Shown: piece by piece, positions 1 through 52,515 of the stretch
Layout: every line of letters starts with the position of its first letter
Position numbering within the stretch: the stretch's first letter is position 1
Source: an uncultured Synergistales bacterium
Lineage (GTDB): Bacteria > Synergistota > Synergistia > Synergistales > Aminobacteriaceae
Length of the DNA: 52,515 bases
Reading direction: 5' to 3'
Assembly (NCBI GenBank): GCA_905235735.1
Contig: CAJOMU010000002.1
Location: 76,482 to 128,996 of the forward strand
Program-made: the position numbers and the translations under genes
Notes under the pieces: model-generated
What the model saw: only the letters and a program-made list of their open reading frames with translations
Told to the model about the DNA's origin: nothing
Databases searched by the model: none

Positions 1-2
1 TT

Positions 3-206
3 ACGGTCAATGCGTCAGGTCTTTCATGTCCTCAGCCTGTCATGCTCACTAAGAAGGCACTCGCTAATCTTTCATCAGGACGTGTTGAGGTTCTCGTTGA
101 TACTGCGACATCAAGAAACAATGTATCACGTTATGCAAGTAATAAAGGCTGGAAGGTCAGCACAGAGGAACGCGATGGAGGATATAAAGTTATTCTTGAG
201 AAGTAA
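3..206 (+). CDS. TusA/SirA-family sulfurtransferase (C-terminal part; left end outside window)
   Basis: Read from the third base, the frame is open from the window edge to the TAA at 204-206 (67 codons). It contains the TusA signature ASGLSCPQPV followed by a helix-like LTKKAL, so the conserved cysteine of the CPxP motif is present. Nearly the whole single TusA domain of about 75 residues is inside the window. There is no room for the DsrE-like second domain of full YedF. Small TusA-like proteins carry persulfide sulfur, and one subgroup travels with selenium genes. The neighbouring tRNA-Sec and cysteine desulfurase favour the selenium subgroup here, which is inference. A longer-looking overlapping frame starting at position 10 is a shadow. 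Confidence 0.85.
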   Translation, partial: TVNASGLSCPQPVMLTKKALANLSSGRVEVLVDTATSRNNVSRYASNKGWKVSTEERDGGYKVILEK

Positions 207-220
207 GAAGTGAATTCAAT

Positions 221-265
221 ATCCCTGTTGATGATTTAAGTAGTCGGCAGGGATTTTTTTTTTTT
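221..265 (+). terminator. Rho-independent terminator after the TusA gene
   Basis: ATCCCTG at 221-227 pairs with CAGGGAT at 248-254, followed by an unbroken run of about twelve T. It closes the upstream selenium/sulfur transcription unit just before the oppositely oriented tRNA. Confidence 0.85.
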
Positions 266-276
266 GTTCGCAATTT

Positions 277-374
277 TGGCGGAAGCGTGTGGGAATCGAA
301 CCCACCAGAGACAGCTTAAACCGCCTCTCTTCAGGTTTGAAGCCTGAGCCTATCACCAGACAAATCTCGCTTCC
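277..374 (-). tRNA. selC: tRNA-Sec (selenocysteine, anticodon UCA)
   Basis: On the minus strand the molecule begins GGAAGCGA and ends CGCTTCC-G-CCA, so CCA is encoded. The anticodon stem TCAGG/CCTGA encloses the loop CTTCAAA with anticodon TCA; its complement TGA lies at plus 338-340. A long variable arm (AGAGGCGG pairing with CTGTCTCT through G-U pairs) and a T arm (GTGGG, TTCGATT, CCCAC) follow. The 98-nt length, long variable arm and resemblance to E. coli selC at both ends identify tRNA-Sec. The eighth acceptor pair is an A-A mismatch, so the stem is seven firm pairs. The organism therefore probably decodes some UGA codons as selenocysteine; selA and selB are not in the window. Confidence 0.95.
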
Positions 375-440
375 ATAATGTCATGAATTATAATGTATGC
401 ACCGCAAAAAATCTATGCAATAAGAGAGGTCTATTGATTC

Positions 441-1610
441 ATGGCATGCTATCTGAATAATGCCGCCACTACATGGCCAAAGCCCGAATGCGTGAGTGAA
501 GCTGTTCGTGAATTCATGCTGAACGGAGGAGCAAATTCATCAAGAGGAACATCTTCAGTCCGCGATATGGAAACAATGAATCTGATTCTGGATTGCAGGA
601 TTAAACTCGTAAATATGTTCGGAGGTTATGATGATGCAAATCCTCTTCTCGTTACGTTCACCGCAAATATCACTGAAGCATTGAATATTGTCCTTCGCGG
701 TTATCTTCGTCCCGGAATGAGCGTGATCACATCGTCAATGGAACATAATGCTGTTATGCGTCCATTGAGAGCACTTGAAAGTTCAGGTGTGAATGTTGAA
801 GTGATAAATGCAGATTCATACGGCCAAATGAATCCTTCAGACTTTGAAGACGCATTGATGAATCACAAATACAATCTCGCAGTAATATCTCATGCAAGCA
901 ACGTATGCGGGACTATTCAACCATTGAATGAGATTGCAGAACTATGCATGAAATACAATGTGCCTCTTGTGGTTGATACTGCACAGACAGCAGGAGTGAT
1001 TGATATAAATGCATCTGAACTGAAACTTTCGGCTTTATGTTTCACTGGTCATAAGGGCTTAATGGGGCCTCAAGGTACAGGCGGAATAATATGGTCTCCT
1101 GAATTCGCATCACGTGTTCAGCCTATTATAACCGGCGGAACAGGAAGCTATTCACATCTTGAAACTCAGCCTGAAGATTTGCCCGATAAATTTGAATCAG
1201 GTACACCTAACCTTCCGGGCATTGCCGGACTTAATGCCGCACTTCAATGGCTCAATGATACAGGTATAAAGAATATAGCTGAACATGAATGCATGACAGG
1301 TGAATATATGCTTGAGAGATTACTTGAGATTGATGACGTAATTCTCTCAGGAAGGCATGACATGAATAATCGTGTATCTGTATTTGCGTTTAACGTCAAG
1401 GGAATAGATAACGGGATATTAGCTGATGAACTTTCACGTTCAGGTTTCGAGACGAGGCCGGGCTTGCATTGTGCACCTTCTGCACATAGAACACTGAATA
1501 CATTTCCTCAGGGAGCATTGAGAGTTTCACCTGGATATTTCAATTCACGTGATGATGTTGATGCTTTCATTGATACATTGAAAACAATAATTTTTTCATG
1601 TATTGACTAG
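441..1610 (+). CDS. Cysteine desulfurase-family protein / selenocysteine lyase-like (class V aminotransferase fold)
   Basis: This 389-aa PLP enzyme has the expected landmarks. They are His102 in the MEHNAV segment, the PLP-nitrogen Asp179 in VVDTAQ, the Schiff-base Lys205 in FTGHKG, and a catalytic-loop Cys344 in RPGLHCAP. The family removes sulfur or selenium from cysteine or selenocysteine and passes it on as a persulfide or selenide. The GLHCAPxAH loop and the ending GxLRVSPGYFN match a subfamily (TIGR01977 type) often found with selenium genes. SD GAGAGG lies at 424-429. Its position between a TusA-like protein and tRNA-Sec suggests a role in selenium donation or recycling rather than general Fe-S assembly; that is inference. 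Confidence 0.88.
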   Translation: MACYLNNAATTWPKPECVSEAVREFMLNGGANSSRGTSSVRDMETMNLILDCRIKLVNMFGGYDDANPLLVTFTANITEALNIVLRGYLRPGMSVITSSMEHNAVMRPLRALESSGVNVEVINADSYGQMNPSDFEDALMNHKYNLAVISHASNVCGTIQPLNEIAELCMKYNVPLVVDTAQTAGVIDINASELKLSALCFTGHKGLMGPQGTGGIIWSPEFASRVQPIITGGTGSYSHLETQPEDLPDKFESGTPNLPGIAGLNAALQWLNDTGIKNIAEHECMTGEYMLERLLEIDDVILSGRHDMNNRVSVFAFNVKGIDNGILADELSRSGFETRPGLHCAPSAHRTLNTFPQGALRVSPGYFNSRDDVDAFIDTLKTIIFSCID

Positions 1611-1628
1611 TGCGATAAAGTGAAGTGC

Positions 1629-1655
1629 TTGATAAAATATTCTTACTCATATAAA
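1629..1655 (+). promoter_or_regulatory. Possible promoter for the pentose operon
   Basis: TTGATA (1629-1634) and TATAAA (1650-1655) are separated by only 15 bases. They sit in the 84-base gap before the transketolase start. The short spacer makes this a weak call, and no clear operator is visible. Confidence 0.3.
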
Positions 1656-1694
1656 TCCAGAATTAAATTCAAAAACGAAGGGCGTGAAAATTTT

Positions 1695-3608
1695 ATGTCT
1701 TTACCGAGACTAAATAAATTCCCGCAGGATCATCTATCCGATGAACAGATAACTTCCCTCGAAGAATCTGCTAAACGTGCAAGAGTTACTGCTCTCACAA
1801 TGGTATCTGCGGCTAAGAGCGGTCATCCCGGCGGAGCATTCTCATCAATGGAAATGTTCATGACAGTTTACGGAGTGGCAGACCTCACACCTGCAAACTG
1901 CAATGACAAGAAACGCGATTATGTTGTCGTATCACACGGACACACAAGCGCAGGAGTATACGCGGCATTAAGTGAATGGGGATTCATTGACCGTGATGAT
2001 GTAATGAGTCATTTCAGAAATTGCGGCTCAATCTTTCAGGGTCATGTTGAACGTGAAATACCCGGCATAGATTGGGGAACAGGAAACTTAGGACAGGGTT
2101 TATCCGCAGGTGCAGGCTTCGCACTCGCACAGAGGGCAATCGGTCATAAAGGACGCGTCTATGTTCTCATGGGCGACGGAGGTCAGACCAAAGGACAATT
2201 AGCAGAGGCAAGACGTACAGCAGTCAAAGAAAATCTGACGGGACTTGTCGCTTTAATCGATTGGAATGATATTCAGCTTTCAGGAATGCGTAAGGAAATC
2301 ATGCCCTGCAACATTAAAGCTCTTTGGGAAGCTGACGGTTGGGAAGCAATTGAAGTTGATGGTCATTCATTCAGTGCACTCTATGACGCATTGAAGGCAG
2401 CAGGAACTCACGGAAAGCCAACGGTCTTAATGTGCAAAACGGTAATGGGGAAATACGGCGGCATAATGGAAGGTGTTGCTACGTATCACGGAAAGCCTCC
2501 AGCAGTTGAAGACTATAATGCAATCGTTGAAGGTCTCGGTGAATCACCTGACACATTAACGAAAGCACTTGAACGAAGAAAGACACCTCCAGTCAGCAAA
2601 GGCAGAACGATTGATTATCCTCCAGCACCTTCACTCGATACAGGTACACCGTTCAACTACGAAGGCAAAAAGGTATCAGATAATCGCGGAGCATTCGGAA
2701 AGGCACTCGCTGATGTGGGCAAACTGAATTACAAAGCTGAAGGCAAAACTCCGATTTTAGTTTTCGATTGCGACCTTCATCCTTCAGTAATGACTGGTGC
2801 ATTCAGTAAAAATTGCCCGGATTGGTACGTTCAGAGCGGAATTCAGGAACATAACGTTGCAACGATGTCGGGTACAGCAAGCATAGCAGGAGTAGTTTCA
2901 TTATGGGCAGAGTTCGGCGTATTCGGAATCGATGAAGTCTACAATCAGCAGAGGCTCAATGACATTAACCGTGCGGGCAACAAGACAGTTCTCACTCACG
3001 TAGGACTTGATGTAGGTGAAGACGGAAAAACACATCAGTGCATAGATTATGTCGGCTTAATGCGCAATATGTTCGGCTGGAAGTTAGTCGTTCCTGTTGA
3101 TCCTAATCAGACTGACAGAGCTACACGCTGGATGTTAAAGACACCTGGAGATATTTGCATGGCAGTCGGACGAAGCAAGGTTGACGGACTGAAAGAATTC
3201 GCAGGAGATTACGAGTTCAAGTACGGAGAAGCAGTGAAGTTACGTTCAGGAACAGAAGGAAGCATATTCGCACTTGGTTACATGGCACAGCTCGCAGTTC
3301 AGGCGGCAGAAACTCACAATCTCTCAGTGAATGTCTACGCTGTATCGTCTCCTCTCGCACCTGACATGAAAGCACTGAAGGAAGCGGCATCATGCGGGCC
3401 TATTCTCACGGTAGAAGACCATAACATCAATACAGGAATGGGAGCAATCATGTTGCTTGAGGCAGTGAGAAACGGAATCGCATTGCCGAAAGTGAAGACA
3501 ATCGGAGTAGATCATTACGGAGCATCAGGGACATCAGACGCAGTACGTGCGGAAATGGGAATATCACCTGACGGAATAGCAGAAGAGTTTAAAAATTTGA
3601 AGAGGTGA
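1695..3608 (+). CDS. tkt: Transketolase (full-length, single chain)
   Basis: This 637-aa enzyme transfers C2 units between pentose, tetrose and hexose phosphates. With transaldolase it converts xylulose-5-P into glycolytic intermediates. The N-terminal thiamine-diphosphate domain has KSGHPGG (41-47) and GDGGQ (from 160) with the downstream Asn191. The pyrimidine domain carries the catalytic Glu385 in SGIQEHN, and a C-terminal domain follows. I start at ATG 1695 behind GAAGGG; a GTG at 1620 would add 25 residues without an SD. The gene leads a tight run with the kinase, transaldolase, araA and araD, so it is probably the pentose-induced transketolase. The next gene starts 8 bases beyond its stop. 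Confidence 0.93.
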   Translation: MSLPRLNKFPQDHLSDEQITSLEESAKRARVTALTMVSAAKSGHPGGAFSSMEMFMTVYGVADLTPANCNDKKRDYVVVSHGHTSAGVYAALSEWGFIDRDDVMSHFRNCGSIFQGHVEREIPGIDWGTGNLGQGLSAGAGFALAQRAIGHKGRVYVLMGDGGQTKGQLAEARRTAVKENLTGLVALIDWNDIQLSGMRKEIMPCNIKALWEADGWEAIEVDGHSFSALYDALKAAGTHGKPTVLMCKTVMGKYGGIMEGVATYHGKPPAVEDYNAIVEGLGESPDTLTKALERRKTPPVSKGRTIDYPPAPSLDTGTPFNYEGKKVSDNRGAFGKALADVGKLNYKAEGKTPILVFDCDLHPSVMTGAFSKNCPDWYVQSGIQEHNVATMSGTASIAGVVSLWAEFGVFGIDEVYNQQRLNDINRAGNKTVLTHVGLDVGEDGKTHQCIDYVGLMRNMFGWKLVVPVDPNQTDRATRWMLKTPGDICMAVGRSKVDGLKEFAGDYEFKYGEAVKLRSGTEGSIFALGYMAQLAVQAAETHNLSVNVYAVSSPLAPDMKALKEAASCGPILTVEDHNINTGMGAIMLLEAVRNGIALPKVKTIGVDHYGASGTSDAVRAEMGISPDGIAEEFKNLKR

Positions 3609-3616
3609 AAAACGAA

Positions 3617-5212
3617 ATGGAAGCGAAGGAATTAATTCAGCAGGGAAAAACAGCACTCGGAATTGAATTCGGTTCAACAAGGATTAAGGCTGTCCTCGTT
3701 GACTATGACGGCCATGTATTAGCGTTAGGGTTTCATGAATGGGCAAACAAGTTCGTAAATGGCATATGGACATATGATCTCGCTGACGTTGATGCAGGAC
3801 TGCGTTCATGCTACTCATCACTGAGGAAAGAAATTGAAGCGAAATACGGCGTAACACCTACAACATTCGGTGCAATAGGCGTAAGTGCCATGATGCATGG
3901 ATATATTGCCCTCGATAAGAACGACAAACAGCTTGCTCCCTTCCAGACATGGCGCAACACGAACACGACCAAAGCGGCAGATATTCTTACGGAACTTTTT
4001 GACTTCAATGTTCCTCTGAGATGGTCAGCCGCACATTTGTATCAGAGAGTTCTTGACGGTGAAGAGCATGTGAAGAATGTTGCGTCAGTATTCACACTCG
4101 CGGCATACATGCACTACAAGCTGACCGGCAAGAAAGTTATCGGTATCGGTGATGCGGCCGGAATGTTCCCGATTGATTCAGATGCACTCGATTATGATGC
4201 GGGAATGGCAGATAAATTTGATGCTCTCATGGCCAAAGCAGGATACACTCAGAAGATACGTGAAGTATTCCCGAAGGTATTAGTTGCAGGTGATGATGCA
4301 GGATTACTCACAGCAGAAGGAGCAGCACTTCTCGATGAAACAGGAACATTGAAAGCCGGAATTCCGATGTGTCCTCCCGAAGGTGATGCAGGTACAGGAA
4401 TGACCGCGACGAATTCAGTTGCACCACGAACAGGAAATCTCTCAGCAGGCACAAGCATATTCGCAATGGTTGTTCTTGAACGTCAGTTGTCGAAACTTCA
4501 CCGTGAGATTGATATGGTTACGACTCCTTCAGGCTTCCCTTGCGCAATGTCCCACGCGAATAACGGAACGACAGACCTTAATGCATGGGTAGAAGTGTTC
4601 AAGGAATTCTGCGGATTAATGGGAGTGAAATGCGGAACAGGAGAACTCTTCAGCAAACTCTACAATCACGCATTGAAGGGAGATGCCGATTGCGGAGGGC
4701 TGTTAGCATTCGGATATTACAGCGGAGAGAACATCACGTTCATCAATGAGGGCAGGCCGTTATTCGCACGCACAACTAACAGTAAATTCAATCTCGCAAA
4801 CTTCATGCGAGTGAATCTCTATACGTCATTGGGAGCGGTCAAACTGGGAATGGATATTCTCCTCAAAGATGAAGGCGTGAAACTTGATATGCTCATGGGA
4901 CACGGCGGATTATTCAAGACACCGGTAGTCATGCAGAAGTTCCTTGCGGCGGCAGTGAATTCACCCGTAAGCGTGATGTCAACAGCAAGTGAAGGCGGTG
5001 CATGGGGAATAGCATTACTTGCGGCATATCTTGCTGACGGTAAGAAGACAGGAAAACTTGAGGACTATCTGAATCAGAGAGTGTTCAAGGAATTAACCGG
5101 CGATGTCGTGCAGCCAGACCCCGAAGATGTGAAAGGCTTTGAGGAATTCATGAAGCATTACGTTGCTGGTCTCGAAATTGAGAAGTCAGCAATCGAAGCA
5201 ATGAAATGGTAA
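3617..5212 (+). CDS. FGGY-family carbohydrate kinase, probable L-ribulokinase (non-classical type)
   Basis: This 531-aa kinase has the FGGY/actin-like phosphate loop near the N-terminus (GIEFGSTRIKAV). It also has a central glycine-rich adenosine motif (LSAGTSIFAMVV) and C-terminal MGHGGLFKTP and SEGGAWGIALLAAY. The family phosphorylates sugars at the expense of ATP. The sequence is unlike E. coli AraB or XylB. Its place beside araA and araD, with no other kinase present, makes L-ribulose the likely substrate; D-xylulose is the alternative. A kinase of this kind (AraK) is described in clostridial arabinose clusters, as I recall. ATG 3617 follows AGAGGTGA at 3601-3608; the GTG at 3605 overlaps the tkt stop and is less likely. 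Confidence 0.82.
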   Translation: MEAKELIQQGKTALGIEFGSTRIKAVLVDYDGHVLALGFHEWANKFVNGIWTYDLADVDAGLRSCYSSLRKEIEAKYGVTPTTFGAIGVSAMMHGYIALDKNDKQLAPFQTWRNTNTTKAADILTELFDFNVPLRWSAAHLYQRVLDGEEHVKNVASVFTLAAYMHYKLTGKKVIGIGDAAGMFPIDSDALDYDAGMADKFDALMAKAGYTQKIREVFPKVLVAGDDAGLLTAEGAALLDETGTLKAGIPMCPPEGDAGTGMTATNSVAPRTGNLSAGTSIFAMVVLERQLSKLHREIDMVTTPSGFPCAMSHANNGTTDLNAWVEVFKEFCGLMGVKCGTGELFSKLYNHALKGDADCGGLLAFGYYSGENITFINEGRPLFARTTNSKFNLANFMRVNLYTSLGAVKLGMDILLKDEGVKLDMLMGHGGLFKTPVVMQKFLAAAVNSPVSVMSTASEGGAWGIALLAAYLADGKKTGKLEDYLNQRVFKELTGDVVQPDPEDVKGFEEFMKHYVAGLEIEKSAIEAMKW

Positions 5213-5221
5213 GGTGAAATC

Positions 5222-6265
5222 ATGACACATATACATGAACTTTATGAACTGGGTCAAAGTATCTGGCTCGATTATATTTCACGTGAGCTTATTGCGTCAG
5301 GCGGACTTGAACGCTGGATTACCGAAGGCGTAACGGGAGTAACAACGAACCCTTCAATCTTTGAGAATGCGATTGCGAAGACATCAGATTATGATGAAAA
5401 GATTGCATCACTCTCAAAGGCAGGAAAGACAACAGCAGAAATTTACGAAGTATTAACGCTTGAGGAAGTCGGAGCTGCGGCAGATATTTTGCGTCCTGTA
5501 TACGATAAAACGAAGGCAGTAGACGGATATGTAAGTCTCGAAGTGAACCCGTTAATCGCGTCAGACCGTGAGACAACAATCAGCGAAGCAAAGAGACTGT
5601 TCGCATTATTGAATCGTCCGAACGTCATGATAAAAATTCCTGCAACTCCCGAAGGCATATCCGCTCTCACTGAATGCATAGCGTCAAACGTGAACGTGAA
5701 TTCAACTCTCATCTTCTCACCCCAACAGTATGTTGATGTCGCGAAAGCATACATCGAAGGAACGAAAAGAGGAGGCAAGGCACATTCAGTAGCATCTGTA
5801 TTCGTGAGCCGAGTTGATGGTGCAGTAGATAAACTTCTTGCTGAGAAGAATGAATCATCATTGCAGGGACGAATCGCAGTAGACGGAATCAAACTGATGT
5901 ATGAAGAGTTCAAGAAGCTCTTTAAAGGTGCGGAACAAGTACAGCGTCCATTGTGGGCAAGTACAGGAACGAAGAACAAAGCGTATTCCGATGTGAAATA
6001 CATTGAGGAGATTGCGGCGGCCAATACGGTCAATACAGTTCCACCTGCAACTCTTGAGGCATTCCTGAATCACGGAAAGGCAGCACTCACAGTTGAAGAA
6101 GGTCTCGATACAGCACGTGAAGATTTAAAGCGTGTAAAGGAACTCGGCATTGATATTAACGCGGTGTACACGAAACTTCTTGATGACGGATTGAAAGCAT
6201 TCAATGCGGCATTTGAATCGCTGATGAAATCAATAGAGACGAAAGCAAAAGGAGAGGCAAAATAG
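5222..6265 (+). CDS. tal: Transaldolase
   Basis: This 347-aa enzyme moves a dihydroxyacetone unit from sedoheptulose-7-P to glyceraldehyde-3-P. The barrel motifs are easy to read: GVTTNPSIFENAI near residue 40, VSLEVNPL, the Schiff-base lysine in NVMIKIPAT, NSTLIFSPQQY, VASVFVSRVD, and LWASTGTKN. The long form with an NTVPP segment resembles the cyanobacterial/actinobacterial Tal subfamily. AAGGTGA overlapping the kinase stop serves as its SD. It completes, with transketolase, the non-oxidative pentose phosphate branch within this operon. Confidence 0.94.
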   Translation: MTHIHELYELGQSIWLDYISRELIASGGLERWITEGVTGVTTNPSIFENAIAKTSDYDEKIASLSKAGKTTAEIYEVLTLEEVGAAADILRPVYDKTKAVDGYVSLEVNPLIASDRETTISEAKRLFALLNRPNVMIKIPATPEGISALTECIASNVNVNSTLIFSPQQYVDVAKAYIEGTKRGGKAHSVASVFVSRVDGAVDKLLAEKNESSLQGRIAVDGIKLMYEEFKKLFKGAEQVQRPLWASTGTKNKAYSDVKYIEEIAAANTVNTVPPATLEAFLNHGKAALTVEEGLDTAREDLKRVKELGIDINAVYTKLLDDGLKAFNAAFESLMKSIETKAKGEAK

Positions 6266-6266
6266 T

Positions 6267-7748
6267 TTGAGCATACGAGATTATGAATTCTGGTTTGTGG
6301 TCGGCAGTCAGTATCTTTATGGGCCGGAAGTATTAAAGACAGTTGCGGAACGTGCACAGGAAATGACAGATAAGCTCAATGCGTCAGGTAATCTTCCATG
6401 CAAATTGGTCTATAAGGTTACGGCCAAGACCAATAAGGAGATTACTGATGTTGTGCGTGAGGCGAATTATGATACGAAATGTGCAGGCATCATCACGTGG
6501 TGTCATACGTTCAGTCCGTCAAAGATGTGGATAAACGGCCTCGAAGGATTACAGAAGGCATGGTGTCATTTAGCAACGCAGTACAACCTTGAAATCCCGA
6601 ATGAAGAGATCGATATGGACTTCATGAATCTCAATCAGGCGGCACACGGAGATCGTGAACATGGATTCATTGGTGCGAGACTTCGTAAGCCCAGAAAGAT
6701 TATCGCGGGTTACTGGCAGAATGAAGATGTTCAGAAACGTATCGGAAAATGGATGAGAGCAGCAGCAGGTGTTGAATTCTCAAAGACATTGAAGATAATG
6801 CGTTTCGGAGACAATATGCGTGAAGTTGCAGTAACGGAAGGCGACAAGGTAGAGGTTCAGATGAAACTCGGCTGGCAGGTTAATACTTGGCCTGTAGGTA
6901 AACTCGCTGAAGAGATTAATGCAGTGAGTGAATCAGAAGTTGACGCTCTCATGAAGGAATATGAATCACTCTATGACATTGCAACCGATAACATTGAAGC
7001 GATTCGCTATCAGGCACGTGAAGAAATTGCAATGAAGAAGATGCTTGATTCTGAAGGCTGCTGTGCATTCTCGAACACGTTCCAGGATTTGTACGGCATG
7101 AAACAGTTACCCGGACTTGCAACTCAGCACATGCTTGCATCAGGTTACGGATATGGTGCAGAAGGCGACTGGAAGGTTTCAGGCATGACTGCGATCATAA
7201 AGTTCATGACTGAGGGTCAGAAGGGCGGAACTGCATTCATGGAGGACTACACGTACAACCTCGCCGAAGGTAAAGAATACAGCTTAGGTGCACATATGCT
7301 CGAAGTATGTCCGTCAGTTGCGGCTGAAAGACCACGAATTGAAGTTCATCATCTTGGAATCGGAGACAGGGAAGACCCTGCGCGAATCGTATTTGAAGGC
7401 CATGAAGGTAAAGCAGTAGTAGTGAGCCTAATCGATATGGGAGGACGTTTACGCTTAATCTGTCAGGACATCGAATGTGTTAAACCGATTCTCCCAATGC
7501 CAAATCTCCCAGTTGCACGCGTAATGTGGAAAGCACTTCCCAATCTCACAACAGGTATCGAATGCTGGGTACTCGCAGGAGGTGCACATCATACTGTTCT
7601 TTCATATGATGTTGACGCAGAACAAATGCGTGATTGGGCGCGAATGATGGACATTGAATTTGTTCACATAGGAAAAGACACGACAGTAGAAGCACTAGAA
7701 CAAGATCTATTCCTGTCAGATATAGTGTGGAAGCTGAAGTCATGCTAG
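6267..7748 (+). CDS. araA: L-arabinose isomerase
   Basis: The 493-aa product aligns by eye with E. coli AraA along most of its length. Shared stretches include FVVGSQYLYGPE, HTFSPSKMWINGL, IDMDFMNLNQAAHG, RFGDNMREVAVT and VNTWPVG. Metal-binding Glu and His residues are visible in FMEDYTY, MLEVCPS, VHHLGIG and GGAHHT. It interconverts L-arabinose and L-ribulose with a divalent metal in the cytoplasm. The start is TTG 6267, directly behind the transaldolase stop and preceded by GGAGAGG at 6251-6257; no nearby ATG fits. This gene gives the strongest pointer to the operon substrate. Confidence 0.97.
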   Translation: MSIRDYEFWFVVGSQYLYGPEVLKTVAERAQEMTDKLNASGNLPCKLVYKVTAKTNKEITDVVREANYDTKCAGIITWCHTFSPSKMWINGLEGLQKAWCHLATQYNLEIPNEEIDMDFMNLNQAAHGDREHGFIGARLRKPRKIIAGYWQNEDVQKRIGKWMRAAAGVEFSKTLKIMRFGDNMREVAVTEGDKVEVQMKLGWQVNTWPVGKLAEEINAVSESEVDALMKEYESLYDIATDNIEAIRYQAREEIAMKKMLDSEGCCAFSNTFQDLYGMKQLPGLATQHMLASGYGYGAEGDWKVSGMTAIIKFMTEGQKGGTAFMEDYTYNLAEGKEYSLGAHMLEVCPSVAAERPRIEVHHLGIGDREDPARIVFEGHEGKAVVVSLIDMGGRLRLICQDIECVKPILPMPNLPVARVMWKALPNLTTGIECWVLAGGAHHTVLSYDVDAEQMRDWARMMDIEFVHIGKDTTVEALEQDLFLSDIVWKLKSC

Positions 7749-8446
7749 AAGAATTACGAGAAGAAGTATACCGTGCGAACATGGAACTTCCCGAACGAAA
7801 GTTAGTATTATACACGTGGGGAAATGCGAGCGGTATAGACCGGGATAAAGGTCTCGTAGTGATAAAGCCGTCAGGGGTTAAGTATGAAGAACTAACTCCT
7901 GAGGCTCTTGTTATTGTTGACCTGAACAATAAAGTTGTCGAAGGAAATCTGAAGCCGTCTTCAGACACGAAGACTCATGTTGAACTTTACAAAGCATTTC
8001 CGAAAATCGGAGGGATAGTTCACACGCATAGTTCACATGCAACAGCGTGGGCACAAACAGGAAAGAGCATTCCATGTTACGGAACTACACACGCAGATTA
8101 TTTTTATGGAAGCGTTCCATGCACGAGGAACTTAACGCCCGAAGAAGTGAATGAAGATTACGAAATGAACACAGGAAAAGTTATCGTAGAGACCTTCATG
8201 AATCAAAAGTTAGACCCAGTTGCAGTACCAGGAGTAATATGCCACAGTCATGGGTTGTTCACTTGGGGAAAAGATGCAAAACGGGCAGTGCATAATGCAG
8301 TTGTCTTAGAGGAAATTGCGAAGATGGCAATGTACACAGTAACGATTGATTCAAATGCGAAGGAAGCTCCGCAGTATATCTTAGATAAGCACTATCTGAG
8401 AAAGCACGGAGCTAACGCGTATTACGGTCAGCGGGAGAACCTGTAA
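7742..8446 (+). CDS. araD: L-ribulose-5-phosphate 4-epimerase
   Basis: This 234-aa class II aldolase-fold enzyme converts L-ribulose-5-P to D-xylulose-5-P. Shared with E. coli AraD are TWGNASGID, VIKPSGV, the zinc ligands in GIVHTHSSHA, TTHADYFYG and the C-terminal HSHGLFTWGK. ATG 7742 gives MLEELREEV, matching the E. coli N-terminus, and overlaps the araA stop by 7 bases, so translation is probably coupled. A GTG at 7727 would add five residues. Its 3' end overlaps the convergent aldose epimerase gene by 19 bases. Confidence 0.96.
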   Translation: MLEELREEVYRANMELPERKLVLYTWGNASGIDRDKGLVVIKPSGVKYEELTPEALVIVDLNNKVVEGNLKPSSDTKTHVELYKAFPKIGGIVHTHSSHATAWAQTGKSIPCYGTTHADYFYGSVPCTRNLTPEEVNEDYEMNTGKVIVETFMNQKLDPVAVPGVICHSHGLFTWGKDAKRAVHNAVVLEEIAKMAMYTVTIDSNAKEAPQYILDKHYLRKHGANAYYGQRENL

Positions 8447-9459
8447 GATATGAATGTATTGATGAGCTGTCCGGCCTTGATGATTGCATTGGGGAAGGAC
8501 GGCTCATTTACTGCATTGGGGAACTGCTGACACTCAAGAGCAAAGCCGTCATAATTGTTGTAGAACGCCCCGCCTTTGCCTCTGCAATGTCCGATTGAAT
8601 TCCCTGAATAGAATTGTATCGCTGGCATGTCCGTACTCACATTGAGAACTATTCCACTGTCATCACCTTTCACTATTGCGGCAGGATTTTTGTTGCCTGC
8701 AAGCTCGAAGCAGTGATCGTAACCTCCATTTGCATGAATGATTTCATCTGCATTGCTCAGAATTCCAGTTGCAATTTTATGATGCACACGGAAATCAAAA
8801 GGCGTTCCTTCAACGCTCACTGTTGGTGCGAGTGCGAGAATGTTATCGTCAGCCCTGCAATATTTATCCGCATGAATCACAAGATAATGATTCAAGATGT
8901 TTCCGTGTCCATGTCCATTGAGGTTGAAGTAGTTGTGATTCGTGATGTTCGCAGGACAGTCTTTATCGCATGAGTATTCATAGTTCATGCGTAAATCGCC
9001 GTCTTTGAATGTAATCGTAACCTTCAGCGTGAAATTTCCAGGAAAGCCCGCATCTAAGTCCGGGCTGTCGATTCCGAACGTAACAGAATCATCTTTCATC
9101 TCGCTCTCGTAAAGGCTGTGAGCAAATCCGTTAGGGCCTCCATGCAAAGTGTTAGGACCATTGTTGATGGGCAGGTGATATGTTACTCCGTTAAGTGTGA
9201 ATTGTCCCTTTGCGATTCGATTCGCATACCTGCCGACTGTCGCACCGAAGCATCGAGTATCTTTCAGATATTCATTGAGGGTATCATATCCCAATGCAAC
9301 ATCTCGAAGATTGCCGTCCTTATCACGAACATTAAGCTCAATGATTGCACATGCATATTCAGAGATTACTGCGCTCTGTCCATGCTCATCAATGAATGTG
9401 TAGTTGAACACGTTCCTTCCGTCAGGCATTGTTCCGAACAAACTCTTATGTACTGACAT
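8428..9459 (-). CDS. galM: Aldose 1-epimerase (mutarotase)
   Basis: This 343-aa protein equilibrates alpha and beta anomers of free aldoses. Diagnostic segments are GATVGRYANRI, the histidine in NTLHGGPNGF, the catalytic histidine in NHNYFNLNGHG, and the glutamate near the end in DGFALECQQFP. Its SD AAGGAGG lies a few bases upstream on the minus strand. It lies opposite in direction but wedged between araD and the sugar transporter, so it probably supplies the correct anomer of the incoming pentose or hexose to the isomerase. No signal peptide is visible, so it is cytoplasmic. Confidence 0.94.
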   Translation of the reverse strand: MSVHKSLFGTMPDGRNVFNYTFIDEHGQSAVISEYACAIIELNVRDKDGNLRDVALGYDTLNEYLKDTRCFGATVGRYANRIAKGQFTLNGVTYHLPINNGPNTLHGGPNGFAHSLYESEMKDDSVTFGIDSPDLDAGFPGNFTLKVTITFKDGDLRMNYEYSCDKDCPANITNHNYFNLNGHGHGNILNHYLVIHADKYCRADDNILALAPTVSVEGTPFDFRVHHKIATGILSNADEIIHANGGYDHCFELAGNKNPAAIVKGDDSGIVLNVSTDMPAIQFYSGNSIGHCRGKGGAFYNNYDGFALECQQFPNAVNEPSFPNAIIKAGQLINTFISYRFSR

Positions 9460-9482
9460 GAAATAAATCCTCCTTTTACGAA

Positions 9483-9511
9483 TTGAAATTTACATTGTTA
9501 GAGTGTAACAT
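9483..9511 (+). promoter_or_regulatory. Promoter of the sugar ABC operon with a possible operator
   Basis: TTGAAA at 9483-9488 and TAACAT at 9506-9511 have an ideal 17-base spacer. An inverted repeat TTACA-N9-TGTAA (9490-9508) lies across the spacer and the -10. A repressor bound there would block the promoter. No regulator gene is in the window, so the operator role is inference. Confidence 0.6.
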
Positions 9512-9559
9512 AAACATCACCCCAAAATCTAAAATTCATATTTTCAGGAGGTAAAAATC

Positions 9560-10549
9560 ATGAAAAAAGTATTTCTTCTTATCACCGCTTTAGTTCTTCT
9601 TGCATTCGTTGGGAGTGCAAGTGCAGATGTCGTTATCGCTTTCTCGCAGATAGGTCAGGAGTCAGACTGGAGGACAGCAAACACTGATGACCTTCGCAAA
9701 GCAATCGAAACACATCCGGGCTGGAAGTTAGTGTATGATGATGCACAGCAGAAACAGGAGAACCAGATTAAAGCACTTCGAAACTTCATCACACAGGACG
9801 TTAATTACATTCTGTTCACCGGCGTAGTTTCAACAGGATGGGATGAAGTTCTGAAGGAAGTGAACGAGGCAGGGATTCCGTTATTGCTCATCGACAGACT
9901 TCCAGATTGCGCAGACAGAATCGATTATGTTGCGGCATTCGGCGGAGATTTCGTTGAAGAAGGCAGAAGACAAGTTGCATGGGCAGGCGAATACCTGAAG
10001 AGCATCGGCAAAGGTAATCAGGATGTGAACGTTGTCATAATGGAAGGGACAACGGGAGCAACAGCACAGACAGGACGCACTGAAGGCAACCTTAAAGCCC
10101 TCAAGGAATATCCTCACTTTAAACTGGTTGGTCAGCAGTCAGGAAACTTCACCAGAGCAGAAGGTCAGGCAGTAATGGAGAGCTGGCTGAAGTCGATTCC
10201 GAAGATTGACGTACTCATTGCACAGAATGATGATATGGCACTCGGTGCAATCGATGCAATCAAGGCAGCAGGAAAAGTTCCAGGCAAGGACATTATCATT
10301 GTAGGATGCGATTCAGTGAAGGCGGCATTTGATGCAATAGTTGCGGGCGAGATGAACTGCACAGTTGAATGCACACCTCTTTATGCTGCATTTGTTGTCC
10401 CGACAATTGAAGCTCTTGAACGCGGAGAGAAATTCGACAAGTCAGTTATACATCCAGCAGAAGACGTGTTTGACATGAACGGCGGAATTGATCTCGGAAC
10501 AGTGAAGTCAATCAAGGCCGCAGATGTAATATCTGAACGCAGGTACTAA
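9560..10549 (+). CDS. Periplasmic sugar-binding protein of an ABC transporter (YtfQ-like)
   Basis: This 329-aa protein begins with a classical signal peptide (cleavage likely after GSASA, residue 22). It has the two-lobed type I periplasmic binding protein fold. It resembles E. coli YtfQ: IAFSQIGQESDWR, a VVSTGW segment, LLLIDR, EGTTGATAQ, QSGNFTRAEGQ, AQNDDMALGAIDAIK and VECTPLYA. YtfQ binds galactofuranose and, more weakly, arabinofuranose. Linkage to araA and araD makes an arabinose form the likely ligand here. SD AGGAGG precedes ATG 9560. It is the first gene of a four-gene transporter operon and is separated from the ATPase by a hairpin. Confidence 0.88.
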   Translation: MKKVFLLITALVLLAFVGSASADVVIAFSQIGQESDWRTANTDDLRKAIETHPGWKLVYDDAQQKQENQIKALRNFITQDVNYILFTGVVSTGWDEVLKEVNEAGIPLLLIDRLPDCADRIDYVAAFGGDFVEEGRRQVAWAGEYLKSIGKGNQDVNVVIMEGTTGATAQTGRTEGNLKALKEYPHFKLVGQQSGNFTRAEGQAVMESWLKSIPKIDVLIAQNDDMALGAIDAIKAAGKVPGKDIIIVGCDSVKAAFDAIVAGEMNCTVECTPLYAAFVVPTIEALERGEKFDKSVIHPAEDVFDMNGGIDLGTVKSIKAADVISERRY

Positions 10550-10573
10550 TCTACGTGTTATAGAAAAACAGAG

Positions 10574-10617
10574 CAGGGCATGGAGGCATGAACTTAAACC
10601 TTCAGCCCTGTTTTTTT
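10574..10617 (+). terminator. Intra-operon terminator between binding protein and ATPase genes
   Basis: CAGGGC (10574-10579) pairs with GCCCTG (10605-10610), followed by seven T. Partial termination here would keep binding-protein transcripts in excess over membrane components, as in many sugar ABC operons. The ATPase SD begins only 6 bases after the T run. Confidence 0.75.
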
Positions 10618-10639
10618 GTGTGAAAGGAGGCAAATAATA

Positions 10640-12136
10640 TTGTCTGAACTTTTAAGTATGAAGGGAATAACGATAGAGTTTCCCGGAGTGAAGGCACTCG
10701 ATAACGTTGACTTCTCATTGAATGCAGGTGAAATTCATTCATTGCTCGGTGAAAATGGTGCAGGGAAATCAACGCTCATAAAATGTCTCACGGGAGTTAA
10801 TCACATGGACGAAGGGAAAATTTATCTCGAAGGTAAAGAAATTCGTCCGTCAAGCCCAATGGAAGCAATAGAGACGGGAATATCTACAGTGTTTCAGGAA
10901 GTGAATTTATGTCCGAACCTGAGCGTTGCAGAAAATATTTTCGTTGGAAGACAGCCGATGAAGCACAGGCAAATTAACTGGCGTGAAATTAACCAGCGTG
11001 CAGAAGAATTGATGTCGCGTTTTCATCTTGATATTGATGTTACGAGACCGTTATCGTATTACTCAACTGCAATTCAGCAGATGACCTCGATAGCTCGTGC
11101 AGTGGACATTCAAGCGAAAGTGTTAATCCTCGATGAACCGACAAGTTCACTTGATGAAAATGAAGTGCAGTTACTCTTCAGTGTAATGCGGGAACTCAAA
11201 GCCAACGGAATGGGAATAATATTCATCACTCACTTCTTAGACCAGATATATGCAGTCTCGGACAGAATGACAATCTTACGCAATGGTCATCTTGTAGGCA
11301 CATACGGAATAAATGAACTGTCGAAGGTAGAACTCGTTACGAAAATGGTCGGCAAAGATATGGACGTGATATTCAATCTCAAACGTGCGGACGTAAAACC
11401 AGATTCACGAATCACATTGCAGGCGAATCATATCGGCGACTCATCACACATAAAGGATATATCACTTACCCTCAAAGAAGGAGAGCTGCTCGGCTTTGCT
11501 GGTCTGCTTGGAAGTGGAAGAACTGAAACAGCAGAGATGTTGTTCGGAGCAAGTCGAATCGTTCAGGGAGAAATCATTCTTGACGGAACAAAATTGAATC
11601 TCACGAAACCATTTGATGCAATCAAAGCTAAAATTGCGTTCTGTCCTGAAGACCGTAAACGTGACGGCATTATCGGAGACCTGAGCATACGTGAGAATAT
11701 CATGCTTGCTGTTCAATCTCGAAAGGGATTCATGAAGCCAATGACCCGACAGGAACAAACAGACCTCGCGAATAAATACATTGCCCTTCTCGGCATAGCT
11801 ACACCTGACTGTGAAAAGAAAGCAGGAGAATTATCCGGCGGAAATCAGCAGAAAGTGATTCTTGCAAGGTGGATGGCGGCTGAACCAGAGGTATTAATTC
11901 TCGATGAGCCTACACGAGGTATCGATATAGGAGCTAAAGCTGAAATTCAGAGATTGATGCTTGAGATGTGCGGTTCAGGTGTGTCTGTAATATTCATCAG
12001 CTCAGAACTCGATGAAATAATACGCTGTTCAAATCGAATCGTAATCATGAGAGACCGTGAGAAGGTTGCGGAGATTGACGGTTCATCATGCACACAGCAG
12101 GACATTCTGAAGATAATAGCAGAGGGGGCAGCATAG
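10640..12136 (+). CDS. Sugar ABC transporter ATPase with two ATP-binding cassettes (YtfR-like)
   Basis: The 498-aa protein energises import from the cytoplasmic face. The first cassette has an intact Walker A (GENGAGKST, 37-45), LSYYSTAIQQM in place of a normal signature, and VLILDEPTSSLDE as Walker B. The second cassette has a degenerate Walker A (GLLGSGRTE) but a good signature LSGGNQQKV and Walker B VLILDEPTRGID. This asymmetry is normal in the RbsA/XylG/YtfR family. TTG 10640 is chosen because AAAGGAGG at 10623-10630 sits 9 bases upstream; an earlier TTG at 10616 lies within the terminator T run. Confidence 0.93.
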   Translation: MSELLSMKGITIEFPGVKALDNVDFSLNAGEIHSLLGENGAGKSTLIKCLTGVNHMDEGKIYLEGKEIRPSSPMEAIETGISTVFQEVNLCPNLSVAENIFVGRQPMKHRQINWREINQRAEELMSRFHLDIDVTRPLSYYSTAIQQMTSIARAVDIQAKVLILDEPTSSLDENEVQLLFSVMRELKANGMGIIFITHFLDQIYAVSDRMTILRNGHLVGTYGINELSKVELVTKMVGKDMDVIFNLKRADVKPDSRITLQANHIGDSSHIKDISLTLKEGELLGFAGLLGSGRTETAEMLFGASRIVQGEIILDGTKLNLTKPFDAIKAKIAFCPEDRKRDGIIGDLSIRENIMLAVQSRKGFMKPMTRQEQTDLANKYIALLGIATPDCEKKAGELSGGNQQKVILARWMAAEPEVLILDEPTRGIDIGAKAEIQRLMLEMCGSGVSVIFISSELDEIIRCSNRIVIMRDREKVAEIDGSSCTQQDILKIIAEGAA

Positions 12137-12137
12137 A

Positions 12138-13187
12138 ATGAAAGTATCGAGATTAATGCAGTCAAAAGTAACATGGGCAGTAATAGCTGAGGCATTAATA
12201 CTTATCGTATGCTTCATCATTCGTCCTGACTTCTTCAGCATAAGCTATCAGCCTTCAACAGGAATGCTCTACGGAAGTTTAATCGACATCGTGAATCGCA
12301 GTGCAGAAATCACAATCATATCTATGGGAATGACACTCGTAATTGCACTCGGAGGAACAGATTTATCCGTTGGTGCATTAGTTGCAGTTGCAGGCGCAAT
12401 CTCTCTGAAGTTCCTTCGCTGGGACGTTCTCACATACAATACACCTGGTGATTATACTGTGTACCCTTATGTGCTCGTGATATTCGTGCCGCTGATTGTA
12501 TGTGCGTTAATGGGATTGTTCAACGGCTTCCTTGTCGCTAAAGGAGGAATGCAGCCGATAATCGCGACATTGATTTTAATGGTATGCGGTCGAGGTGTTG
12601 CACAGATACTCACAGACGGAAAGCAATTCACAACGGGTTATTCTCCGTTCAGGGTGATAGGTCAGGGAAGTTTCATGTATCTTCCGATGCCCATAATCAT
12701 AACGATAATTGTTGTCGTTGCAGTTGCATTATTCACGAGAAAGACGGCGTTCGGAGCATTCGTTGAATCTGTCGGAGTGAATCCAAGTGCAAGCAGGTTA
12801 TCGGGCATTAAGGCAGATACGGTAATCCTGATTGTGTTCATGATAACTGGATTGCTTTCGGGCATTGCAGGTTTAATCTATTCAAGTCGAATCATGTCGA
12901 ACGATTCAAACAATGCGGGATTAAATTTTGAAATGGACGCGATACTTGCAGTGGTAATCGGAGGGACGAACATGGCAGGCGGAAAGTTCAGCCTTGCAGG
13001 AACAGTTGTAGGTTCACTAATAATCCGAACAATCGTAACCTTCGTATATTATTTCGGAATCGTATCTGAGGCAACTATGGCATTCAAGGCACTCATTATC
13101 GCAGTCGTGATTGTATTGCAGTCAGAACCAGTACGTGAATACTTCGCGAAACGTGCAAGAAAGAAAGAAGGTGTAAGTCATGCATAA
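12138..13187 (+). CDS. Sugar ABC transporter permease (YtfT-like)
   Basis: This 349-aa integral membrane protein of the RbsC/AraH/YtfT family has about eight to ten hydrophobic segments. Typical motifs are MGMTLVIALGGTDLSVGA near residue 70 and AVVIGGTNMAGGKFSLAGTVVG in the second half. It starts one base after the ATPase stop behind AGAGGGGG. It probably forms the translocation channel as a heterodimer with the next gene product, as YtfT does with YjfF. Confidence 0.92.
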   Translation: MKVSRLMQSKVTWAVIAEALILIVCFIIRPDFFSISYQPSTGMLYGSLIDIVNRSAEITIISMGMTLVIALGGTDLSVGALVAVAGAISLKFLRWDVLTYNTPGDYTVYPYVLVIFVPLIVCALMGLFNGFLVAKGGMQPIIATLILMVCGRGVAQILTDGKQFTTGYSPFRVIGQGSFMYLPMPIIITIIVVVAVALFTRKTAFGAFVESVGVNPSASRLSGIKADTVILIVFMITGLLSGIAGLIYSSRIMSNDSNNAGLNFEMDAILAVVIGGTNMAGGKFSLAGTVVGSLIIRTIVTFVYYFGIVSEATMAFKALIIAVVIVLQSEPVREYFAKRARKKEGVSHA

Positions 13188-14211
13188 CAGGCAGAGCTTA
13201 TTGAATCGGATCACGAATCCCAAATACATAATGGTCTATGCAACTATAGGAATATTTCTGATAGTTTATGCATTCGGAGCATTCATGTATAGCGATAAGG
13301 GTTTCTTAACCATTAGGACATTTGCGAACCTCTTCATCGACAACGCATATTACGGAATATCTGCTGTAGGCATGACAATGGTACTCATCACAGGCGGAAT
13401 AGATTTGTCCGTTGGAGCAGTAGCATCACTGACGGGAATGTTCATAGCATATGGCACAACAGTACTTGGCCTTCACCCTATGACGTGTATATTAGCTTCA
13501 CTTGTTATGGGAGTAGGTTTAGGTCTCCTAATGGGCTGGGTGATTCATTATCTCAATGTTCCCGCGTTCATCACAACATTAACGGGAATGTTCTTCGCAC
13601 GTGGAGTATGTTCACTAATCAGCCGAGAATCAATCGACATTCACCACCCGTTCATAGATGCATTAGCGGGCTGGAAGATATATCTGATGAAATATGCAAA
13701 TGGTCAATGGGTAAGAATTCGACCGATAGCATTCATAAACTTCAATGTGATTCTGTTTGTCATAATGATAATCATCGGAACATTCATTCTTCAGCGTACA
13801 CGTTTCGGACGTAACATATACGCAATCGGAGGCAACGAACAATCAGCTTCACTAATGGGACTTCCGTCAGGACGCACGAAAATTCTGGTCTATGGTTTCA
13901 ACGGATTATGCTCAGTTCTCGCAGGCGTGTCTTATGCGCTGTACGTTAAAAGCGGCTGGAACTTATCGCTTCAGGGAGGAGAACTCGAAGTGATTACGTG
14001 TGCAGTCATTGGAGGAACGCTCTTAACTGGAGGCGTAGGCTCAATGATAGGGACATTATTCGGTGTGCTGTTGAAGTCAGTTATACCTGCATTGATTACG
14101 TTCAACGGAAATCTTTTATCATGGTGGGGGAAAATAGCAACCGGATTGTTATTGCTCCTGTTCATATGCATACAGAGATTCGTAGTTACATCTGCGGGTA
14201 AACGAAAATGA
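13180..14211 (+). CDS. Sugar ABC transporter permease (YjfF-like)
   Basis: The 343-aa product is the second permease. It has TMVLITGGIDLSVGAVAS in its first half, QRTRFGRNIYAIGGNEQSASLMGL, and AVIGGTLLTGGVGSMIGTLFGVL later. It overlaps the preceding permease gene by 8 bases, so translation is coupled. Two different permeases with one duplicated ATPase match the ytfQRT-yjfF furanose transporter of E. coli rather than single-permease ribose or arabinose systems. A bidirectional terminator follows. Confidence 0.92.
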   Translation: MHNRQSLLNRITNPKYIMVYATIGIFLIVYAFGAFMYSDKGFLTIRTFANLFIDNAYYGISAVGMTMVLITGGIDLSVGAVASLTGMFIAYGTTVLGLHPMTCILASLVMGVGLGLLMGWVIHYLNVPAFITTLTGMFFARGVCSLISRESIDIHHPFIDALAGWKIYLMKYANGQWVRIRPIAFINFNVILFVIMIIIGTFILQRTRFGRNIYAIGGNEQSASLMGLPSGRTKILVYGFNGLCSVLAGVSYALYVKSGWNLSLQGGELEVITCAVIGGTLLTGGVGSMIGTLFGVLLKSVIPALITFNGNLLSWWGKIATGLLLLLFICIQRFVVTSAGKRK

Positions 14212-14230
14212 TTCAGAACTGAGAATCAAA

Positions 14231-14266
14231 AAGCCCCTCCCAATAACGAGAGGGGTTAATTTTTTT
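14231..14266. terminator. Bidirectional terminator between converging units
   Basis: CCCCTC (14234-14239) pairs with GAGGGG (14250-14255). T-rich sequence follows the hairpin on the plus strand, and AAAAAG before it gives T on the minus strand. It ends both the transporter operon and the alpha-2-macroglobulin gene. Confidence 0.85.
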
Positions 14267-14270
14267 GATG

Positions 14271-17200
14271 CTACTTAATCACAACTGGTTTCTGTGGCTG
14301 ACCAGTGAATCTTATCGATGAATCATACATACCGAATGCACTTACCTGCGGAACATTGAATGTCCCTCTTGTAACTGCTCTCATCTTGAAGCCGTATGAC
14401 CTTTCACCTTTGATTCTTCCGAAGAACAAATTCAATCTGTCATCGCGAATATCATTGACGATTCCGTAACTGCCTGATGAATTCTCTGCACCGTCTTCAA
14501 TGCGCGGGTTCTCAAGTTCAAATCCTGCGGGTAACAGATAACTCACTGCGAGATTATTGACCGTCATTGAGGGCTTTATGGTCAGTACAACCTGAATCAC
14601 TGTTCCGTGTGAAATTGTCTGCGATAAATCTACAGCGTTACCTTTTTCATCGAAGTATGAGCATTCGATGTTAATGTTTCTGCGTTCGGCTTTAGGCTGT
14701 GATTTCGTGTAGCCCGACATGCTCCATGAATAGCACCCTTGACCGCTTCCGTTCGCTTCAATCTGAATACCTGAAACTTTCGGAAGTTCACTCATCTTTA
14801 TGGATACGGGCTTCTTGTTCGACTCATAACTCAGTATTGCATGGTCGCTAGTCTCAGTGTTAAGTCTCGCTGTAATTTCGCTCTTTGCTCCTGCTGATTC
14901 AACATTGTATCTTGCGAGTGCAGTCAATGCTGCGGCGTTATCCTGAGTGCTGAACCATGAACCTTTATTGCCGAGATTCACGAGACGCATTGCAAGTTCC
15001 GTAACTTCTGATGCCTGAGGCTCAACGTCTAACCACATTGATAGAAGTGTGGCAGTATTTCTCGTATCACTCTCAAGAGTTGTACCTGAATAGCCCGGAT
15101 TGCCTCCGAGATTCACGTTACGTAAAGCGTCTGCTCTTCCGTCAATGAGTGCCTGTGCTCCTGCAAGATATATATTGCCTGAAGGTCTCAGACTCTTTTG
15201 ATTCTCGCGGAGATATTCAATCCATCCGAGCGGTTTTTCTCCGTTGAGTGCAAGAACATAAACTGCATATGCCTTTGTCGTAAGGTCATCGCGTTCATCG
15301 TCTACGTTATCGTATGCGGGCATTGAGGCCAAGAATTGACGCATCCAATTATTTACGCCTGTAAGCATTTCTTCAGGGAAATTAATTCCTGCATTCTTCG
15401 CACTTAATAGGAAGTGTGCCGCATATACACTGCCCCAATTGTATGATGTTCCTGTACCAGGCCACGCTGAGAAGGAACCGTCATAGAGCTGCATTGATTG
15501 AATTCGTGAGATTGTTCCGTCTGTTCGTTCCTGAAGTCCTGTATCGCTGGTTACTAACGGATCAAGTTCAGCAACTGCATCGGGAAGAATCAGGAAAGGC
15601 CATGCACCTGAAATTGTCTGTTCGAGACAGTTATACGGATATGAATTCAGGAAGTTCACTGCCTTGTTGAGATTCACTGCTGGTGTGTCAGCGAGCGTGA
15701 GTGAACCGAGAACATCACCGTCAAAGTCATCAAACGGAAGCTCAAGTTTCGTTATGCCTTCCGTGAATGTCCCTGAACCTCCGACTGTTGTCATTGGCCA
15801 TGCAGACCTTACGGGCATTTCTATTTCCTGAGTGAATGAACGTTCTTGATTGCCTTCGTTCCATGTCGTTACAACTCTGAGTATTGCCTTGTCTGCTCCT
15901 CCGAGTGCCGTTGCCTGAACATTGAATGATTCCTTTGCGCCCGACGGAATTCGTAATGTCGCATATGATTCATTGAGGCTTAAACCTTCTGGAATAAGAG
16001 TTACTTTCACTTCACGAGTTTCATTTGACGTGTTGAATACAGAAGTCGGAATCATGAATGAGTCGCGTGGAGCAGCAAATCTCGGAAGCCCTGTCTCAGT
16101 TACAATGTCTCTTGCAATTTCGATTGTCTGTTCTGCATTTCCGAAACTCCTTCCAGAGGCCGCAACTACAAACAGCCTTCCTCTTCCGCTGAATTCAGGA
16201 ATATCAAGCTCAGTGTGAATTACGCCTTTGTCATCGGGATACATAACTCCGTCGAACAATGAGAGTATCTTGAACCTCTGAGTGTCTATGTTGCCTGCAA
16301 GGGCATCAATAGCTTCATCACCGCCTGGATGTAACTGTTCCGTTGCCTTATCCTCAACTGGGATTAACTGGTCGTAAATGTCGAACCCCTGAGAGTTGAG
16401 TTTCTTCAATCCCCAGAAATAATTCAGGAGGTCAGGTGTCTTATATTTCGTTAGGCCAAGTACACCGTCATCAACGAAAGCTATAGCAACATCTGCATTC
16501 TTTGAGATTGACTGCGAGCTTCCTCTGAGCGTAATTGTTACAGGAAGTTTTGAGGCAGGCTCAATCTTCTTCGGTGCATCAATCGCAATGTTGATATTGT
16601 AATCTGATATGTCCGTCTTGATTCTCGTTATCCCTATTGCACGATGAGAAGCCCATGCTTTTGCATCACTGTTATCGACTGGACGAATGAGCCATGCAGT
16701 TATCCATGTATTTGGTCTGAACTCCTGCGTAACTGGAATCTCAAATGTGATTTCAGATTCATTTATCTGCTGAATCTTTCTGAGTATGAGCTTTGAGTTC
16801 TCGACTGTAATCAGCATTAAGCCTTCAAACGGAGCTTTCACTTTAATTCTTGCTGTCTCACCGAGCTTGTAGAATTCTTTTTCCGTTGACATCTCTACTC
16901 GGTCAATAAGCTGTGAACCAGAACCGCGACCTTCCGATGATGATGCATAGAACCTGTACACTGCACGTGCATTATCTTCAGCATCAGAGATTCTCACCAT
17001 GTATGTGCCGTAATCTTCTGGTATGAATGATACTTCACCTGTTCCATTCCTGAGCGTTAATGCCTTCTCGTCTACCTGTACAAGTTCTTCACTGCTCTGC
17101 CAGCGTTTGCGTCCGTCAATCTCTACCATGTTATAGTTCCATGTTACTTTGTAGAGTTCAGCTTTCAGTTCGCCAGGATCAGCAGGTTCTTCTTCAGGAG

Positions 17201-19661
17201 TAACAGCCGCAACTTTGAACGGAATGTTAGTGCGTACAGTTGTCTTGTCTGTAGCAGGTGCAATTCCGAGAAGATAAGGTGCTGAATAATACGGTCTCGT
17301 TATTGTGCTCGTTACCCACCTTCCACTGTCGTCCATGACTTCAGCTTTGAGTGTAACATCGATTGTTGTAGGAGCTTGCCAATCGTATTCGAGATTCAGA
17401 TTCGCATGACCTGCACCGAAGTTATCAAGATTACCTTCTGCTATATCGCCTTCAAGATTCGAGAATCTCCTCGAAGGGTCTCCGAACATGTAACCTTTCC
17501 ACCTGTCCTGTTCAGGTTTGAATGTTCCCTCACGTGCAATCCATGATGTTTTGTACTGCAATCCTGATCCGTCAACACCGAATAGCCACCTTGCATAAAT
17601 ATCCGCAGTGAAAGTGTCATTATGCACGAGGAACTTCTTATATGAATTCAGTTTCACTTCTATACGCGGAGGTGCGAAGTCCTCAACATGGAATCTGTAT
17701 GACGCAATCGATTTATCTTCATGGCCTGGTATAGCAATCTCTGCTGTCCATGTTCCTGTTATTGCGTTCGACGGAATCTTTAGCTCTGATACTGTGCTTC
17801 CTCTTGCATTCAGCATAACGGTATCCTGTTTCACTTTTCGATTCAATGCATCGCGTATCACGAACATCACGGGGAATGCTTCAGGTGTAGTCATATCTGC
17901 ATTGCGTACTATTGCTTTGAACTGTGCACTCTCACCTGTCCTGTATATATCTCGTGGTGAGAATATCATTGCATCATATCCTGAACGTAACCATTCACGG
18001 CCTGACGTATCAAAGATTTCACGGTTCAATAGATTTCGTGTGAGCTGTAGATATGTGATGTCAGCAGATGCACCTGTACCGCTTGTTATGATTGCGATTT
18101 CCGGCTGATTGTTTGAATCCCATACTGCTCCGTTCGGAAGTTCATGATAGAACACACCGCCGCTGTTAGTTTTGCCCTGAACTAAGAGCTGTTTCTTGTC
18201 CGAATAGATTTTAACTTCTGCGTCCTGAATCCCTCTTGCCGTTGTGAGAGTATTAGCCCAGATTAAAATTGCATCATCCCAAAGTCTGGCAGTTGCTCCT
18301 ATATCAGAGAGATTAATCATCTGTTCCGATTCATACCATTCTTCTCTGGCGGCATCTTTTGCTGTCAGAAGGAATAATCCTCTTTCACCTTTCGCAATCT
18401 CGTCAACGGGAATGCTCCTTCTCACTTTCTCATTCAATGGAAGGTCTAACTTAATCTCGTTCGTGTAAACTCTCCTTGCTATATTCCTCTGGAAGTTATC
18501 ATACTCATCATGAAGCACATACGGAATGTTATTCTCATACATTCTCCATAGGTCAAGCTGAAGTGTCTTCACGTTTCTGAGTTCAATCGGAATAAGTCCT
18601 TTGTCCATTGCAGTGAGATATACACCTGATGAAGGAAGTTCAACGAGTGATTCAAGGTCTGGCATAATGACTGCCTGCTTGTAATCTTCCTTGAGAACGA
18701 GACCACTCTTTGACGGAAAACCTTTCCTGAGTGTAATCACGAATCTGTTTCTCGGTTTGAATTCACTCGAACGCATTGTTACGATTTCTTCATTCCAGTT
18801 TGATTCGAATCGTAAATCACTCACTGAAGGCTCAATCTGAATGAAACTCTTTGCTGTCTGCGGGTCAATATCGAAGTTGAATGATGCTCTGATTTCATTC
18901 TCACCTGGATAAATGCCATGAACCATAAGCTCAGGGTCTAACACTACAGTCTGAGTAAAATCATTCTCTGTTGTAATATCACCTTCACCTGTCTTCATTC
19001 CTGCCGCAATTCTCACTGTGAAGCTCTGCCTTGATGATGACTTCTGAACAGGTACAGCTGCTCTTATCGTTCTTGAAGGAAGTGCACCGACTATCGTGTA
19101 GGGCATTTCTTTTCCTTCTGAGTTTATGATTCTCATGAAGCCCTTCAACTGTGCCGGATTAACTTTCATGTTGAACGTTAAGCTGAAGTATGCACGTTCA
19201 TCTTTGCCCATTGAGGCTTTGATGTCTGTGGGAGATATTCCTTCCGTCTGAAATCTGAATACGCCCGGGCCGATTTTATTTCCGCGTCTGTCTTTCAGAT
19301 TATCCTTGAGGGTTGCAGTGTATGTCGTAGCATTCCTGAGAGGCGATAACAATCTTGCGGTGAATGTTCGGTCATTCTGCCATCGTCCTTCAATCTGTAG
19401 CGGCGGATTAATTTCAAACGGGAACAATGCATTGTCCGGAGTGATTGCTTTTCCGAGCTGACTACGATTCACTACAGGGTTATTGAACACTGCCCTGAAT
19501 GAAACGTTTTCGGGTACTGTTCCTGTCGGCGAAAAACTTCTGACTCCTGGAGGCATATTCGTGCGTGAAGCAGCAGATGCACATGATACAGCCATGATAA
19601 GAATCAGAAACGCGATGAAAAATTTCTGAGGCTTAAACAATTTTAATAACAGTCCTTTCAC
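14271..19661 (-). CDS. Bacterial alpha-2-macroglobulin family protein (YfhM-like)
   Basis: This is a 1796-aa secreted protein. After an N-terminal hydrophobic signal come an Ig-like region, several macroglobulin domains, a segment near the middle with ISNAITGTW-like MG motifs, and a thioester domain. The reactive CLEQ motif is intact, with Cys1345 and Gln1348. A C-terminal receptor-binding-like beta domain ends the protein. Such proteins are thought to trap attacking proteases in the periplasm through the thioester. The sequence MAVSC around Cys27 could be a loose lipobox, or cleavage may follow ASA. The start is uncertain: GTG 19661 lacks an SD, whereas TTG 19640 follows AAAGGA and gives a cleaner signal peptide. 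The usual partner gene for penicillin-binding protein 1C is not adjacent. Confidence 0.92.
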   Translation of the reverse strand: MKGLLLKLFKPQKFFIAFLILIMAVSCASAASRTNMPPGVRSFSPTGTVPENVSFRAVFNNPVVNRSQLGKAITPDNALFPFEINPPLQIEGRWQNDRTFTARLLSPLRNATTYTATLKDNLKDRRGNKIGPGVFRFQTEGISPTDIKASMGKDERAYFSLTFNMKVNPAQLKGFMRIINSEGKEMPYTIVGALPSRTIRAAVPVQKSSSRQSFTVRIAAGMKTGEGDITTENDFTQTVVLDPELMVHGIYPGENEIRASFNFDIDPQTAKSFIQIEPSVSDLRFESNWNEEIVTMRSSEFKPRNRFVITLRKGFPSKSGLVLKEDYKQAVIMPDLESLVELPSSGVYLTAMDKGLIPIELRNVKTLQLDLWRMYENNIPYVLHDEYDNFQRNIARRVYTNEIKLDLPLNEKVRRSIPVDEIAKGERGLFLLTAKDAAREEWYESEQMINLSDIGATARLWDDAILIWANTLTTARGIQDAEVKIYSDKKQLLVQGKTNSGGVFYHELPNGAVWDSNNQPEIAIITSGTGASADITYLQLTRNLLNREIFDTSGREWLRSGYDAMIFSPRDIYRTGESAQFKAIVRNADMTTPEAFPVMFVIRDALNRKVKQDTVMLNARGSTVSELKIPSNAITGTWTAEIAIPGHEDKSIASYRFHVEDFAPPRIEVKLNSYKKFLVHNDTFTADIYARWLFGVDGSGLQYKTSWIAREGTFKPEQDRWKGYMFGDPSRRFSNLEGDIAEGNLDNFGAGHANLNLEYDWQAPTTIDVTLKAEVMDDSGRWVTSTITRPYYSAPYLLGIAPATDKTTVRTNIPFKVAAVTPEEEPADPGELKAELYKVTWNYNMVEIDGRKRWQSSEELVQVDEKALTLRNGTGEVSFIPEDYGTYMVRISDAEDNARAVYRFYASSSEGRGSGSQLIDRVEMSTEKEFYKLGETARIKVKAPFEGLMLITVENSKLILRKIQQINESEITFEIPVTQEFRPNTWITAWLIRPVDNSDAKAWASHRAIGITRIKTDISDYNINIAIDAPKKIEPASKLPVTITLRGSSQSISKNADVAIAFVDDGVLGLTKYKTPDLLNYFWGLKKLNSQGFDIYDQLIPVEDKATEQLHPGGDEAIDALAGNIDTQRFKILSLFDGVMYPDDKGVIHTELDIPEFSGRGRLFVVAASGRSFGNAEQTIEIARDIVTETGLPRFAAPRDSFMIPTSVFNTSNETREVKVTLIPEGLSLNESYATLRIPSGAKESFNVQATALGGADKAILRVVTTWNEGNQERSFTQEIEMPVRSAWPMTTVGGSGTFTEGITKLELPFDDFDGDVLGSLTLADTPAVNLNKAVNFLNSYPYNCLEQTISGAWPFLILPDAVAELDPLVTSDTGLQERTDGTISRIQSMQLYDGSFSAWPGTGTSYNWGSVYAAHFLLSAKNAGINFPEEMLTGVNNWMRQFLASMPAYDNVDDERDDLTTKAYAVYVLALNGEKPLGWIEYLRENQKSLRPSGNIYLAGAQALIDGRADALRNVNLGGNPGYSGTTLESDTRNTATLLSMWLDVEPQASEVTELAMRLVNLGNKGSWFSTQDNAAALTALARYNVESAGAKSEITARLNTETSDHAILSYESNKKPVSIKMSELPKVSGIQIEANGSGQGCYSWSMSGYTKSQPKAERRNINIECSYFDEKGNAVDLSQTISHGTVIQVVLTIKPSMTVNNLAVSYLLPAGFELENPRIEDGAENSSGSYGIVNDIRDDRLNLFFGRIKGERSYGFKMRAVTRGTFNVPQVSAFGMYDSSIRFTGQPQKPVVIK

Positions 19662-19692
19662 TTTAAAATTTGAATTTGTGAAACATGAAGTT

Positions 19693-19698
19693 ATTATA
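19693..19698 (-). promoter_or_regulatory. Possible -10 element for the alpha-2-macroglobulin gene
   Basis: The minus strand reads TATAAT here, 32 bases upstream of the GTG start. No convincing -35 box is visible. It lies 30 bases from the cheV -10 on the other strand, so the two divergent promoters would overlap. Confidence 0.35.
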
Positions 19699-19724
19699 GC
19701 GTGTAATAATTATTCAGGCCATTT

Positions 19725-19733
19725 TGTTATAAT
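19725..19733 (+). promoter_or_regulatory. Extended -10 promoter for the cheV-like gene
   Basis: TGTTATAAT is a perfect TGn extended -10. No good -35 is seen, as expected for this class. The predicted transcript would start near 19740, about 30 bases before ATG 19771. Confidence 0.6.
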
Positions 19734-19770
19734 CTTAGTGTGTTATCAAAAGGGAGGCAGAAGTTCGGAC

Positions 19771-20685
19771 ATGGAAGAGAAAAAAACTGTGGCAGCTGCG
19801 AGCCGTAAATGGGAGATAGTGGTTTTTACGCTCGGAGATGAAGCCTTTGCTATAAACGTGAATAAGACGCGTGAGATTCTGCGTTGGACAGGATGCAGAC
19901 CCATACCCACGAAGATACCTGCTTTCGTAGGCATAACTACACTTAGAGGAGCGACACTTCCATTAATAGATTTGAGAATATTCTTAGGGATTCAATCACC
20001 TGTACCGACGAATCAGACTAAGGTAATGGTAGCAGAATTCAACGACATAAAACTTGGCTTCCTTGTTGACGGTGTTGAACGAATACGACAGATAAACGCT
20101 GAGGATTTAGACAGTTCAAAGATGAGAGGAGTATCATTGAAGTGGGTGCTCTATATCATCAAGAGGGATAACAGAAATATTCTGCTCCTCGACTATGAAG
20201 CAATAATTCAGGAGACAGCACCAGCAGTAGCGGAACACATGTTTGATCAGGGGAAGCTGGGTGCGTATCATCGACAGGTTGGACATGTTGAAGACTTTCA
20301 CATTCTTGTTGCTGATGATTCGCCATTGCTGAGGCAGCAGACATGTGATGTGTTAAAGCAGTCTGGTTTCACGAGCATATATCCGGTGAAAGACGGAGTT
20401 GAAGCGAGAAAATTATTGCTGGATCAGGGAGAGAACTTTGACTTGCTTGTATCTGATATTGAAATGCCATTGCTCGACGGTCTTAGCCTTGTTGAGACAC
20501 TCAGACAGGATGAACGAACAGAGAACATGCCGGTAATATTATTTTCATCGATAATGGTGAAGGAGTTATTAGACCGTGCAGAGTCTTTGAAGATAATTCA
20601 TGTACTGAAGCCTGATGTGTATAAACTCGTTGAATGCGTTGTGAAAATTTACAGGGACTGCAAGAAGGCAAGAAATCCGTTCTGA
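19771..20685 (+). CDS. cheV: CheV-type chemotaxis protein (CheW domain plus response regulator receiver)
   Basis: This 304-aa cytoplasmic protein couples chemoreceptors to CheA and is tuned by phosphorylation. Residues 13-150 form a CheW domain (VVFTLGDEAFAINV, VGITTLRGATLPLIDL). Residues 176-300 form a receiver with acidic pair Asp182/Asp183, phospho-acceptor Asp229 in SDIEMPLLDG, Ser259/Ser260 at the switch position and Lys280. I start at ATG 19771, 13 bases after AAAGGGAGG; the frame stays open back to 19678 but lacks a better start. No other chemotaxis or flagellar gene is nearby, so this is an orphan CheV that probably works with receptors encoded elsewhere. Confidence 0.92.
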   Translation: MEEKKTVAAASRKWEIVVFTLGDEAFAINVNKTREILRWTGCRPIPTKIPAFVGITTLRGATLPLIDLRIFLGIQSPVPTNQTKVMVAEFNDIKLGFLVDGVERIRQINAEDLDSSKMRGVSLKWVLYIIKRDNRNILLLDYEAIIQETAPAVAEHMFDQGKLGAYHRQVGHVEDFHILVADDSPLLRQQTCDVLKQSGFTSIYPVKDGVEARKLLLDQGENFDLLVSDIEMPLLDGLSLVETLRQDERTENMPVILFSSIMVKELLDRAESLKIIHVLKPDVYKLVECVVKIYRDCKKARNPF

Positions 20686-20693
20686 TATGAATA

Positions 20694-20718
20694 CCCCCTG
20701 CCAAAACTCCGACGGGGG
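20694..20718. terminator. G/C hairpin between converging cheV and pseudopilin genes
   Basis: CCCCC (20694-20698) can pair with GGGGG (20714-20718). Neither side has a proper T run, so it is at best a weak or factor-dependent terminator. Confidence 0.35.
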
Positions 20719-20730
20719 GAAGAAATATCC

Positions 20731-21033
20731 TTATGGTTTAAGGTTGATTGTCATTGTGCTTTTTGTTCCTCTGCTCACTGTCAACATATTGCCGTCCTGA
20801 TTCAGAGTTACGTTATCAGCCTTGCATACGTCATCATTATTGTATGCTGATGTGCTGACACCCATATTCCTGAATCGCTGTACATGAAACATCATCGTAT
20901 CTCTGTTACGAATATTAACAAGCGTTTGTGTCTGATTGGCGATGAAACTCAATATACCCGTCATAATCTCAACGAATATGAACGAGGCCATGAGGAACTC
21001 AACAAGTGTCTCTGCTTTACGTCTTCTCACCAT
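20731..21033 (-). CDS. Small type IV pilin-like (minor pseudopilin) protein
   Basis: This 100-aa protein begins with basic residues RRRKA, followed by ETLVEFLMASFIFVEIM and a hydrophobic helix to about residue 33. That looks like a type III prepilin signal, with cleavage after the short basic leader and Glu at mature position +5. It departs from consensus because -1 is Ala rather than Gly and +1 is Glu. The rest is a small polar domain. It resembles PilV/GspI-type minor pilins used in type IV pili, type II secretion or DNA uptake. It overlaps prmC by 7 bases behind AGAGGAGAG. No other pilus gene is here. The call is moderate; it could be a simple membrane-anchored protein. Confidence 0.55.
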   Translation of the reverse strand: MVRRRKAETLVEFLMASFIFVEIMTGILSFIANQTQTLVNIRNRDTMMFHVQRFRNMGVSTSAYNNDDVCKADNVTLNQDGNMLTVSRGTKSTMTINLKP

Positions 21034-21854
21034 TCATTCACTCTCCTCTTTAGAGCTATGCATCTCGGAAAATCATTTGAATCATGAAATTCACGCACGA
21101 ACATGAAATCATCACTCACAGATTCTAATGCATGAACCTGATTCATATTGCCCGTCTCGAAAATCAGATAGCCGTCATCATCAAGTACATTCAGTGAATG
21201 CTTCATGATGAGCCTGTAAAAATTCATTCCGTCTTGGCCTCCGTCTAACGCAATATGAGGTTCATAATCCCGCACTGACTTCATAAGTTCATCGATTTCA
21301 CTTGAGGGTATGTACGGAGGGTTACTCAAAATGAATTTGCACTTGCGATTCACATCTTCGAGACGTGAAAGTATATTTGCTCTGTGAATCACATTATAGC
21401 GTTCGAGATTCATGCGTGAGAATTGAATTGCCTCTGTGCTCTGCTCAATCATGTATGCAAATGAATTCGGGAACTCAAGCATTATGGTTATTGCGATACA
21501 ACCCGAACCTGTTCCCCAATCAGCAAAGCAAAAACTCTCATCGGGCTTTGCAAAATATTTCATGGCCTCAATGAGAGTTTCTGTGTCATGTCTCGGAATT
21601 AATACGCCTCTTCCAACATGAAAATCTCTTCCGTAGAAGTCTGCTTCACCGAGAATGTACTGCAATGGTTCACCTTCAATGCGTCTTGCAATCACACCTT
21701 CAATCTTTGCGCATTCATCATCAGAAAGTGTATCCTTCGCAAGTACTGCTGAATGAGATATGTCCAGAGCATGAGAGATTAGCCATAATGATTCCTGTCG
21801 TGCATTCTGAATGTCTTCATGTTCGAGGCGTTTAACGTAATCTCTAACCTTCAA
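21027..21854 (-). CDS. prmC: Peptide chain release factor N5-glutamine methyltransferase
   Basis: PrmC methylates the glutamine of the GGQ motif in release factors, using S-adenosylmethionine. An N-terminal helical region is followed by PLQYILGEADFYGRDFHV and LIPRHDTETLIE. The SAM-binding ADWGTGSGCIAI and the catalytic SNPPYIPSSE come next. It lies immediately after prfA, its substrate gene, overlapping it by 11 bases if TTG 21854 is the start. That start gives MKVRDYVKRLEHE, a normal length of 275 aa. An ATG at 21899 is possible but would overlap prfA by 56 bases. No strong SD is visible for either. Confidence 0.92.
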   Translation of the reverse strand: MKVRDYVKRLEHEDIQNARQESLWLISHALDISHSAVLAKDTLSDDECAKIEGVIARRIEGEPLQYILGEADFYGRDFHVGRGVLIPRHDTETLIEAMKYFAKPDESFCFADWGTGSGCIAITIMLEFPNSFAYMIEQSTEAIQFSRMNLERYNVIHRANILSRLEDVNRKCKFILSNPPYIPSSEIDELMKSVRDYEPHIALDGGQDGMNFYRLIMKHSLNVLDDDGYLIFETGNMNQVHALESVSDDFMFVREFHDSNDFPRCIALKRRVNEW

Positions 21855-22932
21855 GGTCTTGCAGCTTTTGTGTCTGTTCAGCGAGGAGCATAGCATCAAT
21901 CATTTCGTATAAATCTCCGTCTAAATATGATTCGAGCTTATAGAGAGTGAGATTGATTCTGTGATCCGTAATTCTGTTCTGCGGGAAATTGTATGTGCGT
22001 ACACGTTCACTTCTGTCGCCTGATCCAATCATACCGCGTCTTTCACTTGCCTGTTCTGAATTCTGTTTCTGCTGTTCGAGGTCAAAGAGTTTAGTCTTCA
22101 GATACGACATTGCACGTGCACGATTCTTTATCTGCGAGCGTTCATCCTGACACGTTACGACTATTCCCGTTGGAAGATGTGTGATTCGTACAGCTGAGTC
22201 TGTCATGTTGACATGCTGACCACCTGCACCGCTTGAACGATACGTATCAATCTTCAAATCTTCGGGACGTATCTCAACTTCAACATCATCTGCTTCAGGA
22301 AGAACTGCAACTGTAGCCGCACTCGTATGAATTCGTCCGCTTGCCTCAGTAACAGGAACTCGTTGAACTCTGTGCACCCCTGATTCATATTTCATCTTAC
22401 TGTATGCACCGCGTGAATCAATCCTGAATACTATTTCCTTATAGCCTCCAATACCCGCAGTGTTCGTTGAACTGTCAATCACTTCAATCTTCCATCGCTG
22501 ACGTTCACAGAACCTCACGTACATTCTGAAGAGGTCTGCCGCAAAGAGAGTAGCTTCATCTCCTCCTGTACCTGCACGAATTTCAACTACAACGCTCTTT
22601 TCATCATTGGGGTCTTGAGGAAGAAGAAGCAATGTTAAATCGTGAGTGAAACTTTCAATTTTAGGTTCAAGAGATGCAAGTTCCTCACGCGCTAATGATT
22701 CAAGTTCCGAATCTCCAGATTTGATTAGCTCTTTGGCTTCAGCGATAGATTTCAATGCGTCTTTGTATTCCTGATACTTACTCACTACGGGTTCAAGCTG
22801 TGCACGTTTCTTGCCGAGTATCTGAAGCTCTTTAGGATTTGATATTACATCAGGGTCTTCCAGTTTCTTTGATGTCTCGTTATATTCCTGCTCTATTGCC
22901 TGTAACTTTGGTTCTATGTTCATATCATTCAA
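21844..22932 (-). CDS. prfA: Peptide chain release factor 1
   Basis: This 362-aa factor reads UAA and UAG stop codons and triggers peptide release. The GGQ motif is at 237-239 (SSGAGGQHVN). The tripeptide anticodon region is PVT at 193-195, the PxT form that marks RF1 rather than RF2. GTGGDEAT and the RSQIKNRARAM segment are also typical. ATG 22932 lies 6 bases after GGAGG and overlaps the end of the DUF1385 gene by 8 bases. Confidence 0.96.
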   Translation of the reverse strand: MNDMNIEPKLQAIEQEYNETSKKLEDPDVISNPKELQILGKKRAQLEPVVSKYQEYKDALKSIAEAKELIKSGDSELESLAREELASLEPKIESFTHDLTLLLLPQDPNDEKSVVVEIRAGTGGDEATLFAADLFRMYVRFCERQRWKIEVIDSSTNTAGIGGYKEIVFRIDSRGAYSKMKYESGVHRVQRVPVTEASGRIHTSAATVAVLPEADDVEVEIRPEDLKIDTYRSSGAGGQHVNMTDSAVRITHLPTGIVVTCQDERSQIKNRARAMSYLKTKLFDLEQQKQNSEQASERRGMIGSGDRSERVRTYNFPQNRITDHRINLTLYKLESYLDGDLYEMIDAMLLAEQTQKLQDLEG

Positions 22933-23857
22933 GTCCTCCGTTAAGTGCTGTGTTCAATGATTCTAATGCTACTTCAGATTGCTTTATGTCGGGTTCTCTT
23001 GTCGTTAAGTATTGAAGTGTCAGAAAGGGAGCGATAATACACAGTCCGAATTTTCCTGAGTTAGATGCGAGGCGTATTATCTCGTATGATATTCCAATCA
23101 CAACTGGTATCAATATTACTCTCGCGAGTACCTGAAGAATGAAACTCTCTCCTGCAATGAATGTTTTGACTGGCGAGAAGATTACTATGCTCACAATCAC
23201 AGCAATCAATAGAAAAGATGTTCCGCATCTTGGATGAATCCTTGAACACGTCATTATGTTTTCAGGTGTCATATCGAGCCCATGTTCAAACGCATTTATA
23301 GTTTTGTGTTCAGCTCCGTGATACCTGAATACCTGCTTAATGTCCGGCCACAGTCCTATCACTGCAACATACCCTATGAAGATTATTGCGCGTGTTATTC
23401 CCTCGATGATATTCACGTAAAGGGGAACATCAGAAAGTCTTCCTGCAATCCACAAAGGCAATGCGATGAATAATCCTCCGACAGCGACAACTGCAATTAC
23501 GATTGACAGCAATATATCCTTGAACGTCAATTCTTCCTGCGTTTCCTCAAGTGCAACCTCTGCTGAACGTGATAATGCCTTGAACCCTGTCGCTAACATT
23601 TCGCACATCACAACTACTCCTCTGATGAAAGGGAGCTTATAGGGCATTCTTGATGTGCGTGATGAGTTCGGCCAATGCTCATGAAATATATCACCTGATG
23701 GTCTGCGAACTGCTAATCCCCATAAATTTTTACCTTTCATCAGTACTCCTTCAATGACTGCCTGACCTCCGACTGGAATTTTTCTTGAATCATCTTCAGC
23801 ATGAAGTCCGAAGAGGTTCATTGCAATCATCATCAGCATATTCAATCTCTTAATCAA
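22925..23857 (-). CDS. DUF1385 (YqhQ-like) membrane protein
   Basis: About 310 aa. The family signature is clear: VGGQAVIEGVLMKG near residue 35, then LPFIRGVVVMCEML, a membrane region, YHGAEHKTINAFEHG, and HPRCGTSFLLI. At least four hydrophobic segments follow residue 110. The biochemical function of the family is unknown, although it often precedes prfA and prmC in Gram-positive and related genomes, as here. I choose TTG 23857, nine bases after GGAGG and overlapping the end of thyX by 8 bases. Starting at 23947 would put 90 more bases inside thyX. Confidence 0.85.
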   Translation of the reverse strand: MIKRLNMLMMIAMNLFGLHAEDDSRKIPVGGQAVIEGVLMKGKNLWGLAVRRPSGDIFHEHWPNSSRTSRMPYKLPFIRGVVVMCEMLATGFKALSRSAEVALEETQEELTFKDILLSIVIAVVAVGGLFIALPLWIAGRLSDVPLYVNIIEGITRAIIFIGYVAVIGLWPDIKQVFRYHGAEHKTINAFEHGLDMTPENIMTCSRIHPRCGTSFLLIAVIVSIVIFSPVKTFIAGESFILQVLARVILIPVVIGISYEIIRLASNSGKFGLCIIAPFLTLQYLTTREPDIKQSEVALESLNTALNGGLE

Positions 23858-24545
23858 GTAACAATTCCTCCATATCTCTATAAGGTATTCCGCATGTACG
23901 TGCTTCTTCGCATTTCCCAAATATACATGACGGCCCGGCCTTTTCAAATAACACTGGTGCTTTTTCTCTGCATAAGATTAACATTTTACGTGCGAGTTCG
24001 TGAATTTCCCATTGTGCCCGTCTGCATAATCTCAAATTGAAGAAGTGATGAAGTTCTCTTGCGTTCATGGTCATAACAAGACGTGTTGAATGTCCGTGAG
24101 GCAAAATGAATCTCGCATCTTCTTTCTTGATTCCCATTTCGATTAACTGCCTGTATGCTTCCTGCGATGTCTTCACTGCTTCATGAAACACTCTCAATGC
24201 TTCAGGATTTGATTCGATTGACGGAGGAACGATTACGGCTTCAGGGTCATAGTTCATCTTCACGTAACGTTGACTCTGCTGGCTGAAACTCGCTAATCTA
24301 TGTCGCACTAACTGATGTGATGAAACTCTGCTTAATCCATCAATCCCAAAAGTGAAACTCACATGTTCAAACGTTGATGTATGTCCGCTCATGAAGAGTT
24401 CAGCAATGAGCTTACGCGATAAATTTTGTTCTTCGCCTTGAAGAAGTTCAGACGCAGTTACATCACGGTAGCATATACGTGCAGCGGCGGCAACGAGAGC
24501 ATCAGGTTCAGGTGTATGTGATAATAATATTACGTTCATGTTCAT
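23850..24545 (-). CDS. thyX: Flavin-dependent thymidylate synthase
   Basis: ThyX makes dTMP from dUMP with FAD, NADPH and methylenetetrahydrofolate, replacing ThyA. The defining motif RHRxxSxxxxSxR is exact at residues 81-93. HTSTFEHVSFTF, RFILPHGHSTRLVMTMNAREL and HFFNLRLCRRAQWEI are also family hallmarks. The length of 231 aa is typical. The rpmE terminator lies directly upstream, and no strong SD is seen before ATG 24545. Its dUMP substrate could come from the dcd product encoded at 39156-39677. Confidence 0.96.
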   Translation of the reverse strand: MNMNVILLSHTPEPDALVAAAARICYRDVTASELLQGEEQNLSRKLIAELFMSGHTSTFEHVSFTFGIDGLSRVSSHQLVRHRLASFSQQSQRYVKMNYDPEAVIVPPSIESNPEALRVFHEAVKTSQEAYRQLIEMGIKKEDARFILPHGHSTRLVMTMNARELHHFFNLRLCRRAQWEIHELARKMLILCREKAPVLFEKAGPSCIFGKCEEARTCGIPYRDMEELLLD

Positions 24546-24548
24546 AAT

Positions 24549-24574
24549 AAAAAAGGGAGCATATTTCAGCCCCC
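24549..24574 (-). terminator. Terminator after rpmE
   Basis: On the minus strand GGGGGC pairs with GCTCCC (one G-U pair) around an eight-base loop, followed by six T. It lies immediately upstream of thyX, so thyX needs readthrough or its own promoter. Confidence 0.75.
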
Positions 24575-24592
24575 ATAAATGAGCAATGTGAA

Positions 24593-24820
24593 TTATACTT
24601 CTGTCTTCTGGCCGTAATTGATTCCCTTGTACTTCTGCTGGAACTTTTCAAGACGGCCTGCCTCAGTGAGAACTCTGCCCTTTTTGCCTGAGTAGAACGG
24701 ATGACATGCTGAGCAGACACCTACGCGGATTTCTTTCATTGTTGAACGTGTCATGAATGTATTTCCGCAGGCACATGTAACTTTGCATTCCTGATATTCA
24801 GGGTGAATGTCCTTTTTCAT
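24593..24820 (-). CDS. rpmE: Ribosomal protein bL31 (zinc-binding form)
   Basis: This 75-aa large-subunit protein begins MKKDIHPEY. Zinc-ligand cysteines occur in TCACGNTF and [14 protein letters not shown], so this is the C+ form rather than the zinc-free paralogue. The tail is slightly longer than the 66-70 aa norm. An AGGAGG-type SD precedes ATG 24820 in the 15-base gap after rpsO. Confidence 0.97.
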
Positions 24821-24835
24821 GCTGATAAATTCCTC

Positions 24836-25102
24836 CTAGTGTCGTAATCCAAGTCTCTCAATCAACGAACGGTATCTGTTGAAGTCTTTGTTCATGAGGT
24901 AACGCAGAAGTCTTCGTCTTGAACCTACCATTTTGAGAAGTCCTCTTCGTGAATGGAAATCCTTCTTGTGAGTCTTCAAATGTTCGGTGAGTTCACGAAT
25001 GCGTTCTGTGAGAATTGCTACCTGAACTTCAGGAGACCCTGTGTCGTTTTCGTGAGTCTTGAACTCTGCGATTACTGCCTGTTTCTTTTCTTTCTGGATC
25101 AT
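24836..25102 (-). CDS. rpsO: Ribosomal protein uS15
   Basis: This 88-aa small-subunit protein binds the central domain of 16S rRNA. Clear motifs are [45 protein letters not shown] and [15 protein letters not shown] 25102 follows AGGAGG (plus-strand 25114-25119) and gives the normal length. The same frame is open further upstream, but that would add 34 unrelated residues. The 132-base upstream gap has no gene; in other bacteria S15 represses its own mRNA through such a leader, but I cannot identify the binding fold here. Confidence 0.97.
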
Positions 25103-25234
25103 GAATGAATAAACCTCCTGTGATATAACTTCAGAGCCAGGAACAACGCCAATCCAGAGAGCGATATTCATAGCTTTGAGTGTAAGCGCAAGATATATTA
25201 ACACCCTACGAAATTTTTTGCACTAAGTTTTGAT

Positions 25235-26065
25235 TCACTCAGACAAACTTGTTATAGCTGCTGCTTCTTCTGGTGATATGCCTTTTTCAATGAGACGCTG
25301 CATTATCTCACGAATTGCTTCAGCTTTACCTTCTTCTCTGCCTTTTTCCTCTACAACATCAAAATAGCTCTTTACCATTTGCCTCTCTCCTTTCTTGTTC
25401 GGTGCAGTGTTTCGCACTTCTTCAAATCTCCTGTCGCCTGTCATTACCTGCATCAGCTTCAGAATTTCATCGATATGCTTTATCTCTGCCTCACTGGGTA
25501 CATAATCATCACCTTTGCGGGCATGACGCAGAAAATCCACAACGATTCTAAAATCGCCCTTGAACATATCAGCTTGTTCATCAGTGAGCCACGCAAGCTC
25601 CAGAACATTAACATGAATATCATTGATGAACGGACGAAACTCTTCGGGGACATTGAGACGCTCAATCAAATTTTTTTGTGCATTCCAGCGTTTTTCTGTC
25701 CCGTAATATAACACAACCGTCATCACAAAATAAGGTTCTTTTACCTTACGTGATAACTGCCCTCTGTAATCAGCTCCTTCATATCCAAATATACGAAGTG
25801 CCATATCAGAATCAACATCGCTCTGATTCTCAAGACCTATAAGACTTATCACAGCACCTTCTGACTTCCATAGCTTGATCACATCACGTTCTTGTTCACG
25901 CAATTTATCTTCAGCCTTATACATCGACCATGTACGTGCATCTTCAAGTTCATCTGGTTCTATCCTGCGATTGATCCCAGAGATAGCAAAGAATGCATTC
26001 ACCACATCAGCAAACACATCATTGAATCCTAAAAGCGTTTTCTCTGTCATGTCTTTATTCGCCAA
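25235..26065 (-). CDS. Rpn-family PD-(D/E)XK nuclease (recombination-promoting nuclease/putative transposase)
   Basis: This 276-aa protein has a PD-(D/E)XK-like core: Asp61 followed by GLENQSDVD with Glu79 and Gln81, then VVLYYGTEKRW. After that come an acidic helical region and a C-terminal part rich in charged residues. The tail EKGREEGKAEAIREIMQRLIEKGISPEEAAAIT is the short helical ending typical of Rpn proteins. These proteins occur in many paralogues in gut bacteria and have DNA-nicking or recombination-promoting activity. I use TTG 26065, eight bases after AGGAG; ATG 26050 is the alternative. No terminal repeats flank it. Confidence 0.85.
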   Translation of the reverse strand: MANKDMTEKTLLGFNDVFADVVNAFFAISGINRRIEPDELEDARTWSMYKAEDKLREQERDVIKLWKSEGAVISLIGLENQSDVDSDMALRIFGYEGADYRGQLSRKVKEPYFVMTVVLYYGTEKRWNAQKNLIERLNVPEEFRPFINDIHVNVLELAWLTDEQADMFKGDFRIVVDFLRHARKGDDYVPSEAEIKHIDEILKLMQVMTGDRRFEEVRNTAPNKKGERQMVKSYFDVVEEKGREEGKAEAIREIMQRLIEKGISPEEAAAITSLSE

Positions 26066-26108
26066 ATTGAAAACTCCTATGCAAAAATAATTTTTTCACT
26101 CTCACTGT

Positions 26109-26117
26109 TGCTATAAT
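26109..26117 (+). promoter_or_regulatory. Extended -10 promoter for the rpiB-upp gene
   Basis: TGCTATAAT is a TGn extended -10 with a consensus hexamer at 26112-26117. A T-rich stretch lies upstream but no clear -35. The predicted leader is about 37 bases. Confidence 0.6.
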
Positions 26118-26160
26118 ATACAAAATCTAAATTTTCACAAAGGAGATTCATTCACTCACA

Positions 26161-27255
26161 ATGAAAATTGCAATTGGATGCGATCATGCTGGCTTCAAAT
26201 TAAAGGACGCAGTTGTAAATTTCCTAAAGGGCCGGCAAATTGATATTGTTGATATGGGAGCCTATGAATACAACAAGGACGATGATTATACCGATGCTGC
26301 TTTCAAAGTTGCAGGAACAATTATAAGTGAGGAAGCTAACGCCGGTATTTTATTATGCGGAACAGGATTCGGAATCTCAATCGCCGCTAACAAAATGCCC
26401 GGCATACGTGCAGTATCATGCTGGAATGTTGAGAGTGCGACAATGGCAAAGGCTCACAATGGCATCAATGTTATTGCTATGGGCGGAAACATCGTAAAAC
26501 CCGAAAATGTTCCTGAAATATTAAGTGCATGGCTTGATACAGAGTTTCAGGGAGGCAGACATACCCGAAGGCTGAACAAAATTGCGATGGCGGAGAAATC
26601 AACGCTGACTATTGCACATCAAGGCGGAGGAAGAGTTGTAATCTTCAATCATCCATTAGTACAGCACAAGGTCAGCATCATCCGTGATGTGAATACGAGC
26701 GTTAAACAGTTCCGTGAATTGCTTCAGGAGATAGCCGGTTTAATGGTCTACGAAATCACACGCAATCTTCCTCTTCATGAAGTCGAAATTCAGACACCAA
26801 TCGAGAAGACAATCGGACATACAATCGAAGGAAGAAAACTCGCAATCGTTCCTGTACTGCGCGCAGGCTTAGGTATGGTTGACGGAATATTACAGCTCGT
26901 GCCTAATGCTAAAGTCGGTCATATCGGACTGTACAGAGACCCCACGACACTTGAACCCGTTGAATATTACTGCAAGCTCCCCTTTGACATTGAAGAACGA
27001 GACATCTTTGTGTTAGACCCAATGCTCGCAACAGGAGGATCATCATCAGCGGCAATTTCACTCATCAAGAAGAGAGGCGGCAAAAAAATTTCGCTCGTAT
27101 GTCTCATCGGTGCACCTGAAGGAATCGACCGAATTCGCAAAGATCATCCTGAAGTTGAGATATTCATTGCGGCATTAGATTCGCATCTCAATGATCACGG
27201 ATACATAGTGCCTGGTCTTGGTGATGCTGGAGACAGGTTGTTCGGAACAAAATAG
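26161..27255 (+). CDS. Fusion: ribose-5-phosphate isomerase B + uracil phosphoribosyltransferase
   Basis: This single 364-aa frame joins two complete enzymes. Residues 1-145 are RpiB, which interconverts ribulose-5-P and ribose-5-P. They show GCDHAGF (6-12), catalytic Cys66 in [19 protein letters not shown], His99 in AKAHN, and GGRHTRR. After a linker of about 12 residues, 158-364 is a full Upp domain, which makes UMP from uracil and PRPP. It shows [37 protein letters not shown], the PRPP loop DPMLATGGS (286-294) and C-terminal [14 protein letters not shown]. All key residues seem intact in both halves. AAAGGAGA precedes ATG 26161. M143 could allow internal initiation of Upp alone, but its SD is poor. 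Confidence 0.93.
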
Positions 27256-27266
27256 CGAAGCCCATA

Positions 27267-28151
27267 ATGCTTGACGTAAAATTTTTGATTTTCCTCATCA
27301 TAGGATTCTTCTGGGGAGGCTTAACTGCTCCTGTATCGATTCGTCTTGCAGATATTTACGGCATTCTTGATATTCCTGACGCAAGAAAGATCCATAAGGG
27401 TAATATGCCTCGCGGAGGAGGACTAGGTTTATGGTTCGGGTATCTCCTAATGAGCGTGATAATGTCTCAGGAGCTTCCCGAACTGAAATTCATATCTACA
27501 GGTGCAACTATAATTTTCATCTGCGGTTATCTCGATGATATGTGCTCTCTCTCTCCGTATCTCAGGCTTGGACTTCACATGATAGCTGCGTCTATTGTCG
27601 TGATTCCTCTGAACCTCTCACCAGTCGTAAGCGTAATTGCAATCGTATGGCTTGCAGGAGTAACGAGCGCATACAATCTCATTGACGGCATGAATGGGTT
27701 ATGCATATCGATATTCATTGCGTCATCAATTGCACTGTTCATGATTGGGCGTTCATATTCAGGTGTATTCATGGGAGCAATGGCACTTGGTATATTATGC
27801 TGGAACTTTCCTGCGGCACAAACGTTCTTAGGTGACGGCGGAAGTACATTGCTGGGATATTTATTCGCATCACACTTCATAACGATAGCTCTTCCTGCAT
27901 TGCGTACTGTTAGATTCACTGACATGCTTCTTCTGTTTGTTCTGTTCGGAGGATTTCCTGTGATTGATACATTGACTGCTTTCACTCGAAGAATGCTGAC
28001 GGGAAAATCTCCGTTTTATCCTGACAAGAAGCATTTGCATCATATATTGATGTCTCTGACAGGTTCAACGGTCATAACCGTAACGATACTCTTAATGCTC
28101 CAGATTATGACTCTTGCACTGGGAATGAGAATGTATTTCAGGCTGACATGA
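27267..28151 (+). CDS. Polyprenyl-phosphate N-acetylhexosamine-1-phosphate transferase (WecA/TagO/MraY family)
   Basis: This 294-aa polytopic membrane enzyme attaches a sugar-1-phosphate to undecaprenyl phosphate, starting a surface polymer. Motifs are PDARKIHKGNMPRGGG near residue 38, the Asp pair in FICGYLDDM, NLIDGMNGL, FLGDGGSTLLGY, and DKKHLHHILMS at the cytoplasmic C-terminal loop. The HIP-type loop is WecA/TagO-like rather than MraY-like. It is somewhat shorter than the usual 330-370 aa, with few helices after the HH motif. It overlaps wecB by 4 bases, supporting UDP-GlcNAc as the donor. Confidence 0.9.
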   Translation: MLDVKFLIFLIIGFFWGGLTAPVSIRLADIYGILDIPDARKIHKGNMPRGGGLGLWFGYLLMSVIMSQELPELKFISTGATIIFICGYLDDMCSLSPYLRLGLHMIAASIVVIPLNLSPVVSVIAIVWLAGVTSAYNLIDGMNGLCISIFIASSIALFMIGRSYSGVFMGAMALGILCWNFPAAQTFLGDGGSTLLGYLFASHFITIALPALRTVRFTDMLLLFVLFGGFPVIDTLTAFTRRMLTGKSPFYPDKKHLHHILMSLTGSTVITVTILLMLQIMTLALGMRMYFRLT

Positions 28152-29266
28152 AGAACATAACTTGTGTTGTAGGAACTCGGCCTGAAGCAATAAAGATGTC
28201 TCCTGTGATTCTCGAATTGCGGAAGGATAAAGACTTTCATGTTACGGTGCTTTCAACTGGACAGCATACGGATATGTTGATTCAGGCATTGAATGACTTC
28301 GGAATAGTGCCTGATGTAAACCTGAACATCATGAAGAAAACGCAGACACTCGACTACATAACATCGAGCGTGTTGCAGGGTGTAGGTGAGTTCCTTGATG
28401 CTCATGAACAGGATATGATACTTGTGCACGGCGATACATCAACGACATTTGCGGCAGCACTTGCAGGTTTCTACAGGCATGTAACGGTTGGCCATGTTGA
28501 AGCAGGATTACGCAGTCATGATTTGAATCTTCCATTTCCAGAAGAAGCTAACAGACTGCTCACTGACAGAATAACTAAACTCTTCTTTGCTCCGACTAAA
28601 GGCGATGCTGATAATCTGATTCGTGAGGGCATTGATTCGAATCGCATTCACATAACCGGCAATACAGTAATTGATGCTCTGTATGCAATTCTCGAAAGTC
28701 AGAAGGGAATGAGTGAACCTGAATACATGCACAAAGCTAATGGCCGTCCTTTAATATTGATGACTGCACACAGACGCGAATCATGGGGTGAAACTCTCAG
28801 GGGAATATGTTCAGCAGTTATTGATGTGATTCATAAACGCAATGATGTCGTGTTCCTGATTCCGTTGCACAAGAATCCCGTTGTACGTGATGTGATTCAT
28901 GAGTGCCTTGATGCTTATTCTGATAATGTTATATTCACTGAGCCTCTGAATTATCCTGAGTTCGTTTATGCGATGAACAGAAGCGAATTCATTCTGTCAG
29001 ACAGCGGAGGAGTTCAGGAGGAAGCAAGCGCAATCAATAAGCCCGTTCTGATTATGCGTACACTATCAGAGAGACCAGATGCAATTACTCACGGAACATG
29101 TATTCTTGTAGGAACTGAACGCAATAACATTCGTGATGAATCACTTCGGATTCTGAATGACCCTGAATACATGAAATCAATAACTGCGAAGAATATAATG
29201 CCATTTGGAAACGGAACAGCAAGCATAAAGATTCATGAAGCAATAAGAAGCTATTTCGGGATATAG
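28148..29266 (+). CDS. wecB: UDP-N-acetylglucosamine 2-epimerase (non-hydrolysing)
   Basis: This 372-aa GT-B-fold enzyme interconverts UDP-GlcNAc and UDP-ManNAc. It shows VVGTRPEAIKMSPVI at the N-terminus, STGQHTDML, VHGDTSTTFA, VGHVEAGLRS, PFPEEANRLLTD, MTAHRRESWG, LIPLHKNP and SDSGGVQEEA. The start overlaps the transferase stop (ATGA). ManNAc is a common second sugar in linkage units, so the pair suggests a GlcNAc-ManNAc polymer or lipid intermediate. The dehydrogenase WecC is not in the window. Confidence 0.96.
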   Translation: MKNITCVVGTRPEAIKMSPVILELRKDKDFHVTVLSTGQHTDMLIQALNDFGIVPDVNLNIMKKTQTLDYITSSVLQGVGEFLDAHEQDMILVHGDTSTTFAAALAGFYRHVTVGHVEAGLRSHDLNLPFPEEANRLLTDRITKLFFAPTKGDADNLIREGIDSNRIHITGNTVIDALYAILESQKGMSEPEYMHKANGRPLILMTAHRRESWGETLRGICSAVIDVIHKRNDVVFLIPLHKNPVVRDVIHECLDAYSDNVIFTEPLNYPEFVYAMNRSEFILSDSGGVQEEASAINKPVLIMRTLSERPDAITHGTCILVGTERNNIRDESLRILNDPEYMKSITAKNIMPFGNGTASIKIHEAIRSYFGI

Positions 29267-29296
29267 CAAAGGAGGAAATGTAACATAGAGAACACA

Positions 29297-30559
29297 ATGA
29301 AGATTAACGGAGGAATTCCTCTGAAAGGCACGATTAAAACTCAGGGCGCAAAGAATGCCGCTCTCCCTGTCATGGCCGTATGCTTATTGCTTCGTGGTCA
29401 GACATTAACACTTGATAATGTTCCAGACCTCTATGACATAAACACTATGATTGCATTGATTGAAGATCTCGGAGTTAATGCAGAGATAATGCGCGATGAA
29501 AATAAATCACGGATAGCATTTCATGTACCTGAAGAAATCAAATGGGAAGTCTCCGAAAATTTAGCACGAAAAATGCGAGGTTCATCTTTGCTTCTTGGCC
29601 CTGTACTCGCAAACTGTGGACGTGTATCACTTCCTCTTCCAGGCGGCTGTTCGATTGGAGCACGACCGATTGACCTTCACCTAAAAGGGTTAAAGCAAAT
29701 GGGAGCAGACATAGAGATTCAGAACGGTGTAGTACATGCAAGTGTGAAAGGCAAACTTCGAGGCAGAAGAATATATCTTGATTTTCCTTCCGTAGGCGCA
29801 ACTGAAAATCTCATGATGGCAGCCTCACTTGCACAGGGAGAAACTATCATTGAGAATATCGCCCGTGAACCTGAAATCGATAATCTTGCGGCGGCTTTAC
29901 GATGTATAGGTGTACCCGTTGAACTTGAAGGCACTGGAGGAGTTCGCATTCAGGGAATCGAATCCGTTCATTCAGGACATGAACGCGTAATCCCGGACAG
30001 AATTGAAGCGTGCACATACATTCTCGCAGGCGTAATGACGAACGGACATATAAAGATTGAGGATATTGTTCCGTCTCACATTGATGCAATCCTCGCTAAA
30101 CTTGAAGAGGCCGGAGCAAAATTTTCAGTCAGAAGGAACGTAATCGAAATATTTCCCGCGAAAAAAAGACTTCATCCCATTTCCGTTAAGACAATGCCTT
30201 ATCCAGGTTTCCCAACTGACTCACAGCCTCAAATGGGAGCAGCGTTATCGATTGCACGAGGCGTAAGCACGATTGAAGAGAGTGTTTTTCAGGCGAGATT
30301 TCTGTACGCGCAGGAATTGAATCGAATGGGAGCAGATATTCAAATATCGCGTGATGTTGCAGTCATTCGGGGTGTCGAAAGATTGAAGGGTGCAAATGTC
30401 AAAGCTACAGATTTACGTGCAGGTGCTGCGCTCATCATTGCAGGACTTTCGGCTGAAGGTGAGACTGTCGTTGAGGATATGGTTCATGTCTGGCGTGGAT
30501 ATGAGGCAATCGACAAAAAATTGAAATCACTCGGTGCACAGGTTGAACTCGTCTCATGA
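29297..30559 (+). CDS. murA: UDP-N-acetylglucosamine 1-carboxyvinyltransferase
   Basis: MurA catalyses the first committed step of peptidoglycan synthesis. Lys19-Asn20 in GAKNAALP, the PEP-reactive Cys118 in LPGGCSIGARPID, DRIEACTYILAG, and FPTDSQPQMGA are all present. The 420 aa match the family. Cys118 implies fosfomycin sensitivity. The start is odd: AAAGGAGG at 29268-29275 is 21 bases before ATG 29297. The codon at proper distance in frame is ATA 29285, which would give MENTMKINGG, close to the E. coli N-terminal length. I keep ATG as the conservative choice. Its 3' end overlaps the next gene. Confidence 0.95.
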   Translation: MKINGGIPLKGTIKTQGAKNAALPVMAVCLLLRGQTLTLDNVPDLYDINTMIALIEDLGVNAEIMRDENKSRIAFHVPEEIKWEVSENLARKMRGSSLLLGPVLANCGRVSLPLPGGCSIGARPIDLHLKGLKQMGADIEIQNGVVHASVKGKLRGRRIYLDFPSVGATENLMMAASLAQGETIIENIAREPEIDNLAAALRCIGVPVELEGTGGVRIQGIESVHSGHERVIPDRIEACTYILAGVMTNGHIKIEDIVPSHIDAILAKLEEAGAKFSVRRNVIEIFPAKKRLHPISVKTMPYPGFPTDSQPQMGAALSIARGVSTIEESVFQARFLYAQELNRMGADIQISRDVAVIRGVERLKGANVKATDLRAGAALIIAGLSAEGETVVEDMVHVWRGYEAIDKKLKSLGAQVELVS

Positions 30560-31373
30560 TCTCTCAAGCATAAAAGTCTTCGCATTCGTAGGCCCGGCTG
30601 GAACAGGCAAAAGTCATCGGGCTACACATGTGGCACGTCAGAACGGAATCGATTTCATCATTGATGACGGTCTGGTCATATCACGAGGAAGAATCTTAGC
30701 AGGCAGAAGCGCAAAATCAGAAGTGAATCGACTGCGTGCAATCAAACGCGCTATCTTTGAATACCCTGAACACAGAGACGAAGTTATGAATTATCTTGCA
30801 GAACATCCTCCTGAAAAATTAATGATACTCGCAACTTCAGAAGGAATGATTGAAAAGATAACCGCGAGACTTTGTCTTAATCCCCCTGAAAGAATCATAA
30901 ACATCACAGACGTATCTACACCCGAAGAAATTGAAGCAGCATTACGAGAACGCAGAGAGAAGAAACAACATGTAGTTCCAGTTGCAAAGGCACAGATTGA
31001 ACAGAACTTTGCAGGAAAACTCGTAAGTCAGATACGTGGGTTCTTCAAGGGCAGGGATAAAGACGAATCGCGGAACACAATCGTAAAGCCGTTATTCAGT
31101 TTCAACGGAAAGGTAACGATAGGCTCAGATGCAATTCTTGAGATGACACGTAAACTTTTAGATAGTGAACATGTGAAGAGGATTCGAGAGATAGACCTTG
31201 AGACGTTCGATGACAGAATAGAACTGAGCATCGAAATAGATTTAAATCTCGTAGGAAAAAGCGCACTCTCAATAGCGAAGACATTGCAGAAGAAAATTCG
31301 TACAGGACTAAGTTACTTTACGGGAATGGAAATACGGCGTGTAAACATAAAGGTGAACGAAATATTTTTATGA
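30534..31373 (+). CDS. P-loop protein with Asp23-like C-terminal region, function unknown
   Basis: About 279 aa. A Walker A motif GPAGTGKS lies at 20-27, preceded by strand IKVFAFV. ILATSEGMIEKI near residue 105 looks like a sensor strand of a small AAA- or kinase-like fold. A charged linker spans about 125-185. The last 95 residues (GKVTIGSDAILEMTRKLL, then DRIELSIEIDLN, SALSIAKTLQKKI, MEIRRVNIKVNEI) follow the pattern of the Asp23/Gls24 alkaline-shock domain. That resemblance is by eye. No membrane segment is seen. The start is uncertain: GTG 30534 and TTG 30543 both lie inside murA, and the first well-conserved-looking residue is Lys14. Coupling to murA hints at an envelope-related role. 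Confidence 0.6.
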   Translation: MHRLNSSHDLSSIKVFAFVGPAGTGKSHRATHVARQNGIDFIIDDGLVISRGRILAGRSAKSEVNRLRAIKRAIFEYPEHRDEVMNYLAEHPPEKLMILATSEGMIEKITARLCLNPPERIINITDVSTPEEIEAALRERREKKQHVVPVAKAQIEQNFAGKLVSQIRGFFKGRDKDESRNTIVKPLFSFNGKVTIGSDAILEMTRKLLDSEHVKRIREIDLETFDDRIELSIEIDLNLVGKSALSIAKTLQKKIRTGLSYFTGMEIRRVNIKVNEIFL

Positions 31374-31376
31374 ATC

Positions 31377-31964
31377 ATGATAGATATAAAATCAGCATGG
31401 GAAGAACTTCACAGAAGAATAGAATCATGCACTAAATGTGAATTATGTAATACAAGACACTGTACTGTTCCAGGTGAAGGCCCGATTGACAGCAGGGTTG
31501 TAATCATCGGTGAAGGGCCAGGCCAGGAAGAAGATGAATCCGGGAAGCCGTTTGTAGGCAAGGCAGGAAGATTATTGACGGACATATTAGAGAAAGGAGG
31601 AGGCATAGACAGAAGATCATTGTACATAACGAACATGGTGAAATGCAGACCGCCAGCTAATCGAAATCCTAAACCTGAAGAAATATCAGCGTGCAGAGAT
31701 TTTCTTGAAGCGCAATTACTGTTAATTCATCCCGATATTGTTGTTACTATGGGCAATGTTCCTACACAGCCTCTGTTAAATACGAAGCAGGGCATAACAT
31801 CTCTGAGGGGTCAATGGCAAGATTGGCGTGGAATAAAATTATTTCCTATGTTTCATCCGAGTTATTTACTCCGAAATGAATCAAAAGCAGTGGGAAGTCC
31901 AAGATATTTAATGTGGCAGGACGTAAAAGAACTGAAAGCAGAAATAGATAAACTGAAAAATTAA
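31377..31964 (+). CDS. Family 4 uracil-DNA glycosylase
   Basis: This 195-aa enzyme excises uracil from DNA. Motif 1 reads GEGPGQEEDESGKPFVGKAG and motif 2 HPSYLLR. Cluster cysteines are visible in SCTKCELC (Cys18, Cys21), VKCRPP and SACRDF, so an Fe4S4 cluster is expected. ITNMVKCRPPANRNP is typical of the family. It starts 3 bases after the previous stop with no strong SD, so it is probably translated by coupling. Confidence 0.94.
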   Translation: MIDIKSAWEELHRRIESCTKCELCNTRHCTVPGEGPIDSRVVIIGEGPGQEEDESGKPFVGKAGRLLTDILEKGGGIDRRSLYITNMVKCRPPANRNPKPEEISACRDFLEAQLLLIHPDIVVTMGNVPTQPLLNTKQGITSLRGQWQDWRGIKLFPMFHPSYLLRNESKAVGSPRYLMWQDVKELKAEIDKLKN

Positions 31965-31985
31965 AACGAGGAGAGCTGAATTATT

Positions 31986-32687
31986 TTGACAGACGAAATG
32001 AAGAAACCAAAACACTTAGCAATAATTCTTGACGGTAATGGACGCTGGGCAAAAAAAAGAAACCTTCCGAGATTAATGGGACATCGTGCAGGAGTAAGGA
32101 CACTCGAAAACATGGTGAGACTAGTTAAACGCGAAGGCATTCGATATTTATCAGTGTATGCATTCTCAATCGAAAACTGGAATCGTCCAGTCATGGAAGT
32201 AACTGGCCTAATGAGCTTGTTCAGATATTACATAAAGCGCAAGGTCGATGAGATTAAAGCAGAAGGGGCGAGAATACGTTTCTGCGGACGAAAGGACAAA
32301 CTGCCCGAAGATTTGCTTGAACAAATGAAATGGGCAGAGGATTACACAGCAGACCAGAAGATTATGGATTTCATTCTGTGCATCAATTATGGAGGACGAG
32401 CAGAGATTCTTGATGCGGTGAACTCATTGATAGCTTCAGGTCATAAAGGCAATGTTACGGAACAGGACTTGAGAAATCATTTCTATCTTCCTGATGTGCC
32501 AGACCCAGACCTGATTATACGTACAAGCGGAGAATTGAGACTGAGCAACTTCTGGTTATGGGAAAGCGCATACAGTGAGTACTATTTCACTGATATACAC
32601 TGGCCTGATTTCGACGAGGCGGAACTGAAGAAGGCACTTGATGATTATGCAGGAAGGGAGCGTCGTTATGGCGGGCTCAAGAAGTAA
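31986..32687 (+). CDS. uppS: Isoprenyl (undecaprenyl) diphosphate synthase
   Basis: This cis-prenyltransferase of 233 aa makes the undecaprenyl carrier for cell-wall precursors. Catalytic Asp16 lies in LDGNGRWAKKR, followed by GHRAG, YAFSIENWNRP, FCINYGGRAEI-like ILCINYGGRAE, and RTSGELRLSNFWLWESAYSE. The TTG at 31986 follows AGGAGAG; the first ATG (31998) is too far from it. It leads the uppS-cdsA-dxr run common in bacteria. Confidence 0.96.
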   Translation: MTDEMKKPKHLAIILDGNGRWAKKRNLPRLMGHRAGVRTLENMVRLVKREGIRYLSVYAFSIENWNRPVMEVTGLMSLFRYYIKRKVDEIKAEGARIRFCGRKDKLPEDLLEQMKWAEDYTADQKIMDFILCINYGGRAEILDAVNSLIASGHKGNVTEQDLRNHFYLPDVPDPDLIIRTSGELRLSNFWLWESAYSEYYFTDIHWPDFDEAELKKALDDYAGRERRYGGLKK

Positions 32688-33534
32688 CAGCAAGCTATTC
32701 AATCAGGAGCTAATGACACGAACAATAAGCAGTGTCTTCATTGTGATTGTGATAATTGGCGGCATAAATTACGGGAGCTTTGCGTGGACAATTGTAGCTT
32801 CAATTATTGCAATGTTATCGCTCAGTGAATACTACAGATTGATTCAGAGAATGGATACGTCAGAAGGAAAACGAAAGAACAGAATATCTCCGGGAATGGG
32901 ATATATATTCTCACTTGCATTCCTTATTGCAGCAGTACGTGAGAATCCTCAGCCCATAGTACTTGCAATGATATTAGCGTTGTGTGTGTGCTCAGTATTC
33001 GTTGTTGAAGTCTTCAGGAAGCAATTGACGAAAGGAGCAGAGAGTTATGCACTCAGCAATGCAGGAAGAGTTATATCGGGTGTAATGTACGTAACAGTTC
33101 CTTGGGTCTGCATGATAATGCTTCGAGATTATTCGTTCGGTCGTCAGCTATTGATTACGTTGTTCGTATGCACATGGGGCTGTGATGTAGGAGCATACAT
33201 CGGAGGGAAGTTATTCGGCTCAGTGAAATTGTGCGAGTATGTGAGTCCGGGAAAAACAGTTCAGGGATTTATTGCCGGCATAATAGGAAGTCTGATCGTA
33301 AATGCATGTGCAATATATTATTATAGTCTTCCGTCTTATCCGTTAATCTTAATCGGATTCATCTGCGGGATTGCAGGCCAGGTAGGAGACCTAGCAGAGT
33401 CGTTGATTAAGCGTGAAGCAGGACAGAAAGATTCGGGAAATATTATTCCTGGTCATGGAGGAATGCTCGACCGTTTCGACAGCATATTATTCAATGGATT
33501 ACTCACATACTTAGTGCTGAGGGTGATATTGTAA
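32668..33534 (+). CDS. cdsA: Phosphatidate cytidylyltransferase
   Basis: CdsA makes CDP-diacylglycerol for phospholipids. This 288-aa membrane protein has several hydrophobic helices. It ends with the family signature SLIKREAGQKDSGNIIPGHGG and LDRFDSI, carrying the metal-binding acidic residues. ATG 32668 sits behind GGAAGGGAG and overlaps uppS by 20 bases; the ORF could extend to 32638 but that start has no SD. It shares one base with dxr (TAATG). Confidence 0.95.
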   Translation: MAGSRSNSKLFNQELMTRTISSVFIVIVIIGGINYGSFAWTIVASIIAMLSLSEYYRLIQRMDTSEGKRKNRISPGMGYIFSLAFLIAAVRENPQPIVLAMILALCVCSVFVVEVFRKQLTKGAESYALSNAGRVISGVMYVTVPWVCMIMLRDYSFGRQLLITLFVCTWGCDVGAYIGGKLFGSVKLCEYVSPGKTVQGFIAGIIGSLIVNACAIYYYSLPSYPLILIGFICGIAGQVGDLAESLIKREAGQKDSGNIIPGHGGMLDRFDSILFNGLLTYLVLRVIL

Positions 33535-34640
33535 TGATAAATCTCGGTGTAATTGGCGCAACTGGCAGCGTAGGAAGCTCCGTGATGTCGGTGTGTGAAG
33601 CATGGCCTGATAAAATTCGAGTGAAGGCTCTTGCGGCTAATCACAAATCCGAAAAGCTGAAGGCACTTGCAGAAAAATTTTCGGTTCAGAAAGTTTATGC
33701 ATACGAAGAGACAGGTGAACATGGCCTCGAAGAAATAGCATGTGATTCTGAAATTGAACATGTTGCATTCGTCTCATCAGGTACATCTGCAATTAAGGCT
33801 TTGTGTTCAGCATTGGAGGCAGGAAAGACAGTATCACTCGCAAATAAAGAGAGCATAGTTGCAGCAGGTAAATGGGTGATGCCTCTCGTGAAACATTCTG
33901 AACAGTTGCGTCCTGTAGATAGTGAACATAATGCAATCTGGCAATGTCTGCACGGCGAAGATAAAACGTTCGTGAGGAAAATATATCTCACAGCTTCAGG
34001 AGGGCCATTCAGAAACTTCACGTATGATGAGCTTAAACGTGTTACTCCAGAGATGGCGTTGAAGCATCCAGTGTGGAACATGGGAGCAAAGATTACGATT
34101 GACAGTGCGACACTAATGAACAAGGGAATAGAACTGATTGAAGCGATGTATCTTTTCGGATTAGATTCATTACAGGTTGACGCATTAATATCACCTGGAT
34201 CATTCGTTCATGGACTTGTTGAGTTTGAAGACGGGAGCGTTAAGATGTTAGCGGCTGAACCTGACATGAAACTTCCAGCGGCATCATGTTTGTTCTGGCC
34301 TGAAAGATTTTTCCCGTGTGAATCGTTTAAGAGACCTGCATACGATGTTCATGATGTGAGGTTTGAATTGCCCGACACGAATCGCTTCCCTTCATTGAGG
34401 ATTGCACGTGAAGTTATGCGTATGAAGGGTGCGTATCCTGCTGTGCTTGTTGGTGCAGATGAGGCAGCTGTTGATTCATTCCTGAAGGGTAAGATTGCGT
34501 TCACGGATATTCCTTCGGTTATTGAGGAGACATTGAGCGCATATAAAGGCGATGAGCTTCATGGGATTGATGATGCGATTGAATGCATTGATGAATCGAG
34601 ACGAGAAGCAAAGAGAATTTCAGAACGATTCATGAGATGA
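33534..34640 (+). CDS. dxr: 1-deoxy-D-xylulose-5-phosphate reductoisomerase
   Basis: DXR makes 2-C-methylerythritol-4-P, the committed step of the MEP isoprenoid pathway, and thus feeds UppS. NADPH-binding GATGSVGSSVM is at the N-terminus. LANKESIVAAG, PVDSEHNAIWQCL with metal-binding Asp and Glu, TASGGPF and HPVWNMGAKITIDSATLMNKG follow. The 368-aa length is normal. In many genomes the site-2 protease gene rseP follows; here a strong terminator follows instead. Confidence 0.97.
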   Translation: MINLGVIGATGSVGSSVMSVCEAWPDKIRVKALAANHKSEKLKALAEKFSVQKVYAYEETGEHGLEEIACDSEIEHVAFVSSGTSAIKALCSALEAGKTVSLANKESIVAAGKWVMPLVKHSEQLRPVDSEHNAIWQCLHGEDKTFVRKIYLTASGGPFRNFTYDELKRVTPEMALKHPVWNMGAKITIDSATLMNKGIELIEAMYLFGLDSLQVDALISPGSFVHGLVEFEDGSVKMLAAEPDMKLPAASCLFWPERFFPCESFKRPAYDVHDVRFELPDTNRFPSLRIAREVMRMKGAYPAVLVGADEAAVDSFLKGKIAFTDIPSVIEETLSAYKGDELHGIDDAIECIDESRREAKRISERFMR

Positions 34641-34643
34641 AAG

Positions 34644-34690
34644 AATCCCTCTCAGCATTAAATGTGTTGGGAGGGATTTTGATTCTTTAT
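34644..34690 (+). terminator. Strong terminator after dxr
   Basis: A 14-bp stem (34644-34657 with 34665-34678, including two G-U pairs) around a seven-base loop is followed by a T-rich tail. It ends the long rpiB-upp to dxr unit. Confidence 0.88.
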
Positions 34691-34691
34691 T

Positions 34692-36644
34692 CTATTTTGC
34701 GAGCATTTGGTTCAATCTTTCCGCCTCTGTTACATATTCCTTCATGCCTGATGCTTTGGCTCGCATTAACAGCAAATCAATCTTACTCTTCGCATTCAAT
34801 ACTGACGGATGAGCGCTTCCTGCCTTCTTGTTAATCAGCTTTACACTTTCTCCAGCCATATCTGCAAGAAGACTCATCAACTGTGCATTCACATCTTTAT
34901 CTGAATCCATTCCGATTGAAAGTATCTGAGGCACAAAACCTAACGTTGCTGATGTAAACCAGCTCGCATTAAATCCCTTGCTGCTCGTGTAACCCTTCAT
35001 TGAAGGCGAATTAATCTTGTTGGTCAGATATGCTATTACCAGATTTCTTGACGGATCAATTATTACGAGCGTTCCTGTCCAGCCCTGATGACCAATCGCA
35101 TATGAAGGTGATTGCGTGCCGAAATGCCATACTCGCTGGTCTTCTGCTTCACGATACCAGCCTATTCCCCAGTTCGCAGACGTATCATTCTGAGGTGATG
35201 TGAATGTGTCGATTACGTTCCGTGAGAAGAATTTGTGATTTCCATAACCGCCATTCAACATTAAAGATGCAAGTTTAGCTATGTCTTCGGCATTCGAGAA
35301 GAGACCTGCATGGCCAGATATTCCGCCCATTGAATGAAACGCTTTCTCATCATGAACTTCACCCTGAAGCGTATACTTCCGAATTCCGCTGAATGTCAAT
35401 TGTCCTCCGCGAGTGTTGCCGTTCAACTCCGTAGCAGCAATATCATCACGCGAAAATTTATTCTTCAATGGATTATACGTTATGTGATTCAGGTTCATGG
35501 GCTTCCAGAAATTTTCACGCATGTATTCATCAAGACGCTGACCCGTTACCTTCTCAATGACAAAGCATAAGAGCATGTAATCTACATCAGAATACACAAT
35601 CCTAGTTCTTGGCCTGTACATTAACGGTGTCCTGCATATTGCATCAAGTGTCTTCGCTCTCGTCAATTCACTTCCGTCATTCCCTGCATACAATGGATTT
35701 GAGGCTTTATCATCATGCTTTAGTGCTGAGAGGTCATAATTCTTATCGTGATAATGCACAACTGGAGGGAAACCTGCTTTATGACATAAGACATCACGAA
35801 CTGTAATTGATGATTTCCATTCTCGCATAGTAGCTGGATTAATCTTGCCGAGATATTTATAGCTGATATTGAGCATTTCCTTTGCGAATTCATCCCCAAG
35901 AATATCAACAACTCTCGTATCAATGTCTAGCTTCTCATCCGTAACCAGTTTCTGAATTGCGTAGTTCACTCCGAACATCTTGCTCACTGATGCTAAATCA
36001 TAGAGAGTATTCGTGTCTGCATTTCTGCCTTTGGTTATGTGTGTACCGTTCTGATTGTAGCTGTTCACTTTCCCCCATGCATTTGAGTACACTAATCTTC
36101 CGTTTCGGATTATAGCGAGCTGTGCACTCGTGAAACCATTAGCTATGTCTGCATTGATGATGTCGGAGATTAATGAAATCGTTTCTGGTCTTATGCCTGA
36201 ATCTTTGAGAGTACCTTCGAGGATAACGGGATAAGGGATGAACAAGCTAACTGCTTCTTTCTGGTTGTATGGTTCAATGTTCGAGACCTGAATCGTATTT
36301 ATGCCGTCAATTGCATACTCTGAAATATCAACCGCGCATGTTCCTCCGGCTTTCATTGATGATGTGTTGATTCGAGTTCCGTTGATGAACATATTGAAGT
36401 GTTTGGTCTTGTCTGAAACTTTCAGATAGACTTTGCCCTGACCATGCCAAAAGTGAAAACTAATCATACTGTTCAATGCGAGAGTATCATCAACTTTTTC
36501 GCGCCAGTCCGGGAAGTTTACGGTCTTCTGCCAGTCTGCTAATGGGAGTGAATTAATCTGCGTGATTCTCTGAGCTGAGAATGAAGGTGTGCATAATGCG
36601 AGGAGGATTAGAAGAATTATTGCTGAACGTCTTAATGATGACAT
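34692..36644 (-). CDS. Serine beta-lactamase-like hydrolase / PBP4B-like (class C fold), exported
   Basis: The 650-aa protein has a signal peptide (cleavage near residue 24, PSFSA). A beta-rich region of about 25-145 follows. The penicillin-binding fold has nucleophile Ser219 and Lys222 in ASVSK, a YSDVDY motif for the tyrosine triad, and HQGWTGT near the end. This resembles E. coli YfeW (PBP4B) and related esterase-like proteins. It may trim peptidoglycan peptides; true beta-lactamase activity is not implied. A C-terminal helical tail of about 90 residues is extra. It converges on dxr. Confidence 0.85.
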   Translation of the reverse strand: MSSLRRSAIILLILLALCTPSFSAQRITQINSLPLADWQKTVNFPDWREKVDDTLALNSMISFHFWHGQGKVYLKVSDKTKHFNMFINGTRINTSSMKAGGTCAVDISEYAIDGINTIQVSNIEPYNQKEAVSLFIPYPVILEGTLKDSGIRPETISLISDIINADIANGFTSAQLAIIRNGRLVYSNAWGKVNSYNQNGTHITKGRNADTNTLYDLASVSKMFGVNYAIQKLVTDEKLDIDTRVVDILGDEFAKEMLNISYKYLGKINPATMREWKSSITVRDVLCHKAGFPPVVHYHDKNYDLSALKHDDKASNPLYAGNDGSELTRAKTLDAICRTPLMYRPRTRIVYSDVDYMLLCFVIEKVTGQRLDEYMRENFWKPMNLNHITYNPLKNKFSRDDIAATELNGNTRGGQLTFSGIRKYTLQGEVHDEKAFHSMGGISGHAGLFSNAEDIAKLASLMLNGGYGNHKFFSRNVIDTFTSPQNDTSANWGIGWYREAEDQRVWHFGTQSPSYAIGHQGWTGTLVIIDPSRNLVIAYLTNKINSPSMKGYTSSKGFNASWFTSATLGFVPQILSIGMDSDKDVNAQLMSLLADMAGESVKLINKKAGSAHPSVLNAKSKIDLLLMRAKASGMKEYVTEAERLNQMLAK

Positions 36645-36686
36645 AAAAATATCATTGCTCCTGTAAAATTATTTTTGGGGATTATA

Positions 36687-38261
36687 TCACCCCTTCAGCA
36701 AAATCTTCGCATGTTCCCTCGCCTCTGACATATCGGGTGAACCCGATAACATTCTCGCAATCTCCTTCACCCTTTCTTCTCCGTCTATCTCCTTCATGAA
36801 TGATTCACCTTCGCATCTCTGAATCAGTATATGCGAATCTCCCAATGCCGCAATAGATGCCTCATGTGTAACCAGAATCACCTGACACTTTCGCGATAAC
36901 TTCTTCAATTGCATTCCTGACAGAACCGCCGCCTTCCCTCCTAATCCTGCTTCAACCTCATCAAACACTATCGTGGGAGGAAGCCATTCATCGGGAAGCG
37001 ACAACTGCAATGCAAGAAGTAATCTGCTTAGTTCTCCTCCTGATGCTATCTTCTCAACACGTCCTACACGTGAGCCGTCCTGCAAATAGAATTCTGCCTC
37101 ATCTGCTCCGTTTACACCCAACTTCTGCAATCCTTCAAGTCTTATCCCGAATGTTATTCCCTCCATCGCAAGCTCATTCAAAATCTCATTCACTCTATGC
37201 GTCAATCTCTCTGAGGCTTCCGTCCTCTCACGACGAATTTCCATTGCAATCGTGTTAGCCTTCTTGCGTTCATCAAGTGAACGTGCTGATAACTCTTCAA
37301 GCTCTGAATAACTCCTCTCTAACCATTCAAGGCTCTCGTATATTTCATCGCAATAATTCATCAGTTCATTCTCATCGGGAATATTGCATATGCGTTTCAG
37401 CTTCCTCAATGCTCCAAGCCTGACCTCCGTATCCTCTCTGAGCTTTTCATCATCCTCTGAGGGAATCATGTTCTTATTCCTCACTGAATCTATCAGCGTC
37501 TCTATTGCTGTTTCACACTCACGAATCGAATCGTCATTCATGAACGCATAAAGTTCATCGAAACATGAACGCACATTCTCAAGCAGGCCATGTTCAGATA
37601 GTCCGCCCGTCAACGAATCAAGGCTGTTCTTCGCACGTTCACGCATTGAAATCTTATGTGTCAGGTCTGATAGTTGATTCTCAAGACGCATTTCGAGTCC
37701 TGGTTCGGGCTTTGCAGTCTTCAGGAGTGAAAATATCTCTCTCGCATTCGCATACTTCTTCTCTATCTCTGAACGTCTCTTCTTCAATGCCCGCAGTTCA
37801 CGTGAACTTATTCTTGCCTTCTCGTATATCTCATGAAACGAATCAAATACTTCCGTCCTGATTCTCATGGGCAGACACGCATCAAGCATTGCAAGCTGAC
37901 GGTCAGGTTCAAGGAGTTCAATCTGTGCAAACTGGCTCTGAATTCTCACGAGTGAATTCACGATTGCTGCACATTCATTCAAACCTGCGTTCAGTCCGTC
38001 AATTTTTGCTCTCGAACGTCCAGTGTTCAGAATCTCGCGCATTATCGTCCTCTCACTGAATTTCGCCTCTACTGTCCCGCGTTCCTCTCCTGCACGTATG
38101 AACTTCAAGCCTCCTCTGCTGCCCGTGAGCAATTCAAGTGCACGTACAACACTCGACTTGCCTGCACCACTCTCACCTGTTATTACGTTGAGGCCATGCG
38201 TAAATTTCAGTTCAGCTTCACGAATACCTCCGATATTTTTGATCTTCAAGCTCTCAATCAA
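36687..38261 (-). CDS. recN: DNA repair protein RecN
   Basis: This SMC-like ATPase acts in double-strand break repair. Walker A is GESGAGKSS at 29-37, and an N-terminal IKNIGGIREAEL strand precedes it. The middle is a long coiled coil. The C-terminal half has the signature IASGGELSRLLLALQL, Walker B TIVFDEVEAGLGG, and VILVTHEASIAALGD. At 524 aa it is slightly shorter than the usual 550. The start is TTG 38261 behind GAAGGG, overlapping nadK by 8 bases. Confidence 0.95.
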   Translation of the reverse strand: MIESLKIKNIGGIREAELKFTHGLNVITGESGAGKSSVVRALELLTGSRGGLKFIRAGEERGTVEAKFSERTIMREILNTGRSRAKIDGLNAGLNECAAIVNSLVRIQSQFAQIELLEPDRQLAMLDACLPMRIRTEVFDSFHEIYEKARISSRELRALKKRRSEIEKKYANAREIFSLLKTAKPEPGLEMRLENQLSDLTHKISMRERAKNSLDSLTGGLSEHGLLENVRSCFDELYAFMNDDSIRECETAIETLIDSVRNKNMIPSEDDEKLREDTEVRLGALRKLKRICNIPDENELMNYCDEIYESLEWLERSYSELEELSARSLDERKKANTIAMEIRRERTEASERLTHRVNEILNELAMEGITFGIRLEGLQKLGVNGADEAEFYLQDGSRVGRVEKIASGGELSRLLLALQLSLPDEWLPPTIVFDEVEAGLGGKAAVLSGMQLKKLSRKCQVILVTHEASIAALGDSHILIQRCEGESFMKEIDGEERVKEIARMLSGSPDMSEAREHAKILLKG

Positions 38262-39126
38262 TTTTGAAGCCCTTCAGCAATCCCCAGCCAAGTTTCTCGC
38301 GAACTATATCGAGAAAATGCTTGCCTGGTAAATTCACCGTTCGTATCTTCTTCGTTCTCGATAATTTAATCTCTATCCTGTCATTCGGAAACACTTCGTA
38401 TGCAAGCTGACCGTCCTGCGTTAAAATCAAATCTCGTGATACTCCTCTGGGAATTAATGTCATCGTGTCATCATCAGATGCCATTAGCGGACGTGAATAC
38501 AATGTATGTGCGCATAACGGAGCAAGTAACATCGCATTCATGTGAGGCGGGATTATCGGGCCTCCTGCGGATAAAGCATATGCAGTTGAACCCGTCGGTG
38601 TTGAAACTATAACTCCGTCAGCAGGCAGTACACAGAAAAATTTATCGTTGAACTGAATCTCTACCTGCAATAATCTCGCTATCGCATTGCTGGATAGAAC
38701 TATATCGTTGAGTGCATACATCTTGTGCGAAGTTGATTCATCATGCAGAAGTGTGCAGTTCAATACGCGGCGTTCAAGGACTTCAAAGTTATCATTCAGT
38801 ATGTTATCCAAATCATGCTCTGCGTCTTCAGGTCTGCTTGATGCAAGGAAGCCAAGATGACCGAGATTTATCCCGTGAAGTATTATGTCCGTCCCCATGA
38901 CGTAACGTGCTGCACGTAAGAATGTTCCGTCCCCGCCGACTACTATTGCGAGTTTTACTGTATGAAGCCATTGCTCATTATCAAAGCCTGCGGTTGTGAG
39001 TGCACTTGCTTCCTGATGAGGCAGCATGAACGGACAGTTATTATCATTTCCCCACTGCAATAACCTTCTGGCCATGTTGACAGCTTCAGGTTTGCGGAGG
39101 TTCACTATCATTCCCAAATTTTTCAT
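38254..39126 (-). CDS. nadK: NAD kinase
   Basis: This 290-aa enzyme phosphorylates NAD to NADP. The key VGGDGTFLRAAR motif (GGDGT 64-68) and HGINLGHLGFL are present. PTGSTAYALSAGGPII is also there; it forms the NAD site. nadK followed by recN is a widespread pair. An AGGAG is about 13 bases upstream of ATG 39126. Confidence 0.95.
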   Translation of the reverse strand: MKNLGMIVNLRKPEAVNMARRLLQWGNDNNCPFMLPHQEASALTTAGFDNEQWLHTVKLAIVVGGDGTFLRAARYVMGTDIILHGINLGHLGFLASSRPEDAEHDLDNILNDNFEVLERRVLNCTLLHDESTSHKMYALNDIVLSSNAIARLLQVEIQFNDKFFCVLPADGVIVSTPTGSTAYALSAGGPIIPPHMNAMLLAPLCAHTLYSRPLMASDDDTMTLIPRGVSRDLILTQDGQLAYEVFPNDRIEIKLSRTKKIRTVNLPGKHFLDIVREKLGWGLLKGFKID

Positions 39127-39155
39127 TCTGTGATTGATTGCTCCTGTGCTTCGTA

Positions 39156-39677
39156 TTATATCTCAAACTCTTTGTACAACATGCTCGCCTGAATTCCTTT
39201 GTTGTTCTGATACTTCCCGTTCACATAACGCTCGTAGGGTTTCGTTATCGTGTGATAGTATATCTGTGCGATCTGAACTCCTGCGTAAATTCTCACAGGC
39301 TGAACGCAGAATAATTCAAGTGTCCAGTAACCCGCAAAACCAACATCACCGAATCCTGCCGTAACATGAATACATATTCCTAGTCTGCCGATTGAAGAGC
39401 GACCTTCGAGCATGGGGATATAACCTTCAGTTTTAGTGTATTCGTTAGTGCGGCCAAGATATAATTTTCCAGGCATGAGCATGAATCCTTCTGAGGGAAT
39501 AATAATTTTTTCTGTTGGATTATCTTTACGCATGTCGAGTGATTCATGAGTGTAGACTAGAAGTTCATTGTGCAAAGATAAGTTATAGCTATTAGGATTA
39601 AGTCTTTGTTCATCAAACGGTTCTATTATGATTTCATGGCCGATATGATTTTTTATCTCAAGCCCAGAAAGAATCAT
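39156..39677 (-). CDS. dcd: dCTP deaminase
   Basis: The 173-aa trimeric enzyme deaminates dCTP to dUTP. Motifs are LNPNSYNLSLH near the start, LEGRSSIGRLG with the catalytic glutamate just before the arginine, and HVTAGFGDVGFAGYWTLEL. Some relatives also hydrolyse dUTP to dUMP; I cannot tell which type this is. It would supply dUMP for ThyX encoded in this window. GGAGAG precedes ATG 39677 and the gene is divergent from the YhaM-like gene. Confidence 0.93.
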   Translation of the reverse strand: MILSGLEIKNHIGHEIIIEPFDEQRLNPNSYNLSLHNELLVYTHESLDMRKDNPTEKIIIPSEGFMLMPGKLYLGRTNEYTKTEGYIPMLEGRSSIGRLGICIHVTAGFGDVGFAGYWTLELFCVQPVRIYAGVQIAQIYYHTITKPYERYVNGKYQNNKGIQASMLYKEFEI

Positions 39678-39712
39678 TTTAGTATCTCTCCTTTAATTAA
39701 GAAAAAATGCAC

Positions 39713-39721
39713 TGATATAAT
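39713..39721 (+). promoter_or_regulatory. Extended -10 promoter for the YhaM-to-division run
   Basis: TGATATAAT is a TGn extended -10 with consensus hexamer at 39716-39721; TTAATT at 39693-39698 is a weak -35. It implies a leader of about 42 bases before ATG 39771. The sequence on the opposite strand is also AT-rich and could serve dcd. Confidence 0.5.
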
Positions 39722-39770
39722 ATACGAAATTTTTGATTTAGAACATGAAAGGCTAAACTTAAATCTTCCC

Positions 39771-40787
39771 ATGAAAAATTATATTAGTATCAAGGAAGTT
39801 AAACAGCTTCCTCAAAATTCAGAGTTCAAAGTTATGGGCATAGTCTCTCGCTTTAACAGACGAAAAGACAGAAACAATAATCCATTCTGGGAATTAACTC
39901 TCTCTGATACTACTGGAGACCTCGACGGTAAAGTCTGGCCTCTTTCAATCTGGTGGAACACTCAGGGCGGAGAAAAATTTCCAATTGACCCCGATAACTG
40001 CGGTTTAAAGTTTGAAGGTTCATCTGTAGCTGTATACGGCCTCATAGGAGAATTCAGAGAGCAGCTGCAATACAGTTTTGACAGCGTATATTACCTCGAT
40101 CAGAAAGAATTCCCCCCTCAGACTTTCACTCGATGTTCTCCTATTTCTTATGAGTTCCTCGAAGCATCTTTCAGGAATCATATTGCATCGATTAAGTATA
40201 AGCCACTTCAGGACTTCGTTAATGCTCTCTTCTTCAAACATGGAATCTGGGAAAAATTTCATGTTTGGCCCGCTGCTGTCTCAATTCATCACGCATACAC
40301 GCACGGACTTCTTGAACATTCAGTTTCAGTTGCAGATGGTGCAGTTGGATTATCAAAGCATTATTCCAGCTTCGGAATTCCCGTTAATATGGATCTCGTT
40401 ATCGCTGGTTCTCTCCTTCATGATATAGGCAAGACTGAAGCGTATTCAATGTTCCCTTCGTCATCATTCCGCATTGCTGGTAATGTTATCGAACATATTT
40501 CGCTCGGATACTACATGTTCATGCATTGCGCTGAACTTGAGAAACTTGAAGACGATATTACAATGGCACTGGCACATATAATCCTCAGTCATCACGGAAA
40601 AAGAGAATACGGCTCTCCCGTTCTGCCTGCAATACCTGAAGCTATGATCGTTAGTACATCTGATGATATTGATTTCAAGTTAAACTACTGGAAACTTCAG
40701 ACCGATTCGCTTGCTCCTAATTCGGAAGTTACAGATTATCTTTCGATGATGGATCGCAAATTATGGAAGGGAATTGATCCCAGATGA
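39771..40787 (+). CDS. yhaM: YhaM-like 3'-5' exoribonuclease (OB-fold plus HD domain)
   Basis: About 338 aa. Residues 1-110 form an OB-fold nucleic acid-binding region (FKVMGIVSRFNRRKDRNNNPFWELTLSD). The HD domain has AYTHGLLEHSVSVA, LLHDIGKTEAY, and AHIILSHHGKREYGSP, giving the metal-binding His/Asp set. YhaM degrades RNA and single-stranded DNA from the 3' end. I start at ATG 39771 because MKNYISIKEVKQLP fits known N-termini and follows the promoter. The frame stays open to 39606, inside dcd. No good SD lies in front of it. Confidence 0.88.
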   Translation: MKNYISIKEVKQLPQNSEFKVMGIVSRFNRRKDRNNNPFWELTLSDTTGDLDGKVWPLSIWWNTQGGEKFPIDPDNCGLKFEGSSVAVYGLIGEFREQLQYSFDSVYYLDQKEFPPQTFTRCSPISYEFLEASFRNHIASIKYKPLQDFVNALFFKHGIWEKFHVWPAAVSIHHAYTHGLLEHSVSVADGAVGLSKHYSSFGIPVNMDLVIAGSLLHDIGKTEAYSMFPSSSFRIAGNVIEHISLGYYMFMHCAELEKLEDDITMALAHIILSHHGKREYGSPVLPAIPEAMIVSTSDDIDFKLNYWKLQTDSLAPNSEVTDYLSMMDRKLWKGIDPR

Positions 40788-41704
40788 GTTATACCCTCAA
40801 ACTCACGCAGGATCATGATGACCGAAGATTAGACAGAACATTACGATCACTCTGGAAGAATGTAACTCTCGGTGAAATCATGAAAGCTATCAGGAAGGGT
40901 GAAGTCCGTGTGAATTCAAAGAGAGTTCGTGAACCTGGCACTCATATTCACACTGGTGATGAGCTTGCTGTTCCCTGGACACTGAATGACGAATCGAATC
41001 GCGTGAAGAAATTTCATGCTTCATGGGGGAAAATTAAAGTCATATATCACGGAAGCAATGTTATGATTCTCAACAAGCCTTCAGGAATTCTCGTTCAGCC
41101 TGACGAACCCAACGGTGATAGCGTAATCTCTCGCGTATGGGCAATGACAGGTTCAACAACTCCTGCCGCAGTTCACAGATTAGACCGCAATACTACAGGT
41201 GTACTTGCAGTTGCTCTTCATGGTGATGCATTGCGTGCACTCGAAGAATTGTTCAAGAACAGGCGTGTGAAAAAATTCTACCTGGCCATTGTCGTCGGAA
41301 AAGCTGAAGATGTTCTGATAGATGCTCCCTTACTGAAGGACAGTGAGAATAATCTCGTGAGTGTTTCTGATGAAGGTCAGACTGCTATCACTAAGTGTAC
41401 TTGCATTGATACGGACGGAGATTTTTCACTCGTTATGCTTGAACTCCTCACAGGCAGAACTCATCAGGCACGCGTTCACATGGCACATATACATCATCCG
41501 ATATTAGGAGACAGGAAATACGGAGACTTTCAAGCTAACAGAAAGATGAAGAACATAACACGTCCGTTATTGCATTCATACGAACTTGATTTTTATGATG
41601 ATCTCCATGAATCTCTGAATGAAATTGCAGGGAAGAAATTCTGTGCAGAACTTCCAGATGATATGAGAGAGTTCATTAACGCGAGGGGGTTTAAAGTTAC
41701 ATGA
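40784..41704 (+). CDS. RluA-family pseudouridine synthase
   Basis: This 306-aa enzyme isomerises uridines in rRNA. An N-terminal S4-like region (residues 1-75, VRVNSKRVREPGTHIHTGDEL) is followed by the catalytic domain. That domain has the catalytic Asp in AAVHRLDRNTTGVLAVA, LLTGRTHQARVHMAHI and LGDRKYG. It overlaps the previous gene by 4 bases (ATGA) and the next likewise. Target position (RluC- or RluD-like) cannot be told by eye. Confidence 0.93.
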   Translation: MSYTLKLTQDHDDRRLDRTLRSLWKNVTLGEIMKAIRKGEVRVNSKRVREPGTHIHTGDELAVPWTLNDESNRVKKFHASWGKIKVIYHGSNVMILNKPSGILVQPDEPNGDSVISRVWAMTGSTTPAAVHRLDRNTTGVLAVALHGDALRALEELFKNRRVKKFYLAIVVGKAEDVLIDAPLLKDSENNLVSVSDEGQTAITKCTCIDTDGDFSLVMLELLTGRTHQARVHMAHIHHPILGDRKYGDFQANRKMKNITRPLLHSYELDFYDDLHESLNEIAGKKFCAELPDDMREFINARGFKVT

Positions 41705-42831
41705 TTAAAATGAAGACCTTTATTATGAAAATAGCTTTTGCACTTGTGATTGCTTTTGCCTTCTATTATGCCGCTGATTACTTCTCTGTTCGTAACTGGA
41801 ACAATAACGAGTCTCTGATAGTGCGTGTGATTGAAGCCGGGCGTGAAAGCATAATCCCTCCTGAAAATGAACAGGAAGAAACTTACGAAATGCTTGAACG
41901 TCAGACAGTATTGCAGGTTCTTTCGGGAAATAAGCAGGATGAAGTTCTGAATGTCAAAACAGTCAGGCTATCAGGTGCAGGCGTTACTATTATTCCAGGC
42001 AGAAGATATTTGCTAGTGTGGGATATGTTCAGTGATGGAAGGGTTCAGTATTCAATTGCAGATGCATTCCGTGTACCTTCACTTGCGGGGATAATCATGG
42101 GAATATGCACGCTGTTCATAGCATTAACTGGAAGACGCGGATTTCTTGCACTAATCGGACTTGCAGCATCAATTGCTGTTCTGGTCTTCACTATGATTCC
42201 ATTAATCTCTCAGGGGTGGCAGCCTGTACCCTTAGCACTTGCATCTGTATTCATCATCTCAACCGTAACGATTTTATGTGTCGTTCCTTATGCGCGTTAT
42301 CGTCTTATTGCTCTTCTTGGCAGTATGGGAGGTGCATTATGCGGATTTGCTTCAGGTGCATTAATGGTTTACATCTGGCAGTTAATCGGTCTCTCTGGTG
42401 AAGGTGCTGCATTACTCGCCTCAACTCTTCCAGGTCTGAACATGAGAGGTCTTCTTCTTGCAAGTGTTCTAATCGGTTCAATCGGTGCTGTCCTCGATGT
42501 CGGAATATCTATTACGGCTTCAATGTCTGAACTCGTTGACTATGATAATAACATTCCTTTAGACAGATTACTTCTTGCTGGTCTCAATGTCGGTAGTGAG
42601 GTTCTAGGCAGTATGATTAACACTCTTATACTTGCATACATGGGAAGTTCTTTACCTATGGCTGTATTAATCTGCACTGCTGGTGTTGAAATTTCAGGTG
42701 TAATGAATGATCCGTATATTGCTCAGGAAATCGTTCAGAGTTTAGCAGGTACATTAGGCTTGCTGTTCACGATACCAGTAACGGCATTCTTCTTTGTGCT
42801 TGAAGAATCATTGAGGAGACGCAATGATTAG
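41701..42831 (+). CDS. YibE/F-family membrane protein
   Basis: The 376-aa protein has one N-terminal membrane anchor, an extracytoplasmic region to about residue 125, and then about seven hydrophobic segments. GGALCGFASGALMVYIWQL, SIGAVLDVGISITASM and NVGSEVLGSMINTLILAY are typical of the YibE/F family. Its function is unknown; a transport role has been suggested for relatives. It is translationally coupled at both ends (4-base and 8-base overlaps). Confidence 0.87.
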   Translation: MIKMKTFIMKIAFALVIAFAFYYAADYFSVRNWNNNESLIVRVIEAGRESIIPPENEQEETYEMLERQTVLQVLSGNKQDEVLNVKTVRLSGAGVTIIPGRRYLLVWDMFSDGRVQYSIADAFRVPSLAGIIMGICTLFIALTGRRGFLALIGLAASIAVLVFTMIPLISQGWQPVPLALASVFIISTVTILCVVPYARYRLIALLGSMGGALCGFASGALMVYIWQLIGLSGEGAALLASTLPGLNMRGLLLASVLIGSIGAVLDVGISITASMSELVDYDNNIPLDRLLLAGLNVGSEVLGSMINTLILAYMGSSLPMAVLICTAGVEISGVMNDPYIAQEIVQSLAGTLGLLFTIPVTAFFFVLEESLRRRND

Positions 42832-43735
42832 AACCGTCATTGATATTGGCAGCAATTCAATCAAGATGAGGATTGCAAAAGTCAGAAAGGGTCATGTTAT
42901 CGTTCTTCGTGATGAGACAGAAGTTGTCAGACTTGGACGCGGAATGTCATCAACAGGAATGCTCAGAGATGAAAGCATGAGAATATCATGTGATGCAGTC
43001 GCCAGAATGTCGGAAAGAGCCAGAAAGTTCACTGATGATATTTTCGTCGTTGGTACAATGGCTCTTCGTACTGCATTGAACTCTGATACCTTCATCAAAA
43101 TGGTAAAGGATAAATGCGGTATTGATATTCATGTCTTCTCAGGTGATGAAGAAGCAAGGTATTCATGGCTTGGAGCAGTTGAGGGATTCAATCTTGAAGG
43201 TGAAGCTGTGATGTTCGATTCAGGAGGAGGAAGCACAGAGTTCGTATCAGGTTTCAAAGGACAGATGAAAGAATCAGTGAGCGTTCCGATTGGTGCTGTT
43301 AATCTCTCGGAGCGTTTTTTTTTAGTTCAGGATAAACCTATTAAAGGCTCATCATATAATCATGCGATAGAATACGTAACGAAACTTTTCAGAGAGAATG
43401 ACATTGAGAGATTCAGAGTAAGCCCGTGTGAATTCATTGGAGTAGGCGGAGGAGTAGTAACGATGTCGGGTGTGAAACATGCATGTGAAAACTTCATGCC
43501 CTCGACACTTCACGGAAGCATATTAACTCAGCGTGATATAGTCAGACAGATTCAGATGTATTCATTGCTTACACTGAAGGAACGTCAGAATATCATCGGT
43601 CTCCCTGCATCAAGAGCGGATGTAATTCTAGGAAGTTCATGCATAATCTTATCAGCAATGAGAATACTGAACGCTGAAACATTAATGGTAAGCATAAACG
43701 GATTAAGACACGGCTTGTTACTCCGTGATATATAA
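42824..43735 (+). CDS. Ppx/GppA-family phosphatase
   Basis: This 303-aa member of the ASKHA superfamily has VIDIGSNSIKMRI at the N-terminus, VVGTMALRTA, FSGDEEARYSWLGA and MFDSGGGSTEFV. GVGGGVVTMSG and GLPASRADVILGSSCII lie in the C-terminal half. Such enzymes hydrolyse polyphosphate or the 5' phosphate of pppGpp. It is the short single-unit type, without the C-terminal HD-like domain of E. coli Ppx. It overlaps the YibE/F gene by 8 bases. Confidence 0.9.
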   Translation: MIRTVIDIGSNSIKMRIAKVRKGHVIVLRDETEVVRLGRGMSSTGMLRDESMRISCDAVARMSERARKFTDDIFVVGTMALRTALNSDTFIKMVKDKCGIDIHVFSGDEEARYSWLGAVEGFNLEGEAVMFDSGGGSTEFVSGFKGQMKESVSVPIGAVNLSERFFLVQDKPIKGSSYNHAIEYVTKLFRENDIERFRVSPCEFIGVGGGVVTMSGVKHACENFMPSTLHGSILTQRDIVRQIQMYSLLTLKERQNIIGLPASRADVILGSSCIILSAMRILNAETLMVSINGLRHGLLLRDI

Positions 43736-43787
43736 TGTGAAAAATTACAGATGAATTTGATTTTTCCAAAGAGGTGATGATTTAAAT

Positions 43788-44714
43788 ATGCTGCTTGAAC
43801 TTATGTCAAATGGAACCCTGGCTGAACTTCCTCCTGAGAATGCTCCCAGCGGCATAAAATTACCCGATGAACCTTCAGTGATGCTTCTTCTTCCGCACAA
43901 TAAATATCTTCTGGGTACATCAGGAGGTAAATGGATATATGCAGATAGTTCAGATAAAAGAGATTCACAGAATGTATCACTGTATGACGATGAAGTATTA
44001 TCACTAATAAACGAAGGAACGAAACCCACGATATTGCCGGGAAAAACTGTAACTGCACTACGCAAAGAACTCTTAATGCTCTCAGAGCCTCCCGGAAATT
44101 ATTATGCAACTGTCTCAATGCTCAGGACATTCATGCGGTTTCATCCTGTATTCAGTCAGAATGATTCAGGACTTCCTGACGAGAAAATTTTCACTGAGGC
44201 CATGAAGAATGATGAGATACTCTGCAAAGCATACTGGACATTGAGATTTGCATTATCGCGCAGTGAGATGGAGACTGTCGGAAGATTAAAGGCATGGCTG
44301 AGAGCAGGCCCTGAAAATTTCAGAAGACATGATACTGCATCGCGTTTATGGTTCTCGATAATGGATATGCCTGATGTATCAGCACAAGCTGAACTCGAAA
44401 CACTTTCATTCTCAAGTCTTGAATTAAAACGAATGTCAATGCAGAATGTCTCGCCTCTCTTAGTATATAACCCTAAATCAGGGTGGCTAATTCTTGGCCG
44501 TTTCGGAAGAGACAGAAATACAATGTTCTTTGTATGGGTATATCTGAATCACGAAATGTATTCTGAACTTCGAGAACATAAACGAATGAGTGTACATGAC
44601 ATAATATATTCGGTCTGGGGAGAATACGAGACACAACAGGCAATGATTGAACGCATGAAATACAAAGGAGGATGCTATGAACATAATGTTTTCAGGAGTG
44701 AGCAAAATCTTTGA
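43788..44714 (+). CDS. Unrecognised 308-aa protein coupled to ftsE
   Basis: I do not recognise this protein. It is probably cytoplasmic, with no signal or membrane segment. Visible features are MLLLPHNKYLLGTSGGKW near residue 35, then DEVLSLINEGTKPTILPGKTV, and a central helical part (ALSRSEMETVGRLKAWLRAGP). A C-terminal segment follows with SGWLILGRFGRDRNTMFFVWVYLN. The N-terminal third looks like a beta-rich sensor-like fold; that is only an impression. AGAGGTGAT gives a good SD for ATG 43788. Its 3' end overlaps ftsE by 38 bases, so the ftsE SD lies inside this gene. Tight coupling to Ppx/GppA and FtsEX suggests a division or envelope role. Confidence 0.8.
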   Translation: MLLELMSNGTLAELPPENAPSGIKLPDEPSVMLLLPHNKYLLGTSGGKWIYADSSDKRDSQNVSLYDDEVLSLINEGTKPTILPGKTVTALRKELLMLSEPPGNYYATVSMLRTFMRFHPVFSQNDSGLPDEKIFTEAMKNDEILCKAYWTLRFALSRSEMETVGRLKAWLRAGPENFRRHDTASRLWFSIMDMPDVSAQAELETLSFSSLELKRMSMQNVSPLLVYNPKSGWLILGRFGRDRNTMFFVWVYLNHEMYSELREHKRMSVHDIIYSVWGEYETQQAMIERMKYKGGCYEHNVFRSEQNL

Positions 44715-45360
44715 GCCGGATATTGCTGCACTCGTTGATATTAATCTGAACATAGAACAGGGAGAATTCGTTTACATTATAGGTCAGACAGGTTCAGGTA
44801 AATCTACACTTCTGCGTTTAATTACACGTGAATTATTGCCTTCAAGAGGAACTGTAGCTGTCGGTGATTTTGATTTACGTCGAATGAGAAGCTCTGATGT
44901 CCCGTATTACAGGCGTGATGTTGGTCTCGTTGCACAGGATTTCAGACTGATTCAAACTCTCACTGTCTATGAGAATATTGCGTTTGCTATGGAGGCCATG
45001 TCAGTCCCGAAGAGAATCGTAGCTGAACGCACGAAGGATGTAATCAATCAGGTCGGACTATGGAGAAGACGAAGCATGAGACCCGCACAGTTATCAGGAG
45101 GAGAACAGCAGAGAGTTGCAATCGCGAGGGCACTTGCAAATTCACCGTCATTATTCATTGCAGATGAACCAACAGGTAATCTTGACTTTCACACTGCCGC
45201 TGACGTAATGAAGATTCTTTTTGCGATTAATTCAGCAGGTGTTACTGTCGTGATGTCTACACACAATCAGGCTATCGTGAATGCATCGCGTCAGAGGGTG
45301 ATTGAACTTGAAGGCGGAAGATTAGTGCGTGATGAGAGAGGAGGCACATATACAGGCTGA
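44677..45360 (+). CDS. ftsE: Cell-division ABC transporter ATPase FtsE
   Basis: This 227-aa ATPase forms a complex with FtsX at the divisome and drives activation of peptidoglycan hydrolases. Walker A is GQTGSGKST at 36-44, the signature LSGGEQQRVAIARAL, and Walker B LFIADEPTGNLD. AAAGGAGG sits 5 bases before ATG 44677. Its stop and the ftsX start share one base (TGATG). Confidence 0.96.
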   Translation: MNIMFSGVSKIFEPDIAALVDINLNIEQGEFVYIIGQTGSGKSTLLRLITRELLPSRGTVAVGDFDLRRMRSSDVPYYRRDVGLVAQDFRLIQTLTVYENIAFAMEAMSVPKRIVAERTKDVINQVGLWRRRSMRPAQLSGGEQQRVAIARALANSPSLFIADEPTGNLDFHTAADVMKILFAINSAGVTVVMSTHNQAIVNASRQRVIELEGGRLVRDERGGTYTG

Positions 45361-46256
45361 TGACGACATTAAAATATATTTTACGCGATACATGGAGGCT
45401 CATAGTACATCACTGGGTGTTAGGTCTGCTTACACTCATAACAGCAGGCGTTATGTTATGGATACTGGGAGTAACGACATTATTCTCATTGAACCTTGAG
45501 AATTTGCTTACACGTCTTGAAAGTGAGCTTGCAGTTCAGGCATATTTAGTGAAAGATAACACGCTGAATATCGATTCAATTTCCGAACGTATTCAATCAC
45601 TCGAATACGTATATACTATGCGTGCATGGTCTCCTTCAGAAAGTCTCGCAAAGTTACAGAAAAAAATGGGATCTCAATCACAAGCACTCGATATGATAGG
45701 AGATAATCCAATCCCATGGAACTTTGAGATTCACGTTCGCAATGCAGGAGACGTTGAGCCGTTAGTTGAGGCATTAAAGGCCATGCCCGAAGTGGAAGAT
45801 GTAGTGTATGCAGGAATGGTAGTGAGAAGAATTTCGGCATTGTCGCGAATATCATCAAGGGTAGCGTTAGTGATGTTCCTGCTCGCCGTAATCATAACTG
45901 CACTGGTCGTATATAACACGATACACATTTCATTGTACTCAAGGCGTGAGGAGATTGGAATAATGTATCTTGTCGGAGCAACACGTTCATATATTGCGAC
46001 ACCGTTTGTACTTGAGGGAACGCTTCTTGCGCTTATCGGTGCAATTCTTGCGGCAGGAGGAATAGTAGCGGCATATTTTCCTGGAATAACATTCATTCAG
46101 CAGAACTTGCCTCTTCTGATTTCAAGCCTGATTGTTGAAAGGGGAATCATCTGGAGGTTCTGTGCATTGCTTGCGGGATTCGGTGCGACACTTGGGTGGG
46201 TATGCAGTTATCTTGTGGTTGCGAGATTCATCAACTCAATAACGAGGCCGGAATGA
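45360..46256 (+). CDS. ftsX: Cell-division protein FtsX
   Basis: This 298-aa protein has an N-terminal membrane helix (residues 20-45) and a periplasmic region of about 120 residues. Three more helices follow, the last near the C-terminus. EIGIMYLVGATRSYIATPFVLEG is the conserved FtsX segment. The periplasmic region is expected to recruit an EnvC-like activator, and two such genes follow directly. Confidence 0.95.
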   Translation: MTTLKYILRDTWRLIVHHWVLGLLTLITAGVMLWILGVTTLFSLNLENLLTRLESELAVQAYLVKDNTLNIDSISERIQSLEYVYTMRAWSPSESLAKLQKKMGSQSQALDMIGDNPIPWNFEIHVRNAGDVEPLVEALKAMPEVEDVVYAGMVVRRISALSRISSRVALVMFLLAVIITALVVYNTIHISLYSRREEIGIMYLVGATRSYIATPFVLEGTLLALIGAILAAGGIVAAYFPGITFIQQNLPLLISSLIVERGIIWRFCALLAGFGATLGWVCSYLVVARFINSITRPE

Positions 46257-46257
46257 C

Positions 46258-47436
46258 ATGAAGGGTGCGAAATTTTTTCCCATTCTGCTTCTTATTTTCA
46301 CATCCTTAATCATTCTTCCCAGCAGCGTTAATTCTGCCTCAAAGGCTAAGCCGAATATAGACGCACAAATATCAGCAGAGGAGAAAAAACGTTCTGAACT
46401 GACGAGACAGATCAGGGAATATAAGGATCAGATAAACAGAATGGGTAAACAGGTTGAAGGATTGCTGACGAAAGTAAATACGCTTCAGCAGGAAGAAGGT
46501 TTTGCACGTCAGGAGCTAACAGTGCTTGAGCTTCAGAACCAAAAGATTCAGGAGAACATAAGCGAACTTGATGCGGTGATGAAAAGAGAACAGGTGAAGA
46601 TTGATGAATTATCTGAGCAGGTGAAAGGCAGACTTCTTGACATGTATAAGTACGGATCATCAGCGGAGATGAAGACACTCTTTGCCTCAAGGAGCGTACT
46701 TGAAGCCGTAGACACAGCATATCTTCTGAAGATGGTGAATGAAAGAGATGAAGCAATACTTTCACAGCTTTACGAGAGTGTTCAGAACATGGACTTATCC
46801 CGTCGGACTATGAATGATCATCAGGAACGCCTGAAAGAACAGACGATTTCAGTTCAGAATCAAAGAGACAAGTACAAACAGAGCATTAAAGATACGAACT
46901 CATTCATAAATTCGATTCAGCGAAGGAAGGCATTAGCGGAGAAGGCAGCACTGGAAGCAGAAGAAGCGCAGAAAGCAGCAGGTCAGATGATAGCGGCATT
47001 GCAGAGAAGGAAACAGGCACAGCAATCGTATTTGCCTGTTGGGAAGGGTTCAATGTTCAACTGGCCTGTTCGGGGAAAAATTTCGAGCGGTTACGGTTAC
47101 AGAATACATCCCATACTCAAGCGCAAGATTCTTCACGCTGGAATAGACATTGCTGCTCCGAACGGCACAGCTATTAAGGCACCTGCTGGAGGAGAAGTGA
47201 TCTATGACGGCTGGCTTAGGGGTTACGGACGCGTTGTAGTTCTGGATCACGGACGAGGATATTCAACGTTGTATGCGCATCTTTCTGCAAGCCTCGTGAA
47301 AGAAGGCCAGGTAGTGAATGCTGGAGCAACAATAGCGAGAGTAGGCAAGACAGGAAACACTACAGGCTATCATTTACACTTTGAGGTTCGTGTTTTCGGA
47401 ACACCAGAGAACCCGATACGTTTTCTGAAGAAATAG
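46258..47436 (+). CDS. EnvC-like murein hydrolase activator / M23 peptidase (first copy)
   Basis: The 392-aa exported protein has a signal peptide, a coiled coil of about residues 35-250, and a C-terminal LytM/M23 domain. The coiled coil is the FtsX-contacting region in known EnvC. The LytM domain shows SSGYGYRIHPILKRKILHAGIDIA, with the first His and Asp of the zinc site, and HLHFEV with the second His pair. Zinc ligands therefore look intact, so it may be an active endopeptidase rather than only an activator. It starts directly after ftsX. Confidence 0.92.
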   Translation: MKGAKFFPILLLIFTSLIILPSSVNSASKAKPNIDAQISAEEKKRSELTRQIREYKDQINRMGKQVEGLLTKVNTLQQEEGFARQELTVLELQNQKIQENISELDAVMKREQVKIDELSEQVKGRLLDMYKYGSSAEMKTLFASRSVLEAVDTAYLLKMVNERDEAILSQLYESVQNMDLSRRTMNDHQERLKEQTISVQNQRDKYKQSIKDTNSFINSIQRRKALAEKAALEAEEAQKAAGQMIAALQRRKQAQQSYLPVGKGSMFNWPVRGKISSGYGYRIHPILKRKILHAGIDIAAPNGTAIKAPAGGEVIYDGWLRGYGRVVVLDHGRGYSTLYAHLSASLVKEGQVVNAGATIARVGKTGNTTGYHLHFEVRVFGTPENPIRFLKK

Positions 47437-47459
47437 CAAGGGAGGAAATAATTTTCACG

Positions 47460-48686
47460 ATGAAAAGGTTACTAGCCGCATTGATGATTATGTGCTTCGT
47501 GATTCCTGCGTACAGTGCGAATATAGACAATCAGATAAAAGCGCAGCAGAAGAGTCAAAGCGACATGAAGAAGAAGATTCAGCAGTACAATGCAATAGCG
47601 AAAGAGAAATCAAGACAGTCAAGAAATTTATTGAGCCAGCTATCGAGATTGAAACAGAATGCAAATGAATCACAGGCTGCAATGAATACGCTTGAGGAAG
47701 AGAACACGAGACTTCAGAATTCGGTCAGTGAACTCAACAAGAAGATAGCCAGCGTGAAAGCATCGATTACGGTAATAACTGCAACACTAAGGAACAGATT
47801 GATTGATATGTACAAGTTCACTCCGGAGGATAACAGTTTGAGTTTGATTCTGAATTCGCAAGGCCCTCATGAGGCAGTAAACACGGCGTATATGCTGAGA
47901 CGATTCGCAATGCAGGATGAGGCAATGATTAGGGAACTTGCACGGAAGGAGCATGAACTGATTGAAGCACGCAATAAGCTCGAAGAGAATAAAAAGAAGA
48001 TTGCGAAACAGACAGACGAACTCAAAAGGAAACGTCAAGAATTTGATTCGACTATAAAGAAGACGGATTCACTTTTGAGGAATGTCCAGAATGAACAGAA
48101 GAAAGCTGAAGCCGCCGCAAAGGAATTAGAGAATGCACAGAGGGCAGTGGGGAATAAAATCAATGCTCTAATGAGACAGAAGAAGAATGCACAGGCTAAG
48201 CAAACTCCAAAGGCATCATCAACAGCGAAAGTCTCAAATGCATCATCGAAAACAAATACAACATCAGCACCATCGAAAGCACCAGCGGCAGGAACAGTGA
48301 AAACTCTTTCATGGCCTCTCAACGGAACAGTAACGATGCAGTACGGCTCACGAGTTCACCCGACGTTCAAGACGAAGATATTCAACTCAGGAATAGACAT
48401 CAAAGCGGCATCAGGTACACCCGTTAAGGCGGCAGGGCCTGGTGAAGTTTTATATCAGGGCTGGCTGAGGGGCTTCGGTCAGGTTGTAATTATAGATCAT
48501 GGAGGAGACCTTTCAACGGTGTATGCACATTTGGGAGGGACATCAGTACGAGAGGGTGCAGTTGTGAAAACGGGAACAGTGATAGGGAGAGTAGGGAATA
48601 CGGGAACGGATTCTGGATACGGATTACATTTCGAGGTAAGGAAGAACGGAAACGCCCAGAACCCTATGAACTATCTGCGGAGATAA
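47460..48686 (+). CDS. EnvC-like murein hydrolase activator / M23 peptidase (second copy)
   Basis: This 408-aa paralogue has the same plan: signal peptide (MIMCFVIPAYSA), coiled coil to about 245, a low-complexity linker rich in Ser, Thr, Ala and Lys (about 245-280), and a LytM domain. The site residues differ slightly from the first copy: SRVHPTFKTKIFNSGIDI has Asn-Ser where an HxG histidine is usual, while GLHFEV keeps only one His of HxH. These losses suggest a non-catalytic activator. GGGAGG is its SD. The tandem arrangement suggests a gene duplication. Confidence 0.9.
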   Translation: MKRLLAALMIMCFVIPAYSANIDNQIKAQQKSQSDMKKKIQQYNAIAKEKSRQSRNLLSQLSRLKQNANESQAAMNTLEEENTRLQNSVSELNKKIASVKASITVITATLRNRLIDMYKFTPEDNSLSLILNSQGPHEAVNTAYMLRRFAMQDEAMIRELARKEHELIEARNKLEENKKKIAKQTDELKRKRQEFDSTIKKTDSLLRNVQNEQKKAEAAAKELENAQRAVGNKINALMRQKKNAQAKQTPKASSTAKVSNASSKTNTTSAPSKAPAAGTVKTLSWPLNGTVTMQYGSRVHPTFKTKIFNSGIDIKAASGTPVKAAGPGEVLYQGWLRGFGQVVIIDHGGDLSTVYAHLGGTSVREGAVVKTGTVIGRVGNTGTDSGYGLHFEVRKNGNAQNPMNYLRR

Positions 48687-48703
48687 AATTTTCATGAATG
48701 CTG

Positions 48704-48709
48704 TATAAT
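48704..48709 (+). promoter_or_regulatory. Possible -10 element for ctpA
   Basis: A consensus TATAAT stands in the 57-base gap before ctpA; no clear -35 is visible. A second transcription start inside the long run is therefore possible. Confidence 0.45.
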
Positions 48710-48743
48710 TTTTGCTATTTTAAGAAGGCAGGTGTACTTCATA

Positions 48744-49961
48744 TTGAATAAACCCAAAAATAAATTTTATATCTTAATATTTATAATACTTGCATCATTT
48801 GGATTCCTCAGAACATACCAGGCTCCGGCAGCGGATTTTTCCGAATCAGATTTTAACCGAATATCACCGTTCAATGTTCGTTCATTATGGCTTCTTCGTC
48901 AGATACGCTACATAATTGAGAGCTATCAGGTAGATGCGGAGACCAAACCTGCAACTGAAGATGATTTGCTTCACGGAGCAGCGAAAGGAATGGTTGAGGC
49001 ATGGAAAGATCCATACACGAGATTCGTATCGCCCTCACAGCTCAAGGATGAGGAAATTGAACTTGAGGGGAAGTACGGCGGATTAGGAATGTATATAGGA
49101 GATCGGGACGGACAGATATTAGTGATAAGTCCGATGGAAGATTCACCGGCAGAGAAGGCGGGACTGAAACCGAAAGATCACATAGTGAAAGTAGACGATG
49201 ATGTAGTAATGGGCTGGACATCAGACAGAGTTGTACAGAAGCTCAGAGGAGAACCAGATACGAACGTAGTCATATGGGTACGTCGAGAAGGTGAAGATGA
49301 ACTTTTGAGTTTTGACATTACGCGCGAAATCATACAGCTTAAAAGTGTACGTTATGAAATGCTCTCTGATGATATAGGCTATGTGAGGTTGTCGCAGTTC
49401 AAGCATAACACAGACGATGATACGAGGAATGCAGTGCGAGATTTAATGCGTCAGGGAATGCGCGGTTTAATTCTTGACCTTCGTAACAATGGAGGCGGAC
49501 TTCTTGATGTAAGTGTGAAAATCGCAAGCCTCTTCCTGAAGAATGGCCTTGTAGTTGAGACCAAAGGCAGAGCAGAAAGAGCCAATGAGAAATATTACGT
49601 TGATAAGTCGCAGTACCTAACGAACATGCCAATGACCGTGCTAATCAATGGAGGCAGTGCAAGTGCAAGTGAGATTGTAGCAGGAGCATTGAATGACAGA
49701 GGACGTGCCAAGCTGATAGGAGAGAAGAGTTTCGGAAAGGGAAGCGTACAGACATTATTCCCATTGACTGACGGAAGCGGAGTGTATGTTACGATTGCGA
49801 GATACTATACACCTTCTGGGAAAGTGATAGATCATGTTGGATTATCGCCTGACATTGAAGTTAAAGGAGAACCCAACAGGGACAAGCTGAAAGATGAACA
49901 ATTACAGCGAGCGATAACAGAAGTGAAGAAGTTATTACGACCTGTAGCAGGCAAACGATAA
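48744..49961 (+). CDS. ctpA: Carboxy-terminal processing peptidase (S41)
   Basis: This 405-aa periplasmic protease has an N-terminal membrane anchor or signal (ILASFGFLRTYQA). A PDZ domain follows (EDSPAEKAGLKPKDHIVKVDD). The S41 catalytic domain has nucleophile Ser in GGSASASEIVAGAL and Lys in SFGKGSVQT; RGLILDLRNNGGGLL precedes them. I choose TTG 48744, nine bases after AGGCAGGTG; the GTG at 48732 is part of that SD. CtpA proteases cleave periplasmic hydrolases and lipoproteins in other bacteria, so it may regulate the EnvC-type proteins upstream (inference). Confidence 0.94.
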   Translation: MNKPKNKFYILIFIILASFGFLRTYQAPAADFSESDFNRISPFNVRSLWLLRQIRYIIESYQVDAETKPATEDDLLHGAAKGMVEAWKDPYTRFVSPSQLKDEEIELEGKYGGLGMYIGDRDGQILVISPMEDSPAEKAGLKPKDHIVKVDDDVVMGWTSDRVVQKLRGEPDTNVVIWVRREGEDELLSFDITREIIQLKSVRYEMLSDDIGYVRLSQFKHNTDDDTRNAVRDLMRQGMRGLILDLRNNGGGLLDVSVKIASLFLKNGLVVETKGRAERANEKYYVDKSQYLTNMPMTVLINGGSASASEIVAGALNDRGRAKLIGEKSFGKGSVQTLFPLTDGSGVYVTIARYYTPSGKVIDHVGLSPDIEVKGEPNRDKLKDEQLQRAITEVKKLLRPVAGKR

Positions 49962-49991
49962 AAAAATTTCATTTAAGGAGAGATTTAAATT

Positions 49992-51281
49992 TTGAGTAAC
50001 AAAAACGTAGACCTTCTCGTAGGAGCACAATGGGGCGATGAAGGCAAAGGAAAAGTAGTAGACATTCTCGGTTCAGACGTTGATGTATTCGTCCGCTATC
50101 AGGGCGGAGCAAATGCAGGTCATACGGTCGTGGCAGATGGTCAGAAGGTAGTATTTCATCTTCTGCCTTCGGGAATGCTTTATCCCGGAAAGTTATGCGT
50201 CTTGGGCAACGGACTTGTGATTGACCCTGAAGAATTCCTGAAGGAAACATCAGAGCTTTTCGCAAAGGGACAGGACAGAGCACGTTTAGCAGTAAGTCCT
50301 CATGCACATGTTGTTATGCCGTATCATCGGATGCTCGACAAGCTGCAGGAAGAAGCACGAGGTAAAGGACGCAAGATAGGAACGACAGGACGCGGAATAG
50401 GGCCATGCTACGTGGATAAGTATTCGCGTTCTGGGTTGAGGGTTGAAGATTTAATTGATGCTGATGTTCTTCGTGAGAGACTGACATACATACTCGAAGA
50501 GAAAAATCAGCTGTTCACGAAACTCTACAATCAGAAGCCTCTTGCATTCGATGAGGTCTATGAACCAGCACGTAAATGGGGAGAGGAATTAGCACCTTAT
50601 GTTGACGACACGAGAGCGTTATTGAGGAAGGCGGTAGATGAAGGTCAGCATGTATTGCTTGAGGGAGCACAGGCAGCATTACTCGATATAGATCACGGGA
50701 CATATCCGTATGTAACGAGTTCATCAACATCAGCATCAGGAGCATTCACGGGTACAGGACTTTCACCGCATGATTTGACGCGCGTTATTTCCGTTGTGAA
50801 GGCATACACTACTAGAGTTGGAGAAGGCCCGTTCCCGACAGAAGATTTCGGAGAAGACGGCGAGAAACTTCGTGCGAATGGCTATGAGTTCGGAGCAACA
50901 ACAGGAAGGCCAAGACGATGCGGCTGGCTTGATATGGTAGCTTTGAGGTATGCAACGGAACTCAATGGTGCGGACGTGATTGCATTGACGAAGCTCGATG
51001 TCTTAACGGGTATGGGAGGAATAAAAGTATGCGTTGCCTATGAGAAAGACGGCGCGAAGATTACATCATGGCCTACAGACACAGGAACACTAAGCGAAGT
51101 GAAACCTGTCTACGATATTCTTCCAGGATGGGACGATGACATCACGAACTGCAAGACCTTCGATGACCTTCCAGAGAATGCGAAATCATACGTGAAATAC
51201 ATTGAGGATACGCTTCATACACCAGTTGCGTTAATCGGAGTTGGAGCAGACCGAAACCAGACGATAAACAGAGGAATGTAA
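49992..51281 (+). CDS. purA: Adenylosuccinate synthetase
   Basis: PurA joins IMP and aspartate with GTP hydrolysis, the first step from IMP to AMP. Catalytic GAQWGDEGKGKVVD opens the protein; NAGHTVV, TTGRGIGPCYVDK, EGAQAALLDIDHGTYPYVTSS, VGEGPFPTE and TKLDVLTG follow. The 429-aa length is normal. The start is TTG 49992 with AAGGAGAG at 49975-49982. Confidence 0.98.
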   Translation: MSNKNVDLLVGAQWGDEGKGKVVDILGSDVDVFVRYQGGANAGHTVVADGQKVVFHLLPSGMLYPGKLCVLGNGLVIDPEEFLKETSELFAKGQDRARLAVSPHAHVVMPYHRMLDKLQEEARGKGRKIGTTGRGIGPCYVDKYSRSGLRVEDLIDADVLRERLTYILEEKNQLFTKLYNQKPLAFDEVYEPARKWGEELAPYVDDTRALLRKAVDEGQHVLLEGAQAALLDIDHGTYPYVTSSSTSASGAFTGTGLSPHDLTRVISVVKAYTTRVGEGPFPTEDFGEDGEKLRANGYEFGATTGRPRRCGWLDMVALRYATELNGADVIALTKLDVLTGMGGIKVCVAYEKDGAKITSWPTDTGTLSEVKPVYDILPGWDDDITNCKTFDDLPENAKSYVKYIEDTLHTPVALIGVGADRNQTINRGM

Positions 51282-51289
51282 TTTAAACA

Positions 51290-51763
51290 GTGTACCTTCC
51301 TGAAATTGATTTCTTGACGTTCAACGACTTGCCGGGAATATTGAGACTTAACGCGTCAGTATCATGGGCATGGCCTGAAGACGTAATCAAATCGGATTTG
51401 AATGAAGAATCCGAGAATGAGACAACTTACATAGGGGCCTTCGCAACGACAACGGAGGCTCCTCTGTTAGGCTATGCAGTACTTGGCCGTGAGAATCGAA
51501 GAGGTGTATTGATGTCATTAATCGTTGACAGGAAATTTCAGAGGAATGGAATCGGAACGCAGTTATTATTAGCAGTCAGTGATTGCGCGATGTATCTCAA
51601 TCTCAAAAGGTTAGTGCTTCGAGTACGCAAATCAAATTCTCCGGCAATTGCTCTTTATACTCACATGTCATTCATAACGGAGAGAGTTCGGCGAGGATAT
51701 TATTCCAACGGAGAAGATGCGATTGTGATGAGTTCAAAACTACCATTGAGGATGAAATCATGA
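51290..51763 (+). CDS. GNAT acetyltransferase, RimI-like
   Basis: This 157-aa protein probably acetylates an alpha-amino group of a ribosomal protein, like RimI. The acetyl-CoA loop VDRKFQRNGIGTQLL is clear (residues 79-93), followed by LVLRVRKSNSPAIALYTHMSF, the usual RimI pattern. GTG 51290 begins 8 bases after the purA stop. Substrate is not determinable. Confidence 0.88.
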   Translation: MYLPEIDFLTFNDLPGILRLNASVSWAWPEDVIKSDLNEESENETTYIGAFATTTEAPLLGYAVLGRENRRGVLMSLIVDRKFQRNGIGTQLLLAVSDCAMYLNLKRLVLRVRKSNSPAIALYTHMSFITERVRRGYYSNGEDAIVMSSKLPLRMKS

Positions 51764-52002
51764 GAGTGTATATCCCTTTTGATGATGGTTCTTCAGTTTC
51801 ATTTGACGGTGAGAGTTTCACTGTATATAAATCTCCTAAAGACATTGATGCAATCGATAGACCTGGATATGGAGAGCCAAGCAAGGCAGAGATTGCGTGG
51901 TCAAAACGCTGGGGAGAACTGGTACGTGCGCTTGAAGGAGCATACAGGAAGCAGGAAAAGTTGAAGAGGGATTCGCGTTCAAAGAAGATATACAGGCCAT
52001 AA
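51760..52002 (+). CDS. Small hypothetical protein (80 aa)
   Basis: ATG 51760 overlaps the RimI-like stop (ATGA) behind GAGG, giving an 80-aa acidic-to-basic protein. The N-terminal half is strand-like (MRVYIPFDDGSSVSF). The C-terminal half is helical and lysine/arginine rich, with EGAYRKQEKLKRDSRSK. I recognise no family. The frame runs back to 51583, but that part overlaps the acetyltransferase. The good start overlap makes a real coupled gene likely. Confidence 0.65.
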   Translation: MRVYIPFDDGSSVSFDGESFTVYKSPKDIDAIDRPGYGEPSKAEIAWSKRWGELVRALEGAYRKQEKLKRDSRSKKIYRP

Positions 52003-52030
52003 CACTAACAGATAAGGAGGAAGAAAGTAA

Positions 52031-52432
52031 ATGAGTTCGCTGAAATATGTTTTGAAGGTAGCAAGTGAATCTGTCAGCTTCGTATATAAATGCAGAGATT
52101 ACACGCAGAATAACTTTATCAGGAGGATTCTGAAACTCATAGCATTACCTTACGGACTGATAAAATATTTTCACACAGAAGAATCAAAATCGAAGCGCGA
52201 AGGTCTTGCACTGGTTCTCATTGCTAAGAATGAAGCTCCATATCTCGAAGAATGGATCAACTTTCACTTTAAGCAGGGAGTATCACACTTCTTCATATAC
52301 GATAATGACAGCACAGATAATACGTATGAAATCCTGAAGCCGTTTGTTGATTCGGGGGCAGTAACATATAGAAAGATAAAAGGTTCATGCAGACAATATG
52401 ACGCTTACAATATGACAACATATATGGGTTAG
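52031..52432 (+). pseudogene. Truncated glycosyltransferase (GT92/DUF23-like), N-terminal fragment
   Basis: AAGGAGG lies before ATG 52031. The 133-aa frame holds a typical start of a GT92/DUF23-like glycosyltransferase: LALVLIAKNEAPYLEEWINFHFKQG near residue 57, then HFFIYDNDSTDNTYEIL and CRQYDAYN. The expected continuation into the acidic metal-binding motif is missing; the frame stops with TAG after residue 133. Neither other frame continues the family sequence beyond that point. Full members have roughly 250-320 residues. It is either a broken gene or the result of a junction near the window edge. Confidence 0.6.
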
Positions 52433-52515
52433 TCTGAGCGATTCAGAGTGTGTGGTCTGGTAAGACGTCAGGAACTACGATATAAACTCAACAAAATAAA
52501 TCTTTCTTATAGATT

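Follow-up and report, generated by a model that had tools for sequence, protein, structure and literature searches.

The Asp23/Gls24 family (PF03780: Asp23, YqhY, YloU) is widespread in Gram-positive bacteria, and its members are usually small, free-standing envelope-stress proteins. A related protein, AmaP (NF033218), the membrane anchor of Asp23, carries an Asp23-like domain at its C terminus and is not known to have a P-loop. How the family works is not settled (PMC5437119). In Bacillus subtilis, the gene for YqhY, a free Asp23 protein, lies with accBC, and mutations in acetyl-CoA carboxylase suppress the effect of losing it (PMC5437119).

The protein described here departs from this plan, in that the Asp23 domain forms the tail of a 279-residue P-loop protein. 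Its gene lies in the window, the 52,515-nucleotide stretch of DNA from an uncultured Synergistales bacterium that was analyzed, among the following features:

29297-30559, + strand: murA (Pfam EPSP_synthase, E 3e-97), overlapping the fusion gene by 26 bases
30534-31373, + strand: P-loop/Asp23 fusion gene, GTG start, open reading frame of 279 amino acids, dN/dS about 0.06
30570-30983, + strand: P-loop NTPase (kinase-like) domain, residues 13-150, from the alignment and the AlphaFold2 model
30591-30614, + strand: Walker A motif GPAGTGKS, residues 20-27
30663-30671, + strand: Asp-Asp-Gly, residues 44-46, where strand 2 ends in the AlphaFold2 model
30951-30980, + strand: R140 ... H146-x-x-P149 motif
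30984-31073, + strand: linker, residues 151-180, in part a helix that looks amphipathic by eye, with low pLDDT
31074-31370, + strand: Asp23 domain, residues 181-279, from Pfam, AlphaFold2 and profile comparison
31377-31964, + strand: gene of the uracil-DNA glycosylase superfamily, the constant downstream neighbor in Synergistota
31986-32687, + strand: uppS (undecaprenyl diphosphate synthase)
32638-33534, + strand: cdsA (CTP transferase)
33534-34640, + strand: dxr

The reading frame at 30534-31373 is a real gene. It is under purifying selection, with dN/dS values of 0.068 and 0.056 against the two close relatives for which the ratio was measurable (four others were saturated in synonymous sites), and the nearest sequence matches of its product are from Synergistaceae and related metagenome-assembled genomes. 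An in-frame TTG at position 30543 is as possible a start as the GTG, and both candidates fall within the 3' end of murA. The original prediction, made from the letters of the DNA, was that a Walker A domain and an Asp23-like domain are fused in one protein next to murA, and the fusion is borne out by the continuous open reading frame, the family alignment and structure prediction. In the AlphaFold2 model of the whole protein, a P-loop alpha/beta domain is followed by a confidently modeled C-terminal domain of alpha-beta-beta-alpha-beta order, the stretch between them (residues 144-195) being of low confidence; the earlier placement of the Asp23 part at residues 185-279 was right. We considered whether the linker might form an amphipathic membrane helix, and rejected this: the best-window moment fell within the range of shuffled sequences for most of the 55 aligned family members, and 5% or fewer of the shuffles were as high in 4 of the 55.

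For the window protein taken singly, the match of the C-terminal domain to Asp23 lies just below the curated Pfam cut-off of 28 bits, both for the whole sequence (24.5 bits, E 3.7e-5) and for the C-terminal 101 residues alone (27.3 bits, E 5e-6). Several relatives exceed the cut-off (40.5, 34.1, 29.8 and 28.6 bits), 36 of 40 family C-terminal domains have an Asp23 match with an E value of 0.1 or less (best 2.4e-11), and an hhalign comparison of these 40 domains with eight free-standing or AmaP-like Asp23 proteins, as the original prediction had proposed, gave a probability of 98.6% (E 8.4e-16). Although the evidence from the window protein alone is borderline, the Asp23 assignment holds for the family, and on these profiles the C-terminal domain is homologous to the Asp23 domain. 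Two relatives differ in this respect. In one, from a 1.14 Mb genome that is presumably Treponema-like (L156:3083-3889), the P-loop half is kept, as is the motif of the linker, and no Asp23 match was found, which indicates that the P-loop half can persist without the Asp23 domain; the gene that follows it weakly matches an ATPase subunit model. The other, from a genome we take to be Borrelia-like (L152), gave no Asp23 match at E 0.01 in a single-sequence Pfam scan and aligns with the family over the entire C-terminal domain.

Like AmaP, the family has an Asp23-like domain at the C terminus. The NF033218 model weakly matches 18 of 26 family members, and the window protein, at 19.2 bits, does not reach its curated threshold of 55 bits. 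A 19-residue hydropathy scan detected no AmaP-type N-terminal transmembrane anchor in the window protein, whose maximum is 0.97, as against 2.8-3.3 for the strongly hydrophobic N-terminal segments of three AmaP-like controls; values slightly above 1.6 occur in 5 of the 55 family members. AmaP-like proteins that combine an Asp23-like domain with a strongly hydrophobic N-terminal stretch coexist with the fusion family in a second phylum (L158, L161, L166). The best structural matches of the C-terminal domain model are the cytosolic domains of cation diffusion facilitators such as MamM (Z 11.6, rmsd 2.4 over 77 residues) and YiiP. Sequence identity is about 10% and the fusion protein lacks a transporter part, however, and the fold common to these domains and the Asp23 half shows no function for it.

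The P-loop half is strictly conserved at many positions. The Walker A pattern typical of nucleoside-monophosphate and shikimate-type kinases, GxxGxGK[ST], is present in all 55 members, in which G20, G23, G25, K26, S27, D44, D45, G46, G57, K61, S102, M105, I109, I124, A136, R140, H146, P149 and P186 are invariant; the 18 that fall within the N-terminal domain are also unvaried among 38 aligned N-terminal domains. The invariant charged residues point to an active site rather than a decayed P-loop, and the half looks catalytic from its conservation. Asp-Asp-Gly 44-46 is likely a substrate or metal site, and R140 ... H146-x-x-P149 is a conserved motif to which we would assign a role as well. No curated family names this half: the scattered weak matches to ABC, AAA, AAA_33, IPT and CMP kinase models are those that any Walker A would give.

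Modeled on its own, the N-terminal domain (residues 11-160) reached a pLDDT of 81.5. Its top Foldseek matches were gluconate, shikimate, CMP and adenylate kinases, the best at E 4e-3 and none below 0.001, and VIA-align placed adenylate kinase highest (Z 6.2, rmsd 4.0, 120 aligned residues), level with the RNA kinase Clp1 (Z 6.1), at scores that may reflect only a common arrangement, as Z values below 8 can. These small kinases have in common with the family the Walker A motif, acidic residues after strand 2 and a broadly similar alpha/beta arrangement. Its other motifs (G-x-S-A-K, T-S-x-x-M, R140 and H146-x-x-P) are not theirs, and in a profile comparison with 25 CMP and 15 shikimate kinases from the same taxonomic order, only about 30 columns around the Walker A motif aligned. 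Given the weak fold score and a profile match limited to Walker A, the domain is small-P-loop-kinase-like at best, and its modeled fold is weakly nearest to these enzymes. A Walker A motif followed by Asp-Asp also prompts an HPr-kinase-like reading, which was set aside since only 2 of the 38 N-terminal domains touched Hpr_kinase_C (E 0.027). A PDB sequence match to pyrrolysyl-tRNA synthetase (E 0.19) fell outside the Walker A part, was absent from the profile searches and is ascribed to chance, and de novo designed proteins among the profile matches were uninformative. In 15 Synergistota genomes (L169-L183), shikimate kinase itself lies within long open frames (414-637 amino acids), which suggests fusion with another gene.

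Members of the family were detected in 176 of 185 Synergistota genomes, including all 115 of good quality (at least 90% complete, at most 5% contamination). Outside this phylum, a 26-row profile gave near full-length matches in 41 of 50 genomes of the second phylum, with a 42nd split in two pieces; of 149 genomes in the spirochaete-group phylum, 36 gave a strong match, in one case a partial one, and 4 more a weak one, small genomes included. A search for Spo0A in 7 genomes, made with the second phylum in view, found it in none. One genome of a two-genome phylum carries a member, and in a set of 204 genomes outside Synergistota 2 gave a strong match. A Monoglobus plasmid record also encodes one, annotated as "Asp23/Gls24 family envelope stress response protein." Among viral contigs, 69 pattern matches included no relative. 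In a tree of the 55 sequences, the Synergistota, the spirochaetes and both branches of the second phylum each form one group, the second phylum as a whole not being a single group. These groupings fit old vertical descent better than recent transfer, and the family is best read from its sequences as old, vertically inherited and core in Synergistota.

Gene order around the fusion gene is well kept within Synergistota and within the second phylum, and it changes between phyla. In the window's genus, murA lies directly upstream in 49 of 49 loci (19/19 and 30/30, two sets that overlap in source genomes). The arrangement is looser in other Synergistota families, in which murA is directly adjacent in 4 of 20 loci and separated by a gap of about one gene in the remaining 16; the two gap genes that were read are both class I/II aminotransferases. 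Downstream, the uracil-DNA glycosylase gene comes next in 20 of 20 other-family loci and in 48 of the 49 from the genus, the exception having none within the 1,500 bases past the fusion gene. A DNA glycosylase gene also flanks the Monoglobus member, together with Rex; a general link to DNA glycosylases was discarded, as none was seen among the neighbors read elsewhere. Upstream in the window, a single open reading frame at 26161-27255 encodes a ribose-5-phosphate isomerase B/uracil phosphoribosyltransferase fusion; in 18 of the 19 other-family loci, out of 20, that had a match, one alignment 1,000 bases long or longer runs across it. The window genome also contains a separate, free-standing Asp23 gene (L155:5870-6740), followed by a 163-amino-acid open reading frame with no Pfam match, in the order efp-asp23-x-nusB (efp and nusB named by reading, not by family search).

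In the second phylum, the fusion gene is always placed ahead of a methylmalonyl-CoA decarboxylase or mutase gene, the next gene being mmdA in 9 and mcmA in 10 of 19 loci (L115-L134, omitting L130, which belongs to another phylum), and prfB or a glutamate dehydrogenase gene is upstream in most. Among 18 spirochaete loci with a clean open reading frame call, an RluA-type pseudouridine synthase gene precedes the fusion gene in 8, and murC follows it in the Borrelia-like genome; L135 and L148, which lack such a call, were left out of the neighbor tallies and kept in the alignment and tree. In the two-genome phylum, the next gene encodes RNase E/G. No single gene partner was constant across the phyla in the loci compared.

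The likeliest reading, to which we give a probability of roughly 35%, is that the protein regulates the flux of lipid precursors or acyl-CoA in an ATP-dependent manner. It is favored by the tie between YqhY and acetyl-CoA carboxylase, taken together with the methylmalonyl-CoA genes of the second phylum, another gene set of the acyl-CoA carboxylase type, and with the polyprenyl and phospholipid genes uppS, cdsA and dxr beside the gene in Synergistota. Under this model, the P-loop half would bind ATP and either transfer phosphate or act as a switch, using Lys26/Ser27, Asp44-Asp45, Lys61, Arg140 and His146. A flexible linker would tie it to the Asp23 half, which may dock the whole protein to a partner enzyme or to other Asp23 proteins, or bring it close to the membrane, the role supposed for free-standing Asp23 proteins. 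In this way, ATP would tune the flux of lipid precursors or the flux through acyl-CoA carboxylase. Nevertheless, neighbors differ by phylum and many are translation or RNA genes, so that lipids are not the only direction in which the genomic context points. The weak kinase-type fold score, the profile match limited to Walker A and the persistence of the P-loop half without Asp23 in the Treponema-like genome also count against this reading.

Those genes (prfB, the RluA-type synthase, pcnB and RNase E/G, in several lineages) would fit an NTPase that associates with RNA or the ribosome and follows the plan of Era or EngA, with a P-loop domain followed by a small, RNA-touching KH-like alpha/beta domain. 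The same could be said of the efp and nusB surroundings of the free-standing Asp23 gene, and Era was the best full-length Foldseek match (E 6.6e-5), with EngA third. The Era match has a TM-score of only 0.2 and an rmsd of 16.5, however, and the C-terminal domain is Asp23 by profile, its closest structures being cation diffusion facilitator domains rather than KH; we consider this reading unlikely, if credible. A similar weight, that of a serious but minority candidate, can be given to a small-molecule or nucleotide kinase that acts on a metabolic substrate and uses Asp23 only for oligomerization. The kinase-type fold neighbors of the N-terminal domain and its invariant acidic pair and basic residues suit such an enzyme, but two things tell against it: outside Walker A the profiles of CMP and shikimate kinase show no resemblance to this domain, and no neighboring gene recurs often enough to point to a single substrate.

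The protein stays while its neighborhood changes completely between phyla, and it may instead be a housekeeping factor whose neighbors say nothing about its function, such as a general stress protein in which the Asp23 part is kept in a state that depends on ATP. Gene order is nonetheless well kept within Synergistota and the second phylum, which usually means co-expression at least, and we find this account rather unlikely. Least probable, and by our estimate very improbable, is a role alongside MurA in regulating the synthesis of wall precursors, along the lines of the original prediction. The murA overlap and the unbroken adjacency within the genus stand, and the overlap gives co-translation in the window's lineage without defining function. 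The special tie to murA did not survive wider comparison, in that the genes are set apart in most loci of other Synergistota families and murA was not seen near the fusion gene in the other phyla examined. That the two genes are neighbors is a chance of local gene order and does not define the family; murC beside the Borrelia-like member is a weak echo of a wall link.

Each part of the protein is of a known kind. Their constant pairing, the way it is distributed and the motifs peculiar to it appear to lack any family name, in agreement with the original prediction; no Pfam or NCBIfam entry covers the whole protein, and no account of a P-loop/Asp23 fusion was found in titles and abstract openings among the literature matches listed. 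No named family exists for a protein that all the good-quality Synergistota genomes examined share and that some of the spirochaetes also carry. With an Asp23 domain joined in nature to a conserved P-loop domain, the Asp23 family gains an associated biochemical activity that is open to testing. Conceivably, though we regard it as distinctly unlikely, these proteins form an ATP-operated branch of the Asp23 system, in which a kinase or switch domain within the protein determines the state of the Asp23 module and thereby governs the flux of lipid precursors or the flux through biotin-dependent acyl-CoA carboxylases. If true, such a branch, spanning Synergistota, spirochaetes and a further phylum, would provide the first enzymatic handle on the Asp23 family.
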